From Gemmatimonadota bacterium (GTDB lineage: Bacteria; Gemmatimonadota; Gemmatimonadetes; Longimicrobiales; Gaopeijiaceae): DNA of 64,000 bases. The notes beneath the pieces are model-generated. The model searched no databases. It was not told where the DNA came from and saw only the letters and a program-made list of their open reading frames with translations. The stretch lies in the NCBI GenBank assembly GCA_012960225.1, contig DUBS01000041.1, forward strand, positions 1-64,000, written 5' to 3'. The position numbers and the translations under genes are program-made. Below, piece after piece: positions 1 through 64,000 of the stretch (position 1 is the first letter of the stretch; every line of letters begins with the position of its first letter).

Positions 1-270
1 GGATCTCGACACCCACGCTGGCTGCGGCTATTGGCGACTGCCCCAATGGTGTTGGTAGCATTCGACGACGACGAGGCTGGAGAGAGTGCCGCCCGCTACT
101 GGTTGGACGCTCTGCCGCACTCCCGTCGTCTGGTGCCAGATGGCGATCCGGCACGGATGCTCGAGGCCGAAGCTGATGTCCGCGCCAGATTCCGCAATGG
201 GGCCACCGCCGATGTCGGCGTGGAAGAAGAAGGCCCGCAAGTCCAGACCTTCGACGAGCTTGTCGATGAA
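1..270 (+). pseudogene. Toprim/primase-like domain fragment, open at the window edge
   Basis: The plus strand reads from base 1 without a stop. From about base 46 it gives the hydrophobic strand VLVAFDDDEAG, the acidic D-x-D region of a Toprim fold. An Ala-rich helix, an LVPDGDPARML segment and an ADVRARF segment follow, as in the C-terminal Toprim part of CHC2-type primases of plasmids and integrated elements. The 5' part lies outside the window. Beyond about base 247-270 the frame continues to a stop at 432, but there it is antisense to a nucleotide-sugar dehydrogenase, so the genuine reading probably ends in that interval. The family call is from motif memory and is moderate. A mobile-element origin is an inference. 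Confidence 0.5.
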
Positions 271-867
271 TTGTTCGTAGAAGCTTTGTCCAACATCTCC
301 GCATGCCTCGGTAAGCCCTCCGATGACTTTTGGGGTGTTTCTTGTCGTCCAAGTCTTATTTCCAGGATCTACTCGCTCAGGAGAAAAACACAAATGAAAG
401 TCCTCACCAGCAACCAAGCCGGTGCTTTCTAGCTTCGGTTTTAGCACCTCACGCGTGGTACCAGGATACGTCGTAGATTCCAGCACAATGAGTTGGCCGG
501 GACACAGAGTAGCTGCGACTGCGTCGGAAGCTGCACTAATATAGGACACATCTGGATCACGAGTCTTAGAGAGAGGAGTGGGAACACAGATCGAAATAGC
601 ATCACATTCAGCCAGGCGACTCATGTCACACGTTGCCTCAATCAGACCACGCTTGCGTAGTGATCCCACCTGATCATCAGTCAAATCTTGGATGTGTGAG
701 CAACCCGAGTTGACGCTCTCCACGACCTGCTTATTTACATCAAAGCCTATGACCTTGAATGCACCGCTCTCGGCGGCTTCTACGCATAGCGGTAAGCCAA
801 CATAGCCGAGCCCAATAATACCGAAGGTCATAATTTCGTTGTCGCTTAGCAGTGGACGTGAATTCAT
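28..867 (-). CDS. Nucleotide-sugar dehydrogenase (UDP-GlcNAc/UDP-Glc type), 3'-truncated and chimeric
   Basis: The N-terminal half is a clear UDP-sugar dehydrogenase. A Rossmann motif GIIGLGYVGLP starts near residue 15. CVPTPLS follows near residue 94, then LESTTYPGTT near 130 and FSPERVDPGN near 161. The family oxidises a UDP-sugar C6 hydroxyl to a carboxylate for surface polysaccharide synthesis and is usually about 430 residues long. Here homology stops after FYEQFIDK (residues 196-203, base about 259). The last 76 codons are antisense to a Toprim-like frame. The central helix, catalytic Cys and C-terminal substrate domain are missing, so the product cannot be active as read. The start may be Met1 (867) or Met13 (831); neither has a clear ribosome binding site. 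Confidence 0.75.
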   Translation of the reverse strand: MNSRPLLSDNEIMTFGIIGLGYVGLPLCVEAAESGAFKVIGFDVNKQVVESVNSGCSHIQDLTDDQVGSLRKRGLIEATCDMSRLAECDAISICVPTPLSKTRDPDVSYISAASDAVAATLCPGQLIVLESTTYPGTTREVLKPKLESTGLVAGEDFHLCFSPERVDPGNKTWTTRNTPKVIGGLTEACGDVGQSFYEQFIDKLVEGLDLRAFFFHADIGGGPIAESGADISFGLEHPCRIAIWHQTTGVRQSVQPVAGGTLSSLVVVECYQHHWGSRQ

Positions 868-1039
868 GATAGCAAGAGCAGTGTTGTCATAATTGAGATG
901 ACCGCTAACCCCGTAGTCACATTCTTAGAATATACCTCACAGCCGATGCCCTTCCAGTTAAAAGCGGAACATCAGTCCCATAATCACTCTGTCATCATTA
1001 GTGACTTACTTGAGGCAACTCGCACTGGGTTGAGAAGAA

Positions 1040-1075
1040 GAAGAAGAAAATCATTCCCACAATTAAGCATGTGGG
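1040..1075 (-). terminator. Possible intrinsic terminator after rpmB
   Basis: On the minus strand, 25 bases downstream of the rpmB stop, CCCACA (1075-1070) pairs with TGTGGG (1061-1056) around an 8-base loop. A pyrimidine-rich tract containing TTTTC and repeated TTC follows. The 6-bp stem is modest. I see no gene in the rest of 868-1099. Confidence 0.4.
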
Positions 1076-1099
1076 CAGACTCAGCGTCTGGTGAAGCCT

Positions 1100-1312
1100 C
1101 TATTCGTTGACAACCATAGCTGGAGCTCTTGTGATCTTGCCGGCCGAAATGCAGCGTGTGCATACGCGGACACGACAACGAGTGCCACTCTCATCGACAA
1201 TCCTTACCGTCTGGAGGTTCGGGAGCCACCGGCGGCGTGTCTTATTGTGAGCGTGGCTAACGTTGTTCCCGGTAGCGGGACCCTTGCCACACACATAGCA
1301 AATTCTAGCCAT
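1100..1312 (-). CDS. rpmB: 50S ribosomal protein L28
   Basis: A 70-residue L28 of the large ribosomal subunit. CxxC pairs at Cys5/Cys8 and Cys51/Cys54 mark the zinc-binding form. The family core with [12 protein letters not shown] is present. The ATG at 1312 follows AAGGTAAT, a reasonable ribosome binding site. It is the last gene of the long minus-strand translation run, after the small membrane protein at 1360-1908. L28 is more often found beside rpmG, which is not seen here. Confidence 0.95.
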
Positions 1313-1359
1313 ATTACCTTAGTTACCGATTCAATTTCACGTTAACTGGCACGGACCAC

Positions 1360-1908
1360 CTAATTACCGCTGGTATTCCCTACCCCACTCGTTGTATCAG
1401 CTACAACGACTTCCGTGGATTCTAAGTAGTGCATCGCAAACTCAGCTGCCAAACGGTCCCCATCCCCGATCGCTCCTGCCGCTGTCCATGCGTTCAAGGC
1501 AGAATCATTTACGGCATGGACGACACCGGTCACAGTCGCCCGTTCACCCATAGTGATGGCCACACCCTCTGCCTTAACCGCTTCAGACATTGAAATGAGG
1601 AACGGTTGCCCATTCGGGAGTTCGAGCCAGAAGCCCTGTGTACCAAGCATGCTGGCTACGTTTAGCCCTGACACCCGTATCAGCCGCCCTTCAAATGGGA
1701 CCGCATCAACCTCTAGGTCAGTAGCAGCGACAGTGGTTGCAACCTCCATTTCATCTGCTGTATCACTCTCCTCGACGATGGTGAGCGCCCGCTCTTCGGC
1801 GGCCCGGACGTTGAGGTAGTACATAAATAAACCGATAACAATGAATGCAACTACCATTAGAAGCATGCTCAGGTCAGCAGCACCCCGTCGGGAAGTGTTG
1901 TCAGCCAT
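1360..1908 (-). CDS. Hypothetical single-pass membrane protein
   Basis: Family not recognised. From the start at 1908 the product is about 182 residues. A short polar N-terminus is followed by one membrane segment (LSMLLMVVAFIVIGLFMYYL, about residues 13-32). An acidic, Thr/Ala-rich linker and a C-terminal region of alternating hydrophobic residues follow (GRLIRVSGL, FWLELPNG, RATVTGVVHAV), which looks like a small beta-barrel, possibly OB-like. A longer reading from 1998 would overlap rplQ. I prefer ATG 1908 because AGGACG lies just upstream. It sits between rplQ and rpmB in the same direction, so it is probably co-transcribed with them. The fold is an inference. Confidence 0.65.
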   Translation of the reverse strand: MADNTSRRGAADLSMLLMVVAFIVIGLFMYYLNVRAAEERALTIVEESDTADEMEVATTVAATDLEVDAVPFEGRLIRVSGLNVASMLGTQGFWLELPNGQPFLISMSEAVKAEGVAITMGERATVTGVVHAVNDSALNAWTAAGAIGDGDRLAAEFAMHYLESTEVVVADTTSGVGNTSGN

Positions 1909-1957
1909 ATCCGTCGTCCTGTACGGTTGAGGTGTCCCCATTACTTCACGAGCCAAA

Positions 1958-2311
1958 CTAATTAACCAATTCGATGAGCGATATCTCGGCTGCATCACCT
2001 TTGCGGTTACCCAACTTTAGAATCCGGGTATAACCACCCGGGCGCTCAGCGTATCGGGAAGAAATTTCATCGAACAATTTCCCTAAAACCTCTCGATCTT
2101 GGATCTTCCGAGCCACTAAACGCCTCGCGTGCAAGTCACCGCGACGAGCGAGGGTAATTAGGCGCTCAGCATAAGGTCTTAGCTCCTTAGCCTTAGCAGT
2201 GGTTGTCTCGATGCGCTCATGTCGAAAAAGCGAAGTCGCCAAATTCCGCAACATGGCTCGTCGGTGACTCGCTGTTCGCTGGAGCTTTCGTCCCTTTTTC
2301 CTATGTCGCAT
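1958..2311 (-). CDS. rplQ: 50S ribosomal protein L17
   Basis: A 117-residue L17, near the usual length. It opens with [19 protein letters not shown] and has the family helix [17 protein letters not shown], the segment in the family that lies near the polypeptide exit tunnel. It starts 2 bases after the rpoA stop, the standard alpha-operon order, so translation is probably coupled to rpoA. Confidence 0.97.
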
Positions 2312-2313
2312 AA

Positions 2314-3360
2314 CTAACCGTTCTCAGTTCCTGCGGTCTTACCCTCCGCATCTAAGAAAAAGAGGCGGCCGTCTTCCCCTTGTTCAAGCTTCATACCGAA
2401 TCCTAGCTCCCTCTCTTCCAAGAAGTCTGAGATCTCTTTAAGAGATTTCTTACCAAAATTCTCAATTTGCAGCATATCATCTTCTGATGACTGCACTAGA
2501 TCCGCCAATGTAAGGATATTCTCCTTATGCAAAGAATTACGAGAACGTACAGAGAGTTCAGCAAGTTCTTCGATCAAACTCGAAAGTAGAGCTTGCTGAT
2601 TCTCTGAAACCGCAACCGATCCTGGAGGAGTAACTTCAGGAATTCCACCTTCGCTGAAATAAAGCATGTACTCTAGGTGTTTCCTGACAAGTTCAGCCGC
2701 ATAAGCAACTGCGCTTGACGGATCTAACGAGCCATCGGTCTCTATGTTCAGTGTGAGTCGATCAAAATCTGTTCGTTGGCCAACCCTTGTTTCCTCCACG
2801 GAGAAGTTGGCCCTCCTCACAGGATTATAGATCGAATCGATACGGACGAGATCCACCGGGGCTTCTCGCGGAACAGGGTGTTGACCCGCGAGCACAAAAC
2901 CACGGCCTTTATTGATGTAAAGCTGAACGCGGAGCTTGCGGTCTTCCTGAAGAGTGAAAATATGATGGCCTGGATCCATGACAGTGGCTCCAGAGGTTGG
3001 CTGAATATCTCCCGCAGTCACAATACCAGCCTTGTCGACTTGTATCTCTAGAACTGCTTCATCCACATCATCATCCAAAGTCACGATCAGTGACTTCAGG
3101 TTCTGGATCACCTGGTGGACATCCTCTATCACACCACTAATCGTTTGATGTTCATGCAGAACTCCGTCGATACGGAAACCCCACACTGCCGCCCCTCTCA
3201 GTGAGGATAGCAGTACACGGCGCACTGAATTGCCCAGGGTATGTCCAAAGCCCCGCTCAAGCGGCTCGATCATGAATTGAGCCGAACGGTCAGCATCCTC
3301 AACACTCTCGATCTGCTCAATACGCTCAGGGAGTACCAAGCCAGTGAGATCTAGGTCCAC
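2314..3360 (-). CDS. rpoA: DNA-directed RNA polymerase subunit alpha
   Basis: 348 residues, slightly longer than E. coli RpoA (329). The N-terminal dimerisation domain (about 1-235) carries the signature [20 protein letters not shown] near residue 32. The C-terminal domain (about 260-330) has the helix-hairpin-helix region [14 protein letters not shown], which in the family contacts UP-element DNA and activators. A short acidic tail follows. It lies between rpsD and rplQ in canonical alpha-operon order. The 53-base gap to rpsD is one of the larger gaps in this operon. Confidence 0.98.
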
Positions 3361-3413
3361 GATATCCTCCTAAACAGCCTTACTTGAGTCGGAATTAATG
3401 ATCCGACGTAGGA

Positions 3414-4049
3414 TTACTTCGAATAGAGCTCTACAATTAATTGCTCTTGGGCCGCAAGCGGAATGTCACTACGTGTCGGTTGTCGAATCATCCGCCCTAC
3501 CCGCGCCTTCTCATCCAGAGCAAGCCACTCGAGAAGCGTGGGTCGCGTTCTTGCCTCGAGACTTTCCTGGATTAGTACGATTTCTTTGGACTTGGGCTTG
3601 ATTGCTATCTCGTCACCAGCTGATACCCGGAAACTCGGAATATCAACAAGCCGCCCATTAACCTCCACGTGACGATGGCGAATTAGCTGGCGTGCCTGGC
3701 TCCTGCTCGTAGCAAAACCCATACGGAATACGACATTGTCTAATCTTGTTTCCAGCGCAATGATCAGGTTGTCCCCTGTAATACCTGCGATATGAGAAGC
3801 ACGTTCAAAAAGATTTCTAAATTGCTTCTCATGCAGTCCATATATCCGTTTAACTTTTTGTTTTTCTCGCAGCTGAACGGAATATTCCGATTGCTTGCGT
3901 CGCCTTGCGTGCGCAGGTCCGTGCTGGCCTGGGGGATACTGTCGACGCTCGACTGGGCATTTCTCAGTGTAGCACTTTTGGCCCTTAAGAAAGAGCTTCT
4001 GACCCTCTCGGCGGCAGAGCCTACAAACTGGTCCGGTATAACGAGACAT
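3414..4049 (-). CDS. rpsD: 30S ribosomal protein S4
   Basis: Start chosen at ATG 4049, preceded by GGGAGG about 10 bases upstream. This gives 211 residues beginning [17 protein letters not shown] longer in-frame extension to 4226 lies inside rpsK and is rejected. Cys9, Cys12, Cys26 and Cys31 form the zinc site of C+ type S4. An S4 RNA-binding domain follows from about residue 100 ([20 protein letters not shown]). S4 nucleates 16S assembly and in several bacteria represses its own operon. It lies between rpsK and rpoA. Confidence 0.96.
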
Positions 4050-4065
4050 ATCGTCGCTGGCCTCC

Positions 4066-4455
4066 CTAGACTCGACGCTTCTTTGGAGGTCGACAGCCGT
4101 TATGGGGCAACGGCGTAATGTCCTCGATTGATTTGATCTGCAGACCTGCAGCAGCAAGTGCCTGAATCGCTGATTCGCGGCCCGACCCAGGTCCCTGCAC
4201 GCGGACATCCAAGCGTTTGACACCAAGTCCTAGCGCCTCTCGTCCAACTTTCTCAGCGGCAATGGTTGCCGCGAACGGGGTCGACTTCTTTGATCCCTTG
4301 AAACCGGCAGTACCAGCACTGGCCCAAACCACCGCATTGCCTGCGTTGTCTGTGATAGTAATGATCGTATTGTTGAAGGTCGCCTTTATATGAGCGATGC
4401 CTTCAGCCTCAACAACCTTCTTACTGCGCTTTGGTCCGTCTTTTGGCTTTGCCAA
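4066..4455 (-). CDS. rpsK: 30S ribosomal protein S11
   Basis: 129-residue S11 with the conserved [25 protein letters not shown] and [12 protein letters not shown] segments and the basic C-terminal CRPPKKRRV. It contributes to the 30S platform. It lies 16 bases upstream of rpsD and is separated from rpsM by an unusually long 105-base spacer that holds an inverted repeat. Confidence 0.97.
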
Positions 4456-4524
4456 TTTCTTCTTTCCACGCTATGGATGCGGCGAAACGGGGTTGCTGTC
4501 TCCGTTGGGGCCACATCAAGTGAT

Positions 4525-4543
4525 ACGCATGCACTGCATGCGT
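4525..4543. repeat. 8-bp inverted repeat in the rpsM-rpsK spacer
   Basis: ACGCATGC (4525-4532) and GCATGCGT (4536-4543) are perfectly complementary around a 3-base ACT loop, so the mRNA can form a stable hairpin. It sits roughly in the middle-upstream part of the longest spacer within the alpha section. No T-run follows on either strand, so it does not look like an intrinsic terminator. A role as RNA processing site or ribosomal-protein operator is possible. Confidence 0.6.
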
Positions 4544-4560
4544 CGAAGGAGTAAAGCTAT

Positions 4561-4941
4561 CTATTTCCTAGGTGCTTGCTTCTTTCCGGTGATCGCCCTC
4601 CGAGAGCCTTTGTGAGTGCGAGCATTAGTCTTTGTTCTTTGGCCACGAACCGGAAGTCCACGCCGGTGACGTAGTCCCCGATAGCACCCAATATCCATCA
4701 GGCGCTTGATGTTCATAGACGTCTCGGTACGGAGCGCACCTTCCACCTTATAGTTGCTCTCAATTTGTCGCCGAAGAAGGTTTACATCGTCATCCGACAG
4801 ATCTTGCGTCCGGCGATCAGCGTCAACCCCACACTCAGTAATAATCTGGTTGGCCCGAGTATCACCTATCCCATATATATACGTAAGCGCGACCCCGATC
4901 CTCTTTCCACGAGGGAGGTCCACTCCAGCAATACGTGCCAT
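4561..4941 (-). CDS. rpsM: 30S ribosomal protein S13
   Basis: 126 residues, typical S13. It begins [20 protein letters not shown], has the helix-turn-helix-like [10 protein letters not shown] and the C-terminal [19 protein letters not shown] basic tail. S13 lies in the 30S head, contacting the P-site tRNA and the central inter-subunit bridge. It starts 6 bases after the rpmJ stop. Confidence 0.97.
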
Positions 4942-4947
4942 TAATCG

Positions 4948-5064
4948 CTAACCTTGACGCTGTTTATGCTTAGGATCCCTAGAGCAGATAATTCGTACCA
5001 CACCCTTTCTCCGGACCACCTTGCAGTGTTCACAGATAGGCTTAACGCTGCTTCGTACCTTCAA
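4948..5064 (-). CDS. rpmJ: 50S ribosomal protein L36, TTG start
   Basis: 38 codons reading [20 protein letters not shown] and ending KHKQRQG. The zinc ligands Cys11, Cys14, Cys27 and His33 are all present. The start is TTG at 5064. An in-frame ATG at 5073 has AGGAG abutting it, too close to work, while the same AGGAG is 9 bases from the TTG. The TTG also gives the normal L36 N-terminus. One extra residue before the PKHKQRQG tail makes it 38 rather than 37 residues. infA, often found next to it, is absent. Confidence 0.93.
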
Positions 5065-5127
5065 TTGTGACATCTCCTGAATCATTTCTAGCAGAGCTAT
5101 AAAATATAATAAGGCTTTTGTAGAGCT

Positions 5128-5922
5128 TCAAGCGGTACCAGTAGTAGCAGAAACTGTATGAAATGAGGACTCTAGGGTGGTGAGAACCTTTGGTCCCTCC
5201 GCTGTTACCGCCACCGTATGCTCGAAATGTGCTGAGAGGGCCTTGTCTGCGGTTGTTACCGTCCAACCATCGTCCAACGTGCGGATTTCCGGAGAACCAG
5301 CAGAAAGCATAGGCTCTATAGCGAGTACCATCCCTTCCCGGAGCAACGGGCCATGTCCTGGACGACCAATATTCGGAATTTGTGGTTCCTCATGTACTTC
5401 CCGACCCACTCCGTGACCAACTAGATCACGGACGATCTTGCAATCCTCACCCTCCACAGCAGCGATCACCGCCGTACCGATATCCCCCACATGGTTTCCC
5501 GGCCTTGCAGCATTGATCGCAAACCTGAGAGCCTTCTCAGTGGTCTTGAGCAAGCTGTGTGCTTTATTACCCACCTCACCGACTACAAATGTCCAAGCAG
5601 AATCAGAGCACCATCCAGCAAAACGTACTCCAACATCTATCGACACAATATCTCCTGAAACCAGTATCCGGCTCGCACTAGGGATCCCATGCACTACCTC
5701 CTCATTCACAGAAGTACAGACACTCCCCGGGAAACCGTAGAGACCTTTAAAAGCCGGAACGGCACCATCATGTGATACGATGTATTCATCGCAGAACAGA
5801 TCTAGATCAGCTGTTGACACCCCTGGAATCACAAGAGGAGCTATCTCGTGAAAAAGGCTGGCAATGATCTTGCCCCCACGCGCGATCATTTCAACCTCTT
5901 CTGCCGTTCGTAAGTGGATCAC
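5128..5922 (-). CDS. map: Type I methionine aminopeptidase
   Basis: It removes the initiator Met from nascent proteins. The metal ligands of the pita-bread fold are visible: Asp in SIDVGV and in CSDSAW, His in GHGVGREVHEEP, Glu in LAIEPML and Glu in FEHTVAVT. The start is GTG 5922, which gives the family-like N-terminus (M)IHLRTAEEVEMI and lies 4 bases after the adk stop. A longer ATG reading from 5994 would run deep into adk and is rejected. The product is 264 residues, usual for the short bacterial form without an N-terminal zinc finger. Confidence 0.95.
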   Translation of the reverse strand: MIHLRTAEEVEMIARGGKIIASLFHEIAPLVIPGVSTADLDLFCDEYIVSHDGAVPAFKGLYGFPGSVCTSVNEEVVHGIPSASRILVSGDIVSIDVGVRFAGWCSDSAWTFVVGEVGNKAHSLLKTTEKALRFAINAARPGNHVGDIGTAVIAAVEGEDCKIVRDLVGHGVGREVHEEPQIPNIGRPGHGPLLREGMVLAIEPMLSAGSPEIRTLDDGWTVTTADKALSAHFEHTVAVTAEGPKVLTTLESSFHTVSATTGTA

Positions 5923-5926
5923 GCGG

Positions 5927-6577
5927 TTAACCGATTCCAAGTGCAGCGCGGAATGCCAGCTGAACATCATGTACGGGCTGTGCGGCTGGCACACGTTTCA
6001 ATGATGCCGGGTGTGAACTGTAGTGGTCTATCAATGGAGCTGTCTGGCTCTCGTATACCCTCAGGCGGTTTCTGACTGTGTCCGGTTGATCGTCCGAACG
6101 CTGAACCAGCAGCCCGCCACAACGTCCACATTCACCCTCACTCGTTGGAGGGTCGAAATGCAGGTTAAAGACCGCTCCACAATCAATGCAGCTACGTCGA
6201 CCACTCAGACGTTTGATGAGTTGATCCTCCGGTGCCTCGAAGACGACTACTTCACTTACTCCACGCGCGACGTCCAAAAGGACACCGTCCAGACCCTCAG
6301 CTTGAGCAATCGTCCGAGGAAATCCATCGAATACTATATTCGTTTCAGAATCCGTGGTGCTGAGGTGATCTCGGATTAAATCCAAGATCAATAAGTCAGG
6401 CACTAGTTCGCCCTTATTCATGAACTCTTGAGCCTCTAGACCCAAATCAGTTCCATCCCGGCAAGCTTCACGCAAGAGATCACCCGTCGATACGTGCTCG
6501 CCCCCAACAGAATCGATGAGTCGTACGGCCTGAGTGCCCTTCCCTGCGCCCGGTGGGCCCAGGAGGATAACGACCAT
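5927..6577 (-). CDS. adk: Adenylate kinase, zinc-type LID
   Basis: 216 residues. The P-loop GPPGAGKGTQ is near residue 7, the NMP-binding STGDLLREA near 30 and the signature FDGFPRT near 83. The LID domain (about 125-155) has CxxC...CxxC (SCIDCG and CGRCGG), the structural zinc form. The enzyme interconverts 2 ADP with ATP and AMP. ATG 6577 overlaps the secY TGA in a TGATG arrangement, so re-initiation coupling is likely. The secY-adk-map order is classical. Confidence 0.97.
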   Translation of the reverse strand: MVVILLGPPGAGKGTQAVRLIDSVGGEHVSTGDLLREACRDGTDLGLEAQEFMNKGELVPDLLILDLIRDHLSTTDSETNIVFDGFPRTIAQAEGLDGVLLDVARGVSEVVVFEAPEDQLIKRLSGRRSCIDCGAVFNLHFDPPTSEGECGRCGGLLVQRSDDQPDTVRNRLRVYESQTAPLIDHYSSHPASLKRVPAAQPVHDVQLAFRAALGIG

Positions 6578-7920
6578 CACATATACCGTTGGCGGCCACG
6601 CATCTTCACTCGACCCTTCTTCATAAAACCATCATAGTGGCGAAGCATCAGATGCTGCTGGGCTTGCTGAACTGTGTCGAGCCCAACCCCTACGACGATC
6701 AGGAGACTCGTCCCACCGAAGAAGAAGGTCGTGATATTGAAAATATCAAAAATCCAAAAGGGTACGAGCGCTATACCCGCAAGGAAGAAAGAACCGGGTA
6801 GTGTCACACGAGTAAGCACTCGATCAATGTATTCTGCGGTGCGAGCACCCGGCTTCACACCTGGAATAAATCCGCCTTGCTTTTTTAGGTTCTCAGCTAG
6901 GTCAATTGGGTTGAATATGATTGCCGTATAAAAGTACGTGAAGAAGACAATCAGGACTCCATAGGTGATATAGTACCCCCAGGTTTGGGGGGCGAAAAGT
7001 TCATTGATGACAGTGAGCGGGGCCCAATCCACAAATGCTGCTGCCGTTCCTGGAACCACGATGAAGGACTGAGCAAAAATGATCGGCATCACACCTGCAG
7101 AGTTTACACGCAGTGGGATAAAGCTCTTTTGACCTTCTCGGATTCGCCCACGTCCAACAACTTTCCGCGGGATCTGTACCGGGATCTTTCGGGCGGCTAG
7201 GGTCATCGCCACCACCCCTGCTGTTATAACTACGATTACTCCCACGAGAGCGGCAAGTGCAAAAGCACCGATCTCTCCGAGCCGGAACGATTCCCAAGTA
7301 CGCACAACAGCTGCAGGGAAAGTCTGGATGATCGAGAAAAAGATCATCAGAGACATTCCATTACCAATCCCATGTTCGGTGATCTGCTCTCCGAGCCACA
7401 TCACGAAAATTGCACCGACCGTAAGTGTCGTAACCGTCGTGAATGTGAATAAAAAGCCTGGGTTAGTAACTGCGCCCGGAATCGCTTGGAGAAAAGCCGA
7501 ATAACCGTAAGCCTGAGCAACAGACAGGACGACTGTAGTATACCGAGTCCATTGAGTCAGTTTCTTACGGCCTTCTTCACCCTCTTTTTGGAGCTTCTCA
7601 ATCGTTGGGAAAACCGCTGCGAGCAATTGAAACATGATACTCGCAGAGATGTAGGGCATAATCCCGAGTGCCAAAATTGTAGCACGGGATAACCCTCCCC
7701 CAACAAACATGTCGTAGATGCCGAAGAAGGTGTCCTGGAGCGCACCGAACTGCTGGCGTAAAGCACCGACATCCAAACTAGGAACCGTAATGTGGGATCC
7801 GAGCCGATAGATGAAGAGGATGAACAAGGTGAAGAGGATCTTCTCCTTGAGCTCTGGAGCACGGAAGAGGCCGGCTACGTTCTTCGCAGGAGTCGACACG
7901 CTACGAAGCTTCCCCCACAC
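6577..7920 (-). CDS. secY: Preprotein translocase subunit SecY
   Basis: 447 residues with about ten membrane segments, the channel of the Sec translocon in the inner membrane. Recognisable segments include FRAPELKEKILFTLFILFIY at the N-terminus, LGIMPYISASIMFQLL (TM2), the GIGNGMSLMIFF region, and the cytosolic loop rich in Arg/Lys with QIPRKVVGRGR. It overlaps the end of rplO by 20 bases and the start of adk, so all three are probably translationally coupled. Confidence 0.98.
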   Translation of the reverse strand: MWGKLRSVSTPAKNVAGLFRAPELKEKILFTLFILFIYRLGSHITVPSLDVGALRQQFGALQDTFFGIYDMFVGGGLSRATILALGIMPYISASIMFQLLAAVFPTIEKLQKEGEEGRKKLTQWTRYTTVVLSVAQAYGYSAFLQAIPGAVTNPGFLFTFTTVTTLTVGAIFVMWLGEQITEHGIGNGMSLMIFFSIIQTFPAAVVRTWESFRLGEIGAFALAALVGVIVVITAGVVAMTLAARKIPVQIPRKVVGRGRIREGQKSFIPLRVNSAGVMPIIFAQSFIVVPGTAAAFVDWAPLTVINELFAPQTWGYYITYGVLIVFFTYFYTAIIFNPIDLAENLKKQGGFIPGVKPGARTAEYIDRVLTRVTLPGSFFLAGIALVPFWIFDIFNITTFFFGGTSLLIVVGVGLDTVQQAQQHLMLRHYDGFMKKGRVKMRGRQRYM

Positions 7921-8362
7921 CTGCCGTGATCAGTGAGATGCTGCCGCCTGCAGCCTCAATCTTTGTCTGGGCACTATGGCTGAATTTGTGTGCGGTAACC
8001 GAGAAAGCCTGATCAATCTCCCCTTGGCCAAGAATCTTGACAGGTTTTCGGAGCGAACTGATCAGACCTGCTTGCCTTAGAGACTCAAGATTTATGTCTC
8101 CATCACAACGTTCGAGGTCCCGAATATTCACAACCTGATATTCAACACGGTTGAAATTCTTAAAGCCTCGCTTGGGGATCCGCCTCGCAAGAGGCATCTG
8201 ACCACCCTCAAAGTCTCTTCGAATTCGACCACCGGATCTCGATTTCTGACCTTTTTGACCCCGGCCGGAAGTCTTGCCTGAGCCTGAGCCAGGCCCCCGC
8301 CCAACACGTTTACGATTCCGGCTTGAACCTGAGTTCGGAGTAAGATCGTGTAGCTCTGCCAT
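7901..8362 (-). CDS. rplO: 50S ribosomal protein L15
   Basis: 153 residues. The glycine-rich, basic N-terminal tail (GRGPGSGSGKTSGRGQKGQK) and the C-terminal AAGGSISL segment are typical of L15. The 3' end overlaps secY by 20 bases in another frame. It starts 3 bases after the rpmD stop. Confidence 0.97.
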   Translation of the reverse strand: MAELHDLTPNSGSSRNRKRVGRGPGSGSGKTSGRGQKGQKSRSGGRIRRDFEGGQMPLARRIPKRGFKNFNRVEYQVVNIRDLERCDGDINLESLRQAGLISSLRKPVKILGQGEIDQAFSVTAHKFSHSAQTKIEAAGGSISLITAGVGEAS

Positions 8363-8365
8363 AAA

Positions 8366-8569
8366 TTAACCCTCTACCTCATGTACATCCACCATAAAGG
8401 AAATTTGATTAATCATACCTCTGATGGCGGGTGAATCTTCGTGAACCACACTCTGTTGATGGCGTTTGATCCCTAAGGCTCGGAGGGTACGACGATGTTT
8501 GTCCTGACGCCCTATACCACTACGCATTTGGGTGATTTTCAGCATGGGCTTCTTCTTCTTCTTAGCCAC
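8366..8569 (-). CDS. rpmD: 50S ribosomal protein L30
   Basis: A short L30 with [20 protein letters not shown] and the C-terminal [11 protein letters not shown]. The preferred start is GTG 8569, which overlaps the rpsE stop and gives a Lys-rich lead VAKKKKKP before the core (67 residues). ATG 8545 would give a 59-residue protein but has only a weak AAGAAG upstream. I cannot settle between them. The run of AAG codons is a short simple repeat. Confidence 0.9.
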
Positions 8570-9098
8570 GGTGGACCATCCCAATAATAGCCTCAACTGG
8601 TACTCCACGCTCTTCAGCTGCCTGTTCAGCTGTAACTAACTCGCTTAAACCATTCATAGTTGCTCGTACAACGTTAATCGGGTTGTTTGTACCGAGACTT
8701 TTTGTGAGAACATCACTCACTCCCGCAGCCTCCAGCACCGCGCGCACTGGACCTCCTGCGATCACACCTGTGCCAGGAGCTGCCGGACGCAAAAGAACTC
8801 TTCCAGCCCCCCAGCGACCGATGATCTCGTGCGGTAGTGTCCCATTCTGGATAGGTACTTTCACCATGTTCCTGCGAGCTTTCTCAAATGATTTTCGGAT
8901 CGCCTCAGCAACTTCATTCGCCTTTGCAAGCGCAATCCCAACATTCCCCTTTCGGTCTCCAACCGAGACCAGAGCAGAGAAAGAGAACCTCCTGCCACCC
9001 TTCACGACTTTCGCAACCCGATTGATATAAATGACATTCTCAACGAGATCACTTTCTCGATTCCTGTTCGGTTTTTTCTTCTTTGAATCCCTCTGCAT
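8562..9098 (-). CDS. rpsE: 30S ribosomal protein S5
   Basis: 178 residues. An N-terminal KKKKPNR tail precedes the double-stranded-RNA-binding-like domain ([20 protein letters not shown] near residue 19) and the [17 protein letters not shown] segment near residue 114. S5 is needed for 30S assembly and accuracy. Its start overlaps the last base of rplR, and its 3' end overlaps the proposed rpmD start. Confidence 0.97.
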
Positions 9099-9484
9099 CA
9101 GAACTTCAGACCTCCCTCACGGGCACCCTCGGCAAAAGCCTTCACCCGACCATGGTATTTGTATCCACCGCGATCGAAAACCGCGGTATCTATTCCCTGC
9201 TTCTTGGCGCGCTCAGCCAGCAACTTTCCAGCTGCATGCGCATGCTCAACTCTCGGATTCTTGCTCTCTGCGCTAAACCCCGTGAGTTCTTCCGATAGTG
9301 TGGAAAGACCGATCAATGTGCGACCAAGATCGTCATCGACAAGCTGTCCTTCAATGTTCTTGAGTGAGCGAAACACAACTAGGCGAGGGCGTTGCGCCGT
9401 GCCTCTGATCTTATCTCTTACGCGGTGGTGCCTACGCATGCGTTGGAGACTTCTGCTTTTCTTAAGCTTACTCTGCTTGATCAT
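9098..9484 (-). CDS. rplR: 50S ribosomal protein L18
   Basis: 128 residues. A basic N-terminus ([20 protein letters not shown]) is followed by [19 protein letters not shown] and the C-terminal [25 protein letters not shown] signature in parts. It binds 5S rRNA together with L5. The start overlaps the rplF stop by 4 bases. Confidence 0.97.
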
Positions 9485-10026
9485 GCGCCCGCTCCAGCTG
9501 TCTTACCGGCCTTGCGTCGTACCTGTTCTCCCTGGTAACGGATGCCCTTTCCCTTGTAAGGCTCAGGAGGCCGGAACGAACGGATCTCAGCTGCGGCCTG
9601 TCCTACTTTTTGCTTATCTATACCCTGCACTACAATTGTTGTCTGATTGGGGCACTCGAGCGTTATCCCATTATCCGGTAAATAGTCGATGGAGTGACTG
9701 TACCCCAAGTTAAGCGTTATTCCACTAGCCTTGGGGTCAGCGCGATAACCGACGCCGATGATCTCAAGCGTCTTAGTGAATCCATCGGTTACCCCGGTTA
9801 CCATGTTTTGGATTAGTGAACGTGTAAGCCCGTGCAAAGCCCTGTGTTCCTTCTGATCTGAGGGTCGCTCGACACGTAGTTCGTCATCCTCTATTACGAT
9901 CTTCATATCCGGGTGAAATTCCATGGTCAGTGACCCTTTCGGTCCCTTAACGTTTAGCGTGCCTTCCACTTCAGTGGTCTCGACTCCCTTGGGGAGTAAA
10001 ACGGGCATCTTCCCGATACGTGACAT
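9481..10026 (-). CDS. rplF: 50S ribosomal protein L6
   Basis: 181 residues from ATG 10026 ([16 protein letters not shown]), matching the normal L6 N-terminus. A longer frame to 10080 would overlap rpsH and is rejected. Two repeated alpha/beta domains are visible, with the C-terminal signature [20 protein letters not shown]. It lies near the sarcin-ricin loop and factor-binding site. Confidence 0.97.
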
Positions 10027-10051
10027 GGTTTCGTTCTCTCTCGTTTCCGCT

Positions 10052-10441
10052 CTACCAGACGAGCGCCAAGACTTCACCACCTACACCCTGCTGGCGAGCG
10101 GTGCGATCAGATAGCATTCCCGTTGATGTTGAGAGGATGGCCATCCCAAGACCATTCCTAACACGAGGGATGTCATCTTTACTGACGTAGTGCCGTCGGC
10201 CCGGTCGCGAGATGCGCTCAAGGTGGCGGATAACAGGCTTGTTTTCATGGTACTTAAGGTAAATGCGCAGCACTCCGAAACGGCCATCGGCAAGGACTTT
10301 ATGTCCGTGAACGAAATGACTCTCCTGTAATAGCTTTACGATCTCGATCTTCATTTTAGATACAGGTACATCCACCCACTTGTGCGCTGCCTGTCCTGCA
10401 TTCCGGATGCGTGTCAGCAGGTCCGCGATAGGATCGGTCAT
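10052..10441 (-). CDS. rpsH: 30S ribosomal protein S8
   Basis: About 129 residues from the second Met ([20 protein letters not shown]), the family N-terminus. The C-terminal [20 protein letters not shown] motif is intact in pieces. S8 binds the central domain of 16S rRNA and, in E. coli, represses the spc operon. It lies between rpsN and rplF in normal spc order. Confidence 0.96.
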
Positions 10442-10459
10442 CATCTTATTGATACTCCC

Positions 10460-10645
10460 TTACCAACTCGATTTACGGACACCAGGGATCTCCCCTCGAA
10501 GTGCCATTTCTCGGAAACAAATTCTACATATCCCAAACTTGCGGAAAAAAGCACGCGGTCTACCGCATCGTTGACAACGATTACGTTGGCGAACCCCAAA
10601 TTTTGGGGTCCGTTTTGCCTTTTCGATGAGCGCCTTTCTGGCCAT
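10460..10645 (-). CDS. rpsN: 30S ribosomal protein S14, zinc type
   Basis: 61 residues, the short zinc-binding form with Cys24, Cys27, Cys40 and Cys43 (CQRCGRP and CRICF). The long zinc-free form is about 100 residues. It begins [16 protein letters not shown] and lies in spc-operon order between rplE and rpsH. Confidence 0.97.
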
Positions 10646-10661
10646 TCGGAGTTCTCTCTAT

Positions 10662-11234
10662 TTAAGCAGTTGCACCGATCTGAACCGGTACAGTCCCGCG
10701 GAAAGGGAAGCCCAGCTCACGTAGCAGGGCGCGTCCCTCAGCATCGTCATTCGTAGATGTAACCACGGTAATATCCATACCATGGATCTTCCGCACATTG
10801 TCATAATCGATTTCAGGGAAAACAATCTGTTCAAGGATTCCCATGGTGTAGTTACCACGACCGTCAAACGAGCGTGATTTAAGTCCTCTAAAATCTCTAA
10901 TACGAGGAATTGTCGTATTAATCAGACGATCTAGGAAGAACCACATCTTCTGCCGCCGTAAAGTCACTGAAGCTCCCACAGGCATCCCTTCTCGGAGCTG
11001 AAAGTTCGAGATTGATTTGCGGGCTCGATTCATAAGCGGTTTTTGGCCGGAGATGATGCTCAGCTCATCAATTGCACTCTCGAGTAACTTGTGATCTCGT
11101 GACGCATCTCCCACTCCAACATTCAATACTACCTTAACCACCCTGGGAATCTGATGTGGGTTCACGAACCCAAATTCCTCAAAGAGTTTGGGGCGGACAT
11201 GATTATCGTAGTGAGTCTTTAGACGCGGTTCCAT
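10662..11234 (-). CDS. rplE: 50S ribosomal protein L5
   Basis: 190 residues, slightly longer than E. coli L5. Visible features are [11 protein letters not shown], the [20 protein letters not shown] segment and RDFRGL near residue 116. It binds 5S rRNA and contacts the P-site tRNA. It lies between rplX and rpsN. Confidence 0.97.
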
Positions 11235-11261
11235 GATCTGCCTAGATACTCAAGAGCAAAG

Positions 11262-11597
11262 TTATTGTGGCCGTGGGATGGGATTGCCGCTCTTGACCGC
11301 AATCCTCTCCTTGGTTCCATCTTCCTCTACCCGAACCCTTACCCTACTTGGCTCATCTGTTGCTGGGTCGATTAGCATCACATTTGAAATATTTATCGGG
11401 GCCTCAAAGCTGATGATTCCACCATCAGGATTCGCCTCACTAGGCCGTGTGTGGCGCTTACGCATGTTCACACCTTCGACACGAACTTGTCCGGTATCCT
11501 TGATCACTTCGAGAACATTCCCTTCTGTTTCACGATCATTACCGCGAATGACACGGACCCTATCTCCTTTCGTGATCTGACATTTCGTACTGGGCAT
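11262..11597 (-). CDS. rplX: 50S ribosomal protein L24
   Basis: 111 residues with an N-terminal KOW motif (KGDRVRVIRGNDRETEGNVL, about residues 10-30) and VEGVNMRKRHTRPS. L24 starts 50S assembly by binding the 5' domain of 23S rRNA. Its start overlaps the last base of rplN. Confidence 0.97.
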   Translation of the reverse strand: MPSTKCQITKGDRVRVIRGNDRETEGNVLEVIKDTGQVRVEGVNMRKRHTRPSEANPDGGIISFEAPINISNVMLIDPATDEPSRVRVRVEEDGTKERIAVKSGNPIPRPQ

Positions 11598-11965
11598 CAG
11601 AGCACCTCAGGAGCCAGGGAAACAATTTTCATGTATTTCTTTTCACGTAGCTCGCGGCCGACGGGACCAAAGATACGGGTACCACGGGGCTCGCCCTGCT
11701 GGTTGATGAGCACTGCTGCATTATCCTCAAATCGGATATAGCTGCCATCCTTACGTCTTGTCTCCTTGACAGTCCGCACCACAACAGCTTCCACTACCTC
11801 ACCCTTTTTTATTGCGGCGTTCGGTATTGCATCCTTTATGGTTGCAACGATCACATCTCCAACCCCCGCATATCTGCGTTTTGAACCACCCAGAACCCTG
11901 ATGCAAAGCGCTGATTTCGCACCTGTGTTGTCGGTAATTCTTAGGATCGACTCCTGTTGGATCAT
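11597..11965 (-). CDS. rplN: 50S ribosomal protein L14
   Basis: 122 residues, exactly the common length. It begins [20 protein letters not shown] and has the signature region [12 protein letters not shown] with [12 protein letters not shown]14 forms an inter-subunit bridge. It lies between rpsQ and rplX. Confidence 0.97.
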
Positions 11966-11989
11966 GACTTAGTTCCTCTATCCTTACCC

Positions 11990-12346
11990 TTAGGCCTTTC
12001 GCCCAAGCGTCTCAAGCAAGCGCCAGCGTTTCGTCTTCGATAAAGGTCGGGTCTCAACGATCCGCACTATATCCCCAACTCTGCAAGCGTTGCTCTCATC
12101 GTGGACATGATACCGTTTACTGCGCTTCACACCCTTCCCATAAAGAGGATGTGAGAAGCGTCGTTCTACCATCACTGTAATTGTTTTGTCCGCTCTATCT
12201 CCAACAACGACACCCGTTCGTTCCTTTCTGTCGGCGCGGTCATTACTAACAGCCATCTCCACTGAAGGGGACTCTGCGGAGTCAGCAGGGCTAGCTGTGT
12301 CCTCTACGTGTTCCATGCCATTATCACCCTTAGCTTCCTCGTTCAT
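11990..12346 (-). CDS. rpsQ: 30S ribosomal protein S17 with acidic N-terminal extension
   Basis: The S17 core begins near residue 40 ([20 protein letters not shown]) and ends normally. The reading from ATG 12346 adds about 35 mainly acidic and polar residues before it, giving 118 instead of the usual 80-90. That ATG overlaps the rpmC stop as ATGA, the coupling pattern seen elsewhere in this operon. Met11 and Met31 are possible shorter starts. S17 is an early 16S-binding protein with an OB fold. Confidence 0.93.
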
Positions 12347-12567
12347 GCTTCTTCCGGTATGTGGTTGGACTCTGTGGCTGTCAATTCACGTTCCTTTTTA
12401 ACCGTCTCAAGCCTGGCGATATCGCGTCTGACTTGACGGCAAAGATTCGGGTTTTCGAGCTCCATCATCGAAAGCTGAAATCGCAGCTTGAATTGCTCTT
12501 CCCTCAACTCCTTGAGCCGCGCTTCAATCTCGACCTCGTCCCAGTCACGGATTTCTTCAGCTTTCAT
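12343..12567 (-). CDS. rpmC: 50S ribosomal protein L29
   Basis: 74 residues forming the two-helix L29 hairpin, with [20 protein letters not shown] and the [19 protein letters not shown] segment. A short polar tail follows. It lies at the peptide exit tunnel. It starts 9 bases after rplP and overlaps rpsQ by 4 bases. Confidence 0.96.
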
Positions 12568-12576
12568 TCTCTTCTC

Positions 12577-12993
12577 CTACAGTTGCCGGTCGCGTGCTAC
12601 GAAACGGCACTTGATGGGGAGCTTGGCTGCTGCGAGTTCCATTGCGCGTTGCGCAGTCGTTTCGTCGACTCCCTCTAGCTCGAACATGATGCGTCCCGGC
12701 TTGACCACCGCAACCCAACCCTCGGGGGCACCCTTCCCCTTCCCCATTCGGGTCTCGGCGGGCTTCGAGGTAATCGGTTTATCCGGAAAAATTCGAATCC
12801 AGACCTTGCCTCCGCGCTTGATATGGCGGGTCATTGCGATACGGGCTGATTCGATCTGACGATTAGATATCCAGGTTGGCTCAAGTGCCTGCAGTCCATA
12901 TTCACCGAAAGAGACCTTGCTACCCCGATGAGCCATACCTCGCATCCGACCTTTATGGGTCTTGCGGTGCTTTACTTGCTTTGGTGACAGCAT
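12577..12993 (-). CDS. rplP: 50S ribosomal protein L16
   Basis: 138 residues. The N-terminal [39 protein letters not shown] and [20 protein letters not shown] segments are all family signatures. L16 contacts the A-site tRNA elbow. It lies 2 bases after rpsC in S10-operon order. Confidence 0.98.
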
Positions 12994-12995
12994 CC

Positions 12996-13658
12996 CTATG
13001 AGCTCCCTGTGGAGTAGGTACGCCCTCGGCGATCTTCAACGACTTCACCATTGAAGATCCAGCATTTCACACCGACACACCCATAGGTTGTGAACGCGGG
13101 CACCTGCGCATAGTCGATATCTGCTCGCAACGTATGCAGGGGAACCCTGCCCTCGTTGTAGCCTTCAGTCCTGGCAATCTCAGCTCCACCCAAACGACCG
13201 GCACATTGGATCCTTATTCCCTTGGCACCAGAACGGACAGCAGCTTGAACGGCACGTTTCATGGCACGTCGGAATGAGATTCTCTGACGAAGCTGATGTG
13301 CAACGTTTTCCGCAACGAGATACGCGTTTACTTCGGGGCGTTTTATTTCCTCGACGTTAACAGAAATTTCTGCATTAGTGAGCATCGCCAGTTCTTCACG
13401 TAACTTATCGACCTCAGCCCCACGCTTGCCGATCACAACCCCAGGCCTAGCAGTATGGAGAGTGACCACGATCTTGCTGGGCTTCCGTTCGATGTCCACA
13501 CGAGCTAATGCAGCATGGGCTAACCGCCGTCGAAGGTACTGCCGGATCGTCTCATCTTCCTTGAGTAGGCGGGGGAAATCTCGTTCGGCGTACCAGCGAG
13601 ATGTCCAGTCCTTGACGATTCCGAGCCTAAACCCAGTTGGGTGAACCTTTTGTCCCAT
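12996..13658 (-). CDS. rpsC: 30S ribosomal protein S3
   Basis: 220 residues from ATG 13658 ([18 protein letters not shown]). AGGAG lies just upstream. A longer frame to 13751 lies within rplV and is rejected. The KH domain around [17 protein letters not shown] (near residue 70) and the C-terminal S3 domain with [20 protein letters not shown] are clear. S3 lines the mRNA entry tunnel. Confidence 0.97.
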
Positions 13659-13663
13659 ATCTC

Positions 13664-14017
13664 CTAAACTTCCTTTGTGTCGACAACCACTGTGATGTGG
13701 CTCGTACGCTTGCGGATCGGCGAAGCTCTGCCCTGAGCACGCGCACGCCAACGGCGTAGGGTGGGACCCTCGTCGACATATGCTTGACGAACCATTAAAT
13801 CATCAATGTCGACCAAAGTACCACCATCCTGTGACTTGACCTGTGCGTTTGCTACCGCGGAGCGGAGAGTTTTCCCCACCGGCTCAGCGGCTCCCTTCTT
13901 TGAATATTGGAGAATCCCGTACGCTTCATTCACAGATTTCCCTCGAATCTGGTCAATAACCAGCCTGACCTTTCGAGGGCTCATCCTGACGTATCTTGCT
14001 ATCGATCTAGCTTTCAT
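13664..14017 (-). CDS. rplV: 50S ribosomal protein L22
   Basis: 117 residues. It has [20 protein letters not shown] at the N-terminus and the C-terminal hairpin [20 protein letters not shown] that reaches into the exit tunnel in this family. It lies 5 bases before rpsC. Confidence 0.97.
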
Positions 14018-14022
14018 AATTC

Positions 14023-14310
14023 TTATCTTGGTCCAGAGCGCTTGTCGGCAAATCTGCCACCATGCCCACGGAATAGTCGTGTTGGTGCGAACTCACCAAG
14101 CTTATGTCCAACCATGTCCTCCGTCATGTACACAGGGATGAATTTGTTGCCGTTGTGGACAGCCAATGTGTGTCCCACGAATTCCGGAGAGATGGTGGAT
14201 GCACGAGACCACGTCTTTATGACTTTCTTCTCATTCCGAGCATTCATTACCTGAACACGGAGAAGAAGCTTCTCATTAATGAACGGGCCCTTCTTTACGC
14301 TACGAGGCAT
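14023..14310 (-). CDS. rpsS: 30S ribosomal protein S19
   Basis: 95 residues, usual length. It begins [16 protein letters not shown] and has [20 protein letters not shown] and [13 protein letters not shown]. It lies in the 30S head and lies between rplB and rplV. Confidence 0.97.
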
Positions 14311-14319
14311 ATATTACTC

Positions 14320-15159
14320 CTACTTCGTTGCTTTACCGCGCTTGCGACCGCGCACGATATATTTAGTTGATTCCTTCTTCTTGTTGCGAGTCTTGCGACC
14401 CTCTGGTTTACCCCAAGGGGATACAGGAGGACGACCGCCTGAGGAACGACCCTCGCCACCCCCTAGGGGATGGTCAACGGGGTTCATTGCAACACCTCGA
14501 ACCTTAGGACGCTTACCCCTCCAACGATTGGCACCTGCTTTGCCAATCACGGTCAATTCATGGTCGGAATTTCCAACTTCACCGATCGTAGCCATACACT
14601 CTTTTCTGATACGCCTTACTTCAGTGGACGGAAGACGAACCGTTACGAAAGCTCCCTCCTTAGCTACGACCTGAACAGAAGCGCCTGCCGACCTCGCGAG
14701 CTGGCCACCCTTCCCAGACTTGAGCTCAACGTTGTGAACAGAAGTACCAAGCGGCACGAGTTCAAGCGGCATCGCAGAGCCAACAAGTATATCCGCCGTT
14801 GGTCCTGCCATAATCCGATCTCCGGCCTTGAGCCCCTCGGGGTGCAAGATGTAGCGCTTGTCTCCGTCAGTGTAATGTATCAATGCGATATTCGCGGTAC
14901 GGTTGGGATCGTATTCAATGTGAGCCACCACACCAGGCACATCCAACTTGTTTCGCTTGAAGTCAATTCGGCGGTATTTGCGCTTGTGCCCACCTCCCCG
15001 GCGGCGGACAGTGATATGGCCATGGTGATTGCGGCCGCCACTAGAGCTTAGCGACTCAGTGAGAGAACGTTCAGGTCCCTTCCTTGTGAGCACTTCGTTA
15101 TCAAGGATTGAGCGGGTGCGTTGGCCAGGTGTGAGCGGCTTAAATTTCTTGATACCCAT
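14320..15159 (-). CDS. rplB: 50S ribosomal protein L2
   Basis: 279 residues from ATG 15159 ([17 protein letters not shown]), the normal L2 start. ATG 15165 would add two residues. The RNA-binding fold and the C-terminal [17 protein letters not shown] motif, whose His lies near the peptidyl-transferase centre, are intact. A basic tail follows. Confidence 0.98.
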
Positions 15160-15161
15160 GA

Positions 15162-15476
15162 TCAACCTGCCTCGTAAAGCTCAATGTGATCGCCTTCCGT
15201 TAGTTGTATAACCGCTTTCTTAAAGGAAGGACGACGGCCGGGGGTACCAGCATTGCGAGCCAATCGAGCCATCTGGGAGCGCTTCGTCTTACCTGAATAC
15301 CTCATGGTCCTAACATCCCTCACAGTCACGTCCCAGAGTTTCTCTATTGCCTGACCGATTTCAATCTTATTGGCGTCTTTATTTACGATGAATGTGTAGA
15401 TATTCGAAGACTCCATCTGACCAGAACTCTTCTCTGTGATGACCGGGGCGTAAATCACATCGTAAGCCTCACGCAT
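15162..15476 (-). CDS. rplW: 50S ribosomal protein L23
   Basis: 104 residues from ATG 15476 ([17 protein letters not shown]), the family N-terminus. An upstream in-frame Met at 15509 lies inside rplD and is rejected. The core [20 protein letters not shown] docks SRP and trigger factor at the exit tunnel in the family. It overlaps rplD by 8 bases. Confidence 0.96.
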
Positions 15477-16155
15477 TGTCACCTCCCTCGTTAGAGGAAT
15501 CGAGTTCAAGATCGCTCTCTTCAGATTCCTTAAGGCTAGAATTGGTCTCTAGCGCACCCCGCTCAATCACAACAGTGTGAGCCCAAAGAACGTCGTAGAC
15601 TGACTCCTCTCCGAAAGAAACCACTGAGACTGCGGGGAGATTCCGAGACGAGAGATATAGGTTCTTATTCACGCCGTCAGTAAGGAGAAGCACTTTGCCA
15701 GGCACATCTATGGCACTTACAAACGCAACGAGGTCACGAGTCTTCGGAGACTTCATCTCAGGCAGATCCGCTATTATCACTCGGTCATTCTCTGCCCTGT
15801 CATTGAGGGCTGAATGCCTAGCCAACGTTCTAACCTTCTTGGGGAGTCGTTGGCGCCAAGAATGCGGTATGGGTGGGAACGCGATGCCACCGCCCGCCCA
15901 GATCGGAGATCGGATCGTTCCTGCTCGGGCACGACCTGTGCCCTTTTGACGCCAAGGCTTGCGACCACCACCAGCGACATCTGAGCGGGTTTTGGCAGCA
16001 GCAGTACCTTGTCTCTGATTCGCGAGATAGGCCTTTACTGCCTGATGAATCACACCCTCGTTCACGATACCATTAAAGAGCGGAGCAGGAAGTGTTCGGG
16101 CCCTTCCTTTCTTACCGTCAGCCTTGTAGTAGCGGGCTTTGAATATCGCCGTCAT
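15469..16155 (-). CDS. rplD: 50S ribosomal protein L4
   Basis: 228 residues. The conserved loop GGGRKPWRQKGTGRARAG near residue 65 reaches the exit tunnel. The C-terminus ends in an acidic tail (EESDLELDSSNEGGD), longer than usual and overlapping the rplW start. In E. coli L4 represses the S10 operon. The start overlaps rplC as ATGA. Confidence 0.97.
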   Translation of the reverse strand: MTAIFKARYYKADGKKGRARTLPAPLFNGIVNEGVIHQAVKAYLANQRQGTAAAKTRSDVAGGGRKPWRQKGTGRARAGTIRSPIWAGGGIAFPPIPHSWRQRLPKKVRTLARHSALNDRAENDRVIIADLPEMKSPKTRDLVAFVSAIDVPGKVLLLTDGVNKNLYLSSRNLPAVSVVSFGEESVYDVLWAHTVVIERGALETNSSLKESEESDLELDSSNEGGDNA

Positions 16156-16769
16156 TTCGAGACCAGAACGTAGCCATTCCGTGCACCCGGAACGCCACCC
16201 TTAACAAAAAGAAGGTTTTTCTCTTCATCAACGCGCACAACCTGTAAGTTTCTTATCGTCGTACGGGTTCCACCCATACGCCCCGGGAGCTTTTTGCCCT
16301 TAATAACCCGGGATGGATCTGTCCCGGGACCCATCGAACCGGGGATACGAGACTTCGGGTGTCCGTGTGATGCGGGTCGCATAGCAAATCCATGCCTCTT
16401 AACGACACCTTGGAAACCCCGTCCCTTAGATCGGCCGGTAACCTTCACCCGATCACCTGCTTCAAATTGCTCAACTGTAAGCTCCTGGCCTACCTCATAC
16501 TCCGCACCATCCTCGATTGAGAATTCCCGCAGCAGACGGGGAGCTGCTTCCAATCCTGCAGTCGCAGAATGCCCTATTTCTGCCTGCGATGCTCTCTTCG
16601 CTTTCTTCGAACCGAAACCAAGCTGAATCGCATGGTATCCGTCTCCATCCTCCGATTTTACCTGAACGACAGGGCACGGACCGGCTTCGATCACAGTCAC
16701 CGGAATCTGAAACCCTTCTTCACTGAAGATGCGCGTCATACCAATCTTCTTTCCAATCAACCCAGGCAT
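16152..16769 (-). CDS. rplC: 50S ribosomal protein L3
   Basis: 205 residues. It begins [19 protein letters not shown] and has [15 protein letters not shown] and the [20 protein letters not shown] finger near the peptidyl-transferase centre. It lies between rpsJ and rplD. Confidence 0.98.
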
Positions 16770-16784
16770 ATCTGCAGCTCTCCC

Positions 16785-17093
16785 TCAGTCAACCTTGATC
16801 TCGACATCCACACCAGCTGGAAGATCGAGTTTGGTTAGCGCGTCAATCGTCTGCGGACGACTATCGATGATGTCAATAAGTCTCTTGTGTGTCCTCATTT
16901 CAAACTGTTCCCGACTCTTCTTGTCGATGTGGGGTGAGCGGAGAACCGTCCAACGCTGCCGACGAGTCGGAAGTGGAATGGGGCCCACGACCGTCGCACC
17001 GGAGGTTTGTGCTGTGCGCACAATATCCGCGGCAGTCTGATCAATCACCCAGTGATCAAAAGCCTTCAATCGAATCCGAATTCGGTCAGCCAT
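16785..17093 (-). CDS. rpsJ: 30S ribosomal protein S10
   Basis: 102 residues. It begins [20 protein letters not shown], with [20 protein letters not shown] near the middle. S10 lies in the 30S head and is also the NusE antitermination factor in other bacteria. It is the first ribosomal gene after tuf, 57 bases downstream of it. Confidence 0.97.
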
Positions 17094-17150
17094 TTCAACC
17101 CTTTACTTGGACTTGGTGCCCCAAGGACATGTACATGTGTTCTCTTATCT

Positions 17151-18344
17151 TTATTTAAGGATTTCGGTTACGACGCCAGCGCCGACGGTGCGTCCACCCT
17201 CACGGATCGCGAACCGAAGTTCAGGGTCCATCGCAATCGGTGTGATGAGTTCCACTTCCATCTGCACGTTATCACCAGGCATCACCATCTCTACACCTTC
17301 AGGCAATTCTGTCGCACCGGTCACGTCTGTTGTACGGAAGTAGAACTGTGGTCGGTACCCATTGAAGAAGGGTGTATGACGCCCTCCCTCATCCTTCGTT
17401 AGCACGTACACTTCAGCCTTGAACTTCGTATGGGGTGTAATCGAACCCGGCTTCGCTAATACCTGGCCGCGCTCAATCTCCTCCTTGCCTACACCACGAA
17501 GTAGCAGGCCTGCATTGTCACCTGCCTGCCCCTGGTCCAGCAACTTCCGAAACATCTCGACTCCGGTTACTACCGTCTTACGGCTCTCGTCGGACATCCC
17601 CACCAACTCCACTTCCTCACCCTGCTTAACCACTCCACGCTCGATCCGACCCGTCGCCACCGTGCCCCGTCCCGTGATGCTGAATACATCCTCTACTGGC
17701 ATCAAGAACGGCTTGTCGATGTCACGCTTAGGTTCTGGTATATAGCTGTCGATCGCGTCCATTAGCTCCTGCACACACTCGGCGGCCGGACCTTCACCCC
17801 CAGCCTCCAAGGCCTTCAGTGCAGAACCTTGGATCACAGGTATGTCGTCGCCAGGAAAATTGTATTCGCTCAACAATTCCCGAACCTCTAGTTCCACTAG
17901 TTCTAGCAGCTCATCATCATCTACCATGTCGACCTTATTCATGAACACGACGATGTAAGGCACGTTCACCTGCCGGGCCAACAAAATATGCTCCCGCGTC
18001 TGTGGCATGGGGCCATCGGCAGCACTCACCACCACAATCGCCCCATCCATCTGTGCTGCTCCCGTGATCATGTTCTTCACGTAGTCAGCGTGACCAGGAC
18101 AATCTACGTGTGCGTAGTGACGGTTCTCCGTCTCATACTCCACGTGCGCTGTCGCGATCGTGATCCCTCGCTCCCGTTCCTCCGGAGCCTTATCGATCTC
18201 ATCAAACGCAACCACATCTCCACCCCACTTCTTCGACTGCGCTACCGTGATCGCTGCAGTTAACGTCGTCTTGCCGTGATCCACGTGACCAATCGTTCCC
18301 ACGTTCACATGTGGCTTCGTACGTTCGAATGTTTGCTTAGCCAT
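17151..18344 (-). CDS. tuf: Elongation factor Tu
   Basis: 397 residues from ATG 18344 ([20 protein letters not shown]), with GAGGGAT upstream. The GTPase motifs are clear: G1 GHVDHGKT, the DCPGHADY G3 motif and NKVD G4. Domains 2 and 3 follow. EF-Tu delivers aminoacyl-tRNA to the ribosome. The gene lies just downstream of tRNA-Thr(GGT), as tufB does in E. coli, but is followed by rpsJ, as tufA is near the S10 operon. rpsL, rpsG and fusA are not in the window. Confidence 0.98.
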
Positions 18345-18394
18345 CACTCATCCCTCTGCTTCAGGTTACGCGTTATCAATCTTATTACGAGCAG

Positions 18395-18466
<72 letters not shown>

Positions 18467-18491
18467 GCGCTTCTGTCTGTACCGTTTACAA

Positions 18492-18565
18492 AGCGGGAGA
18501 CGGGACTCGAACCCGCGACCCTCAGCTTGGAAGGCTGATGCTCTAGCCAACTGAGCTACTCCCGC
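18492..18565 (-). tRNA. tRNA-Gly(TCC)
   Basis: The acceptor GCGGGAG (18565-18559) pairs with CTCCCGC. The anticodon stem TCAGC/GCTGA closes loop CTTCCAA with anticodon TCC, and the T-loop is GTTCGAGTC. The 3' CCA is not encoded. The spacer to tRNA-Tyr contains an (AAG)n run. Confidence 0.95.
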
Positions 18566-18612
18566 AGCCCTGCTTTTCTTCTTCTTCTTCTTATTGGTCA
18601 ATGCGGCACAAG

Positions 18613-18694
18613 TGGTGGGGGGAGGATTCGAACCTCCGAAGGCTATGCCAGCAGATTTACAGTCTGCCCCGTTTGACCGCTTCGGTACCCCACC
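18613..18694 (-). tRNA. tRNA-Tyr(GTA)
   Basis: 82 bases with a long variable arm (class II). The acceptor GGTGGGG (18694-18688) pairs with CCCCACC, with discriminator A. The anticodon GTA sits in loop CTGTAAA, and the T-loop is GGTTCGAATCC. It is the first of the three tRNAs upstream of tuf. Confidence 0.95.
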
Positions 18695-19015
18695 AAACTG
18701 ACACCCGAATCGCCAAGTTAGAGCACCCACTAGAACTGTCTGGACCTCCTCCCAAATGCGGAAAAGAGCCGACCCTAGATAGTCTGGGGTCGGCCTTTTC
18801 TAATCAAGCCTCAAAAGGTACTTAGGGGCTTTGATAGCGTAAAGGGCTACGAAGCCTTGCTAATAGCACTAAGAACAGAACTCGAGAAACACTTCAGTCC
18901 TCAATGTACCCACGGCACAGCCAGGGTTAAGATCGTCCCTAGTTAGTAGCAATTTCTCTAGGCCTAGGTCTGCGAGATGATATCTCTCGCGGCACCTAAG
19001 GTTTTGAGATGATAG
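18695..19015. other. 320-base non-coding stretch between tRNA-Tyr and the lipoprotein gene
   Basis: No supported gene. It holds the strong hairpin terminator at 18762-18800. A second inverted repeat, GCGAGA (18972-18977) with TCTCGC (18985-18990) around a 7-base loop, has no T-run. The promoter for the tRNA-tuf-S10 operon should lie between 18695 and 18765, but I could not find convincing -35/-10 boxes. Confidence 0.5.
18762..18800. terminator. Bidirectional intrinsic terminator
   Basis: GCCGACCC (18768-18775) pairs with GGGTCGGC (18787-18794) around an 11-base loop. AAAAG lies on the left and CTTTTC on the right, so either strand ends in a T-run after the stem. On the minus strand it would end transcription coming from the lipoprotein gene (19016-19396) before the tRNA-tuf operon starts. 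Confidence 0.85.
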
Positions 19016-19396
19016 CTATCGCCTTAGACGGACGAAAATCACCCCTCCACCATGATCGGTACCATAGCGCGTCGTCGCATCTGAAGGACTCATGCGCTCG
19101 GCTCCCGAAACTTGATCCACACGCAATGCTTCAAGCTCATCAAGTCCACCGCGCATGACGCCATCCACGTAGACTCTCGGATTCTGGCCACCGCGACCGC
19201 GGAGCCAGGCCGGGCGCAACCGTTGTACAGCCTGGTACAGGGTTAAAACCTGCATGTCAGGCGTAAAATCTTCAGCCAACAGTTCGTTAGCGCTCCCGCC
19301 ACCCATCCCAGCGCCACCCGCGGACGCGCATCCTGCAAGACCCAGCGCCAGGGCGAAAGAGGCAACCATGCTTCGATTTAACTTGTGCGGACACAT
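19016..19396 (-). CDS. Small lipoprotein with TonB-plug-like C-terminus
   Basis: 126 residues from ATG 19396, chosen because AAGGAG lies 7 bases upstream. A signal sequence ends in the lipobox LAGC, then comes a Gly/Ser-rich linker. The region PRVYVDGVMRGGLDELEALR followed by DATTRYGTDHGGGVIFVRLR resembles the end of a TonB-dependent receptor plug domain (DG-x-G, then YG-x-GxGGVI). It is much too short to be a receptor. Many Gemmatimonadota genomes carry such free-standing plug-like lipoproteins, as far as I recall. Function unknown. It lies in the interval separating tRNA-Thr(TGT) from tRNA-Tyr(GTA). Confidence 0.8.
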   Translation of the reverse strand: MCPHKLNRSMVASFALALGLAGCASAGGAGMGGGSANELLAEDFTPDMQVLTLYQAVQRLRPAWLRGRGGQNPRVYVDGVMRGGLDELEALRVDQVSGAERMSPSDATTRYGTDHGGGVIFVRLRR

Positions 19397-19491
19397 CAAT
19401 GTTCTCCTTGCTTAATAAGAGCTGTACCCAAGATGTTCATTCCTTCTCTTAATGCCATTTCATCATCTGGCTTCACCACCGAATACTCTCA

Positions 19492-19905
19492 TCAGTGCCC
19501 TCCTACTACCCCTTGTGTCAATAGCCGAACTGAGATGGTGTGATCAACCGTCTCTTCGACCGCCTCAACCAGATCAGGGCCTATTGGCGTGTCACACCCA
19601 ACCGTGATCAATGCAGACACCACCACGTCCTGGGTACTGTATCGGTTTTTCATGGCAACTTTTCTATGCTCCTTGAACTCCCATTCGAAAGTAGTATCCG
19701 CAACCGGTGCGCAATACTTTGGCAAACCACCGGGCAAGTGCGGTGAACTGATTATGACCCCTGGCCTGCTCTGTAGGAGAGTAATTACATCTGCGATTAT
19801 TTGCCTATCTGAACGGATATCATGGTTCCAATTCAAACCCTGAAGCCCGCCTCTTGCGAATCTTGACCCATTCGAAAAACGTCCGACGCCAGTGCATCCT
19901 TGCAC
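19492..19905 (-). pseudogene. Possible decayed BON-domain ORF
   Basis: An open frame of 137 codons with no good start or ribosome binding site. Three stretches recall BON domains: DRQIIADVITLLQSRPGV, FEWEFKEHRKVAM (compare the usual EVEWxFQREAA) and VVVSALITVG (compare the strand ending in NLITV). The central part lacks the DGxVTLxG strand expected between the first two. It may be an old BON-domain gene damaged by indels, or a chance frame. BON domains normally act as envelope or osmotic-stress modules. The rest of 19397-20047 shows nothing else I can support. Confidence 0.25.
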
Positions 19906-20047
19906 CAGTAGCGCCCCTACTTCTACCAGACGAGGGTGTGTATCAGGCTTGTTTTGACCCCTAAGAATCCCCCAAAAACAATCCCATTGGGAGACTTAGA
20001 GGGCTATAAGAAAGTGGCCCAACCACGTAAGTGATTGAGCCACAACA

Positions 20048-20120
20048 AGCTGGCGGAGGGATTCGAACCCACGACCTGCTGATTACAAATCAGCTGCTCT
20101 ACCAGTTGAGCTACGCCAGC
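20048..20120 (-). tRNA. tRNA-Thr(TGT)
   Basis: The acceptor GCTGGCG (20120-20114) pairs with CGCCAGC, discriminator T. The anticodon stem GCTGA/TCAGC closes loop TTTGTAA with anticodon TGT, and the T-loop is GGTTCGAATCC. The 3' CCA is not encoded. It lies on the same strand and upstream of Tyr-Gly-Thr-tuf, matching the E. coli thrU position, but 1.35 kb away from tRNA-Tyr. Confidence 0.95.
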
Positions 20121-20175
20121 ATCACCCCGGGAAAAGCTACGCAGGGCCACAGCTCGGTCAAAGGGAAGACGCTTT

Positions 20176-21609
20176 CTATCCCACCACTTTCCAACGAGTT
20201 CCTGTCGGACCGTCCTCTACTAGGATACCCCTCTCTTCCAGTTCCTTTCGGATCACATCCGCGGCTGCATACTCTCCATTCGCTCGAGCTTTGGCTCGCT
20301 CCTCAAGTTTTCGCTCAACCCACGCGGTAACCTCATCATCCACTACCCGTGAAGCGTGTGCCACTTCTAGGAGCCCAAGCACTCCATCCATCGACCGTAA
20401 AGCATTAAGTACCTGGTCTCTATCGGCTCCTATTATGGCAGGACGCAAATCAAGTTCAGCATTCACTTCACTGACCAGAATAAAAATCGCGGCAAGGGCG
20501 TCAGCAGAATTAAAGTCATTATCCATCGCCATCTTAAACGAGTCTAGCGCACTCCGTGCTAAATCAGGGAGCTGTGATTCTTTGGTTAAATCATTTATTG
20601 GCACTTCCTCAAGACGATGCTCAAAGTCAAGTAAGCGTTGGACCGCAGAACTAGAGGCTTGCAAGCCCTGACGTGTGAAGTTCAGCTCACCACGATAGTG
20701 GGACGAGATCAGGAGGTGCCTGATTGAAGCCGGATCGTAGCCCTCGTCCAACAACTCTCTCAGTGTCACAAAGTTACCAAGAGATTTTGACATCTTCTGG
20801 CCTTCGACAAAAAGGTGTTTCACATGGAGCCAGTTTCTGACGAAAGGCCGGCCTGTTGCTGCCTCAGACTGAGCGATTTCATTCTCGTGATGTGGAAAAA
20901 TCAAATCCTCTCCCCCGAGGTGCATATCGAGGGTGTCTCCAAGCTCTGTCATACTCATTACCGAGCACTCAAGATGCCACCCAGGCCGACCCCTGCCCCA
21001 CGGGGAATCCCAGGCTGCACCAACGGTCTCGTCTTCCTCAGTCGCAGCCTTCCATAATGCAAAGTCTCTAGCGTCTTCCTTATCATATTCATCATGATCT
21101 ACCCGTGCTCCGACCTTGAGCGTGGAAGTGTCGATACCCTTCAGTTTCCCGTACGCTGAGAAACTGTCGATCGCGAAATAAACCGCTCCGTCATCAGCCG
21201 AATACGCATTTTCAGATGCTACCAAGCGCTTTACGAAGTCGACCATGCGATCAATATATTTTGTCGCGCGCGGGTACACGTCCGCTGGCCGAATCCCCAG
21301 AACCGTTGAGTCTGCGAGAAACACCTCTCCAAACGGACGGGTGTGTTCTTCCAAGGAAACGCCTTCTCGTGACGCGGCCTCAATAACCTTGTCATCAACA
21401 TCTGTGAGGTTCATCACGAAGCACACTTCGTAATCACACCAATCCAGGTACCGGTGCACCAAATCAAAGAAGAGAAAAGAGCGGAAGTTTCCGATGTGCG
21501 CGTGGCCATAAATCGTTGGTCCACATGCATACACCCGGACCCTACCCTGCTCCAATGGTTCAAACTTGTCGACTGACCTTGTCGCGGTATTGTAGACCTT
21601 CAGGCTCAT
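20176..21609 (-). CDS. cysS: Cysteinyl-tRNA synthetase
   Basis: A class I synthetase charging tRNA-Cys. The zinc Cys in YACGPTIYGHAHIGN carries the HIGH motif (HIGN). GRPGWHLECSVM and HHENEIAQSEA follow, with KMSKSLGNF as the KMSKS loop, and a C-terminal DALR-like helical domain. ATG 21609 is preferred because GGAG lies 8 bases upstream and MSLKVYNTATRSVDKF is the usual N-terminus (477 residues). ATG 21648, overlapping the pyrF stop, would add 13 residues. It lies directly downstream of pyrF. Confidence 0.96.
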   Translation of the reverse strand: MSLKVYNTATRSVDKFEPLEQGRVRVYACGPTIYGHAHIGNFRSFLFFDLVHRYLDWCDYEVCFVMNLTDVDDKVIEAASREGVSLEEHTRPFGEVFLADSTVLGIRPADVYPRATKYIDRMVDFVKRLVASENAYSADDGAVYFAIDSFSAYGKLKGIDTSTLKVGARVDHDEYDKEDARDFALWKAATEEDETVGAAWDSPWGRGRPGWHLECSVMSMTELGDTLDMHLGGEDLIFPHHENEIAQSEAATGRPFVRNWLHVKHLFVEGQKMSKSLGNFVTLRELLDEGYDPASIRHLLISSHYRGELNFTRQGLQASSSAVQRLLDFEHRLEEVPINDLTKESQLPDLARSALDSFKMAMDNDFNSADALAAIFILVSEVNAELDLRPAIIGADRDQVLNALRSMDGVLGLLEVAHASRVVDDEVTAWVERKLEERAKARANGEYAAADVIRKELEERGILVEDGPTGTRWKVVG

Positions 21610-21637
21610 CCGACCCGCTCCAGGTGTTACTGGGTGA

Positions 21638-22339
21638 TCATCCGTCATTGGAATTGGCCAGATCAACCTCAGTAAGGATGGAGTACAATGCGGCTTCCGG
21701 GTCGCTAGCACGGGTAATCGATCGACCAACAACTAGATAGTCTGCTCCGGCGGCTATCGCAGCAGCTGGGGTGGCTACCCTCTGTTGGTCATCACGGCCC
21801 ACTCCTTCCGGGCGAATACCTGGGGTCACAACCAGGAACTCGGGCCCAACCCTAGAACGAATCGAAGAAGCTTCATGCGGCGAAACTACTACTCCATGAA
21901 TTCGGTGCTGAGCCGCAAGATCCGCTAAGCGTCCGACTTCCTCAGCTACAGAAGGACTCTTTCGGCCCCAGGTCACCTCCAGGTCAACAGCACCCAGGGA
22001 AGTTAGGACCGTGACACCCAGGAGACGTGTCTCACCAGCTGCATCACGAGCAGCTTCTAACATTGCACCCCCACCAACTGTGTGTAGGGTGAGAAAATCA
22101 ACGCCAAGTTTGGAGGCCACACGGACCCCACCCGCCACAGTATTAGGGATATCATGCAGTTTGAGATCAAGGAAAACACGCTTGCCTCTATCCTTTAATG
22201 CTTGAACCACACGCGGGCCTTCTGCCGTATAGAGCTGAAGACCGACTTTGTAGAACGTACCTGCTTCTCCAAGATCATCGACCAGGTTGAGAGCTTCATC
22301 ACCCCTAGGAAAATCTAGGGCAATTATGACACTACCCAT
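21638..22339 (-). CDS. pyrF: Orotidine 5'-phosphate decarboxylase
   Basis: 233 residues, the short type I enzyme that makes UMP from OMP. The catalytic signature DLKLHDIPNTV (near residue 58) supplies the Asp/Lys network. The phosphate-binding VVTPGIRP and the YLVVGRSIT end are present. It lies 2 bases after pyrD, so the last steps of pyrimidine synthesis are paired here. Confidence 0.97.
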   Translation of the reverse strand: MGSVIIALDFPRGDEALNLVDDLGEAGTFYKVGLQLYTAEGPRVVQALKDRGKRVFLDLKLHDIPNTVAGGVRVASKLGVDFLTLHTVGGGAMLEAARDAAGETRLLGVTVLTSLGAVDLEVTWGRKSPSVAEEVGRLADLAAQHRIHGVVVSPHEASSIRSRVGPEFLVVTPGIRPEGVGRDDQQRVATPAAAIAAGADYLVVGRSITRASDPEAALYSILTEVDLANSNDG

Positions 22340-22341
22340 TC

Positions 22342-23319
22342 CTAACCTTCTCCCGAGGATTCGATGGGATCAAATAGGTCCAGTGGATTGGCCGGGGCAT
22401 TTGCTCCGGATGGCCTAGAAACCAAATCGTCCCAGGCGCTGATCCGTTGTTCTTGGCCCCACTGTACCAAACTTGCTATCGCTTCTGTAACTGCACGTGG
22501 CCAAGCAAAGGAAGCCGTGCCCATCTGGACTAAAGCAGCTCCAGCACGAGCATATTCTACTGCGGTGGTCGCCGTCATGACTCCCCCGACTCCGAACAAG
22601 GGAAGATGGGTAGCACTTCTAGCTTCCCGCACAGCACGCAGTCCTGAAGATTGAAGTGCCGGACCACTGATCCCCCCATCACCCGCACCGAGTTCTGGTA
22701 CGTCATTTGAAATGTCCAGTAAAGCTCGTGGAAGCGTATTCACTAATGTTAGTGCATCTGCTCCTTCGTCGGTGGCAACCTGAACTGTCCTAGATAAATC
22801 GGGGTCGTTAGGAGCTAATTTTGCGACGATAGGGCGCTCAGTCCGGATACGACAGCCAGAGATAATCTCTGCAACAGCCGAAGGATCAAGGGCAAACAAT
22901 TCTCCCGCCCTCTCAGCATCGTTGGGGCAAGACAAAGTGATCTCGAAACCAAGGAAGCCATCCTCTGAATCCAGACCCTCTACGAGTCTGAAGAATTCGG
23001 CAATAGTATGCCCAGCAATACTTACCAATACTCGTGGCCTACAGATATTGTCACGAATCCAAGGCAGTTTTTCCCGCTTGGTCCGCTCAAGCCCGGGGTT
23101 AGCCAATCCGATGGAGTTGAGCATTCCGTCTTTGAATTCAGCTACTCTCGGCGGAGGATTTCCAACTCTGGGCTCAAGCGTAACTGACTTGGTCACAAAA
23201 CCGCCGAGTGCTTCAATATCTAGGACTTCGGCCAATTCTAGACCAAACCCACAAGTACCAGCTGCTAGGAAAAAAGGGTTCTGGAAGCGAACACCCAAAG
23301 CTTCGGTCTCCAACCTCAT
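22342..23319 (-). CDS. pyrD: Dihydroorotate dehydrogenase, class 1 catalytic subunit
   Basis: 325 residues, an FMN TIM barrel. FQNPFFLAAGTCGFG and the KSVTLEPRVGNPPPR loop lie near the N-terminus. EITLSCPNDAERAG contains the catalytic Cys that marks class 1 (class 2 uses Ser). VAKLAPNDPDL and LPLFGVGGVMTA follow. The partner PyrK subunit of class 1B enzymes is not in the window, so the electron acceptor is unclear. Confidence 0.95.
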   Translation of the reverse strand: MRLETEALGVRFQNPFFLAAGTCGFGLELAEVLDIEALGGFVTKSVTLEPRVGNPPPRVAEFKDGMLNSIGLANPGLERTKREKLPWIRDNICRPRVLVSIAGHTIAEFFRLVEGLDSEDGFLGFEITLSCPNDAERAGELFALDPSAVAEIISGCRIRTERPIVAKLAPNDPDLSRTVQVATDEGADALTLVNTLPRALLDISNDVPELGAGDGGISGPALQSSGLRAVREARSATHLPLFGVGGVMTATTAVEYARAGAALVQMGTASFAWPRAVTEAIASLVQWGQEQRISAWDDLVSRPSGANAPANPLDLFDPIESSGEG

Positions 23320-23324
23320 AGCTT

Positions 23325-24629
23325 TCAGTTTTCTCCAGTTCCGGGGGGATAACGATCGAAGAAATTCATGACCGCCCGTGCCACGGCCCGAGCAAGCTCG
23401 TCTTGAAACTGATCTTGTGCTATTAGTAGCGCCTCATCCTCATTGGATAGAAAGCCAACTTCAACTAAAACGGATGGCATGAGCGCATTCGTGAGAACCG
23501 CGAATGGGGCTTGTTTTTCGCCGCGGTTCGGGCCGGGATGAAACCGTCCTATCTCCTCTTGTACAATACTAGATAGTTCTACAGACCAAGGCGGGTGGCC
23601 AAAATTACTAAGATCTCTGAGAAGAGAGACAAATTCTGCGTCAGAGTCTGAATCAATGGTTTGCCCTTGGACTTGCAATGGGGCATTCTCAATCGCCGCA
23701 ACACGCCGCTCGTGCTCGGTTCGCGCTACGTTAAGAGAGTATGTCTCAAACCCACGTACTGAGGGTCTTTCCGGTACAGAGTTCGCATGCACTGATATGA
23801 AAACTCCAGGGTTTTCTCCCTTCCATTGAGTAGCCAGTTCCCCTCTCTCCCAAAGTGGGACGAAGCTGTCCTCAGTGCGTGTGAGGTAAACGTCGATTCC
23901 TTTCTCACGGCTGAGGAGGTCCTCCATGATCTTGGCAACCGCAAGTGCGACATCTTTTTCCTGCAACCCTTGAGGTCCCAAGGCACCAGGATCTCCACCC
24001 CCATGTCCGGGATCGATAACAACGACACGCCTTTCCTCTTTTAATCGATCCGGAATCGGCTCTGGGCTTGATTGCTCTCTAGTTGTTATATCTGGATTCA
24101 GGTTAGCACTAGGATCAAGAGATGACACGGTGTCCGAGTTTGATATTCCATCCTCAGGCTTCACTTCGGTGAGCTCATCTCCTCTCCATTCAGAAGGATC
24201 CGCAGCCTGAATTGTGAAATCGACTTCATTGAAAGCGTAAAGTGTTGGCAAACGTTTGGGGAAAAAATCGGTAAGGAGCTGGACGGGGATATATGTCTCT
24301 CCCTCAATGCGGTAGGGGAAATCCACGAACTGAAGAATCTGGTCATTCCATCTGAAAAATGGGGTTCTATGGCCTACCCTCACTTCGATCTGTTCCGGCC
24401 CTAACAGCACGACCAAATCACCAACTTCCGTCGTCGACCAACCGAGCCTCTCGAATAGTGTCAAAGGAACAGTCGCGAAGCCGTATCCCATATCCAAGAC
24501 AACAAGCTGGACGCTTCCGTCAACAGCCTCTATCTGCAGTTCGTTCGTCACTTGAGACGAGATTGGTAAGGCTGTCCACATCAGCCAAAGAGCAGAGATC
24601 ACCCAAGCAGGATGACGCTTTGCAGTCAT
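23325..24629 (-). CDS. N-acetylmuramoyl-L-alanine amidase, exported
   Basis: 434 residues. An N-terminal signal peptide ends near residue 26. An N-terminal region of about 150 residues (VPLTLFERLGWSTTEVGD, YIPVQLLTDFFPKRLP) looks like a copper-amine-oxidase-N/stalk type domain. The Amidase_3 catalytic domain (about 205-425) has zinc ligands in VVIDPGHGGGDPGA, in the Glu of LQEKDVA, in SVHANS and in VEVGFLSNEDE. It cuts the bond between MurNAc and the stem peptide during cell separation. It overlaps smpB by 4 bases. Confidence 0.93.
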   Translation of the reverse strand: MTAKRHPAWVISALWLMWTALPISSQVTNELQIEAVDGSVQLVVLDMGYGFATVPLTLFERLGWSTTEVGDLVVLLGPEQIEVRVGHRTPFFRWNDQILQFVDFPYRIEGETYIPVQLLTDFFPKRLPTLYAFNEVDFTIQAADPSEWRGDELTEVKPEDGISNSDTVSSLDPSANLNPDITTREQSSPEPIPDRLKEERRVVVIDPGHGGGDPGALGPQGLQEKDVALAVAKIMEDLLSREKGIDVYLTRTEDSFVPLWERGELATQWKGENPGVFISVHANSVPERPSVRGFETYSLNVARTEHERRVAAIENAPLQVQGQTIDSDSDAEFVSLLRDLSNFGHPPWSVELSSIVQEEIGRFHPGPNRGEKQAPFAVLTNALMPSVLVEVGFLSNEDEALLIAQDQFQDELARAVARAVMNFFDRYPPGTGEN

Positions 24630-25117
24630 CGGGTCTCCATAACGCGCTTCACTTCTATACTTGCATCCTTGTCCTGTTGCCGCCGCTTCAGCTGTTCACG
24701 TTTATCATGAAGCTTCCGGCCACGTGCGAGTCCTATCCTTACCTTAGCATAGCCTCGCACGAAATAGATCTCGAGAGGAACCAAGGTCAGTCCTTTCTCT
24801 CCAACTTTTGAGCTAATCCGTCGAATCTCATTCTTGTTGAGCAATAACCTACGGGGGCGAAGTGGATCTACATTAAAACGGTTTGCTTGCTCATATGGAC
24901 TAATATGGAGGCTGTAGAGCCAAATCTCCCCACTCTCTACCCTGCCGTGCGCATCATGGAAGGACACATGCCCCGAGCGAATGGATTTCACCTCAGGGCC
25001 CTTAAGTTCGATTCCCGCCTCAAAGGTCTCAAGAACCTCGAACTCGTGCCTCGCCTTACGGTTACGGGCTGCAATTTTTTGCCCGCCGTCTCCACTACCA
25101 GTGCCGCGGGCAGACAT
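24626..25117 (-). CDS. smpB: SsrA-binding protein SmpB
   Basis: 163 residues, the tmRNA partner in trans-translation. After a short Gly-rich lead, IAARNRKARHEFEVLETFEAG opens the OB fold. LKGPEVKSIRSG and the basic C-terminal GLARGRKLHDKREQLKRRQQ tail, which reads the empty mRNA channel, follow. No tmRNA gene was recognised in the window. Confidence 0.97.
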   Translation of the reverse strand: MSARGTGSGDGGQKIAARNRKARHEFEVLETFEAGIELKGPEVKSIRSGHVSFHDAHGRVESGEIWLYSLHISPYEQANRFNVDPLRPRRLLLNKNEIRRISSKVGEKGLTLVPLEIYFVRGYAKVRIGLARGRKLHDKREQLKRRQQDKDASIEVKRVMETR

Positions 25118-25181
25118 CAGGAGAACGCGTTCAAAGGTGAAACCATAGCGAGCATCATCTCAGCCTCAGCAATACAATATC

Positions 25182-26108
25182 TCACGTTTCAAAGCCCATG
25201 ACGTCAGCTAGACTTGCCCTGCGTACGGTGGTGTAAACCTGGGCTACTTCTCCACCCAAGATAAACACGATTGAGCCATAGTAGATCCAAAAGAAAAGAA
25301 CTACTCCCGTCGTCAGATTGCCCAACATAGACCCGTAGTAGGCTAGGTCGGTGGCATACCAGGAGAACGCCCACTTCATTGCCTCATGAAGCAGGGATGA
25401 GAATGTCGCAGCAACGCATGCTGTCCTCCATGAGATGCGGCGAGCTGGAAGATACCTATATGCAGCCAGAAATAGTGCCCAGAGCGAACCCAAAGCTAGC
25501 AAGTGACCGAAAGTCCGTTCTATGAGAGATAGCGTCCGGCCTTCCAACCCAATCATACCAACACCAACCGTTTCAAACAGAAGGGTAACGGTAAGGTTGA
25601 GCGTAATTAGAATTATTCCAACGATCACAGCTTGCACATCAACAAGCTTGCCTCGTAATGCTCCGCGGTACTGGCCGATATCGAAGATCTTCCGCAGAGC
25701 CACTCGCAGGGTAGCAACCAATCGCGTACTCAGCCACACAAATGACACGACCCCAAAAAGTGTGAAGCCTGAACGTCTCTCGATTAATTCCGACACGGGA
25801 ATCCTAAGCACTTCAGCGAAGTCGAGAGTTGCCGTTTGAGGAAAGTTCTCAGCAATCAGAGAGAGTACGGCATCTGTAGGATCTCCGAACCGCGCATTAA
25901 GAATGTACCCACTTAGGCCGATTCCCAGAACGATGAGGGGAACCAGTGAAACCAGCACGTTAAAGGCGATTGCACCGGCCATAAAAAAGACGTTGTCTTC
26001 GATAAGTTTTTCCCGAAACTGACGGGAAACATCAAGGACTTTATGCGACAGTTGGCGATGACGAGATCCGGAACGATCAGTTAACATTCCAGAACCGGTT
26101 GAGGCCAT
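25182..26108 (-). CDS. YihY/BrkB family inner-membrane protein
   Basis: 308 residues with about six membrane segments. The family entry FMAGAIAFNVLVSLVPLIVL is near residue 43, followed by the FTLFGVVSFVWLSTRLVATL region and the C-terminal VVLFFWIYYGSIVFILGGEV. Members were once called RNase BN in error; the true role is unknown. It is followed, in gene order, by smpB and preceded by a YtxH-like gene. Confidence 0.9.
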   Translation of the reverse strand: MASTGSGMLTDRSGSRHRQLSHKVLDVSRQFREKLIEDNVFFMAGAIAFNVLVSLVPLIVLGIGLSGYILNARFGDPTDAVLSLIAENFPQTATLDFAEVLRIPVSELIERRSGFTLFGVVSFVWLSTRLVATLRVALRKIFDIGQYRGALRGKLVDVQAVIVGIILITLNLTVTLLFETVGVGMIGLEGRTLSLIERTFGHLLALGSLWALFLAAYRYLPARRISWRTACVAATFSSLLHEAMKWAFSWYATDLAYYGSMLGNLTTGVVLFFWIYYGSIVFILGGEVAQVYTTVRRASLADVMGFET

Positions 26109-26119
26109 ATCAGGCTCGA

Positions 26120-26539
26120 CTAGTCCACCACCTCTAGAACATCTTCAGCGTCCATCCCATCGGGAACTGCCTGACGAGCCGCATCAACACCCGCTCGGTA
26201 AGCGGCCTTGGTTGTCTCTAATTTCTGCTCAAGTTCGTCCCGTGCCTCACGTGCTGCCTGAACACCAGCATCCACCGCAGTCTTCACAGATTCAATGTGC
26301 TCTTTCGCACCATCCCGAGCCACACCTAATCGATCTTCGACATCACGCATGCGATCTTCAGCTGCTTCTCGAAGTCTACGAGCGTGTTCCTTGAGATCTT
26401 CTTGGGTCTCCGCACCAGATTTAGGTGCGAAGAGCAGCCCTAGGCCCGCTCCCACCAAAGCCCCAAGTACGAACGCACCTAACCCGCCTCCACTCTCTCG
26501 CTCAATTACGATGTAGGGAAGTTCTTTATGATCACGCAT
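26120..26539 (-). CDS. YtxH-domain protein
   Basis: About 139 residues from ATG 26539, which has GGAGG 5 bases upstream. A polar start is followed by a glycine-rich membrane segment (GAFVLGALVGAGLGLLFAPK) that is the YtxH/general-stress signature. A long charged coiled coil of about 90 residues with repeated Glu/Arg/Ala then follows. Members are inner-membrane-anchored and often stress-induced; function unknown. It probably pairs with the yihY-like gene 11 bases downstream. Confidence 0.85.
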   Translation of the reverse strand: MRDHKELPYIVIERESGGGLGAFVLGALVGAGLGLLFAPKSGAETQEDLKEHARRLREAAEDRMRDVEDRLGVARDGAKEHIESVKTAVDAGVQAAREARDELEQKLETTKAAYRAGVDAARQAVPDGMDAEDVLEVVD

Positions 26540-26686
26540 ATCAGCCTCCAAACGGACAGCGGCCCATCTGCACCCGGACCGGGGCTTAGTGCTAATCTAG
26601 CCGCCGCGGCGCAGCCTATCTACAGGTCGGGCCTCAGTTTACAGCGCTCCCTCAGAAGCCAGCCTCAGCCAATTCCAGATATTGAC

Positions 26687-28078
26687 CTAAATCAACCATT
26701 GTAGATCAGATTCATCTATGTCTGGCTTACCATTTCCCTTTTGATTCATCAAGTCATATGTAAGCTGCTTACCCAGCTCCACGCCGGGCTGTCCGAGTGG
26801 ATCAACTCCATATAGTTCAGCAGCAATCACTGTGGTAACCTCCAGCATCATCAGAAGTTCGCCCATAGTATCGGCTCTGACTGCCGGGAGGTGAATTGTT
26901 GCATTTGGACACCCGGCCCTCCTAAGAGCCTCGGCTGTTGCTCGCCATTCTGCTGTGAGGAGCTGCCCCATAGTGTGCCCTCCGAGATAAGAGAGTTCTT
27001 CCTTGAGGCCTTGATCACAATCTGGGATTACTACCTCAGATCCATGGTCTTCAACCTTAACAAAGAGGACTACCTTATCTCGTGGGCCTTCCATAAAGAG
27101 TTGAAGAAGGGAGTGCTGATCTCTTGCGCCCAAAGCTACCAAAGGCGTAGGCCCAGTCTCTTTTTCTTCTCCATCCATTGAGTGATGCTTGCCGAGACTC
27201 TCAGCCCAAAGCTGCTGGAACCACTCCGAGGTCGAGGTTAGTCGATCCGCATAGGGCATGAGAACGTGGATTTTTTGCCCATGTTTTATGTGCGCCTCAT
27301 AGAGAAGAGAGGCGAGGATCCCTCCAGGATTTTCTTTCAATTTATCTGTCCGACATCGATCATCCATCAGGGCTGCGCCACTAAGTAAGGCTTCTATGTC
27401 GACGCCACAAAGAGCCATAGGAAAGAGCCCCGCAGCAGAAAGAATTGAGAAACGTCCGCTAACATTTTCAGGAAGCGGTAGGGTCAGGACCCCTTCAGTT
27501 TCAGCAATATGCCGGAGGTGGCCGCACTTTGGGTCGGTAGTAAAAACAAAGTGCCCGAGGGCATTCTCTTTTCCGACACTGCTAGCAACCCAATCGCGCG
27601 CAACAAGGTATTGAGCCAGAGTTTCCATAGTCTTACCCGACTTACTAATCACATTAAATAGCGTCTTTCTGGGATCTATCCGTGAGAAAAGAGCGCCTAG
27701 GGTGTCGGGATCCGGGTTATCCAACACATGCAGTCGAGGATAGTGATCCCTCTCTTCCCTTGAGCGATTATTCCAATCGGGACCAAGAAGAGCGTCACGT
27801 AAGGTCCTCGCACCAAGCCCGGAACCCCCAATACCGAGCACCACAACATCCGAGAAGTGTTGTCGGAAACTTTCGGCCAACGTGATGACATGTTTCGAAT
27901 TAGCTGATGAGGAAGGCAGTTCGAAGAACCCAAAATCACCAGCAGATCGGCGAACATCCACTGTGGCTATTACTTCCTTGAATCTCTCTCCAATCACACC
28001 ATCAAGATCTTCGGTGCTAACACCCAGTGTGATGCGAGGTGATACCAGATTCCCATAGTTAAGTTGGATGGAATCCAT
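26687..28078 (-). CDS. pgi: Glucose-6-phosphate isomerase
   Basis: About 463 residues, the shorter bacterial form. GIGGSGLGARTLRDAL binds the sugar phosphate; ISKSGKTMETLAQYLVAR is the SIS-domain signature. EWFQQLWAESLGK and the C-terminal GVDPLGQPGVELGKQLTYDL end the family signatures. It interconverts glucose-6-P and fructose-6-P. ATG 28078 overlaps the stop of the metallo-hydrolase gene (TGATG), so the pair is probably coupled. Confidence 0.96.
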   Translation of the reverse strand: MDSIQLNYGNLVSPRITLGVSTEDLDGVIGERFKEVIATVDVRRSAGDFGFFELPSSSANSKHVITLAESFRQHFSDVVVLGIGGSGLGARTLRDALLGPDWNNRSREERDHYPRLHVLDNPDPDTLGALFSRIDPRKTLFNVISKSGKTMETLAQYLVARDWVASSVGKENALGHFVFTTDPKCGHLRHIAETEGVLTLPLPENVSGRFSILSAAGLFPMALCGVDIEALLSGAALMDDRCRTDKLKENPGGILASLLYEAHIKHGQKIHVLMPYADRLTSTSEWFQQLWAESLGKHHSMDGEEKETGPTPLVALGARDQHSLLQLFMEGPRDKVVLFVKVEDHGSEVVIPDCDQGLKEELSYLGGHTMGQLLTAEWRATAEALRRAGCPNATIHLPAVRADTMGELLMMLEVTTVIAAELYGVDPLGQPGVELGKQLTYDLMNQKGNGKPDIDESDLQWLI

Positions 28079-28854
28079 CAATCTACCTCGATGGTGAGAC
28101 CATCATATGCAGCGATCACCCCGCTGGGTAAACGGTCTTCTAGTTCAGCATGGGTAACTCTATGAGTCAGGTGTGTCAGATATGTCTGAGCCGCATCCAC
28201 CTCACGTGCCATTTCAATCGCTTCTTCAATATTGAGGTGGGTAGGATGTGGCCTACCAAACCATAGAGCATTAAGAACAAGCACTTCCACCCCCTTAAGA
28301 GCGGCAATCGCCCCCTGAGGTAATGTCTTTGCATCAGTGATGTAGCCCAGCCCCCCCACGCGGAATCCGTACACCGAAACTGATCCGTGAGGCACTGCAA
28401 TGGGCAGGAACCCTCTCCCTAAGATCTGTACTGACTCTCCAGCTCTGAACTCTTGAAGGCGGGCCCGCGGCTTTGAGCTCCCTAGCGGCGGGAGAATTTC
28501 ATCATCGAAGATATATCTGAAATATGAGGTAATATGCCTGGAGTATTCAGCGGGAACAAACGCAGGGATATGACCTTTCTTTACCGTGAATACACGTACA
28601 TCATCAATACCGTGCACGTGGTCAGCGTGTGTGTGTGTAAACCAGATTGCATCAATGTGGTTGATTTGATTCGCTAATAGCTGAAGACGAAGCTCCGGTG
28701 GTGTATCAATAAGAAGGTGAGCCCCATCGATCTCCAGAACTGCGCCATGGCGGGTCCTTTGATCCCGAGGATCGTCAGAGGTGCATGCATTACAGTCACA
28801 TCCGACAACGGGTACTCCGAATGATGTGCCCGTGCCAAGAAATGTGAGTCTCAC
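28078..28854 (-). CDS. MBL-fold metallo-hydrolase, PhnP-like
   Basis: 258 residues. It begins MRLTFLGTGTSFGVPVVGC and has a Cys cluster CDCNACTSDD typical of the PhnP branch. The metal-binding THTHADHVHGIDD motif is near residue 73. A further His lies in PHGSVSVYGF, and the C-terminus has YLTHLTHRV. PhnP cleaves cyclic ribose phosphates, but no phosphonate genes are nearby, so the substrate here is open. It lies between pyk and pgi. Confidence 0.88.
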   Translation of the reverse strand: MRLTFLGTGTSFGVPVVGCDCNACTSDDPRDQRTRHGAVLEIDGAHLLIDTPPELRLQLLANQINHIDAIWFTHTHADHVHGIDDVRVFTVKKGHIPAFVPAEYSRHITSYFRYIFDDEILPPLGSSKPRARLQEFRAGESVQILGRGFLPIAVPHGSVSVYGFRVGGLGYITDAKTLPQGAIAALKGVEVLVLNALWFGRPHPTHLNIEEAIEMAREVDAAQTYLTHLTHRVTHAELEDRLPSGVIAAYDGLTIEVD

Positions 28855-28867
28855 TTATTGCAGTTCC

Positions 28868-30286
28868 CTAAAGATGCTCCAATCGCATCGTGTTCGTTGA
28901 ACCAGATTGATGGAAGGGATACCCAGCGGTTACTGGTATCACAGCTCCTGCCTCTCCAACCCCACTACTGAGGACAGATGCAAGTCCAAATGCTGTGAGT
29001 GAGTTGTAGGAAACCTCTATATTTTCTGCCAAGACAGGCTGTACTCCCCACACCATAGAGAGTTGACGATGGGTAACTCGATCGGTGGTCACCGCGAACA
29101 CTGGAACCGATGGACGATAGGACGAAACCAGCCTGGCGGAAAAACCCGAGCGTGTTATGACCACGATCGCGGGTGCGTTCACCCTGCGTACAGCATCTAC
29201 TGTAGCGGCTGAGACCGCATGCTCTTGAGATGATGCGCCACCACGTGAATCCATACCGGGATGCGTCAAGTACTGAGGTCCACGAACCAAGAAGCCACTG
29301 CGCTCAATCTCAGTTCCAATGTTAATGAGTGCCTCAAGGGCCTCCCTAGGGTATCGACCTACAGCCGTCTCCCCAGAGAGCATAAGGGCATCTGTACCAT
29401 CGAGAATCGCGTTTGCAACGTCGGATGCTTCAGCCCTTGTCGGCCTTGCGTGTTCAAGCATGGATTCTAGCATCTGTGTAGCTGTAATTACCGGACGGGC
29501 ATAAAGGTTGGCTAGTTCTATAATCCGTTTCTGAGCCAGTGGAACTCGCTCGAACGGAAGTTCCACCCCCAAATCTCCTCGAGCCACCATTACAGCATCA
29601 GTCTCAGGAAGAATCTCTTCAATAGCCCGTAATGCTTCGGCTTTTTCAATCTTGGCTATAACTAGTGCCTGGTCTCCAACTCTCTTCTTGATGTCGATTA
29701 CATCCTCTGGACCACGAACAAAAGAAAGCGCGACATACTCGACACCTTCCTCAAGCACAAATTCCAAATCGGAAAGATCTTTTTCGGTCAAGGATGGTGC
29801 CGTAAGCATAACGCCCGGAAGATTTATTCCTTTTCGGGCCTTGAGTAATCCTCCACGGACCACCTCCAGCTCTATCCGGTCCCCCTCAGTTCCAACACAC
29901 AGAAGCTCCAGGAGGCCATCATCTAAGAGCAAAGTCTCCCCTGGCTGAAGCTCTCGTGAAAGTGTACGGTATGAGCAGGGAATTTCTCCAGGCTGCACTT
30001 TATCGTACGGCGCCACTACAACGGCCTTCCCTTTCTTGAGCTCTACTGGTGCCGCAAGCTCACCGACGCGGATCTTGGGACCTGAAAGATCCGCTATGAT
30101 TCCGACAGGATGACCTACCTGGGCGGCTGCATCACGGACGCAGTCTATCGCCGCACGATAATCCTCCCGCTCACCATGCGACATATTCAGGCGAGCTAAG
30201 TTCATACCTCCCTGCACTAACTTTAGAATAGTGTCAGGTGATGAACTGGCCGGGCCAAGCGTACAAATGATTTTGGTTCTAAGCAT
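28868..30286 (-). CDS. pyk: Pyruvate kinase
   Basis: 472 residues. RTKIICTLGPAS opens the barrel; LNMSHGEREDY, AKIEKAEALRAIEEI and MVARGDLGVELP (Lys, Glu and Asp of the metal/PEP site) are visible, as is the ITATQMLESM signature. A C-terminal allosteric domain runs from about residue 350. It makes ATP and pyruvate from ADP and PEP. It opens a likely three-gene run pyk-MBL hydrolase-pgi. Its start faces the RNase D gene across about 190 bases. Confidence 0.97.
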   Translation of the reverse strand: MLRTKIICTLGPASSSPDTILKLVQGGMNLARLNMSHGEREDYRAAIDCVRDAAAQVGHPVGIIADLSGPKIRVGELAAPVELKKGKAVVVAPYDKVQPGEIPCSYRTLSRELQPGETLLLDDGLLELLCVGTEGDRIELEVVRGGLLKARKGINLPGVMLTAPSLTEKDLSDLEFVLEEGVEYVALSFVRGPEDVIDIKKRVGDQALVIAKIEKAEALRAIEEILPETDAVMVARGDLGVELPFERVPLAQKRIIELANLYARPVITATQMLESMLEHARPTRAEASDVANAILDGTDALMLSGETAVGRYPREALEALINIGTEIERSGFLVRGPQYLTHPGMDSRGGASSQEHAVSAATVDAVRRVNAPAIVVITRSGFSARLVSSYRPSVPVFAVTTDRVTHRQLSMVWGVQPVLAENIEVSYNSLTAFGLASVLSSGVGEAGAVIPVTAGYPFHQSGSTNTMRLEHL

Positions 30287-30477
30287 CTATCCAGAACGGA
30301 AGAAGAGTGGGCAGATTCCATCAAGGAGTCGGTCCACAAATCTTGGTCTGAGGGGAACAGAGGAGCAATACTTGTCTGTTTGGGATCTACTCCTAACTCA
30401 GGGGTAGCACCTAATTAATCAGCACCTTTTCTTTACGTTCTTTGCGCGTGCCTTAATGATCATGGAAGGAGCATCGC

Positions 30478-31629
30478 ATCGCCAGTCACAGCTATATTTA
30501 CATTCAAAACGAGAAGCAGGCTGACACCCTAAAAGAAGACCTGGGGCAAGCTTCACGAATCGCGTTGGACTGCGAGGCGGCTGGCTTCCACCGATACTCG
30601 GACCGTCTCTGCCTCGTCCAAATCACGACAGATAGTGCAACTTACATCCTGGATGCTTTGGGCTTTAATGTATCTCCGCTCCTGAGGCCCTCACTGGAAC
30701 ACCCTGACGTTCAGGTCAACATGCACGGTTCCGACTTTGACCTGGTACTCCTTGGCCGGGATCTTGGTATCCATCTTAGCGGGCTTTTTGATACCCAGAT
30801 TGCAGCAGCACTTCTCGGTCGAGAATCGCTCGGTCTAGCAAGTTTATTAAAGGACTATCGTGGCATAGAGCTTTCCAAAAAACACCAGCGAGCAGATTGG
30901 GCGATGAGGCCTCTAACAGAAGGAATGCTCGAGTATGCAGCTGCGGACACACAATACCTAAATACACTCTCCGACCAGATGCGTACCGAACTACGAGCTA
31001 GACGGAGAGAGTCCTGGTCGGTCGAGGAATGCCAAGCACTGGAAGAATCATCGTCATCGATCCAACACTCAAAGGAAATTGATCCAGTCAGCCGAGTGAA
31101 GGGCGCGCGTGAACTGACACCGCGACAGCTAACAGCACTCCGGCAGGCGCTTCAGTGGAGGGACAAGCTAGCGAGAGAAAACGATAAGGCTCTCTTCCGG
31201 ATCATCGGTGATGGCCCACTACTAGAAGCAGTTGTTATGAACCCTCAAAGCGCTCGAGAATTGTTTGACATCAAGGGGTTTCCTAAGGGTTTGGCCCGAA
31301 ACAAGGGTTCTGACTTGGTTCGTATATTCGAGTCTGTAGCCCGGATACCGGAGTCTGAACTTCAGTCATATCCAAGTCGCCCTAGAACAAGAAGCAGGAG
31401 ATCAAGTCCAGAGACAGAAGCACTGCTGGAAGCACTCAAATTGGTTCGTAATGCTCTCGCAGAAAAACTTGGTATCGCAAAGGGCACCCTACTTTCTAAT
31501 GCAGTACTTTCCAGGGTAGCACGGACCAACCCAAAAGATCTCAGTAGCCTAGCAGACGTGGAGGGGATGAGAGGCTGGAAAATTGAAGTGGTCGGGGATT
31601 CGCTCTTGGAAGTTATTCATCGAAGCTAG
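30478..31629 (+). CDS. rnd: Ribonuclease D, start codon non-canonical or lost
   Basis: A DEDD-y exonuclease that trims RNA 3' ends. ExoI has RIALDCEAAGF, ExoII NMHGSDFDLVLLGRDLG and ExoIII YAAADTQYLNTL. Two HRDC domains follow: WRDKLARENDKALFRIIGDG near base 31150, and a second near 31410 (LLEALKLVRNALAEKLGIAK). Homology extends upstream of the first TTG (30565): SYIYIQNEKQADTLKEDLGQ is the usual RNase D N-terminus. No in-frame ATG/GTG/TTG precedes it. AAGGAG (30466-30471) stands 6 bases before an in-frame ATC at 30478. An ATG at 30462 is in another frame that stops by 30524. Confidence 0.88.
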   Translation: MASHSYIYIQNEKQADTLKEDLGQASRIALDCEAAGFHRYSDRLCLVQITTDSATYILDALGFNVSPLLRPSLEHPDVQVNMHGSDFDLVLLGRDLGIHLSGLFDTQIAAALLGRESLGLASLLKDYRGIELSKKHQRADWAMRPLTEGMLEYAAADTQYLNTLSDQMRTELRARRRESWSVEECQALEESSSSIQHSKEIDPVSRVKGARELTPRQLTALRQALQWRDKLARENDKALFRIIGDGPLLEAVVMNPQSARELFDIKGFPKGLARNKGSDLVRIFESVARIPESELQSYPSRPRTRSRRSSPETEALLEALKLVRNALAEKLGIAKGTLLSNAVLSRVARTNPKDLSSLADVEGMRGWKIEVVGDSLLEVIHRS

Positions 31630-31647
31630 AGTGCCTCTTCCTCAGCA

Positions 31648-32031
31648 TTAGCCTCCAGACTCTTCCTTCCTTTTACAGTCGATACAATAGCGCGCGTGTG
31701 GTAGCGCATCTAGACGATCCAAACCGACATCAGTACCGCAGGTATGGCAACCACCAAAATTCTTAGGGTCGTTGTATAGACGCCTTAGGGCCTCTTCGAT
31801 TCGATATAGATAGCGGCCTTCTTTAGTTGCAGATACTGCGGCCTTTTCGCGCTCCATAGCTTCCGTACCCTGGTCCGCCATGTGATCTGTATAAACAGAG
31901 AGATCAGAATCCACTGACTCACGACCGGACTTGGCTGCCTTATCGAATAAACCTAGTGCCTTGAGAGCTCTATCTCTCTCATCAAGGAGACGCCTTTCAA
32001 GATGCGCGAGTTGGTTTTTCGCGAGGACCAT
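31648..32031 (-). CDS. TraR/DksA family zinc-finger protein
   Basis: 127 residues. A long N-terminal coiled coil with two helices (QLAHLERRLLDERDRALKAL; EGRYLYRIEEALRRLYND) is followed by the DksA zinc finger, CHTCG and YCIDCK, near residues 94-119. The coiled-coil tip Asp residues of true DksA are not clearly present. Members bind the RNA polymerase secondary channel and tune transcription, often with ppGpp. It converges with rnd, 18 bases apart. Confidence 0.85.
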   Translation of the reverse strand: MVLAKNQLAHLERRLLDERDRALKALGLFDKAAKSGRESVDSDLSVYTDHMADQGTEAMEREKAAVSATKEGRYLYRIEEALRRLYNDPKNFGGCHTCGTDVGLDRLDALPHARYCIDCKRKEESGG

Positions 32032-32150
32032 CTCTCTATCTCTGAACGAAAGAAACTGGAAGTTCTCAAAACTAATTACCGGACGAAGAAGCGTCCACGG
32101 CAGCGCTTTCTTGATCCACTCTTTAAGTCAAGTTGGTCAAGCCTTGCCAC

Positions 32151-32169
32151 AATAGCCTTTGGGGCTATT
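32151..32169. repeat. 7-bp inverted repeat between divergent genes
   Basis: AATAGCC (32151-32157) and GGCTATT (32163-32169) flank a 5-base spacer. They lie in the 220-base interval between the DksA-like gene (-) and the YggX-like gene (+). No T-run follows, so an operator is more likely than a terminator. Confidence 0.4.
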
Positions 32170-32254
32170 AGTATGCTAGATATTGGGACCTGACATCGTA
32201 AATGCGGGTACATCCGTATCACACTGCGAAGCGCCATCCAAGACGAGCTGTAAC

Positions 32255-32554
32255 ATGACCGCTGAGAGTATGCATTGCCGCCGATGTGGCAAAGACACTC
32301 CCCCTCTGAACAAAGCTCCATTCCGTAACGAACTTGGTGACCGGGTACTGGCTGAAATCTGTCCATCGTGCTGGCAGGATTGGCTGCAGCATCAGACTTC
32401 GCTCATCAACCATTATGGGCTGGACCCCCGCGAACCAAAGGCCCGGGAATTTCTGTATGAACAGATTGAGCACGTCTTATTGCAGGGTGGCGAGGGCAAA
32501 GAGATAGACACCTCTAAGCAGGGCACAATTGACTGGGCTCCTCCCGGGAGTTGA
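32255..32554 (+). CDS. Fe(2+)-trafficking (YggX-like) protein with four cysteines
   Basis: 99 residues from ATG 32255 (Met6, at 32270, is an alternative). The core LGDRVLAEICPSCWQDWLQH then QTSLINHYGLDPREPKAREF matches the YggX helical pattern (WQxWLxxQTxLINEYxLNPxDPKAR). YggX protects iron-sulfur clusters and keeps labile iron low. Unlike E. coli YggX, this one has CRRCG (Cys8/Cys11) and CPSCW (Cys36/Cys39), which together look like a zinc or iron ribbon. An acidic tail of about 20 residues follows. Confidence 0.8.
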   Translation: MTAESMHCRRCGKDTPPLNKAPFRNELGDRVLAEICPSCWQDWLQHQTSLINHYGLDPREPKAREFLYEQIEHVLLQGGEGKEIDTSKQGTIDWAPPGS

Positions 32555-32597
32555 GTAACTGCATAACCAATCTCCAACTGCCCCATCCCTAAGAATA

Positions 32598-32623
32598 AGC
32601 TGCGTCTAGGATCAGCCGCAGCT
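32598..32623 (-). terminator. Possible terminator after rocD
   Basis: AGCTGCG (32598-32604) and CGCAGCT (32617-32623) form a 7-bp stem with a 12-base loop. On the minus strand TTATTCTT follows the stem directly. It lies 5 bases past the rocD stop, between convergent genes. Confidence 0.45.
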
Positions 32624-32627
32624 CCTA

Positions 32628-33845
32628 CTATGCGCTCAGAACTTCTTTTGCTTGGCTGAGCGCAAAACGCAGATCTTCCTTGTTAATTGTAAGTGGCGGA
32701 GCAAACCGAATCACCTGGTGATGGGTTTCTTTGGCAAGGATTCCACGAGCGTGAAGCGCTTCGCAAAACGGCCTGGCCACTCCGCTTGACTCTTTGATTA
32801 CCACACCAATCATCAAGCCTTTGCCTCGCACTTCTTTGATATGTGGTGACTCAAACTCACGGAGTTGATCCATAAACCAGCTTCCGAGTTGATCTGAGCG
32901 CTCCGGTAGTTTCTCATCAACTATCACATTTAGTGAGGCTAGTCCAACCGCGGCTCCCAACGGATTTCCTCCGAATGTCGATCCATGGTCTCCTGGGTCA
33001 AATACATCCATAAATTCGGCATCTGCGATTGTCGCTGAGACTGGGTAGACACCTCCACCGAGTGCTTTCCCGACGATCTGAACATCAGGACGAACCGACT
33101 CCCAGTCGCAGCAGAACATTCTTCCAGTGCGACCCAGGCCCGTTTGGATTTCATCAGCCATAAAGGCAACTCGGTTCGCTGTGCAGAGTTCCCTTGCCGT
33201 GCTCAAGAACCCTGGGGGGGGGACAACAACACCACCCTCACCTTGAAGCGGCTCAACCAAAAAACCAACCGTGTTTTGGTTGATTGCCGCTTCGAGCGCT
33301 TCAGAGTTCCCGTATGGGATTTCCACGAAGCCAGGGGTAAAGGGACCGAACCCATCCTTATATTGATCTTCAGAAGAAAAACCCACGATAGTCGTGGTGC
33401 GGCCGTGGAAATTGTTCTCACAAACTATGATTTCCGCCCTGTCTTCGGGCACTCCCTTAATCTTGTAACCCCACTTGCGTACCATCTTGATCGCAGTTTC
33501 TACAGCCTCAGCCCCTGTATTCATCGGTAATGCTTTTTCAAAGCCCGTCACCTCACACAGTGCACTCAAGAACGGCCCCATCTGATCGTTATGGAATGCT
33601 CGCGACGTCAACGTCAGTTTCTGCATCTGGGATAATGCTGCACCGATAATTGAGGGGTGCCTGTGCCCCTGATTGAGCGCTGAATACGCACTCAGCATAT
33701 CCAGGTACCTGTTTCCGTCCACGTCCCACACCCAAGAGCCCTCTCCACCTTCCAGCACAACTGGAAGTGGATGGTAGTTATGCGCGCTGTAGCGGTCGAC
33801 TTCCGTCAGAAACGCTTCCACTCTAGACATTGTCGCCTGCGTCAT
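32628..33845 (-). CDS. rocD: Ornithine--oxo-acid aminotransferase
   Basis: A class III PLP aminotransferase of about 405 residues. MNTGAEAVETAIKMVRKWGY and CENNFHGRTTTIVGFS bind PLP phosphate and ring; FMADEIQTGLGRTG precedes the lysine in VGKALGGGVYPVSA; HGSTFGGNPLGAAV follows. It transfers the delta-amino group of ornithine to 2-oxoglutarate, giving glutamate semialdehyde. The ATG at 33845 is preferred, 5 bases from GGAG; 33848 is the alternative. A 12-bp palindrome lies upstream. Confidence 0.94.
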   Translation of the reverse strand: MTQATMSRVEAFLTEVDRYSAHNYHPLPVVLEGGEGSWVWDVDGNRYLDMLSAYSALNQGHRHPSIIGAALSQMQKLTLTSRAFHNDQMGPFLSALCEVTGFEKALPMNTGAEAVETAIKMVRKWGYKIKGVPEDRAEIIVCENNFHGRTTTIVGFSSEDQYKDGFGPFTPGFVEIPYGNSEALEAAINQNTVGFLVEPLQGEGGVVVPPPGFLSTARELCTANRVAFMADEIQTGLGRTGRMFCCDWESVRPDVQIVGKALGGGVYPVSATIADAEFMDVFDPGDHGSTFGGNPLGAAVGLASLNVIVDEKLPERSDQLGSWFMDQLREFESPHIKEVRGKGLMIGVVIKESSGVARPFCEALHARGILAKETHHQVIRFAPPLTINKEDLRFALSQAKEVLSA

Positions 33846-33878
33846 CATTTCTCCGTGTCTGCATGATTATGCACTTGA

Positions 33879-33890
33879 TTAGTATACTAA
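33879..33890. promoter_or_regulatory. 12-bp perfect palindrome upstream of rocD
   Basis: TTAGTATACTAA is self-complementary and contains TATACT, a plausible -10 box on the minus strand, about 35 bases before the rocD start. I do not see a good -35 at the right spacing. It could be a repressor or activator site overlapping the promoter. Confidence 0.4.
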
Positions 33891-33949
33891 GTCACGTCCA
33901 GGGCGACTAGGCACTCTATCATCAACGGATATGATTTCTAGGGTATCAC

Positions 33950-34894
33950 CTAACCCACTGAGGGCTTAGGAGACTCGTCTATGTCAAGCCGGAAGACATC
34001 AGGGCGGGCGTAATGTCCAGTCACATCGAAGTCAAACTTACTGCGAGGGACTGCCGACATATCTAAGTCTGCAATGAGCATACCTTCCTGATCCCATAAT
34101 GGCCCAGCCAAGCACTCCCCTAGGGGGCTATAAATAGCTGAGCCACCTCGGCTTAATGTCTCGGGCCAGTCTTCGAGGTCTGATTTGGTCTCAAGATCAG
34201 CAGGATACATGTCCCGTCGCACATACTGATTACAGCCCAGCACAAAGCATCTGCCTTCAAGTGCGATGTGTTGCAGAGTAGACAGCCAGCGCTCACGGGA
34301 GTCAGCCGTAGGGGCAAGATAGATCTCAACCCCCTTACCATACATGGCCATGCGGGCCAACGGCATGTAGTTCTCCCAACAGATCAGGCCACCAACCTTG
34401 CCAAAAGGAGTTTCGATCACAGTAAGCGTACTCCCATCCCCCTCACCCCAGATTAAGCGCTCAGCTGCCGTCGGCTTTAGCTTGCGGTGCTTCCCAAGCA
34501 GTGACCCATCTGCACCGATGTATAGCAGAGTGCAGAAGAGCGTGCCTCCGCTATAGGTGCTGTCTCTCTCCACAACACCCACACAAAGGTAAACACCAGC
34601 CCCGGCGGCTGCCTCTCTCATACGATCGACTTCAGGCCCTGGAACTTCTATCGAGGTTGCCCAATACCGCTCCCAAGTTCTTCGGCCAGCTTCCGAACGA
34701 CCCCCAACTGCGCTCCCAAAGGCCAACCCCCTGGGATATCCACCGACATAGGCCTCAGGAAACAGAACGAGTTGAGCTCCCTGTTTCGCCGCATCAACAG
34801 TCATAGAACACACATGCTCAACCGTGGCATCGAGATCGAAAGGGATGGCCGCGGTCTGCACGACTGCAACACGAACAGTGTTAGTGTCTGACAT
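33950..34894 (-). CDS. Nitrilase-family carbon-nitrogen hydrolase
   Basis: 314 residues with the Glu-Lys-Cys triad: Glu in VLFPEAYVGGYPRG (near residue 48), Lys in GKHRKLKPTAAERLIWGEGD (near 136) and Cys in GGLICWENYMPLAR (near 169). The CWENYMP motif and the GEGDGS loop are those of true nitrilases, which turn nitriles into acids and ammonia, rather than of amidases. The substrate cannot be told. No pathway partner is adjacent. Confidence 0.9.
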   Translation of the reverse strand: MSDTNTVRVAVVQTAAIPFDLDATVEHVCSMTVDAAKQGAQLVLFPEAYVGGYPRGLAFGSAVGGRSEAGRRTWERYWATSIEVPGPEVDRMREAAAGAGVYLCVGVVERDSTYSGGTLFCTLLYIGADGSLLGKHRKLKPTAAERLIWGEGDGSTLTVIETPFGKVGGLICWENYMPLARMAMYGKGVEIYLAPTADSRERWLSTLQHIALEGRCFVLGCNQYVRRDMYPADLETKSDLEDWPETLSRGGSAIYSPLGECLAGPLWDQEGMLIADLDMSAVPRSKFDFDVTGHYARPDVFRLDIDESPKPSVG

Positions 34895-34969
34895 GAGTCT
34901 CGTCCTTGGGGAGCAGGAAATAGATCTCTAGCTGGGCGGGGGGATTCTACAGGCCGAAGACTCAGAGGC

Positions 34970-35908
34970 CTACCCCCCTGAATAGATCAACTCGGCTATG
35001 ACTTCCCCAACGATTTCCAGTGTTGTGGCACTAACATGTGAAGGGAGGTCCTCCGGAGTGTGCCAGTACATATTGTCCGAACCGCCGTAGGTGAAGTCTA
35101 TGATATTGACGGTTTGAAGGCCTGCCTCATTAAGTGGTATGTGATCGTCACCCAATCGAATTCCCACGGACTCAGGAAAGAAATTAGAGTAGCCCAGTCT
35201 CGCAGCAGTCCTCCACACCCTCCGAACTACAGGCAGTGCATGCTGAGCGGAATACCCCTCTATGGGAAAGCTTGGATCTGCATCCCCGACCATATCCAGT
35301 AGAACTCCGTACATTGGTCTCATCCCTGAACTCAACAGAGACAATTGATCCGCATATCTCCGGGCTCCAATAAACATATCCGCTGACTCAGGACCATAAT
35401 CCTCTCCGTCCACAAATAAGAGATCTATACCGAGCGGTGGTAGGGCATCGGACATGATCCGGGCTAATTCGAGTAACACTGCCGTACCCGACCCCCCATC
35501 GTTCGCACCTGGAACAGGCAGCTCTTGCTCGGCCGGATCCTTCGCCTGGTCTGACCGTGGCCGGGTATCCCAATGAGCAAGCAAAAGAAGGCGCCGATCA
35601 GCCTCTGGACGGTAACGCGCAAGTACATTTACAAGAGTAAGCGAGTCCAAGTATGTAGTTACATAAGTAAATGTGTCAGCAATCACTTCTGGGGCGAACG
35701 AATCAAGTCGTGCAAGCATCCAACGAAGTTGGCGATCGTGACCAACTGTACCAGGTATACGCGGCCCAAAACTTACTTGTAGTTCAACCAGGTCTTGAGC
35801 TCGCTCGCCTTCGAAAAAAGGGCGACCCGGCGTAGGGCCTTGAGGGATGTCCCCTCCACATGCCGTAATGACGAGGACGGTCGTCAAATAACTCAAGTTT
35901 GAGCACAT
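34970..35908 (-). CDS. M28-family zinc peptidase or glutaminyl cyclase-like lipoprotein
   Basis: 312 residues. A short signal with lipobox ITAC suggests a lipoprotein. The di-metal-type ligands of M28 are visible: His/Asp in LLLLAHWDTRP, Asp in PGANDGGSGTAVLLELARI, Glu/Asp in LLFVDGEDYGPE, Asp in LLDMVGD and a late His in DNMYWHTPEDLP. The order and the HWDTRP and NDGGSGTAVLLE motifs are those of bacterial glutaminyl-peptide cyclotransferases and related aminopeptidases. It probably acts in the periplasm. Confidence 0.85.
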   Translation of the reverse strand: MCSNLSYLTTVLVITACGGDIPQGPTPGRPFFEGERAQDLVELQVSFGPRIPGTVGHDRQLRWMLARLDSFAPEVIADTFTYVTTYLDSLTLVNVLARYRPEADRRLLLLAHWDTRPRSDQAKDPAEQELPVPGANDGGSGTAVLLELARIMSDALPPLGIDLLFVDGEDYGPESADMFIGARRYADQLSLLSSGMRPMYGVLLDMVGDADPSFPIEGYSAQHALPVVRRVWRTAARLGYSNFFPESVGIRLGDDHIPLNEAGLQTVNIIDFTYGGSDNMYWHTPEDLPSHVSATTLEIVGEVIAELIYSGG

Positions 35909-35939
35909 AATACCTGAATCCGAGAGAATCTGGTCATGC

Positions 35940-35955
35940 TAACCGCTTCCGGTTA
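35940..35955. repeat. Inverted repeat between divergent lipoprotein genes
   Basis: TAACCG (35940-35945) and CGGTTA (35950-35955) flank CTTC. It lies in the short interval between the M28 peptidase gene (-) and the lipoprotein gene (+), so it may be an operator shared by both. Confidence 0.35.
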
Positions 35956-36014
35956 ATAGAATAACCTAGCACCTTGTGATGACACTTCACTCGGGTTGTC
36001 AGTTTACTTTAGCC

Positions 36015-36644
36015 ATGCTCTCAAAATATTCTGTGCTCCGGCACACTAATTCTTATATCTCGGTGATGATCCTGTGTCTAATGATGGCATGCTCACCAGA
36101 TGACACTACTCAGTCCTCTAAGGTACGAGGTGCCCCCAGCACCACACACGGTGAGTTTTGGGCAACACTGCAGGAGCTCTGCGGTCAAGCATTTTCAGGG
36201 CAACTCATTGAGGCTAATCCACCGGATGAATCTCTCGCCTCCCAGGTACTCATTATGCACGTGCGAGAGTGCCAAGAAGACTTAGTTAAGATTCCTTTCC
36301 ATGTAGGAGATGATCACTCAAGAACTTGGGTGATCTCTCGACGAGTCGACGGTCTACGCCTCAAGCACGAACACAGGCACGAGGACGGCACGGAAGATGA
36401 AATAACACAGTACGGCGGCAATACAATGAGTCCAGGGAGTCGCTCTCGCCAGGATTTTCCAGCCGATGCTCAGACAGCATCACTGGTACCAACTGCGACA
36501 GACAACATCTGGACTCTTCAGATCAATTCAGGTCGAACATTCTTGTATTCTCTCAGGAACGAGATGGCTGGTCTCCGTGTTCGTGTTGAGTTTAACCTAG
36601 CCAAGCCAATTGAGAAGTTGCCGCCACCGCCGTGGGGGGCTTGA
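36015..36644 (+). CDS. Hypothetical secreted lipoprotein
   Basis: Family not recognised. About 209 residues from ATG 36015, which gives a normal signal sequence (SYISVMILCLMMAC) with Cys as the lipidation site. No good ribosome binding site is visible, and 35976/35979 are alternatives. The mature part begins with a helix, HGEFWATLQELCGQAFSGQL. It then has strands with many His/Arg/Glu (LRLKHEHRHEDGTEDEITQY) and ends in VRVEFNLAKPI, which looks like a small beta-rich domain. Two further Cys could form a disulfide. It diverges from the M28 peptidase gene and converges with nrdJ. Confidence 0.7.
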   Translation: MLSKYSVLRHTNSYISVMILCLMMACSPDDTTQSSKVRGAPSTTHGEFWATLQELCGQAFSGQLIEANPPDESLASQVLIMHVRECQEDLVKIPFHVGDDHSRTWVISRRVDGLRLKHEHRHEDGTEDEITQYGGNTMSPGSRSRQDFPADAQTASLVPTATDNIWTLQINSGRTFLYSLRNEMAGLRVRVEFNLAKPIEKLPPPPWGA

Positions 36645-36676
36645 GGTTGGTTTTTAGCTGAGGAACCTTCTAGAGA

Positions 36677-39202
36677 TCATCCGCAATCAGAGTAGCCACA
36701 AACGTGGCACTTCTTGCATCCTTCCTCAAACACGAAGTGGGCTGAGTTACACTCCGGACATGTATCAAGGTGTAACGGATCACCCCCACTCACACTGACA
36801 GCCGCTTGCGTCTGTACTCCTCCCTCCGTGCCAACTACCAGAGGCAAGGCTTCCTGGACTCCGTCCTTCATCTCGAGATAGCGCTCGATCGCCTGTCCAA
36901 TGCCATCGGGTGCCGAAAGCACTTTATTCGCCCCTAGCCCCACTGCTCGGTCACAGGAGATCCCACGCAGCTGATCTTTCACTTGGCTAATGGGGATGCC
37001 GGATCGAAGCGCTAACGACATCAAACGGCCAATCGCCTCCGCATCTGCGTTTGGGGCTCCACCAGCCTTGCCCAAAGTACAGAAAACCTCAAATGGTTTA
37101 CCGTGATCATCCTCGTTGATCGTTACATAAAGGTCACCGAGCGGGGAGTTCACCTTCATCGTGTAACCTTGGAGCGCCGGCGGACGTTGACGCTTTTGCC
37201 TTACCGCCCCCAGCGTCTCGTCCTCTCCAATCAGTTCGTGTTTAAGACGTTCAACCTCAATCCGAAGGTTATGCGCTTCTTCACGAGCATCGGCCAAAGA
37301 GTGTTCCAGCTCGAATACGTTCTGGGCCGCAGCCTGTCCACCCTGATCCGTCTTACCAGTGGAAAGTACTTGCCCCTCTCGAGCACCATCTCGGTAGACC
37401 GTAACTCCTTTACAACCAAGGCTGTATGCGAGCTCGTAGATTTCACGTACGTCTTTGGCTGTAGCATTACTAGGGAAATTTGTCGTCTTAGAGATCGCAG
37501 AATCTGTATGTTCCTGAAACGCTGCTTGCATGCGCACATGCCATTCAGGGGTAATGTCGTGAGCCGTCCGAAACACTTGCTGAACCTCTTCCGGGACCTC
37601 GTCGAAGTGGATATGCCCCTCTTCTGCAATTTGCTCCATAAGGTCTTCAGAATACCAGCCCCCTTCCTTAGCCACCTGTATGAAGTCCGGGTTCACATCT
37701 GGCATTAGGACACCAGCCTGATTACGCATGAAAGCTACAGCAAATAAAGGTTCAATCCCGCCGGAGCAGCCCGCGAAAATCGAAATCGTTCCGGTCGGTG
37801 CCACGGTTGTAAGGTTGCAGTTCCGCAACTCCCGCTCCTGACGAACACGGTCGCCCTCGGAGCCAACTGCAGCACTTTCGTTAGGGCCCCACACCGACTC
37901 TGCCCACGCGGGGAACACCCCTCTCTTCTCCGCTAGATTTTCTGAGGCCCTGCGAGCTTCTTCATTCACAAATCCCATCACGCGTTGTCCGAGAGCAACT
38001 CCCTCCTCAGAGTCGTATCCGATGCCGAGGCGAATCATCATGTCAGCCCAACCCATGACACCCAGCCCAATACGACGAATATCTTGTGCCAATTCGTGAA
38101 TCTGTTGGAGTGGGTAGACGTTGGCGTCGATAACGTTGTCTAAGAAATTGGTCGAGAGATGAACCACCTGTCTCAGTCCCTCCCAATCGATACCCTCCTC
38201 AGGATCGATACCCGGGTACGCTTCTTCTTTTACAAATTTACCTAAGTTAATGCTGCCAAGATTACAGACGTCGTACGCTAGAAGCGGCTGCTCCCCACAA
38301 GGGTTCGTCGCCTCGTAGCTTCCCAGCTTTGGTACCGGATTATGCTCATTCGCTCGATCAATAAAGAACGTTCCGGGTTCACCTGTTAGCCAGGCTCCGT
38401 AGATGATCTTGTCAAAGATCTCCCGAGCATTTTTCTGTCCCACAACCTCTCCGCTTTTCGGACTTATGAGGTCGTATTCACTATCCTCCGAGACCGCTTC
38501 CATGAACACATCAGTGATGGCAACCGAGATGTTGAAGTTGGTCACTTGAGATGTGTCATTTTTGCAAGTAATAAAGCTACAGATGTCTGGGTGATCGACG
38601 CGCAGGATGCCCATATTTGCGCCCCTGCGCGTTCCTCCCTGTTTTACTACGTCCGTGCTTGCGTCGTAGAGCTTCATAAAGGAAACCGGACCGGAAGCCA
38701 CACCCATCGTGGAACGCACTGTTTCACCCTCAGGCCGGAGGCGTGAGAAGGAGAAACCGGTACCACCACCGGATTGGTGCACCAGAGCCATCGCGGTGAG
38801 GGTATCGTAGATCCCCGCTCTACCGTTAGAAAGCGCATCTTCTACGGGTAGTACGAAGCAAGCCGAAAGCTGCCCTAGAGGGCGACCAGCATTCATCAAT
38901 GTGGGTGAGTTCGGTTCGAATTCTCCCTTGACCATTAGACCGTAAAACTGTCTAGCCAATTCCTCTACCGCAGTCTCAGATGACCCGTATTCTTTGTCTA
39001 CTTCAGCTACGGTTCGTGCAACCCGCCAAAACATCATTTCTGGCTCTTCGGTGGGGTTGCCCTCAACATCCTTTTTCAGATAGCGCAGAGCTAGAACGAT
39101 CCGCGCGTTTTCAGTCAGTTCTGGTTCAGGGAGATCAGTTGGAAGTACGTCATCAAAGATGACCGATTCTCTTGGTGGCAGAGGTTGATGAACAGATGGC
39201 AT
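36677..39202 (-). CDS. nrdJ: B12-dependent (class II) ribonucleotide reductase
   Basis: 841 residues. It reduces ribonucleotides using adenosylcobalamin, so needs no oxygen. The barrel has [19 protein letters not shown] (near 297) and [18 protein letters not shown] (near 468). A coiled coil (about 630-660) and a TSCPD-type domain (about 675-780, [20 protein letters not shown]) precede a C-terminal Cys cluster ([17 protein letters not shown]) that should shuttle reducing power or bind zinc. No metallocofactor small subunit is needed or seen. Its promoter region has NrdR-like boxes and a leader terminator. Confidence 0.96.
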
Positions 39203-39233
39203 AGCGCGAATTGGGCTCTAATCGAGATAGAAT

Positions 39234-39242
39234 TGTGGAAAA
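39234..39242 (-). promoter_or_regulatory. DnaA-box-like site in the nrdJ leader (proximal)
   Basis: TTTTCCACA on the minus strand matches the relaxed DnaA box TT(A/T)TNCACA. It lies 32 bases before the nrdJ start codon and 55 bases from a second copy. Confidence 0.35.
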
Positions 39243-39260
39243 AGCTTAAAACAGGCGTTG

Positions 39261-39287
39261 AAAAACGGCGGGAACCCTCTCCCGCCG
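39261..39287 (-). terminator. Intrinsic terminator or attenuator in the nrdJ leader
   Basis: On the minus strand CGGCGGGA (39287-39280) pairs perfectly with TCCCGCCG (39273-39266) around a 6-base loop and is followed at once by TTTTT. It lies about 60 bases before the nrdJ ATG and about 50 bases after the predicted transcription start. Transcripts from the promoter at 39341-39369 must pass it to reach nrdJ. Confidence 0.85.
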
Positions 39288-39297
39288 CGACATCTCT

Positions 39298-39306
39298 TGT
39301 GGAAAA
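39298..39306 (-). promoter_or_regulatory. DnaA-box-like site in the nrdJ leader (distal)
   Basis: A second TTTTCCACA, just upstream of the leader hairpin. In E. coli DnaA binds the nrdAB promoter, so a replication link is conceivable, but one mismatch-tolerant 9-mer is weak evidence alone. Confidence 0.35.
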
Positions 39307-39318
39307 CTACTCAGGGGA

Positions 39319-39334
39319 CCACTAGATACTGAGC
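39319..39334 (-). promoter_or_regulatory. NrdR-box-like site 2
   Basis: GCTCAGTATCTAGTGG matches about 12 of 16 positions of the NrdR consensus ACACWAWATMTWGTGT as I recall it. It covers the expected transcription start. It is separated by exactly 15 bp from site 1, the spacing expected for cooperative NrdR binding. Confidence 0.6.
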
Positions 39335-39340
39335 AAAGCC

Positions 39341-39369
39341 ATAATACGAGTGCAATATCTTGTGGTCAA
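39341..39369 (-). promoter_or_regulatory. Sigma-70-type promoter for nrdJ
   Basis: TTGACC (39369-39364), a 17-base spacer and TATTAT (39346-39341) on the minus strand match the housekeeping consensus at 5/6 and 5/6 positions. The start of transcription should be near 39334. The two NrdR-like boxes overlap its -35/spacer and its start site. Confidence 0.75.
39350..39365 (-). promoter_or_regulatory. NrdR-box-like site 1
   Basis: CCACAAGATATTGCAC matches about 11 of 16 positions of the NrdR consensus and has the palindromic-looking centre CAAGATATTG. It overlaps the end of the -35 box and most of the spacer. NrdR is a zinc/ATP-cone repressor of ribonucleotide reductase genes; its own gene is not in the window. 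Confidence 0.6.
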
Positions 39370-39475
39370 TACTTTTCTTTAATCCAGGCTGGAATAACCA
39401 ATTCTGCTAGTATTTTAGAGGAATATACGGCTTATATTCGGTTTATATTAGAGGTAATCTGGGATAACCTGCCCC

Positions 39476-42400
39476 TTAGAAGGGCATACCGAGCCTCACA
39501 TAGAATTGGGCTTTCTTGTTCCCTGCCAACTGAAAGGCTGCTCCAGTACGAACCAACATATTGATCCTATAGAATGATAGAAGTTCTCCTGTCACTTCTG
39601 CGCCTACGGAATAAAGTGCTTCGCGTCGTGGATTCTGGAACCCACCAGCTGACATACGAGGTCCCCAAGCATTACCGGCATCAGCAAATATGGACCCAGT
39701 GATTCGATCGAAATGGAGTGGCCATGCACCCAAGCCCCAATTCATGAGGGCGAGTGGTATCCGATACTCTGCTGAGGCTGTCCAAGCGTAGCGTCCGTAC
39801 CGAGCGGATTCTGGATAGCCACGTACAGGGAAAAAGATCTGTGCCCCACCAAAAAGTGATATACCAGTGATCTGTTCTGGACTCCCTGAAGCCCCACCCA
39901 CGTCGAAGTGACCAGCTGTCGCGTTAGGCCCTCTGCCCAACCCAAAGCTTGTCTGAAGAGCAAGCACATGAGGAGCATGCCCAGTTATACCTAGTGGAAG
40001 ATACACTCGAGCTCGACCGATAAGCTCATCGACTGAGCTATCTAATCCGCTCAGGCCCACCAAGGAATCAGGTAGACTCAGACTACGACGCGCTCGAGCT
40101 CTCGCAAACAAAACAACCCCCTCAGAGCCACCGACCTGGTAGGCGTGCGAACGAGCAGTCGAATAACTAAGAGCAATGCTCAGGTCGCTCATCCGATTTC
40201 GTGGACGATTGAGACGATAATTATTTTCCGGCTCCAGAGAGTTGTTCAGTAACTCAAGCTTTTCCCAGAGCATGCCTGCAGAAAGAGTGACAAATAGCGA
40301 ATTTCGCCACTTTCGGTGCTGGAATTGTGCACTCGCGTTGAGGTTCCTATCACGCTTAAGAACGAACAGTGTATCAAGCAAGGTGTCATTCGCGCGTTGT
40401 GTTACAAGTGCCGAATTCTTGCCGCGACCCCAACGATTATTCGCACTTATGCTCAGGCGAGGGTTACCTAATCCCGAGTACGTGTATCGAAGTCCCGCAT
40501 CAGCACGACTACCGCTGGTAAAGATACGAGCAGAAGCTCCCCATTCATGTCTTCCCACTAAATCGATACCCGAGGTCTGTATACCTATGGCCGGGCCTAG
40601 TAGTCGGCGACTACGAATGTACAGGTCCTCAGTTCGAATCGCGGGCGTCCGCACAGCTTCACTGTAGAGAGGTTCCCAGTAGCGGGGGGGCAATGTTGAG
40701 CCTGCCGAATATTTCTGCACGTCTCCCTGATATAAACTTGGTGGTTCTGGTTCCCCCAACAATCTGCTAAACCGAGTATCCGCTGGCGGGGCAGTTACAG
40801 CTGCTTCCGGATCAAAGGGTACTCGTTCTACTTCCCATCCATCAGCATGATAACCACTGAAATAAAGCCAGCGCCCACTCGGATCCACGCTAGGATAGAG
40901 CGCTCCAGTTCGGACATTTGTCAGGAGTAGGGGCCGGCCCGGCCGCGCTAATTCCGGATCAAAGGGTACCGCAAGGATATTCAAGATTCCCGTACGATCT
41001 GACGCCCAGAGCAAGTAACTTCCGTCAGAACTCCACTCCGGAGCTAGATCCATCGCACGATCATTCGTAATCTCAGCTACAATCAGTCCATTACCATCCA
41101 GAACTACGATATCGTGGAGTGCTCCGGTTTTCCAACGCGTAGCCGCAATCCAGCGGCCATTCGGTGAGATGCTGGGGAATGCCCAGTGAGAGTCAGGATC
41201 AGAGTCGACAAAATCGGTCACCTCACCGCTTTCAAGATCAATCAAGGCGAGACTGTTCGTGCCTCCTCCGCCCGAGACTGCAATAGCCCAAGAACCATCA
41301 GGGCTCACTGAAGGATCTGTCAGACGAGCTCCCTTAGTGATACGCCGCGTGCTGCCATCAGCCTGTGTCTCGTAAAGGTCGTCGAACAGCCTATAGCGGT
41401 CGGCATATTCTAGCTGAGCAAGAACAACTGACCCTTCGGGAGTCCAGTCATATGTTGCAAGACCGTTGGTTCGAGTGAATTCTCGAGTTCCTGTACCGTC
41501 TATCAGGCTAAAAGCAAGCTGGGAATCTGAGCGACCATCCGAGCGTGCGTAGAGTAACCAACGGCCATCGGGTGACACCTTGGGCCGCAGGGCCCAGCGT
41601 CCTCCAGCTGTCAGTCGTTCGGGCGTCGTAATCGGGCCATATTCTTCCAGTTGTGAGTCAAGTCCAGTTGTCCTCGAACGAATACCTTCTGTCCACAGGG
41701 ACCATTCTTCAGATAACGAGGAACCAAATGCGCTTCGACCTGCAGCGTTGATTCTATACGGTATCCACTGGCCTGCTATTGCCTTGGTGAAGACCCCCAT
41801 AAGGTTAGCACCGTACTTGTCAGTGAGGTGATCAAAAAAGAGAGATCCATATGCATATGGCCTAGCTCCAGCGGGCCACTCTGGAGACTCTCCCTGGGTC
41901 TGGCCAATACTTTCCAGACGACCTTCGAGCGCTGCGGTCCGGAGTATCATTTCATAGAAGGTTCCGCGAACTCTCCCCGCTTCGGTCAGGCTCGACTCGT
42001 ACCAAGTAGCAATCCCTTCTGTAATCCACCTAGGGGTGCCACTGCCAGGGAAGAAAGGCCATGGAGCTGCAACCCGTCCAAAAATATTTCTTGCAAGCTT
42101 ACCGATCGGATTTTGTGTGTGATCCAGCTGCACGATGTGAGCAAGTTCATGTGTGATAACCAGCTCCAGCCATTCATCGATATGGCCTAACCCCGGGTCA
42201 TCCACAGGAGGACGGGCATAGATAACAATCCGATTCGAAGGCGTTACCTGAGCAAAACCGTTAGAGACATCTGCGTGATCCGTCACCAGGAGATCGATCG
42301 GACCGTTAGGTGGCTCAATGAATGCTGCAGACAATTCAACGTAGGCTTCTTCTGCCCTATCAGCGGCGCGACGCCCAAGTGCTTCAAGACGTTCAGGAAA

Positions 42401-42565
42401 AGTCACGCGGAAGTGTTGCGTTTCAATGCTACGCCATGACTCGTCAGGTGGTACCTGGGCTCGGACAGGCCTGGAGAGCAACATCAGACATGCGGTTATA
42501 GAGATGATCTTGATTAGATCTCTACTGATCCCCACCCTTCTCTTACTAGCACACCTTATCAACAT
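39476..42565 (-). CDS. Exported metalloprotease-like / TolB-propeller / outer-membrane barrel fusion
   Basis: 1029 residues. A signal sequence (about 15-37) is followed by a gluzincin-like domain: HELAH at 139-143 with a further Glu at about 183 (WITEGIATWYE), as in peptidase MA-like proteins. A TolB/WD40-type propeller (about 310-610) has repeated VSPDGRWLLYAR, SISPNGRWIAAT and WSSDGSYLLWAS blades. The C-terminal 350 residues alternate hydrophobic and polar residues and end in FYVRLGMPF, as an Omp85/BamA-like barrel does. It should sit in the outer membrane with its protease domain in the periplasm. The start at 42565 lies only 5 bases from the divergent gene; GTG 42535 is a possible alternative. 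Confidence 0.85.
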   Translation of the reverse strand: MLIRCASKRRVGISRDLIKIISITACLMLLSRPVRAQVPPDESWRSIETQHFRVTFPERLEALGRRAADRAEEAYVELSAAFIEPPNGPIDLLVTDHADVSNGFAQVTPSNRIVIYARPPVDDPGLGHIDEWLELVITHELAHIVQLDHTQNPIGKLARNIFGRVAAPWPFFPGSGTPRWITEGIATWYESSLTEAGRVRGTFYEMILRTAALEGRLESIGQTQGESPEWPAGARPYAYGSLFFDHLTDKYGANLMGVFTKAIAGQWIPYRINAAGRSAFGSSLSEEWSLWTEGIRSRTTGLDSQLEEYGPITTPERLTAGGRWALRPKVSPDGRWLLYARSDGRSDSQLAFSLIDGTGTREFTRTNGLATYDWTPEGSVVLAQLEYADRYRLFDDLYETQADGSTRRITKGARLTDPSVSPDGSWAIAVSGGGGTNSLALIDLESGEVTDFVDSDPDSHWAFPSISPNGRWIAATRWKTGALHDIVVLDGNGLIVAEITNDRAMDLAPEWSSDGSYLLWASDRTGILNILAVPFDPELARPGRPLLLTNVRTGALYPSVDPSGRWLYFSGYHADGWEVERVPFDPEAAVTAPPADTRFSRLLGEPEPPSLYQGDVQKYSAGSTLPPRYWEPLYSEAVRTPAIRTEDLYIRSRRLLGPAIGIQTSGIDLVGRHEWGASARIFTSGSRADAGLRYTYSGLGNPRLSISANNRWGRGKNSALVTQRANDTLLDTLFVLKRDRNLNASAQFQHRKWRNSLFVTLSAGMLWEKLELLNNSLEPENNYRLNRPRNRMSDLSIALSYSTARSHAYQVGGSEGVVLFARARARRSLSLPDSLVGLSGLDSSVDELIGRARVYLPLGITGHAPHVLALQTSFGLGRGPNATAGHFDVGGASGSPEQITGISLFGGAQIFFPVRGYPESARYGRYAWTASAEYRIPLALMNWGLGAWPLHFDRITGSIFADAGNAWGPRMSAGGFQNPRREALYSVGAEVTGELLSFYRINMLVRTGAAFQLAGNKKAQFYVRLGMPF

Positions 42566-42570
42566 CGCAC

Positions 42571-43242
42571 ATGCCCCCGAAGCAGAGCTACTGGTTCCAT
42601 CTCGGTTACGCGCTCGAGCGCTTACGGAGCATATCTCCCGACGCTGCTGAAGAGGTCCGTATATCGAAAGATCGTCCTGGTACTACCGGGCAAAACACAT
42701 CAGAAGATACCCGTATCACCTGGCCGCTACTTAAGGACCTAGCGACCCCCGAGGCAGTCGCTATTCTTGCGAAGTTGCTGAAAACTTGGCAGCCACGCCA
42801 GAAGACTCCTTTGGGTAGCCTAGTGCGAGCAGGGGCGGCCGGAGCGGTTTCAGCTCTCATCTTGGACCTGATACGCCCCACAGTCCGTGATTCTGAAATT
42901 CCTACGCTGGATAGAGAAACTGGGGACCGTCTTCTTGCAGGCATCAGGCAGGGCCTCTTATACGGTGCGATCTTGGAACCGAAAGTACCCGGCCCCACAG
43001 TGTTAAAGGGTGCACTTTATGGAACCATAGAATACGCAGTTAACCCGATGGGGGGACTCTCTCAGCTGCTGGCTACCCACGACTCCCAACACCCCCACTC
43101 TGTTCTGGAAAATCTTCTGGAAGAATTCGATTCGCATGATCGCAGCTATACGGAACACGTCATTTTCGGGGTGATACTCGCACTGCTTTATGGCTCTAGT
43201 GCCTCAAGCAACGGGATTCTTGTAGAAGACGAAGAAAGGTAG
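42571..43242 (+). CDS. Hypothetical membrane-associated protein
   Basis: Family not recognised. 223 residues. The C-terminal two-thirds has several short Gly/Ala-rich hydrophobic segments: VRAGAAGAVSALILDLI near 88, RLLAGIRQGLLYGAIL near 123, LKGALYGTIEYAVNPMGGLS near 146 and HVIFGVILALLYGSSAS near 194. These could be small membrane helices. ATG 42571 has no visible ribosome binding site, and an in-frame stop at 42547 limits any extension. It diverges from the protease-barrel gene by 5 bases and its 3' end overlaps the convergent glycosyltransferase gene by 55 bases. Confidence 0.6.
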   Translation: MPPKQSYWFHLGYALERLRSISPDAAEEVRISKDRPGTTGQNTSEDTRITWPLLKDLATPEAVAILAKLLKTWQPRQKTPLGSLVRAGAAGAVSALILDLIRPTVRDSEIPTLDRETGDRLLAGIRQGLLYGAILEPKVPGPTVLKGALYGTIEYAVNPMGGLSQLLATHDSQHPHSVLENLLEEFDSHDRSYTEHVIFGVILALLYGSSASSNGILVEDEER

Positions 43243-44864
43243 CGATCGTCCAGATCAGTCCGAATATAGCTACTTGGACAAACATCCAATCTGATCTCTC
43301 GTGTTCGCAGTTGCACGCTTTCGCTCCTGGAAATCTCGTCCTTAATACCCAAAAGATGGGCTCCGCCCGGTATAGGGCCAAAACCTCTAACAGAGCAGAA
43401 CGCCTGGGCATTCTGTTGGAGCGCTTTCCCAACATAGCGACTCGAGAGTCCATCCCAATTGTCGAGTAACACATATCGGGCACCCACAAGGTCAGCTTCG
43501 GCAAGTTGTACGCCCGGATTGTCATCAAATGGGAATGTTCGGCTAGTCAATCCTGACATCAAATAAAACAACCGGGGTTTTCGTGTCATCACCGAAGAGC
43601 CTTCAGGTAGTGAACTCTGCATCCAAGCTGCTGCCTCTGCGAACTCTGAGACACCCGAGCCATAGCATCCCCAGGGTCCGCGGTCATTCATGATCCGTCG
43701 ACACGCCGATGATTGTTCGACCGAGATGAGCCAGGTTCTGCCAGCTGGAAGAAGTACGACTCCAATTACAGTCACGAATATGACATGACGTGCTAGACGC
43801 CCTCCCTTACTGGCCGTTTCATCTAGGGCGAGCGCTGCAAAAAGGAAAAGGAGGGGGAACAGCGGAAGTGCAAAACGGTCCCCTGACCATACTTCCGGCC
43901 AAAGCAGGATCAGGCCTGCATACAACGGCAAAAAGATCTCTGTCACTCCTTTGCGAGTCTTTGCGGATCGAACCCATCCCACGAGTGCGAGGCCAGTCAG
44001 CCCTATCCCGAAAGCTGTAACCAGGGTTCCGCTGCCTCCAACGACCCCTCCAGGTCCGTGAATACTCACATAGGCCCAAAGGTTATTAACTGCTCTACTT
44101 AAGAGTCCCCCGAAGCTGACCGTTCCAAGCGCAGGTTGATAAGGATCAATCATCCAAAATTCGCTTGTGTATTCACCTAGACCGTCTCCACGTCCGCGTA
44201 TCCACCAAAGGAGTGCAGGAACACCTATCGCAATAGAAGACAAAGTGAGGGGTAGCCATCTGCGACGCAGAGCAAGCCAACCGAAGAGAGTGAACAGAAG
44301 TGGAAGCCCAGCGGACCGTGTAAAGTAGGCCAAAGCAACTGTTGCAACGCCACCAACCAGCCACCATACCGACGCACCTTCCTGTTCCGAACCCTCAAGC
44401 GCCCAGAGTGCAGCCATCGTAAAACACAAGAAGATCGGGTCCGACAGAATCCAATGGCTGTAGTACACCAAAGCCGGGGAGATGGCGAGCATGACCGACA
44501 ACCCCAGCGCACCAACTGCACCTAGGCGCCGCTCCGCCCACAAGTAAGTAAACCCAACCGCGGCAATGGTGAATACTGCTGAAACTATCTTCAGAGCGCT
44601 CCAAGTTCTCGCTCCCAGTAGAAGCATCACCGCAAGCAAGCCCGGAAAGACCGGTGGATACTTCGTGTGGGGCATTTCCGCGGGATCGTAAAGATCAGTA
44701 TAGGCTCCGTGCTCAGCTAACGAAAAAGCCAATGTCACATAGGCTGCGTTATCACCGCCGTTGTGAGGAGCAGGATTAAACGCAGCCACTACCACCGCTG
44801 TGGAAATACAGAGTAAGAGTGGTAAGCACACCCAACGGGCATACCGGAGTCTAGGTGTATTCAC
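43188..44864 (-). CDS. Integral membrane glycosyltransferase (PMT/ArnT-like, GT-C fold)
   Basis: 558 residues with about ten membrane segments in the first 380 and a soluble C-terminal domain. The first periplasmic loop has NGGDNAAYVTLAFSLAEHGA (Asp of the GT-C catalytic motif) and KYPPVFPGLLAVMLLLGA, the usual pattern of polyprenyl-phosphate-sugar transferases. HWILSDPIFLCFTMAALWAL is a second family segment. It probably moves a sugar from a lipid carrier on the periplasmic face. It ends 2 bases before murQ in reading order (gap 44865-44866). Confidence 0.8.
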   Translation of the reverse strand: MNTPRLRYARWVCLPLLLCISTAVVVAAFNPAPHNGGDNAAYVTLAFSLAEHGAYTDLYDPAEMPHTKYPPVFPGLLAVMLLLGARTWSALKIVSAVFTIAAVGFTYLWAERRLGAVGALGLSVMLAISPALVYYSHWILSDPIFLCFTMAALWALEGSEQEGASVWWLVGGVATVALAYFTRSAGLPLLFTLFGWLALRRRWLPLTLSSIAIGVPALLWWIRGRGDGLGEYTSEFWMIDPYQPALGTVSFGGLLSRAVNNLWAYVSIHGPGGVVGGSGTLVTAFGIGLTGLALVGWVRSAKTRKGVTEIFLPLYAGLILLWPEVWSGDRFALPLFPLLFLFAALALDETASKGGRLARHVIFVTVIGVVLLPAGRTWLISVEQSSACRRIMNDRGPWGCYGSGVSEFAEAAAWMQSSLPEGSSVMTRKPRLFYLMSGLTSRTFPFDDNPGVQLAEADLVGARYVLLDNWDGLSSRYVGKALQQNAQAFCSVRGFGPIPGGAHLLGIKDEISRSESVQLRTREIRLDVCPSSYIRTDLDDRYLSSSSTRIPLLEALEP

Positions 44865-44866
44865 CC

Positions 44867-45763
44867 CTAGAGACTTCCGATTACCATGCTGACAACTCCA
44901 CCAGCCGCATCTAAGCGCTTCAAGGCCTCTTCCCTATCAATACCTAAATGGCCCATTACGAGCGCTGCCTTGACATCGCCACTTGCGCGATCAAGAAGTG
45001 CTGCTGCTGCTGGCTGATCGAGGTTCAGTAATTCTGATAGAATACGCTCACCTCTATCCCTAAGCTTCTCGCATGTAACCTGCAAATCTACCATCAGGTT
45101 GCTATAAACCTTGCCAATACGGACCATGGCACCCGTGGTAATCGTATTCAGGACTAGTTTCGTGGCCGTTCCCGCTTTCATCCGTGTCGAGCCAGTAATC
45201 ACTTCGGCCCCTACCAGTGGTGCTATCACGACGTCATGCTCTGATAGAAGAGCTGCAGGTGGCGATGTACACAGCAAAAACCCAGTTCTAGCTCCAAGCT
45301 CACGTGCCCGGCTGAGTGCCCCGTGTACATAGGGTGTAGAGCCGGAAGTGGCTATTCCGAGAACGAAGTCCCTCTGACCTACATCCAAGTTATTGATCGC
45401 TGCCGCACCATCTTCAAGATGATCCTCTGCCCCCTCTTGAGACCGCACGAGTGCCTGATATCCCCCAGCAATGACACCATGCACCATCTCTGGATCAACC
45501 CCAAACGTAGGAGGCATCTCAGCTGCATCGAGAACACCCAGACGACCTGAGGTTCCAGCACCGACATAGATAAGCCGGCCTCCGCCCCGGAACGCCTGTT
45601 CCACAAGTTCGATCGCTCTCGCAATGGCTCCTCTTTCATCACTGACAGCCACTGCCACCAACCGGTCTTCATTATTGATAAGATCGACGATCCCTAAGAC
45701 ATCTAACTTATCAATCTTCGTTGATTTAGGGTTTCGCTGTTCAGTAAGTCTGGAATCCCGCAT
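44867..45763 (-). CDS. murQ: N-acetylmuramic acid 6-phosphate etherase
   Basis: 298 residues. A SIS domain has VGAGTSGRLGVLDAAEMPPT and VIAGGYQALVRSQEGAEDHL near residues 81-120. GSTRMKAGTATKLVLNTITT then follows, and the C-terminal HLGIDREEALKRLDAAGGVV helical end. It removes lactate from MurNAc-6-P in peptidoglycan recycling. The kinase and transporter partners are not nearby. Confidence 0.96.
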   Translation of the reverse strand: MRDSRLTEQRNPKSTKIDKLDVLGIVDLINNEDRLVAVAVSDERGAIARAIELVEQAFRGGGRLIYVGAGTSGRLGVLDAAEMPPTFGVDPEMVHGVIAGGYQALVRSQEGAEDHLEDGAAAINNLDVGQRDFVLGIATSGSTPYVHGALSRARELGARTGFLLCTSPPAALLSEHDVVIAPLVGAEVITGSTRMKAGTATKLVLNTITTGAMVRIGKVYSNLMVDLQVTCEKLRDRGERILSELLNLDQPAAAALLDRASGDVKAALVMGHLGIDREEALKRLDAAGGVVSMVIGSL

Positions 45764-45867
45764 AGGCGCTTGTCGGTAGCTAGGAACGTGCTGATCTTCC
45801 CGAACTCAAGAACAGTACTTCGTGCCGCGCGAACCCGGCAACGTAACCCACGCGGATATTAGGAATC

Positions 45868-47631
45868 ATGAACAAGACAAGGTTTTTTGTAATGAGCCAA
45901 CTTGCAGCGCTCATCCTCAGCGCTCTAGTAGTCGCTTCTTGCTACACAGATGTCTCAACGGTCAATGGCAGGGCCCTATTCCCTGTCGGATGGATGTTTA
46001 GCGAGAGGGAAGAACCAGTTACTGCATCGAATGGCATGGTTGTATCAACTGACGAACTGGCAAGCCGCATTGGCGTTGACATAATGCGGTCAGGTGGTAA
46101 CGCAGTGGATGCTGCCGTTGCGGTCCACTTCGCTCTTGCGGTAGTGAACCCCGAAGCCGGAAATATCGGTGGTGGTGGTTTCATGGTTACTCGCATGGCT
46201 GATGGTACAGCCGCAGCTCTGGATTTCCGGGAAAAGGCTCCTTTAGCAGCAACTCGTGACATGTATCTAGATGAGGAAGGAGATCTCACAGACAAATCCG
46301 TCATTGGGCACTTAGCAGCGGGAGTGCCCGGGAGTGTGGCCGGTATGTGGGCGGCCCACCAACGCTTTGGATCAATCCAGTGGGAAGAGCTTGTATCCCC
46401 TGCTGTCGAACTCGCCAACGGCTTTGAGGTGAAGGAGCGCTTCCTGGGCTCGCTTAGTTCAACCATGGTGGAATCATTATCGAATTTCCCTGCATCTGCA
46501 GCACAATTCTTACCTAGAGACGGCCAGCCACCACTGGTAGGTGACACACTTCGCCAACCATATTTGGCAAAGACTCTTGGGAGAATCAGGGACTGGGGAC
46601 CAGGTGGGTTTTATGAGGGGGAAACCGCTGACTTGATTGTGGCAGAAATGGAGCGCGGCGGAGGTATCATTACGCTTCAGGACCTAGCAGAGTATACGGC
46701 TGAATGGCGTGATCCAATCTCATTCACATACCGGGGGCATACCGTCATCTCTATGCCGCCCTCATCGTCAGGTGGAGCGACGATGGCAGAAATGGCAAAT
46801 ATCCTAGAGGGCTACGATGTAGGTTCGATGGATTGGCACGGGCCGAGAATGATCCATCTGTATGCTGAAGCGTGGAAGCGTTCCTATGCGGATCGTAATC
46901 ACTACCTAGCGGACCCAGACTTCGTGGATATGCCAATAGACCGTATAACCTCTGAAGCCTACGCTCGTGTCCGTGCGTCGACGATATCAGAAACCGCAGC
47001 AACGCCTTCGATAGAAATCGGTCCAGGGATGGAAGGGCCCGCTGAAGGAGAAAACACGACGCACTACTCAATTGTGGATGCTGCCGGTAACGCAGTGGCA
47101 GTCACTACAACGATCAACTCTTGGTACGGTAGCAAGGTGACAGTGACTGGAGCCGGCTTCGTACTAAATAACGAGATGGATGACTTTGCTGCGAAGCCGG
47201 GAACCGCAAACCAGTTTGGTTTAGTTCAAGGAGAAAACAATGCTGTAGCCCCCGGTAAACGAATGCTATCAGCCATGACCCCTACCGTGGTGGCCAACCC
47301 AGACGGCACCCTACGCATGGTCACAGGCACACCCGGTGGTGGAACGATTATCACAACAGTCTTCCAGACGATCTCGAATGTGCTTGACTACGGTATGAAT
47401 GTGGTTGACGCCGTGAATGCTCCACGGATACATCATCAACATCTACCAGACCAAATCTATTTCGAGCCGGCAGGCCTAGACCCTGAAACCGTAACTCAAC
47501 TTCAGGCGATGGGTCATACCCTTTTCGAGCGCACTGGCATGTCTGGAGACGCTCAAGTGATTATCGTAGATGGCGACCTGCTCAAAGCGTGGTCGGATCC
47601 ACGCCGGGGCGGTCAAGCGATTGGGTACTAG
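45868..47631 (+). CDS. ggt: Gamma-glutamyltransferase, probable lipoprotein
   Basis: 587 residues. The signal LILSALVVASC ends in a lipobox Cys. The N-terminal chain has GVDIMRSGGNAVDAAVAVHF and NPEAGNIGGGGFMVTR. The self-processing site and nucleophile Thr lie in ENTTHYSIVDAAGNAVAVTT (about residue 395), and the late GGGTIITTVFQ loop is present. It cleaves glutathione and other gamma-glutamyl compounds in the periplasm. ATG 45868 has AGGA close upstream; ATG 45892 is possible. It diverges from murQ across 104 bases. Confidence 0.95.
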   Translation: MNKTRFFVMSQLAALILSALVVASCYTDVSTVNGRALFPVGWMFSEREEPVTASNGMVVSTDELASRIGVDIMRSGGNAVDAAVAVHFALAVVNPEAGNIGGGGFMVTRMADGTAAALDFREKAPLAATRDMYLDEEGDLTDKSVIGHLAAGVPGSVAGMWAAHQRFGSIQWEELVSPAVELANGFEVKERFLGSLSSTMVESLSNFPASAAQFLPRDGQPPLVGDTLRQPYLAKTLGRIRDWGPGGFYEGETADLIVAEMERGGGIITLQDLAEYTAEWRDPISFTYRGHTVISMPPSSSGGATMAEMANILEGYDVGSMDWHGPRMIHLYAEAWKRSYADRNHYLADPDFVDMPIDRITSEAYARVRASTISETAATPSIEIGPGMEGPAEGENTTHYSIVDAAGNAVAVTTTINSWYGSKVTVTGAGFVLNNEMDDFAAKPGTANQFGLVQGENNAVAPGKRMLSAMTPTVVANPDGTLRMVTGTPGGGTIITTVFQTISNVLDYGMNVVDAVNAPRIHHQHLPDQIYFEPAGLDPETVTQLQAMGHTLFERTGMSGDAQVIIVDGDLLKAWSDPRRGGQAIGY

Positions 47632-47876
47632 CCTTGGAACTGCAGATACTCTCGGATGGGACCTATACAGGACTACTTCGCCGCCAACTGCTCGAAGAAG
47701 ATCTTGAAGCTGCAGTCGTTGCGATGGCTAGCGCCTGAGACCACCTAGGCCTATAGGCAGAAATGTCAGGGTTTATAGGTTGGTTGACTTTGGCATCATT
47801 CTGATTTGAGATCCCTCTACATACCTGAATTCCACACGCATTTTCTCTAGCTCCACAGAAGCTAGGTCATCAACCT

Positions 47877-48608
47877 CTATATCCGGTTCAGGATGAATTC
47901 TGGAGTGAACCGGTTCAGGTATGCAGCCAAGACTGTGAACCGCCCAGTTATAAGCAGTACACCAAGAATTATGAGAAGGAATCCAGAACTCTTCTCGACT
48001 AGAGGTATCAAGTGTCGAAATCGCTTGAACGCTTGAAGGAACCTGTCAAGCGCAAGTGCCGATATCAAAAATGGAACTGCGAGGCCTGCCGAGTAGACCG
48101 TTAACAATCCAACTCCTGCCCACAGGGTATCCTGAGTTCCAGCGTAGGTTAAGATTGCACCCAAAATTGGACCGATGCATGGGGTCCACCCAGCCCCAAA
48201 TGCCATGCCAACCCCAAGGGTCCCAAGATACCCGGCCGGCTTGTCACTCAGGTGGATTCTGCGTTCACGCATGAGCGGTGTCAGCCGAAACACACCTGTG
48301 AGGTGGAGCCCCAAGAGCACAATGATCAATCCACCAATACGTGCAATCCAAAGCTCATAGGCGATTAGGAACTGCCCTAAGAAAGACGCGGATGCCCCTA
48401 GTAGAATAAAGATTAGGCTGAAGCCACTGACAAAGAGTGTTGAATGGAGCAGTGTTGCTCTGCGATTCACTCCTTCTTGGAGATCCTCCAGGCTCATCCC
48501 AGTGACAAACGTTAGGTAGCTTGGTACAAGAGGCAGCACACACGGCGAGAGAAAGGACAAAACTCCCGCTGTGAAAGCGATAACGATCCCGAGATCAACT
48601 TCGTTCAC
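47877..48608 (-). CDS. ccdA: Cytochrome c biogenesis protein CcdA
   Basis: 243 residues with six membrane segments. FLSPCVLPLVPSYLTFVTG near residue 19 and GMAFGAGWTPCIGPILGAIL near 134 carry the two redox Cys of the CcdA/DsbD core, each next to Pro. It carries electrons from cytoplasmic thioredoxin across the inner membrane for haem attachment or disulfide repair. The 245 bases between ggt and this gene hold only short palindromes and a 34-codon open frame that I did not call. Confidence 0.95.
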   Translation of the reverse strand: MNEVDLGIVIAFTAGVLSFLSPCVLPLVPSYLTFVTGMSLEDLQEGVNRRATLLHSTLFVSGFSLIFILLGASASFLGQFLIAYELWIARIGGLIIVLLGLHLTGVFRLTPLMRERRIHLSDKPAGYLGTLGVGMAFGAGWTPCIGPILGAILTYAGTQDTLWAGVGLLTVYSAGLAVPFLISALALDRFLQAFKRFRHLIPLVEKSSGFLLIILGVLLITGRFTVLAAYLNRFTPEFILNRI

Positions 48609-48623
48609 GAATTGCTCTCCCTC

Positions 48624-50141
48624 CTAATCTAGTTCCGCAGTTGTTGGCGTTTCCTGCCCTTCACTCCGCGCACGTCGTGACTGAAGGTATGCCCGAATCC
48701 CTGTTGTGAGTCCAAACCACCCCGCTACGACCGCTACCATAGCACCCACGAAGGTCGGAAAGAATGCGGCAATGATTGCTGTTGAAAGAATGATAGCGGA
48801 TACTGTACCGAGCACCGTCCTGCCCTCGCGTCCGATAGGTCGGTCCCCAGCCAATGAGTCCCCAAGTGCCCCTCTGGCTCGTACAAGAGGCGCCATCGTG
48901 ATACGGCTCTGAGCGGCTCCCAAAGCCCGAATCTGCATCATCCTTTCGGGTAATGTACCCTGAGGATCAAGTGACTCTGTAGTACCTGAGCTTTCAGACA
49001 TTTCGATCCCATGCTCAAGTTTTCGGCCAGGCAGAACGATCTCAATAGAGGAACTCAGATCGGTGAGAAAGAGTTCCTCAAGCTGACTGGCAAGCTTCAT
49101 ATTGAGTACACCAACGTCTAGTTCCCAATTCCCTATTAAGCTTGCAGAGTTCAGGTTGCTCGACCCAACGCGTGACCAAATACCGTCCACGACTGCAGTC
49201 TTAGCATGGATCATGGGGCCCTGCCATTCGAAAATCCGGACTCCGGACTTTAAAAGAGATCGATATCCACCCCGTGAAAGGCTTCCAACCAATGGCCAAT
49301 TATTATGTGCCGGCACAAGTATTCGTACGTCGACTCCTTGCTGGGCCGCCGCGCCTAGCGCTTCGGATACTGACCGGGGAGCTACAAAATAGGCATCCGT
49401 GATCCATACACGCTCCTTCGCTCTCGCTGCAACCCAGTGGATTGTGCGATAGACTCGAGTCCTTCCAGGTTCTCCTTCGATAAGCCAGACTGGTATGTCT
49501 CCAACGTCCGATAGAACAGGAAGTTGCTGGGACAAATCGAGTGGCTCACCCATCCCGCTCCAAGTAGCTTCAAAAGCATGTGCAGCCGCCCTTGCTCCGG
49601 GCCCAGAGATCTTGACGGCGGTATCCCGCCAAGCCGGGTGGGCTGGCCTCCCCGCCCATTCCACACCCAAGCAGAACCCTCCCACATATGCAACCTTACC
49701 GTCTAACACAATAAGCTTCCGGTGGTCACGTCTCAAAATCCCGAACGGATCTCCAATCCCAAGTGAAGGTGGATTGAAAGCTCGGACATGCACACCCGCT
49801 TGTCTGAGAGGTTTCCAATACGACCGAGGTGTCGCCCAGCAACCCACCCAGTCATAGATAACATAAACCGGAACACCACTACGGGCCTTTTCGATGAGCA
49901 CATCCCGAAACGCTCGGCCAACTCGGTCATCGCGGATCAGATAATTCTCCAAGTAAACCATGCACTGTGCACCGCTGATCCCCTCAAGCCACGAACTAAA
50001 GGTGCTTGAACCCTCATACTGGAGTTCCAGTCGGTTACCACCGAGAGTCTTTGACCCAGTCGCGCGTTCTACTTCAGATGCAGGAAATCTGCCTTCTTGC
50101 TCTCTTGAGTTCTCTGTTCTGATGGCTGACGGATCAATCAT
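48624..50141 (-). CDS. Phospholipase D / cardiolipin synthase family protein
   Basis: 505 residues with two HKD motifs. The first is at His140 (HRKLIVLDGKVAYVGG), the second at His312 (HAKTAVVDGIWSRVGSSN). Lipid or membrane anchoring is suggested by one or two C-terminal helices (about 445-485, VLGTVSAIILSTAIIAAFFP and a second). Bacterial cardiolipin synthases usually carry their membrane helices at the N-terminus; here they are at the C-terminus. It probably joins two phosphatidylglycerol molecules, but other phosphatidyl transfers cannot be excluded. Confidence 0.87.
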   Translation of the reverse strand: MIDPSAIRTENSREQEGRFPASEVERATGSKTLGGNRLELQYEGSSTFSSWLEGISGAQCMVYLENYLIRDDRVGRAFRDVLIEKARSGVPVYVIYDWVGCWATPRSYWKPLRQAGVHVRAFNPPSLGIGDPFGILRRDHRKLIVLDGKVAYVGGFCLGVEWAGRPAHPAWRDTAVKISGPGARAAAHAFEATWSGMGEPLDLSQQLPVLSDVGDIPVWLIEGEPGRTRVYRTIHWVAARAKERVWITDAYFVAPRSVSEALGAAAQQGVDVRILVPAHNNWPLVGSLSRGGYRSLLKSGVRIFEWQGPMIHAKTAVVDGIWSRVGSSNLNSASLIGNWELDVGVLNMKLASQLEELFLTDLSSSIEIVLPGRKLEHGIEMSESSGTTESLDPQGTLPERMMQIRALGAAQSRITMAPLVRARGALGDSLAGDRPIGREGRTVLGTVSAIILSTAIIAAFFPTFVGAMVAVVAGWFGLTTGIRAYLQSRRARSEGQETPTTAELD

Positions 50142-50214
50142 CTAGGGCACACCTTGGGTCATCGCTGATTGCCCCTGTCATGTCTCGTAGAAAAATACAG
50201 CTGCCCATCGGGTG

Positions 50215-51189
50215 CTAGGGCATCCGATTCCAGAAGCGATAATTAATGAGCTTGTAGACAAGCTTCGCAACTAGAAAGTCTGGTGCGTGAATCCCTGGGG
50301 CAGGTGCTAATTCCACGACGTCGGCTGCAACAACTTCCCGCTCAGCCAGCACCCGCCTCAGAAATCGCAGAGTCTCGTACCATGAAGCTCCACCCGGTTC
50401 AGGAGTGCCAGTCGACGGAACCACTGCCGGGTCGAAGTAATCCACATCGAAAGTAAGATAAATTTTTGGGCCAAGAGCATCAAGCGCACGGTCCATCCAT
50501 GCGTCGCTTTCCCACATCTCATCTGCCCAGATAAGTGTTGAGCCACCCTGAGAGTTGGAGGTATTGACCTCTTCCTTACTAACCCCACGCACTCCTACAG
50601 CAACGACATCAGCGCAATCCAGGACTCGAGCCATCGCTGAGGCATGCGAATCGGGTGTCCCCTCATACTGCAATCGAAGGTCAGCATGAGCATCGAGCTG
50701 CAACACAGTAAGTCTTTCATCATATCGGTCAGCCTGAGCAAGCACTGCGGCGGCTGAAATCGAGTGCTCACCACCAAGCATGACAAGAAATCGGTCACCA
50801 CATACATCTGAAATCCTGGCATACGCATTACGAAGTTCTTCCATCGCAGCCGTTGGACCAGCTCTTGAAAGCTCCAGCCCAGGTAATGTGTGGATACCTA
50901 GTAACTGAGCTGGTTCACAGTCAAATTCTTGATCGTATAACTCCACGTAACGGGATGCCTCAAGAATCGCGCGAGGACCAAGCCGAGTACCACCTCCCCA
51001 AGAAGTAGTAGCCTCATACGGTACAGGAAGAATGACGGCAGCAGCTTTAGCGAAATTCCCAGCTACCTCATCGAGACCGAGGAATGTGTGTGGAAGCTCC
51101 CATGGAAGATCACCTAATCCGGGCAATCCCACCGGATCGGAGCATTCACCACCACGACCGGATGCATCCGGGTCACGTCGGTTAGGCAA
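50215..51189 (-). CDS. speB: Agmatinase / ureohydrolase
   Basis: 324 residues. The binuclear manganese ligands are visible: His in MLGGEHSISAA, Asp-x-His-x-Asp in QLDAHADLR, and Asp-x-Asp in FDVDYFDPAVVP, followed by GTPEPGGASWYE. This ordering suits agmatinase (agmatine to putrescine and urea) better than arginase, although the two are close. rocD elsewhere in the window would handle ornithine if it were an arginase. Confidence 0.88.
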   Translation of the reverse strand: MPNRRDPDASGRGGECSDPVGLPGLGDLPWELPHTFLGLDEVAGNFAKAAAVILPVPYEATTSWGGGTRLGPRAILEASRYVELYDQEFDCEPAQLLGIHTLPGLELSRAGPTAAMEELRNAYARISDVCGDRFLVMLGGEHSISAAAVLAQADRYDERLTVLQLDAHADLRLQYEGTPDSHASAMARVLDCADVVAVGVRGVSKEEVNTSNSQGGSTLIWADEMWESDAWMDRALDALGPKIYLTFDVDYFDPAVVPSTGTPEPGGASWYETLRFLRRVLAEREVVAADVVELAPAPGIHAPDFLVAKLVYKLINYRFWNRMP

Positions 51190-51202
51190 GTGGTTAGTTA
51201 GC

Positions 51203-51703
51203 TCAAGCCGTCTCGATCGGACACATCAAGCCTCCGACCGGCAACTCGGCACCCCCTTCATCACAATCTCTACAGAGCCCGTATATCTCAAGCCTATGCC
51301 GAACCGGGACAAAGCCGTGCTCACGCCGAATACGGCTCTCGACACCATAAACTTCATTACTCTCGAACTCTAGCACGGTCCCGCATTCGAGACAGATGAG
51401 ATGCTCATGGATAGGATGCTCGGAGAACCTGTGCTCATAACGCTTGAATCCCTCGCCAAAATCATGCTCTTCTACGAGTCGACTACGCACTAGAAGATCT
51501 AAGGTGCGATAGATCGTAGCCTTCCCGACTCTGCCCGCACGATTTCTAAGCGCCTGCTCAATATCATGCGCGGATAGATGCTCATCAGATTCGAAAACAA
51601 TTTTCGCGATAGCTTCCCGCTGCTGTGTTACCGGAAGGCCCTCGTCTCGAAGGTAGCGACCGAAGAGTCGAATGAACGGTTGGCGTGTCGAAACCAAACT
51701 CAA
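51203..51703 (-). CDS. fur: Fur-family metalloregulator
   Basis: 166 residues. The winged-helix domain has PVTQQREAIAKIVFESDEHL and VGKATIYRTLDLLVRSRLVE. The dimer/metal domain has the HEHLICLECGTVLEFES and LCRDCDEG CxxC pairs for structural zinc. Fur/PerR/Zur members repress iron, peroxide or zinc genes; which metal it senses cannot be told. The start overlaps the gene at 51700-52140 by 4 bases. Confidence 0.93.
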   Translation of the reverse strand: MSLVSTRQPFIRLFGRYLRDEGLPVTQQREAIAKIVFESDEHLSAHDIEQALRNRAGRVGKATIYRTLDLLVRSRLVEEHDFGEGFKRYEHRFSEHPIHEHLICLECGTVLEFESNEVYGVESRIRREHGFVPVRHRLEIYGLCRDCDEGGAELPVGGLMCPIETA

Positions 51704-52140
51704 AGCGTAGATCCCCTCTCAATCCAAGCGTCAAAACCCTCCATCAACTCCTCAAACTTTTGTCCCGAGCCAGAGATCTCAATCTCCCGTGCTTCTCCAG
51801 GTGTTTCCTTAGTTCGGTTGACGACACCCAGCATCACCGCAGGAAATCGCTCAGGAAGAGCCTCTCCTTCCTGTGTAAACCAAGTTTCGATACTCACACC
51901 GGCTCCCGAATGCTCAGCTGTATACGCTACAGTAACCATAGCCCTTCGCTGCTGCCCCTCAAGGAAGGTACTCACTGCGACTAACCCTTGCTCCCGTCTC
52001 CCTCGTCGTACTGGTGGAAACAGCCACAGTCTGTCAATCAACTCTGAACCAAAGTGGTCACGCACACGAATCAAAACTCTAGGCAGGGCTTCCGGTACAC
52101 CAGGATCGCGAGAGGATTCAATTGCTTGTACACTCGTCAT
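51700..52140 (-). CDS. Hypothetical protein between fur and a DHH phosphoesterase
   Basis: Family not recognised. 146 residues, soluble, no signal. Alternating strands are apparent (LPRVLIRVRDHF, QGLVAVSTFLEGQQRRAMVT, VSIETWFTQEGEALPERF) followed by the C-terminal helix KFEELMEGFDAWIERG. It overlaps fur and the DHH gene by 4 bases each, so the three are very probably one operon translated in series. Confidence 0.75.
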   Translation of the reverse strand: MTSVQAIESSRDPGVPEALPRVLIRVRDHFGSELIDRLWLFPPVRRGRREQGLVAVSTFLEGQQRRAMVTVAYTAEHSGAGVSIETWFTQEGEALPERFPAVMLGVVNRTKETPGEAREIEISGSGQKFEELMEGFDAWIERGSTL

Positions 52141-53177
52141 GTATCCTCCTCTAGAACTCTATTGGAGTCACGGACGATCATCTCACGCGCTGCCATTAGC
52201 ACCTTCTCGATAGCTCGTTCAAGTGGTCCTTCTACCATCGCTCCAGATGCCTTGACGTGTCCGCCACCGCCAAACTGGTGAGCAAGTTGATTGACATTGA
52301 ACCGTCCACTTGAGCGGAAAGATATCTTTATTCCACCAGTCTTCGCCTTGCTAAAGAGAAGGGCAACTTTATTACCTATGATAGACCGCGGGATATCCAC
52401 CATGCCCTCAAGGTCTTCGGCAGTGGCTCCTAGAGCTTCATAAGCATCTCTAGGGACCGTCATCCAAGCGATTCCGTACTCCTCGTCGTTCTCCAAAGTT
52501 TCGAGAGCAGCACCCAGCAGCTGATACTTACGCAGCCGGGCTCTGCCATATATGCGACTATACACATCCTCCGAATCTACACCTCTGCTAATCAGATCAG
52601 CTGCTATCATGTGCGTCCCTGGTGTCGTATTCGAGAAGCGAAACGATCCTGTATCAGTGAGCACCGCAACATAGATCCCAAGGGCTACCTGCTCGGTCCA
52701 AGGGCCATTGGCAGCAAGCACAAGATCATGAATCAGTTCGCCTGTAGCAGCAGCAGCAGGGTCACGTAGAGAAATCCCACCAATAGGTTGTGCACCTGGC
52801 TGATGGTGATCGATCACAACGGTTCGGAGTTTTCGAATCAGGTCTCTTGCGCGACCGATTCGTGGCACTTCACCAGTATCCAAAACCACAGCAAGATCCG
52901 CCTGGTCACACAGGTCTCGCGCACGAGCAGATCCGGCGGGTACAATCCAACGCTCATCCTCTACAGCAAAGTGGAATGTCTCCGGGAACGGGGTTGGATT
53001 GATGATCCAAGCCTCGGTCCCGTTGGCTCTGAGCCATGATGAGAGTGCCGCTTCACACCCTGCTCCGTCGCCATCAGCGTTAATATGGGTGGTGAGGATA
53101 GCTGAACGTGAAGCCAAGAGTGCTTCCTTGACTTTACGAACTTGTGCCGCACGCCCTTCTGGCGTCCGGTAGTTCAC
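52137..53177 (-). CDS. DHH/DHHA1 phosphoesterase (NrnA-like oligoribonuclease)
   Basis: 346 residues. The DHH domain has ILTTHINADGDGAGCEAALS (near 33), VVLDTGEVPRIGR and VIDHHQPGAQPIGG. The DHHA1 domain has the Gly-rich HQFGGGGHVKASGA near residue 308. NrnA-like enzymes degrade short RNA fragments and 3'-phosphoadenosine 5'-phosphate, and some cut c-di-AMP products. It heads the operon running into the hypothetical gene and fur. Confidence 0.92.
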   Translation of the reverse strand: MNYRTPEGRAAQVRKVKEALLASRSAILTTHINADGDGAGCEAALSSWLRANGTEAWIINPTPFPETFHFAVEDERWIVPAGSARARDLCDQADLAVVLDTGEVPRIGRARDLIRKLRTVVIDHHQPGAQPIGGISLRDPAAAATGELIHDLVLAANGPWTEQVALGIYVAVLTDTGSFRFSNTTPGTHMIAADLISRGVDSEDVYSRIYGRARLRKYQLLGAALETLENDEEYGIAWMTVPRDAYEALGATAEDLEGMVDIPRSIIGNKVALLFSKAKTGGIKISFRSSGRFNVNQLAHQFGGGGHVKASGAMVEGPLERAIEKVLMAAREMIVRDSNRVLEEDT

Positions 53178-53194
53178 CGTGGGCTCCTGACCCT

Positions 53195-53231
53195 AGGGTG
53201 GTTAGTCACCGCTTCGGCAACTAATGACCCT
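53195..53231. repeat. Imperfect long hairpin between the coaE-PHP fusion gene and the DHH gene
   Basis: AGGGTGGTTAGT (53195-53206) is complementary at 10 of 12 positions to ACTAATGACCCT (53220-53231), with an inner CCG/CGG around CTT. No clear T-run follows on the minus strand, where both neighbouring genes lie. It may be a processing or weak termination element. Confidence 0.4.
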
Positions 53232-53272
53232 TCTAAGCTAGGGCCTGTAGATAGGATGCCGCTACTCGACTT

Positions 53273-54541
53273 TCAGGTTTGTGCTATGGGCAACTTCTTC
53301 CGCAACTTCGCCCATGTTGATGCAACGTGAACCATGTGTGACGAGGCAGTTCCTGTAATACGTCCCTTGGCCAGAGCTAAACGAAGAGAAGAGGCCTGGT
53401 TTGGATGTGGTTGTACTTCAACCGACACCGAACCCAATTCTCTCAATGTGTGCGCATCCGAGCCACCACCACGAAGACTCCCATGGCGGTCAGCAAGCTC
53501 TTCTGCCAATCGGTTTTGCTTAGGCTGGTGTAATCGCGCATTAAAGATTTCCACGACATCGCAGAGAGGAGCCAACATCTCTGCAAATCGCCCCCCTGCC
53601 CCTTTCTTACCAGCCGCATAAGGATGCGGAAGGTACGGGATACCTCCCTGTTCACGAATTCTCTCGATCGTTTCCATTGCAGGGGTACCCTTCGGGATTA
53701 ATTCCGACAAGTATAGGCCGATCACATCAATGGATTCCTCAGTCTTGATCTCCTCTCCTGGAATGACCAGGTCGGGGTATGCGTCGGCCATGCGTAGAGC
53801 AGCATCCAACTCGTTGTGATCAGTTATCGCGATACGGCCCAACCCTCGTTCAAGTGCGGTATCAAGAACAGCATCCGGATCAGACAAGCAATCGAAACTT
53901 CCAGCAGTGTGAAGATGAAGGTCCATGCACAATGTTCCCATATCTGCACGGGATTGAAGTTCTTTTAGTAATTCACCTGCTGCTGAATTCAGGTCTTCGA
54001 GTGTGTCATTATTTGAGAGAACAAAATCTGCTTTTGACCGTTTGATAGAGGCTTCAATCTGAACCCCGATAAGCCGTCGAGCTTCTTCAATATTCAACTC
54101 ACGAGTCTGGATCAAACGCTGAATCCGCTCACTCTCGCGAGCATCGACAAACACTATCACATCGAAGTCGTCCTCCCTGCCTGTTTCAAAAAGCAGGGGA
54201 ATCTCAGAGACAACCAAGTCCTCGCCTTCAACATGCCTAGCTTCTAACCACTGGTCTCGTCGCTCCCAAATCAGTGGATGAAGGATCCCTTCCAGCTTTC
54301 TACGGGCATCTTCATCTGAGAGGATAACTGCACGGAGACGTGCACGGTCGAGAGTCCCATCGGCAGCAAGAATTTCATCACCGAACGTGTTGCGCACTGC
54401 CTGGATTCCTGGGGTTCCTGGGAGCACCACTAGCCGGGATAATTCGTCGGCACTGATTATGGGAACCCCTGATTTGGCCCATTGTGCGGCGACAGTTGAC
54501 TTCCCAGAGGCAACGTTTCCGGTGAGTGCGACGTTCAGCAA
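53273..54541 (-). CDS. coaE: Dephospho-CoA kinase fused to a PHP-domain phosphoesterase
   Basis: 422 residues. Residues 1-195 form a full CoaE: P-loop GNVASGKST (8-16), SADELSR, LEGILHPLIWERR and VSEIPLLFET. It phosphorylates dephospho-CoA, the last step of CoA synthesis. Residues about 205-422 form a PHP domain: DLHLHTAGSFDCLSDP, AITDHNELDAAL, GEEIKTEESIDVI, LPHPYAA and GGGSDAHTLRELG, all expected metal ligands in order. Such domains hydrolyse phosphoesters or nucleotides. The frame is continuous; an internal Met201 (base 53941) has no ribosome binding site that I can see. Confidence 0.9.
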   Translation of the reverse strand: MLNVALTGNVASGKSTVAAQWAKSGVPIISADELSRLVVLPGTPGIQAVRNTFGDEILAADGTLDRARLRAVILSDEDARRKLEGILHPLIWERRDQWLEARHVEGEDLVVSEIPLLFETGREDDFDVIVFVDARESERIQRLIQTRELNIEEARRLIGVQIEASIKRSKADFVLSNNDTLEDLNSAAGELLKELQSRADMGTLCMDLHLHTAGSFDCLSDPDAVLDTALERGLGRIAITDHNELDAALRMADAYPDLVIPGEEIKTEESIDVIGLYLSELIPKGTPAMETIERIREQGGIPYLPHPYAAGKKGAGGRFAEMLAPLCDVVEIFNARLHQPKQNRLAEELADRHGSLRGGGSDAHTLRELGSVSVEVQPHPNQASSLRLALAKGRITGTASSHMVHVASTWAKLRKKLPIAQT

Positions 54542-54596
54542 GCGTCAACTTCCTCCCAATACCAGGCCAGCTCACAGGCATGCGTCAGGAAGGCCT

Positions 54597-55130
54597 TCAC
54601 GCCATCCACGAAGATACCAGATCGAACAAATAAACGATTGTAAAATACTTTAATGTCAGGCCAGCCACGCTGTACAGAAGGGCCCGACGAGCACTGTACC
54701 GTATCATTCCTGCCACCAACGACAGAACCGAAGACGAGAGAGGAAAGAGGTTGAAAAATAGGATGGCCCAACCTCCCCACTTCTTGATGCTGCCCTTGAA
54801 ACGAGTGTAGCGCATCTCACCGATCAGATTATGAATAACTCGGTCACTAACCGCTCTTCCGATACAGTAATCGATGACTTCACCAGCGATCGCTGTTGAG
54901 ACAGCGATGAGGATCAGTGTCGCTCCAGCGTGTCCCTCTGCTTGATAGATTGGGACTAGTGCCTCTACCGGCATTAAGAGGAAAAAGAGGTACCCAGAGA
55001 AGTGGATTAGCGCGAAGGACGAGAGGCTCGGACTTCGACCCGCGAGGATCTCTTGGCCAAGTATCCAGGAGACGAGTGCAATGGCAATGACCGCTGGCAG
55101 GGCCACCCTCACAATGCGCTTCTTCATCAC
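54597..55130 (-). CDS. Small polytopic membrane protein, VTT/DedA-like
   Basis: 177 residues. Hydrophobic segments lie at about 7-25, 40-60, 70-95, 120-140 and 148-172. The pattern ATLILIAVSTAIAGEVIDYC with GRAVSDRVIHNLIG then KKWGGWAILFFNLFPLSSSV resembles the VTT (DedA) region, where an E-x-x-x-Y-x-x-G helix precedes a re-entrant FxRxxP-like turn. Members are lipid scramblase or transporter-like. The match is partial, so the family call is tentative. It overlaps the gene at 55127 by 4 bases. Confidence 0.65.
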   Translation of the reverse strand: MMKKRIVRVALPAVIAIALVSWILGQEILAGRSPSLSSFALIHFSGYLFFLLMPVEALVPIYQAEGHAGATLILIAVSTAIAGEVIDYCIGRAVSDRVIHNLIGEMRYTRFKGSIKKWGGWAILFFNLFPLSSSVLSLVAGMIRYSARRALLYSVAGLTLKYFTIVYLFDLVSSWMA

Positions 55131-55501
55131 CGGCTACGTGCTGTAACAAAATTGAAATCGTCCGCCGTTGCACGTACCCGGTCAGGACCATAGGAAATGA
55201 CCATCACTGAATCAGTGGCAACGCTAAGCTCATAAGCCGAACCCCAGGGGTCACGTCGCTGCTCATCGAGTGTATAGCGAAAATCGAGCCAAGAAACCCA
55301 ATCACCGCGATCTGGGACGTCTCCTGTAAGACTTTCATATTCAATCACGTTCCGCCCGATGCGCTCCATCTCTTCTAGGGCACCCGATTTGATGACTGGT
55401 AAGACTAGTGGCTCTGTCGCATCCAGAAGCATCAGTCGAGAATCTGGGAAGTAGTACACCGCAAGAATCCCGACTATTAGAAGCAATGAAACCTTAGCCA
55501 T
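55127..55501 (-). CDS. GspG C-terminal-like membrane-anchored protein
   Basis: 124 residues. One N-terminal membrane segment (VSLLLIVGILAVYYF) is followed by a helix (GALEEMERIGRNVIEYESLT), then DPWGSAYELSVATDSVMVIS and the end GPDRVRATADDF. The DPWGxxY, SxGPDR and TADD elements are the calcium-loop region of type II secretion major pseudopilins. The N-terminus lacks the Gly-Phe-(x)3-Glu prepilin cleavage motif, so it should not assemble into a pseudopilus. No other secretion genes are nearby. Confidence 0.65.
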   Translation of the reverse strand: MAKVSLLLIVGILAVYYFPDSRLMLLDATEPLVLPVIKSGALEEMERIGRNVIEYESLTGDVPDRGDWVSWLDFRYTLDEQRRDPWGSAYELSVATDSVMVISYGPDRVRATADDFNFVTARSR

Positions 55502-55805
55502 TGTCCCTCTGCTTCATCTGACTTCTCATCCGTGCTGTCCAAAGGAGATACCGTTCAAGCTCATCATCTGTTGGGACAGCATCCGAATCCCCATAAGCCG
55601 TCTCCATCCTCCATTTCATATACGATGCAGGAGGCAAAGGAAGAAATGGGGGTCTACGATACCAATCGCGAGATCGAAATGCCCATGCAGCCTGCAGCAG
55701 ATACGGAACCGTGCGTGGGCGCCTGAGCGCCAGGCCCGCCATTTTCAGGTACAGGGCTAGTCCCTCTATTTGTTCGAGGTGGTGACCACCTGGGATAGCA
55801 GCCAT
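55494..55805 (-). CDS. Hypothetical protein
   Basis: Family not recognised. 103 residues, basic, helical, with many aromatic residues (AAWAFRSRDWYRRPPFLPLP; PASYMKWRMETAYGDSDAVP) and a C-terminal helix ERYLLWTARMRSQMKQR. The aromatic/basic stretch suggests peripheral membrane contact. It overlaps the GspG-like gene by 8 bases and heads the small membrane cluster 54597-55805. Confidence 0.65.
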   Translation of the reverse strand: MAAIPGGHHLEQIEGLALYLKMAGLALRRPRTVPYLLQAAWAFRSRDWYRRPPFLPLPPASYMKWRMETAYGDSDAVPTDDELERYLLWTARMRSQMKQRDNG

Positions 55806-55929
55806 GACCCCTAAATCTAGGGCGCCTTCAACCGCTCTACAACGATTTTCTTGAAGCCCAGGAGCTCATTTTCCTTTTGGCCACTCCCCGCCAACGCTAA
55901 TGTATGGCCTTACCTATAACTAAAACCTA

Positions 55930-57984
55930 ATGGCCAATCGACTAGCCCAAGAGACCAGCCCTTACCTCCTACAACACGCCCAAAATCCGGTTGACTGGTA
56001 CCCGTGGGGCGAAGAAGCAACCTCACTTGCACGCGTTCAGAACAAACCGATTCTTCTGTCTATTGGATACTCCGCATGTCACTGGTGTCATGTAATGGAG
56101 CGCGAGTCTTTTGAGGACAGCACTGTAGCAGCGCTGATGAATGAACTCTTCGTAAATGTGAAGGTAGATCGGGAGGAGCGTCCCGATATCGACCAGATCT
56201 ATATGAAGGCAGTGCAGGCTATGACAGGTGGAGGCGGATGGCCACTCACGGCGTTCCTTACTCCAGAAGGCACTCCGTTTTATGGGGGCACCTACTTCCC
56301 CCCAGTACCCCACCAAGGCATCCCGTCGTTCACTCAAGTTCTTCGGGCTGCTGCTGACGCTTATGAAGCACGACCGGATGACGTAAGAGGAGCCGGAGAA
56401 AAGTTATTAGCAGCTATACGAAAGGCATCTGCAGCCACAAGGGAAACTGACGCTTCACTCTCAGATGCCATCACCGGGGCATATCGCACACTTACCAATC
56501 AATATGATCCTGTGCACGGAGGCTTTGGACGCGCCCCCAAATTCCCACAACCCGTCACTCTTGAATTATTGCTGAGACACCACCTCCGCGAGGGTGATGA
56601 AGCCGCACTCGAGATGGTGGTCTTCACTTTAAGACAGATGGCCGCAGGAGGTATGCGAGACCATTTAGCTGGGGGGTTCCACCGATATTCAGTTGATGAT
56701 CGCTGGCTAGTTCCGCACTTCGAAAAAATGCTTTACGACAATGGATTACTGGCAACAACATATGTGGATGCATACCGGTTAACGGGCCTGGAGAATTTCA
56801 GCGTTATCGCTGAGCAAACACTCGAATATCTGACAGAGGATATGCAAGCGCCGGAGGGGGGATTTTATGCCGCCCGTGATGCTGATTCGGAGGGAAAAGA
56901 GGGCCTCTTCTATGTGTGGACACTAGAGGAGTTGGAGTCAGCACTTGGATCTGAAGAAGCAAGACTTTTCGCGCGCGCGTACGACGTATCTGAGGCAGGA
57001 AATTTCGAAGGTCGAAATATTCTGCACCTTCCTCACGAACTTGATGCAGTGTCCCGATCAGAGGAAATCACTCGGAAAGAACTAGAAGAAACCCTCGAGT
57101 ATCAGCGTGGAATTCTCCTTGATAAACGAGATTCACGTGAACCTCCGTTCCGTGATGAGAAGATCCTCGTCTCCTGGAACTCTATGGCAATCAGAGCATT
57201 TGCCGAAGCTGGTCCGACCCTAAATAGATGGGAGTTCGTCGACACAGCATCTAAGACAGCGGCGTGGATTTGGACAGAACTTCGGCCTAGAGGTCAGTTG
57301 ATGAGAGTGCTGACCGATGGAGTGGCAAAAATCCCAGCATTCTTGGAGGACTATGCTGCACTTGGTAACGCACTCCTTTCCGTGCACGCAGCGACTCTCG
57401 AACTGCGTTGGCTCACCGCTATCCGTAAACTTTGTGATGAAATGATCGAGCGTTTCTGGGATGAGGAAGACAATGCGTTCTATGACACCCCTCATGATGG
57501 TGAGACGTTAATATTCCGCCCAAGAGATCCCTTGGATAACGCAACGCCATCCGGTGCCTCCCTAGCTTCTGAACTCCTAATCCGAGCCGGATATGTATTT
57601 GATGACCGCCGGTATAATGAACTGGCTCTATCAAGTTTTGAGCGGGACGGAGACGCCCTGATGCGATTTGGACCAGCATTCGGAAGAATGCTGTCCGTGG
57701 CCGATCGCTCACTGGCCCCTCCGTTAGAAGTGGCCATAGTCGGAGAGCCTTCCGATCCTCGCACCCGAAGCCTGATCCAGGCTGCGCACAGCATACCGGC
57801 CCGAAACCTAACAATCGTGGGTGGACCTCCAGGTCAAGAGGTTGCTGGCATACCACTCCTTGAGGGACAACGCACGTTAGTAGAAAAGCCCACGGCATAT
57901 GTCTGTCGAGAATACGTCTGTGATTTACCGGTCACAGATCCGGACCAACTACGTAACCAGATGCTCCAGTTGTGCGCACCGTAA
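55930..57984 (+). CDS. DUF255 thioredoxin-fold / glycosidase-like protein (YyaL, SPATA20 family)
   Basis: 684 residues. The N-terminal thioredoxin-like domain has [20 protein letters not shown] and [16 protein letters not shown] with a CxxC at Cys50/Cys53, then [16 protein letters not shown]. The rest is an alpha/alpha-toroid like six-hairpin glycosidases ([40 protein letters not shown]). The family is widespread and of unsettled function. It is followed by the E1 gene 65 bases downstream. Confidence 0.93.
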
Positions 57985-58049
57985 CCCCTTCGCAGCATCA
58001 AGCTGTTGGCTATGTTAGAGGCCTACCCCAACCCTCCACACCGGAGTAA

Positions 58050-60185
58050 ATGGCAACCCAAGAGAAGGAGATTCTCCAAGCTGACGATCTCGCGGGCCTG
58101 TCCCACGAGCAGCTTCTGCGCTTCTACCGTACAATGCTGACCTCCCGGAAAATTGATGAACAGGAGATCATCCTAAGAAAGCAAAACAAGACTTTCTTTC
58201 AGATATCGAGTGCAGGGCACGAGGCCATAGGCGTCGCGATTGCTGAGCATTGCCATCCTGGAAGTGATTGGTTCTTCACTCATTATCGAGATCGCTCGCT
58301 GGTGCTTGCCCTAGGACAAACACCGCTTGACCATTTTCTTGCAGCGGTGGGTTCCGGAGCTGATCCGGCCACAGGTGGCAGGCAGATGCCTTGTCATTTT
58401 AGCGATGTACGACTGAACATAGCGAGTAGTTCTTCCGTGGTCGCAGCTCAGTTCCTCCAGGCCGTTGGTGCTGCCGAAGCAGACACTAAGATCTCTAGGG
58501 TCCCCGGACTACGAGATCTCGTCCATAGCTTTGACGAAGACCAGATCGTGATAGTCTGCGGTGGTGAGGGGCAAACATCTGAAGGAGAGTTCTGGGAGTC
58601 ACTCAACACTGCGTGCAACCTGAGCCTTCCAGTAGTCTTTGTTATTGAGGACAATGAGTACGCAATTAGTGTTCCTGTAGAAGTTCAAACGGCCGGAGGA
58701 AGTATATCGCAGTTGGTCTCTGGCTTTCCAAATCTCTATATAGTCGAATGCGATGGTACAGATATTATTGATGCTTATCGAGCCGCCGGCTCAGCCATCA
58801 CGCACGCACGGGAACAGCGGGCTCCCGCCTTTATCCACGCACATTGCACTAGGCCACACTCGCATTCGATGTCGGATGACGAGCGGGCCTATCGCACTGA
58901 GAAAGAGCGTGCTGCTCAAGACCTCCGTGACCCACTAACTCGGACTTCGGCACTACTACTTAAAAGTCAGGTCGCGACAGAGGAAGAACTTGAATGGTTG
59001 GAATTGGAAATTAGCGCTGAAGTCGCATCCACTGCTGATGAAGCACTGGCATCTCCGCAAGCTGCCCCAGACACTGCAATGCGACATCTCTTTTCAGAAG
59101 ATTCTGATCCTACTTCTTCAGATTTTGACACAGAGAGCCACCCTCAGTACGGTGACGACAACCTTCTGACGATGGTTGACCTCTTGAATGCTTGTATCAA
59201 GAGCGAGATGGAGCGAGATCCGAGAATCACTGTGTTTGGTCAGGATATCGCTGATGCATCACGTGAGGAAGCACTATCTGAGGTAAAGGGCAAGGGAGGT
59301 GTATTTAAGGTCACTCATGGTTTACAGAAATACTTCGGATCCGAGCGTGTGTACAATACTCCTCTCGCTGAAGCCAATATCATAGGCCGCGGAATCGGAC
59401 AGGCCCTGCGGGGACTACGGCCTGTCGTGGAAATCCAGTTCTTCGACTACATCTGGCCAGCAATGAATCAGTTGAGAAATGAACTCGCGACAATCCGCTA
59501 CCGCTCTAATGGAACGTATTCGGCGCCACTCGTAGTGCGCACAACTTATGGTGGCTACCTCAAGGGTGGGGCAATTTACCACTCCCAGACTGGTGAGACG
59601 CTATTCACTCATACGCCTGGACTCTACGTTTGTATGCCTGCAACCGCAGAGGATGCGAATGGCCTGCTTCGCACAGCAATCCGCTGTGATGATCCGGTGC
59701 TCTTCCTTGAGCACAAACACCTCTATCGGCAGGTCTACAATAAAGGTCGAAATCCTGGGCCAGATTTCATGATTCCGTTCGGTAAAGCGAAAGTTCGGAG
59801 AGAAGGCGCGGATATCACCATCGTCACCTGTGGAGCCCTAGTAAAACGCAGCCTCGATGCTGCTTCGATCGCTTCAAATGAGCACTCAATCGAAGCTGAA
59901 GTTATCGACCTCAGAACCGTGCAGCCATTTGATATGGACTGCATTGCGGAGTCAGTGAAAAAGACGAGCAAGGTCGTCATCGTTCACGAAGACAGCCTTT
60001 CATGGGGGATCGGATCAGAGATCGCAGCACGTATTGCTGACGAGCTATTTCCATGGCTCGACGGACCGGTAAAGCGAGTGGCTTCATTGGATACTTGGGT
60101 GGCCTATGCACCCCAAGTCGAAGCCGCCATCCTTCCGCAAGTCACAGACGTTGTAGATGCAATCGTCGAACTCTATGAGTACTAA
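58050..60185 (+). CDS. 2-oxoacid dehydrogenase E1, alpha and beta subunits fused
   Basis: 711 residues. Residues 1-350 are E1 alpha: [27 protein letters not shown], and the ThDP motif from [16 protein letters not shown] to [10 protein letters not shown]. Residues about 370-711 are E1 beta: [36 protein letters not shown] and [19 protein letters not shown]. The sequence suits branched-chain (2-oxoisovalerate) or related enzymes that feed acyl groups to an E2 lipoyl carrier. E2 and E3 are not in the window. CGGAG precedes the ATG by 4 bases. Confidence 0.92.
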
Positions 60186-60296
60186 ATCTTAGCACTCGCC
60201 TGATCTACATCTTTTTGTCTTACCAGGGCGCATCATCAACTACGATACCCTAAGGCTCAATGTGTCATTCGATTGGTGACAATTCCACCGGCCTTG

Positions 60297-60803
60297 CTAG
60301 AAACGCAAACCTAAGGTCACGGGGATATACCGTGTATTTCTAGTGTCACCACTAATGCTGACAAAACGAATCTCAGCAAATCCACCGAAACCGAGGGCCC
60401 CAATTCCTACTCCAAAACCACCATGAAATCCACGATTTATCTGTGCCTCTTCTGTGCCCCCAACATCAAGACGATAGCTTCCGATCCCCGCTAATAGATA
60501 CGGCTGCAGACCGATGCCTCCCAGTGCCAGGACAGCACTCAGAGTGCCGTCCAACATGGTTGTATTCTCGGCCCCTGTTGGCTTAGAAAACTGATGGATC
60601 TCACCCTCTCCCCTCAAAGAGATCGGGAATACTGGTACCCCAACCTGCAACCCGGCTCGACCATGCAACCCCGTGTTCACTTGATCGGTAAAATCACCAT
60701 TGGGTTGACTGAGCCCACCCCCGACGATGAGACGGACCTGACTCACACTTGTCACTGGGGTTAACGCGAGGACAAGAATTGCCAGAAGTGTGAATTGTCG
60801 CAT
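60297..60803 (-). CDS. Small outer-membrane beta-barrel protein
   Basis: 168 residues. The signal peptide (LLAILVLALTPVTSVSQ) is followed by alternating strands: VRLIVGGGLSQPNGDFTDQV, GRAGLQVGVPVFPISLRGEG, LQPYLLAGIGSYRLDVGG and the end VTLGLRF, which has the usual C-terminal aromatic. This is the pattern of 8-stranded OmpA/OmpX-like barrels. Exact family and role unknown. It converges with the E1 gene. Confidence 0.8.
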   Translation of the reverse strand: MRQFTLLAILVLALTPVTSVSQVRLIVGGGLSQPNGDFTDQVNTGLHGRAGLQVGVPVFPISLRGEGEIHQFSKPTGAENTTMLDGTLSAVLALGGIGLQPYLLAGIGSYRLDVGGTEEAQINRGFHGGFGVGIGALGFGGFAEIRFVSISGDTRNTRYIPVTLGLRF

Positions 60804-60963
60804 TCATTGTTCCTATTTGCATGGGACAGGAGCATCTATCACCAGTCTCGCACCCTGAGGTTACAGCAAGCAAGAACTGGGCTCGAGCCTGATTCTGGTG
60901 ACGAGTAAGCTCTCACCCATCAGAGTGAAAGCGGCAGATCAATGACAGTTGAATCACTCTTAC

Positions 60964-62208
60964 TCAAACGACAGGGAGGCCAGGTTCCACTGACTCTGCC
61001 CAGCCCAGAATACCACCACTCAGGTTGAATACCCTCCTATATCCTGCATTCTTGAGCAGATGGGCTGCAGTAAGACCCCGTTTCCCACTTCGGCAGTAGA
61101 CCACGACGGTCATATCTCGGGGAATTTCCGGGATACGATCATCAATCTCTCCGACCGGTATGAGCCGGGCGCCCTGATCGGCCAGACTACTCACTGCCCA
61201 CTCCCATGGATCGCGAACATCTACTAGAAACAGAGGTTCAGTAGATCCAATAAGTTCTACAAGAGCTTCCGGCTCAATCTCCTCAACAGCTTCCTCTTCT
61301 ATTTCCTCGGAAGACACTTTCCCACTGCTCAATCCACAAAATACTTCGTAATCAATAAGTCCTCTTTGGGTTGGTTGATCTGAACACACTGGACATTCAG
61401 GGTTCTTCCTAAGTCGTACTTCACGCCAGCTCATCTCAAGGGCATCGAAGATAAGGAGCCTCCCCACTAGGGTATCTCCAACCCCCAACAGTAGCTTCAC
61501 CGTCTCCATCGCCTGCATTGACCCAATGATACCTGGCAAGACTCCAAGTACCCCGCCCTCTGCGCAATTCGGTACCAGACCGGGGGGAGGTGGTTCACGA
61601 AAAAGACAGCGATAGCATGGGCCATCCTCAGTAGCGAAAACTGAGACCTGTCCCTCCCAACGGAAAACTGATCCATAAATATTAGGAGTTCCCGTAAGCA
61701 CACACGCATCGTTGACGAGATATCGTGTGGGAAAGTTATCTGTTCCATCGATGACGACGTCGTAGCCTTGTAGGGTGTCGATCGCATTCTCAGATGAGAG
61801 CCGGGTTTCATGCTTTATAATTTCGACGAATGGATTCACGTCGCGCAGTCTCTCTTCTGCACTGTCGAGCTTAGATCGTCCGACGTCAGCTGTTCCATAC
61901 AGAATTTGGCGTTGGAGATTACTCATATCGACGGAGTCGTAGTCAACGATGCCGAGAGTTCCAACTCCAGCAGCAGCAAGGTATAGAGTTAGCGGAGAGC
62001 CCAAGCCGCCCACACCCACGCATAGGACACGGCCAGATTTGAGGCGTGCCTGCCCCTCCAAGCCCACCTCTGGCAGAGCTATATGGCGAGCGTATCGGTG
62101 CAGTTCACCGCGAGTTAATTCCGGTTCCATCATATTGGTTTGCACTCGCAGGCTTGAACGGAGTGCCCTCGAATACGAGGGGTGTTTGTCACTGTGACGG
62201 TGTTCCAT
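60964..62208 (-). CDS. moeB: MoeB/ThiF-type adenylyltransferase fused to rhodanese
   Basis: 414 residues. The E1-like domain has RYARHIALPEVGLEGQARLK, VGVGGLGSPLTLYLAAAGVG for ATP, Arg in LQRQIL and the zinc pairs CYRC...CPVC. The C-terminal rhodanese domain (about 305-410) has LVDVRDPWEW and the active Cys in VVVYCRSGKRG. It adenylates the C-terminal Gly of a ThiS/MoaD carrier and passes sulfur to it. ATG 62208 is chosen because AAGGTGGAG lies 4 bases upstream; Met26/27 (62133/62130) are alternatives. It overlaps the upstream gene by 20 bases. Confidence 0.9.
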   Translation of the reverse strand: MEHRHSDKHPSYSRALRSSLRVQTNMMEPELTRGELHRYARHIALPEVGLEGQARLKSGRVLCVGVGGLGSPLTLYLAAAGVGTLGIVDYDSVDMSNLQRQILYGTADVGRSKLDSAEERLRDVNPFVEIIKHETRLSSENAIDTLQGYDVVIDGTDNFPTRYLVNDACVLTGTPNIYGSVFRWEGQVSVFATEDGPCYRCLFREPPPPGLVPNCAEGGVLGVLPGIIGSMQAMETVKLLLGVGDTLVGRLLIFDALEMSWREVRLRKNPECPVCSDQPTQRGLIDYEVFCGLSSGKVSSEEIEEEAVEEIEPEALVELIGSTEPLFLVDVRDPWEWAVSSLADQGARLIPVGEIDDRIPEIPRDMTVVVYCRSGKRGLTAAHLLKNAGYRRVFNLSGGILGWAESVEPGLPVV

Positions 62209-64000
62209 TCACTCCACCTTCAGCCACGACTTGGAAGTCTAGAGCATCGCTCTCCAAGCGTCGAGCCACCTCATCCGGCAGGTTAGCATTCCGGGCAACA
62301 TCGGAAAGTTGAAGTGCGAGAGCGTAGTATTGCCAGGGGATATTCAATGTAGACCGATCCTGCCAGATGCTTCGATTTCTGATACCTCGATACTGATAGA
62401 CCGTATCGTAAAGCTTCAGTGATTGATCAAGATCGAACCAGACGCCTCCGAACTCTGCAGTGCCCTGTACCCATTCCTCCGGGGGAGACGCGGCTAACGA
62501 ACGCATCTCAAGCTTGACCGCCAGTCCATGGCGGACAGCCCATTGATCTAAACCGAGTTCGCTCATCAACCCACCCGTAGAAGCAAAAAAGATTGGTCGC
62601 TCATCGATAGAATCATGGATAATTGACAAAGCCAACTGATGCCCTCGGTTAAGCACTGTCTCGGCAGGGTATGTTACAGCCATACCAGGAAATGGGATCG
62701 TCAAACTCTCACCGAGACGGCTGGCCCCAACCTGGTCCATTTGCTCATGTGTCAGATCCAGGATCGTTCCATTCGGCTTCTCGTGCACACCGAACAATCC
62801 TACTGAAATTTCCGAATCAAAGATTCGCTGACGTCCTGGCATCGTGAGTTCCTGTAACTGTTTCGGGTACCACGAAGTGAAGAGATACTGACCCACAATT
62901 ACTGTTACATCGCTGCGAATCCCTTCCACCTCCTGGAGGTACCAGAGGGGGAATGTGTCGTTATCACCATTCGTAAAGAGGATGCCGTAGGGCTCAACAC
63001 TCATTAGAAGGTCGTACGCCCAATCACGAGCTGCGTAGTCTTCAGCACGTGAGGCCCAACTCCAATTCAGGAAAAGCGGCAGAAGCGCCACGATCATGAT
63101 AGGTGCTGTACTGACATAGGGCCGAGTACTCCTCACGACCTGCCCGAATCTATACCATACCCAGGATAGACCTATGCCTGCGAGAAAACCCCAGAGCATG
63201 AAACTGACTACATAGAAGTAATCTCGCTCTCTCACTTCGTGTTCAGCTCGATCAGCAATTTCCGGTGAAAGAGAATATCCGTACCGGAAATTCAAGTAGA
63301 TGATGAGTCCAAATGAGAGCGTTGCGATCAAAGTAAGAATGTACGTGAACATGCTCCGGTCAACACGGAAGACCGAGTAGAGTCCGAGCAAGCCTAGAAC
63401 TCCAAATAGTAGGGTAAATACAGTCCTCCCCGTCCCAGGTAAGGGCGACGGATTCCAACCCCGAGACCACTGCCAGTCGAAATACTGCATGTACATAGCA
63501 AACTGCGCGCTGAAAGGAGCTTTTCTCTGGGTAACGGGAGGTGGCTGGTACTGCCTACGGGTCAGATTGTCGGCGAGCATCGGACATCCGATCATTCCGT
63601 TGGAATAGATTGCCTGTGCTGCCCCGATAACGGACTCACAGATGGGGTCACCCTCGTTAATTACCGGATCTAATCCAGCCCTGACAGGAAGCACAAAGTT
63701 GAACGAGAGCCCGATCAGTATGAGTGGGACTGCTCGAATGAGAAAAGCATTACGAAGCAGGGTCCTTGGAGCAGTAAAAAGGATCAGCAGTGTGAGGGCG
63801 GGAACGGGTAGCACGGACATGAGGTGATTGGTTGATCCCAAACTCAACAGGAATATCGCCCCCAGCAGATACCGTTCACTACCGAGATCATCTTTCCTAT
63901 CATACCAACGGATCGCGAGCCAAGTCACCCAGGCGATAACTAGTACACTTATCGTGTAGACCTTCTCGTTCACGTTTGACTGGTTCCAAACCGTGAACGC
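62189..64000 (-). CDS. DUF2723 membrane protein (GT117-like), 5' end beyond the window
   Basis: At least 603 residues; the frame stays open to base 64000. Upstream of GTG 63973 the frame reads AFTVWNQSNVNEKVYTIS, the typical inner segment of DUF2723 proteins, so no start is called here. The visible part has several membrane helices (LLGAIFLLSLGSTNHLMSVL; TVFTLLFGVLGLLGLYSVF) and a soluble C-terminal region with PYGILFTNGDNDTFPLWYLQ and GIRSDVTVIVGQYLFTSWYP. The family is classed with protein O-mannosyltransferase-like GT-C enzymes and is common in Bacteroidota and Gemmatimonadota. Confidence 0.88.
   Translation of the reverse strand, partial: AFTVWNQSNVNEKVYTISVLVIAWVTWLAIRWYDRKDDLGSERYLLGAIFLLSLGSTNHLMSVLPVPALTLLILFTAPRTLLRNAFLIRAVPLILIGLSFNFVLPVRAGLDPVINEGDPICESVIGAAQAIYSNGMIGCPMLADNLTRRQYQPPPVTQRKAPFSAQFAMYMQYFDWQWSRGWNPSPLPGTGRTVFTLLFGVLGLLGLYSVFRVDRSMFTYILTLIATLSFGLIIYLNFRYGYSLSPEIADRAEHEVRERDYFYVVSFMLWGFLAGIGLSWVWYRFGQVVRSTRPYVSTAPIMIVALLPLFLNWSWASRAEDYAARDWAYDLLMSVEPYGILFTNGDNDTFPLWYLQEVEGIRSDVTVIVGQYLFTSWYPKQLQELTMPGRQRIFDSEISVGLFGVHEKPNGTILDLTHEQMDQVGASRLGESLTIPFPGMAVTYPAETVLNRGHQLALSIIHDSIDERPIFFASTGGLMSELGLDQWAVRHGLAVKLEMRSLAASPPEEWVQGTAEFGGVWFDLDQSLKLYDTVYQYRGIRNRSIWQDRSTLNIPWQYYALALQLSDVARNANLPDEVARRLESDALDFQVVAEGGVNGTPSQ

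Follow-up and report, generated by a model that had tools for sequence, protein, structure and literature searches.

Dephospho-CoA kinase (CoaE) and a PHP-type phosphoesterase domain are joined in one polypeptide in a member of the Gemmatimonadota. The open reading frame at positions 53273–54541 of the window, meaning the whole stretch of 64,000 nucleotides that was analysed, encodes a complete kinase followed by a complete PHP + PHP_C domain and is a real fusion. The architecture seems to be undescribed. Its carriers belong to several families within a single phylum and, as judged from sequence comparisons, it arose several times.

The fused gene and its reading frame

The gene and its parts, all on the minus strand, are as follows.

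53273–54541, minus: fused coaE-PHP gene, 422 amino acids, one uninterrupted open reading frame from a TTG start at 54541 to its end at 53273
54552–54556, minus: GGAGG at 10 nt upstream of the TTG, probably the ribosome-binding site
53987–54541, minus: dephospho-CoA kinase domain, residues 1–185 (Pfam CoaE, alignment, Foldseek matches to CoaE structures)
53927–53986, minus: variable linker, residues 186–205 (alignment of 55 fusions)
53291–53926, minus: PHP + PHP_C phosphoesterase domain, residues 206–417 (Pfam, alignments, AlphaFold model, Foldseek)

The kinase half matches the Pfam family CoaE (PF01121) at residues 4–182 with 157.6 bits against a cut-off of 27, and TIGR00152 with 135.8 bits against 65.55. 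Foldseek searches with this half returned bacterial CoaE structures, and a search of the genome identified the fused protein as its only CoaE. The CoaE motifs are kept throughout 55 fusions, namely the P-loop GNVASGKST, D32, R36, HP88-89, PLLxE115-119, R139/R142, Q161, and N177; G8, G13, K14, D32, R36, H88, P89, R139, R142, Q161, and N177 are invariant. The first-pass annotation had described a complete dephospho-CoA kinase with P-loop and core motifs, and both the profile scores and the invariant core bear this out. The C-terminal half matches PHP at residues 207–254 (29.5 bits, cut-off 26.4) and PHP_C at residues 341–394 (37.8 bits, cut-off 21.3).

The two halves had been reported to run into each other without a stop, with a possible break suspected at about 53940–53960. 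The reading without a stop holds: four congeners share the frame across the join, with neither indel nor stop, and the genes are fused in about 60 genomes. A frameshift or a missed stop is thereby ruled out. The probability that the join is an artefact of a missed stop, a frameshift, or an assembly error is negligible, as about 60 separately assembled genomes have it in common. That the PHP part is a second, hidden gene starting on its own was ruled out as a general rule, given that 20 of 65 fused genes lack an ATG, GTG, or TTG within 12 codons upstream of the PHP part. Separate translation of the PHP part is therefore not general; it is possible in some fused species that have a Met or GTG close to where the PHP part begins.

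Distribution and selection

The full fused protein was found in about 38 of 98 relatives. In a wider draw, about 60 of 394 Gemmatimonadota genomes carry the fusion, in many genera and several families, including two families outside the order of the window's genome. The closest named relatives are the Gemmatimonadota metagenome assemblies UBA7889 and Red Sea RS373. Three contigs with Gammaproteobacteria titles (L116, L118, L122) contain the Gemmatimonadota coaE-PHP-nrnA-fur-arginase operon in a layout nearly identical to that of L125, and they are probably mislabelled Gemmatimonadota bins.

Among the four congeners, dN/dS ranges from 0.08 to 0.25 for the CoaE half, from 0.07 to 0.16 for the PHP half, and from 0 to 0.29 for the short linker. 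These ratios indicate that purifying selection acts on both the CoaE and the PHP halves.

Metal site and domain arrangement

Eleven residues of the PHP half are invariant in 55 fusions: H209, H211, D217, H242, E264, D272, H306, E331, N334, D362, and H364. The catalytic residues are kept in 28 PHP proteins of the subfamily as well as in the 55 fused proteins, and the Pfam profiles PHP_C and PHP detect 28/28 and 26/28 of these members, respectively. H209, H211, H242, E264, H306, D362, and H364 align to known PHP metal-ligand positions, using the ligands of RNase AM as reference (PMC9410882). The claim of the first-pass annotation that all metal-binding motifs are kept stands for most ligands, but the motif-I Asp, D217, is shifted by one residue in the alignment to RNase AM, and the invariant D272 takes the place of His83, the beta-metal ligand of RNase AM. 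In Chloroflexota and other phyla, relatives likewise carry an acidic residue at about the position of His83, so that this feature seems to be characteristic of the subfamily. The PHP half has the ligand set of a trinuclear site, and metal binding is predicted.

AlphaFold modelled the PHP half at a pLDDT of 95.6 and the full-length protein at a mean pLDDT of 92.8 with a pTM of 0.59. The full-length model predicts no fixed interface between the domains, and its low pTM is weak evidence against one. N177 and D207, on the two sides of the join, are 28–45 residues apart across the 55 fusions, and the linker sequence varies. The models suggest two independently folded domains on a tether, with no fixed interface.

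Operon context and origin of the fusion

The fused gene belongs to a conserved operon. The neighbouring genes in the window are the following.

52137–53177, minus: nrnA-like DHH/DHHA1 phosphoesterase gene (profiles), directly downstream of the fusion, order conserved
51700–52140, minus: conserved operon protein of 146 amino acids (h146), no Pfam match, kept in relatives
51203–51703, minus: Fur-family regulator (Pfam), conserved operon member
50215–51189, minus: arginase/agmatinase family gene (Pfam), conserved operon member
54597–55130, minus: upstream gene for a VTT/DedA-type membrane protein (Pfam), present in part of the relatives
55127–55501, minus: upstream conserved protein of 124 amino acids (h124), no Pfam match, conserved in relatives
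55494–55805, minus: upstream conserved protein of 103 amino acids (h103), no Pfam match, conserved in relatives

NrnA is a short-RNA exonuclease (PMC9757072). The 124-residue protein has a DPWG motif that gives the impression of pseudopilin-type proteins. At the Gemmatimonadota locus L134, a further DHH/DHHA1 gene (2294–3367) extends over the start of coaE, and DHH genes thus flank coaE-PHP on both sides.

Elsewhere among the relatives, two separate genes encode CoaE and the PHP protein; they adjoin on the same strand and mostly overlap out of frame. Among 52 distinct split pairs, the PHP start codon overlaps the coaE stop by 4 nt in 26 and by 8 nt in about 14, and none (0/52) has the two genes in the same frame. 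The adjoining and overlapping arrangement in relatives indicates that an operon gave rise to the fusion, and the out-of-frame overlap means that an indel is required, beyond the loss of a stop. Relatives with two separate genes had been named in advance as a case against the fusion; such relatives do exist, but as a sister arrangement of a true fusion. Mapping the fused or split state on a tree of 109 sequences gave 12 changes, six of them forced by strongly supported branches, a count that alone does not separate fusion from fission.

An in-frame fusion was found in 67 of 120 distinct coaE-PHP pairs. The control pairs of the operon gave 0/81 for PHP-nrnA, 1/72 for nrnA-h146, 1/56 for h103-h124, 0/54 for h146-fur, and 0/37 for fur-arginase, that is, two fused cases in total among all other neighbour pairs, all of these counts being taken from related sequences and not from independent events. 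The comparison of 67/120 with two cases elsewhere in the operon shows the fusion to be specific to coaE-PHP.

Some genomes deviate from this pattern. In G026, G028, and G029 (loci L069, L070, L079), coaE is followed directly by nrnA, and no match to the PHP half was reported in these three genomes. Further members of the genus g25 (e.g., G141 and G150) gave a single match each, to CoaE.

Outside Gemmatimonadota, no coaE was found beside the PHP subfamily at 14 loci, mostly from Chloroflexota, within the 0.2–4 kb examined upstream. The neighbours there include EF-P with a formyltransferase-domain protein, a beta-CASP nuclease with a PrsW protease, DUF362, and lysyl-PG synthase-type genes, and no common partner was found among the neighbourhoods compared. 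As the neighbourhoods differ between phyla, the partner of the PHP subfamily is not fixed. At loci L162, L161, and L157, from Dehalococcoidia and one contig with a Deltaproteobacteria title, the PHP-subfamily gene lies downstream of EF-P and upstream of the formyltransferase-domain protein; L157 has an extra gene between EF-P and the PHP-subfamily gene.

Possible roles of the fused protein

The favoured account, with about an even chance of being correct, is that of a true two-enzyme fusion derived from an ancestral coaE-PHP operon pair, with tethered domains and a PHP half acting on a small nucleotide-like phosphoester. The N-terminal half would phosphorylate the 3'-OH of dephospho-CoA with ATP, as expected from its family and its invariant residues. 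For the C-terminal half, the account predicts an active metallophosphoesterase with the PHP fold that belongs to a compact PHP/PHP_C subfamily. Its putative site is of the trinuclear type, and in the sequence Asp/Glu stands in for one of the His ligands. The domains are expected to fold independently on a tether of 20–40 residues. With no fixed interface predicted between them, the benefit of the fusion most likely lies in making both enzymes at a fixed 1:1 ratio and keeping them close together, not in allostery. The PHP half probably hydrolyses its small phosphoester alongside the NrnA-type phosphoesterase encoded next, the candidate substrates being CoA-derived 3'-phosphonucleotides or short RNA ends. 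The nucleotide part of this proposal rests partly on family resemblance, and the neighbourhoods of the PHP subfamily differ in other phyla.

The first-pass annotation had gone further and suggested a bifunctional control point, with CoA, dephospho-CoA, or PAP as the molecule from which the PHP half might strip a phosphate or a nucleotide. On this reading, the PHP half would balance or salvage what CoaE makes. Some coupling of CoaE and PHP is hinted at by the pair-specific, repeated fusion and by the NrnA-type gene directly downstream, whose family has PAP phosphatase members. Moreover, CoA metabolism yields pAp on the side (PMC8268124), and the RNase AM/CV1693 relatives act on RNA ends and 3',5'-bisphosphates (PMC9410882). 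The proposal was nevertheless not supported, and what indirect evidence there is speaks rather against a specificity for CoA: the PHP subfamily occurs in other phyla at the 14 loci where no coaE was found nearby, G026, G028, and G029 keep coaE with PHP absent, the insert that forms the AMP pocket is missing, and the genome has a separate protein of the 3',5'-bisphosphatase/RNase AM type. Such a control point is thus considered unlikely. It is similarly improbable that the 3'-phosphoadenosine moiety is both built and broken down by a single protein, with the PHP half cutting the 3'-phosphate of CoA, pAp, or dephospho-CoA-capped short RNA and NrnA finishing the products.

Another view holds that unrelated activities were joined through gene overlap in the operon, with linked expression as the sole benefit and neither a shared substrate nor channelling. 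Adjoining, overlapping genes in relatives, the variable linker with no predicted interface, and the other partners of the PHP subfamily elsewhere agree with this view, which is possible though doubtful. Against it, hardly any fusions occur among equally tight neighbour pairs in the operon, the out-of-frame split pairs demand an indel in addition to the loss of a stop, and the fusion happened several times. It is very unlikely that the PHP half chiefly aids the folding or solubility of CoaE, as the UPF0157 domain reportedly does in mycobacterial CoaE, where the C-terminal domain is required for CoaE folding (PMC2765170). Despite this precedent, the PHP half varies at none of its catalytic positions and is under a constraint at least equal to that on CoaE, and free-standing CoaE occurs in relatives. 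A role as folding helper only is also disfavoured by the selection data (PHP dN/dS of 0.07–0.16).

Among genomic hints of a common function, specific and repeated fusion is one of the better ones, and here it concerns an essential biosynthetic enzyme. No characterised member of the compact PHP subfamily was found, and the fusion poses a testable question about its substrate. Should the PHP half of the proposed two-enzyme fusion act on CoA-derived nucleotides, it would represent a new coupling of CoA synthesis to nucleotide turnover.

Comparison with known systems

The fused protein shares with dephospho-CoA kinases (PF01121, TIGR00152) the whole kinase domain with its P-loop and core, and differs from ordinary CoaE in the added C-terminal PHP domain. 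Eukaryotic COASY (PPAT-DPCK), met as the Foldseek match 2f6r, also combines a CoaE-type domain with a second enzyme in one chain. There the partner is PPAT, which lies on the N-terminal side and is a pathway neighbour, not a phosphoesterase.

The PHP half has the fold and most metal ligands in common with RNase AM (YciV/Rnm) and the bisphosphate phosphatase CV1693, whereas the AMP pocket of these enzymes is formed by an insertion domain that the PHP half lacks. In RNase AM the insert covers approximately residues 107–176, while D272 and H306 of the PHP half are only 34 positions apart. Scores are far below the cut-offs of the models for the RNase AM and 3',5'-nucleoside bisphosphate phosphatase families (28.6 vs 400 bits and 23.7 vs 375 bits), and membership as RNase AM or PAP phosphatase was rejected on both grounds. 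Other PHP domains of the genome lie in two frames of 1184 and 1132 amino acids, which by length have the size of replicative DNA polymerases, and in a protein of 272 amino acids. The latter aligns nearly full-length to two models, scoring 159 bits with that for 3',5'-nucleoside bisphosphate phosphatase (cut-off 400) and 146 bits with that for RNase Rnm (cut-off 375), both below the cut-offs.

Among solved PHP structures, the nearest in Foldseek were TM0559 (TM-score 0.70) and RNase AM (TM-score 0.60, with the best E-value). TM0559 (PDB 2anu), a compact PHP protein of no known function, shares the compact fold at 19% identity, but it keeps the canonical His where the subfamily described here has Asp/Glu.

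No CoaE paired with a PHP domain was found described in the open-access literature, in agreement with the first-pass annotation, which did not know the pairing as a described enzyme. The closest parallel is mycobacterial CoaE-UPF0157 (Rv1631; PRK03333/NF002879), likewise a CoaE with a second C-terminal domain. That domain is UPF0157 in mycobacteria and a PHP metallohydrolase here; NF002879 aligns to residues 1–192 only and below its cut-off (179.7 vs 215), and no C-terminal UPF0157/GrpB domain was found in the fused protein, whose C-terminus is PHP. The known CoaE fusion being the mycobacterial one, CoaE-PHP therefore seems to be a new domain combination built from two families that are already known.
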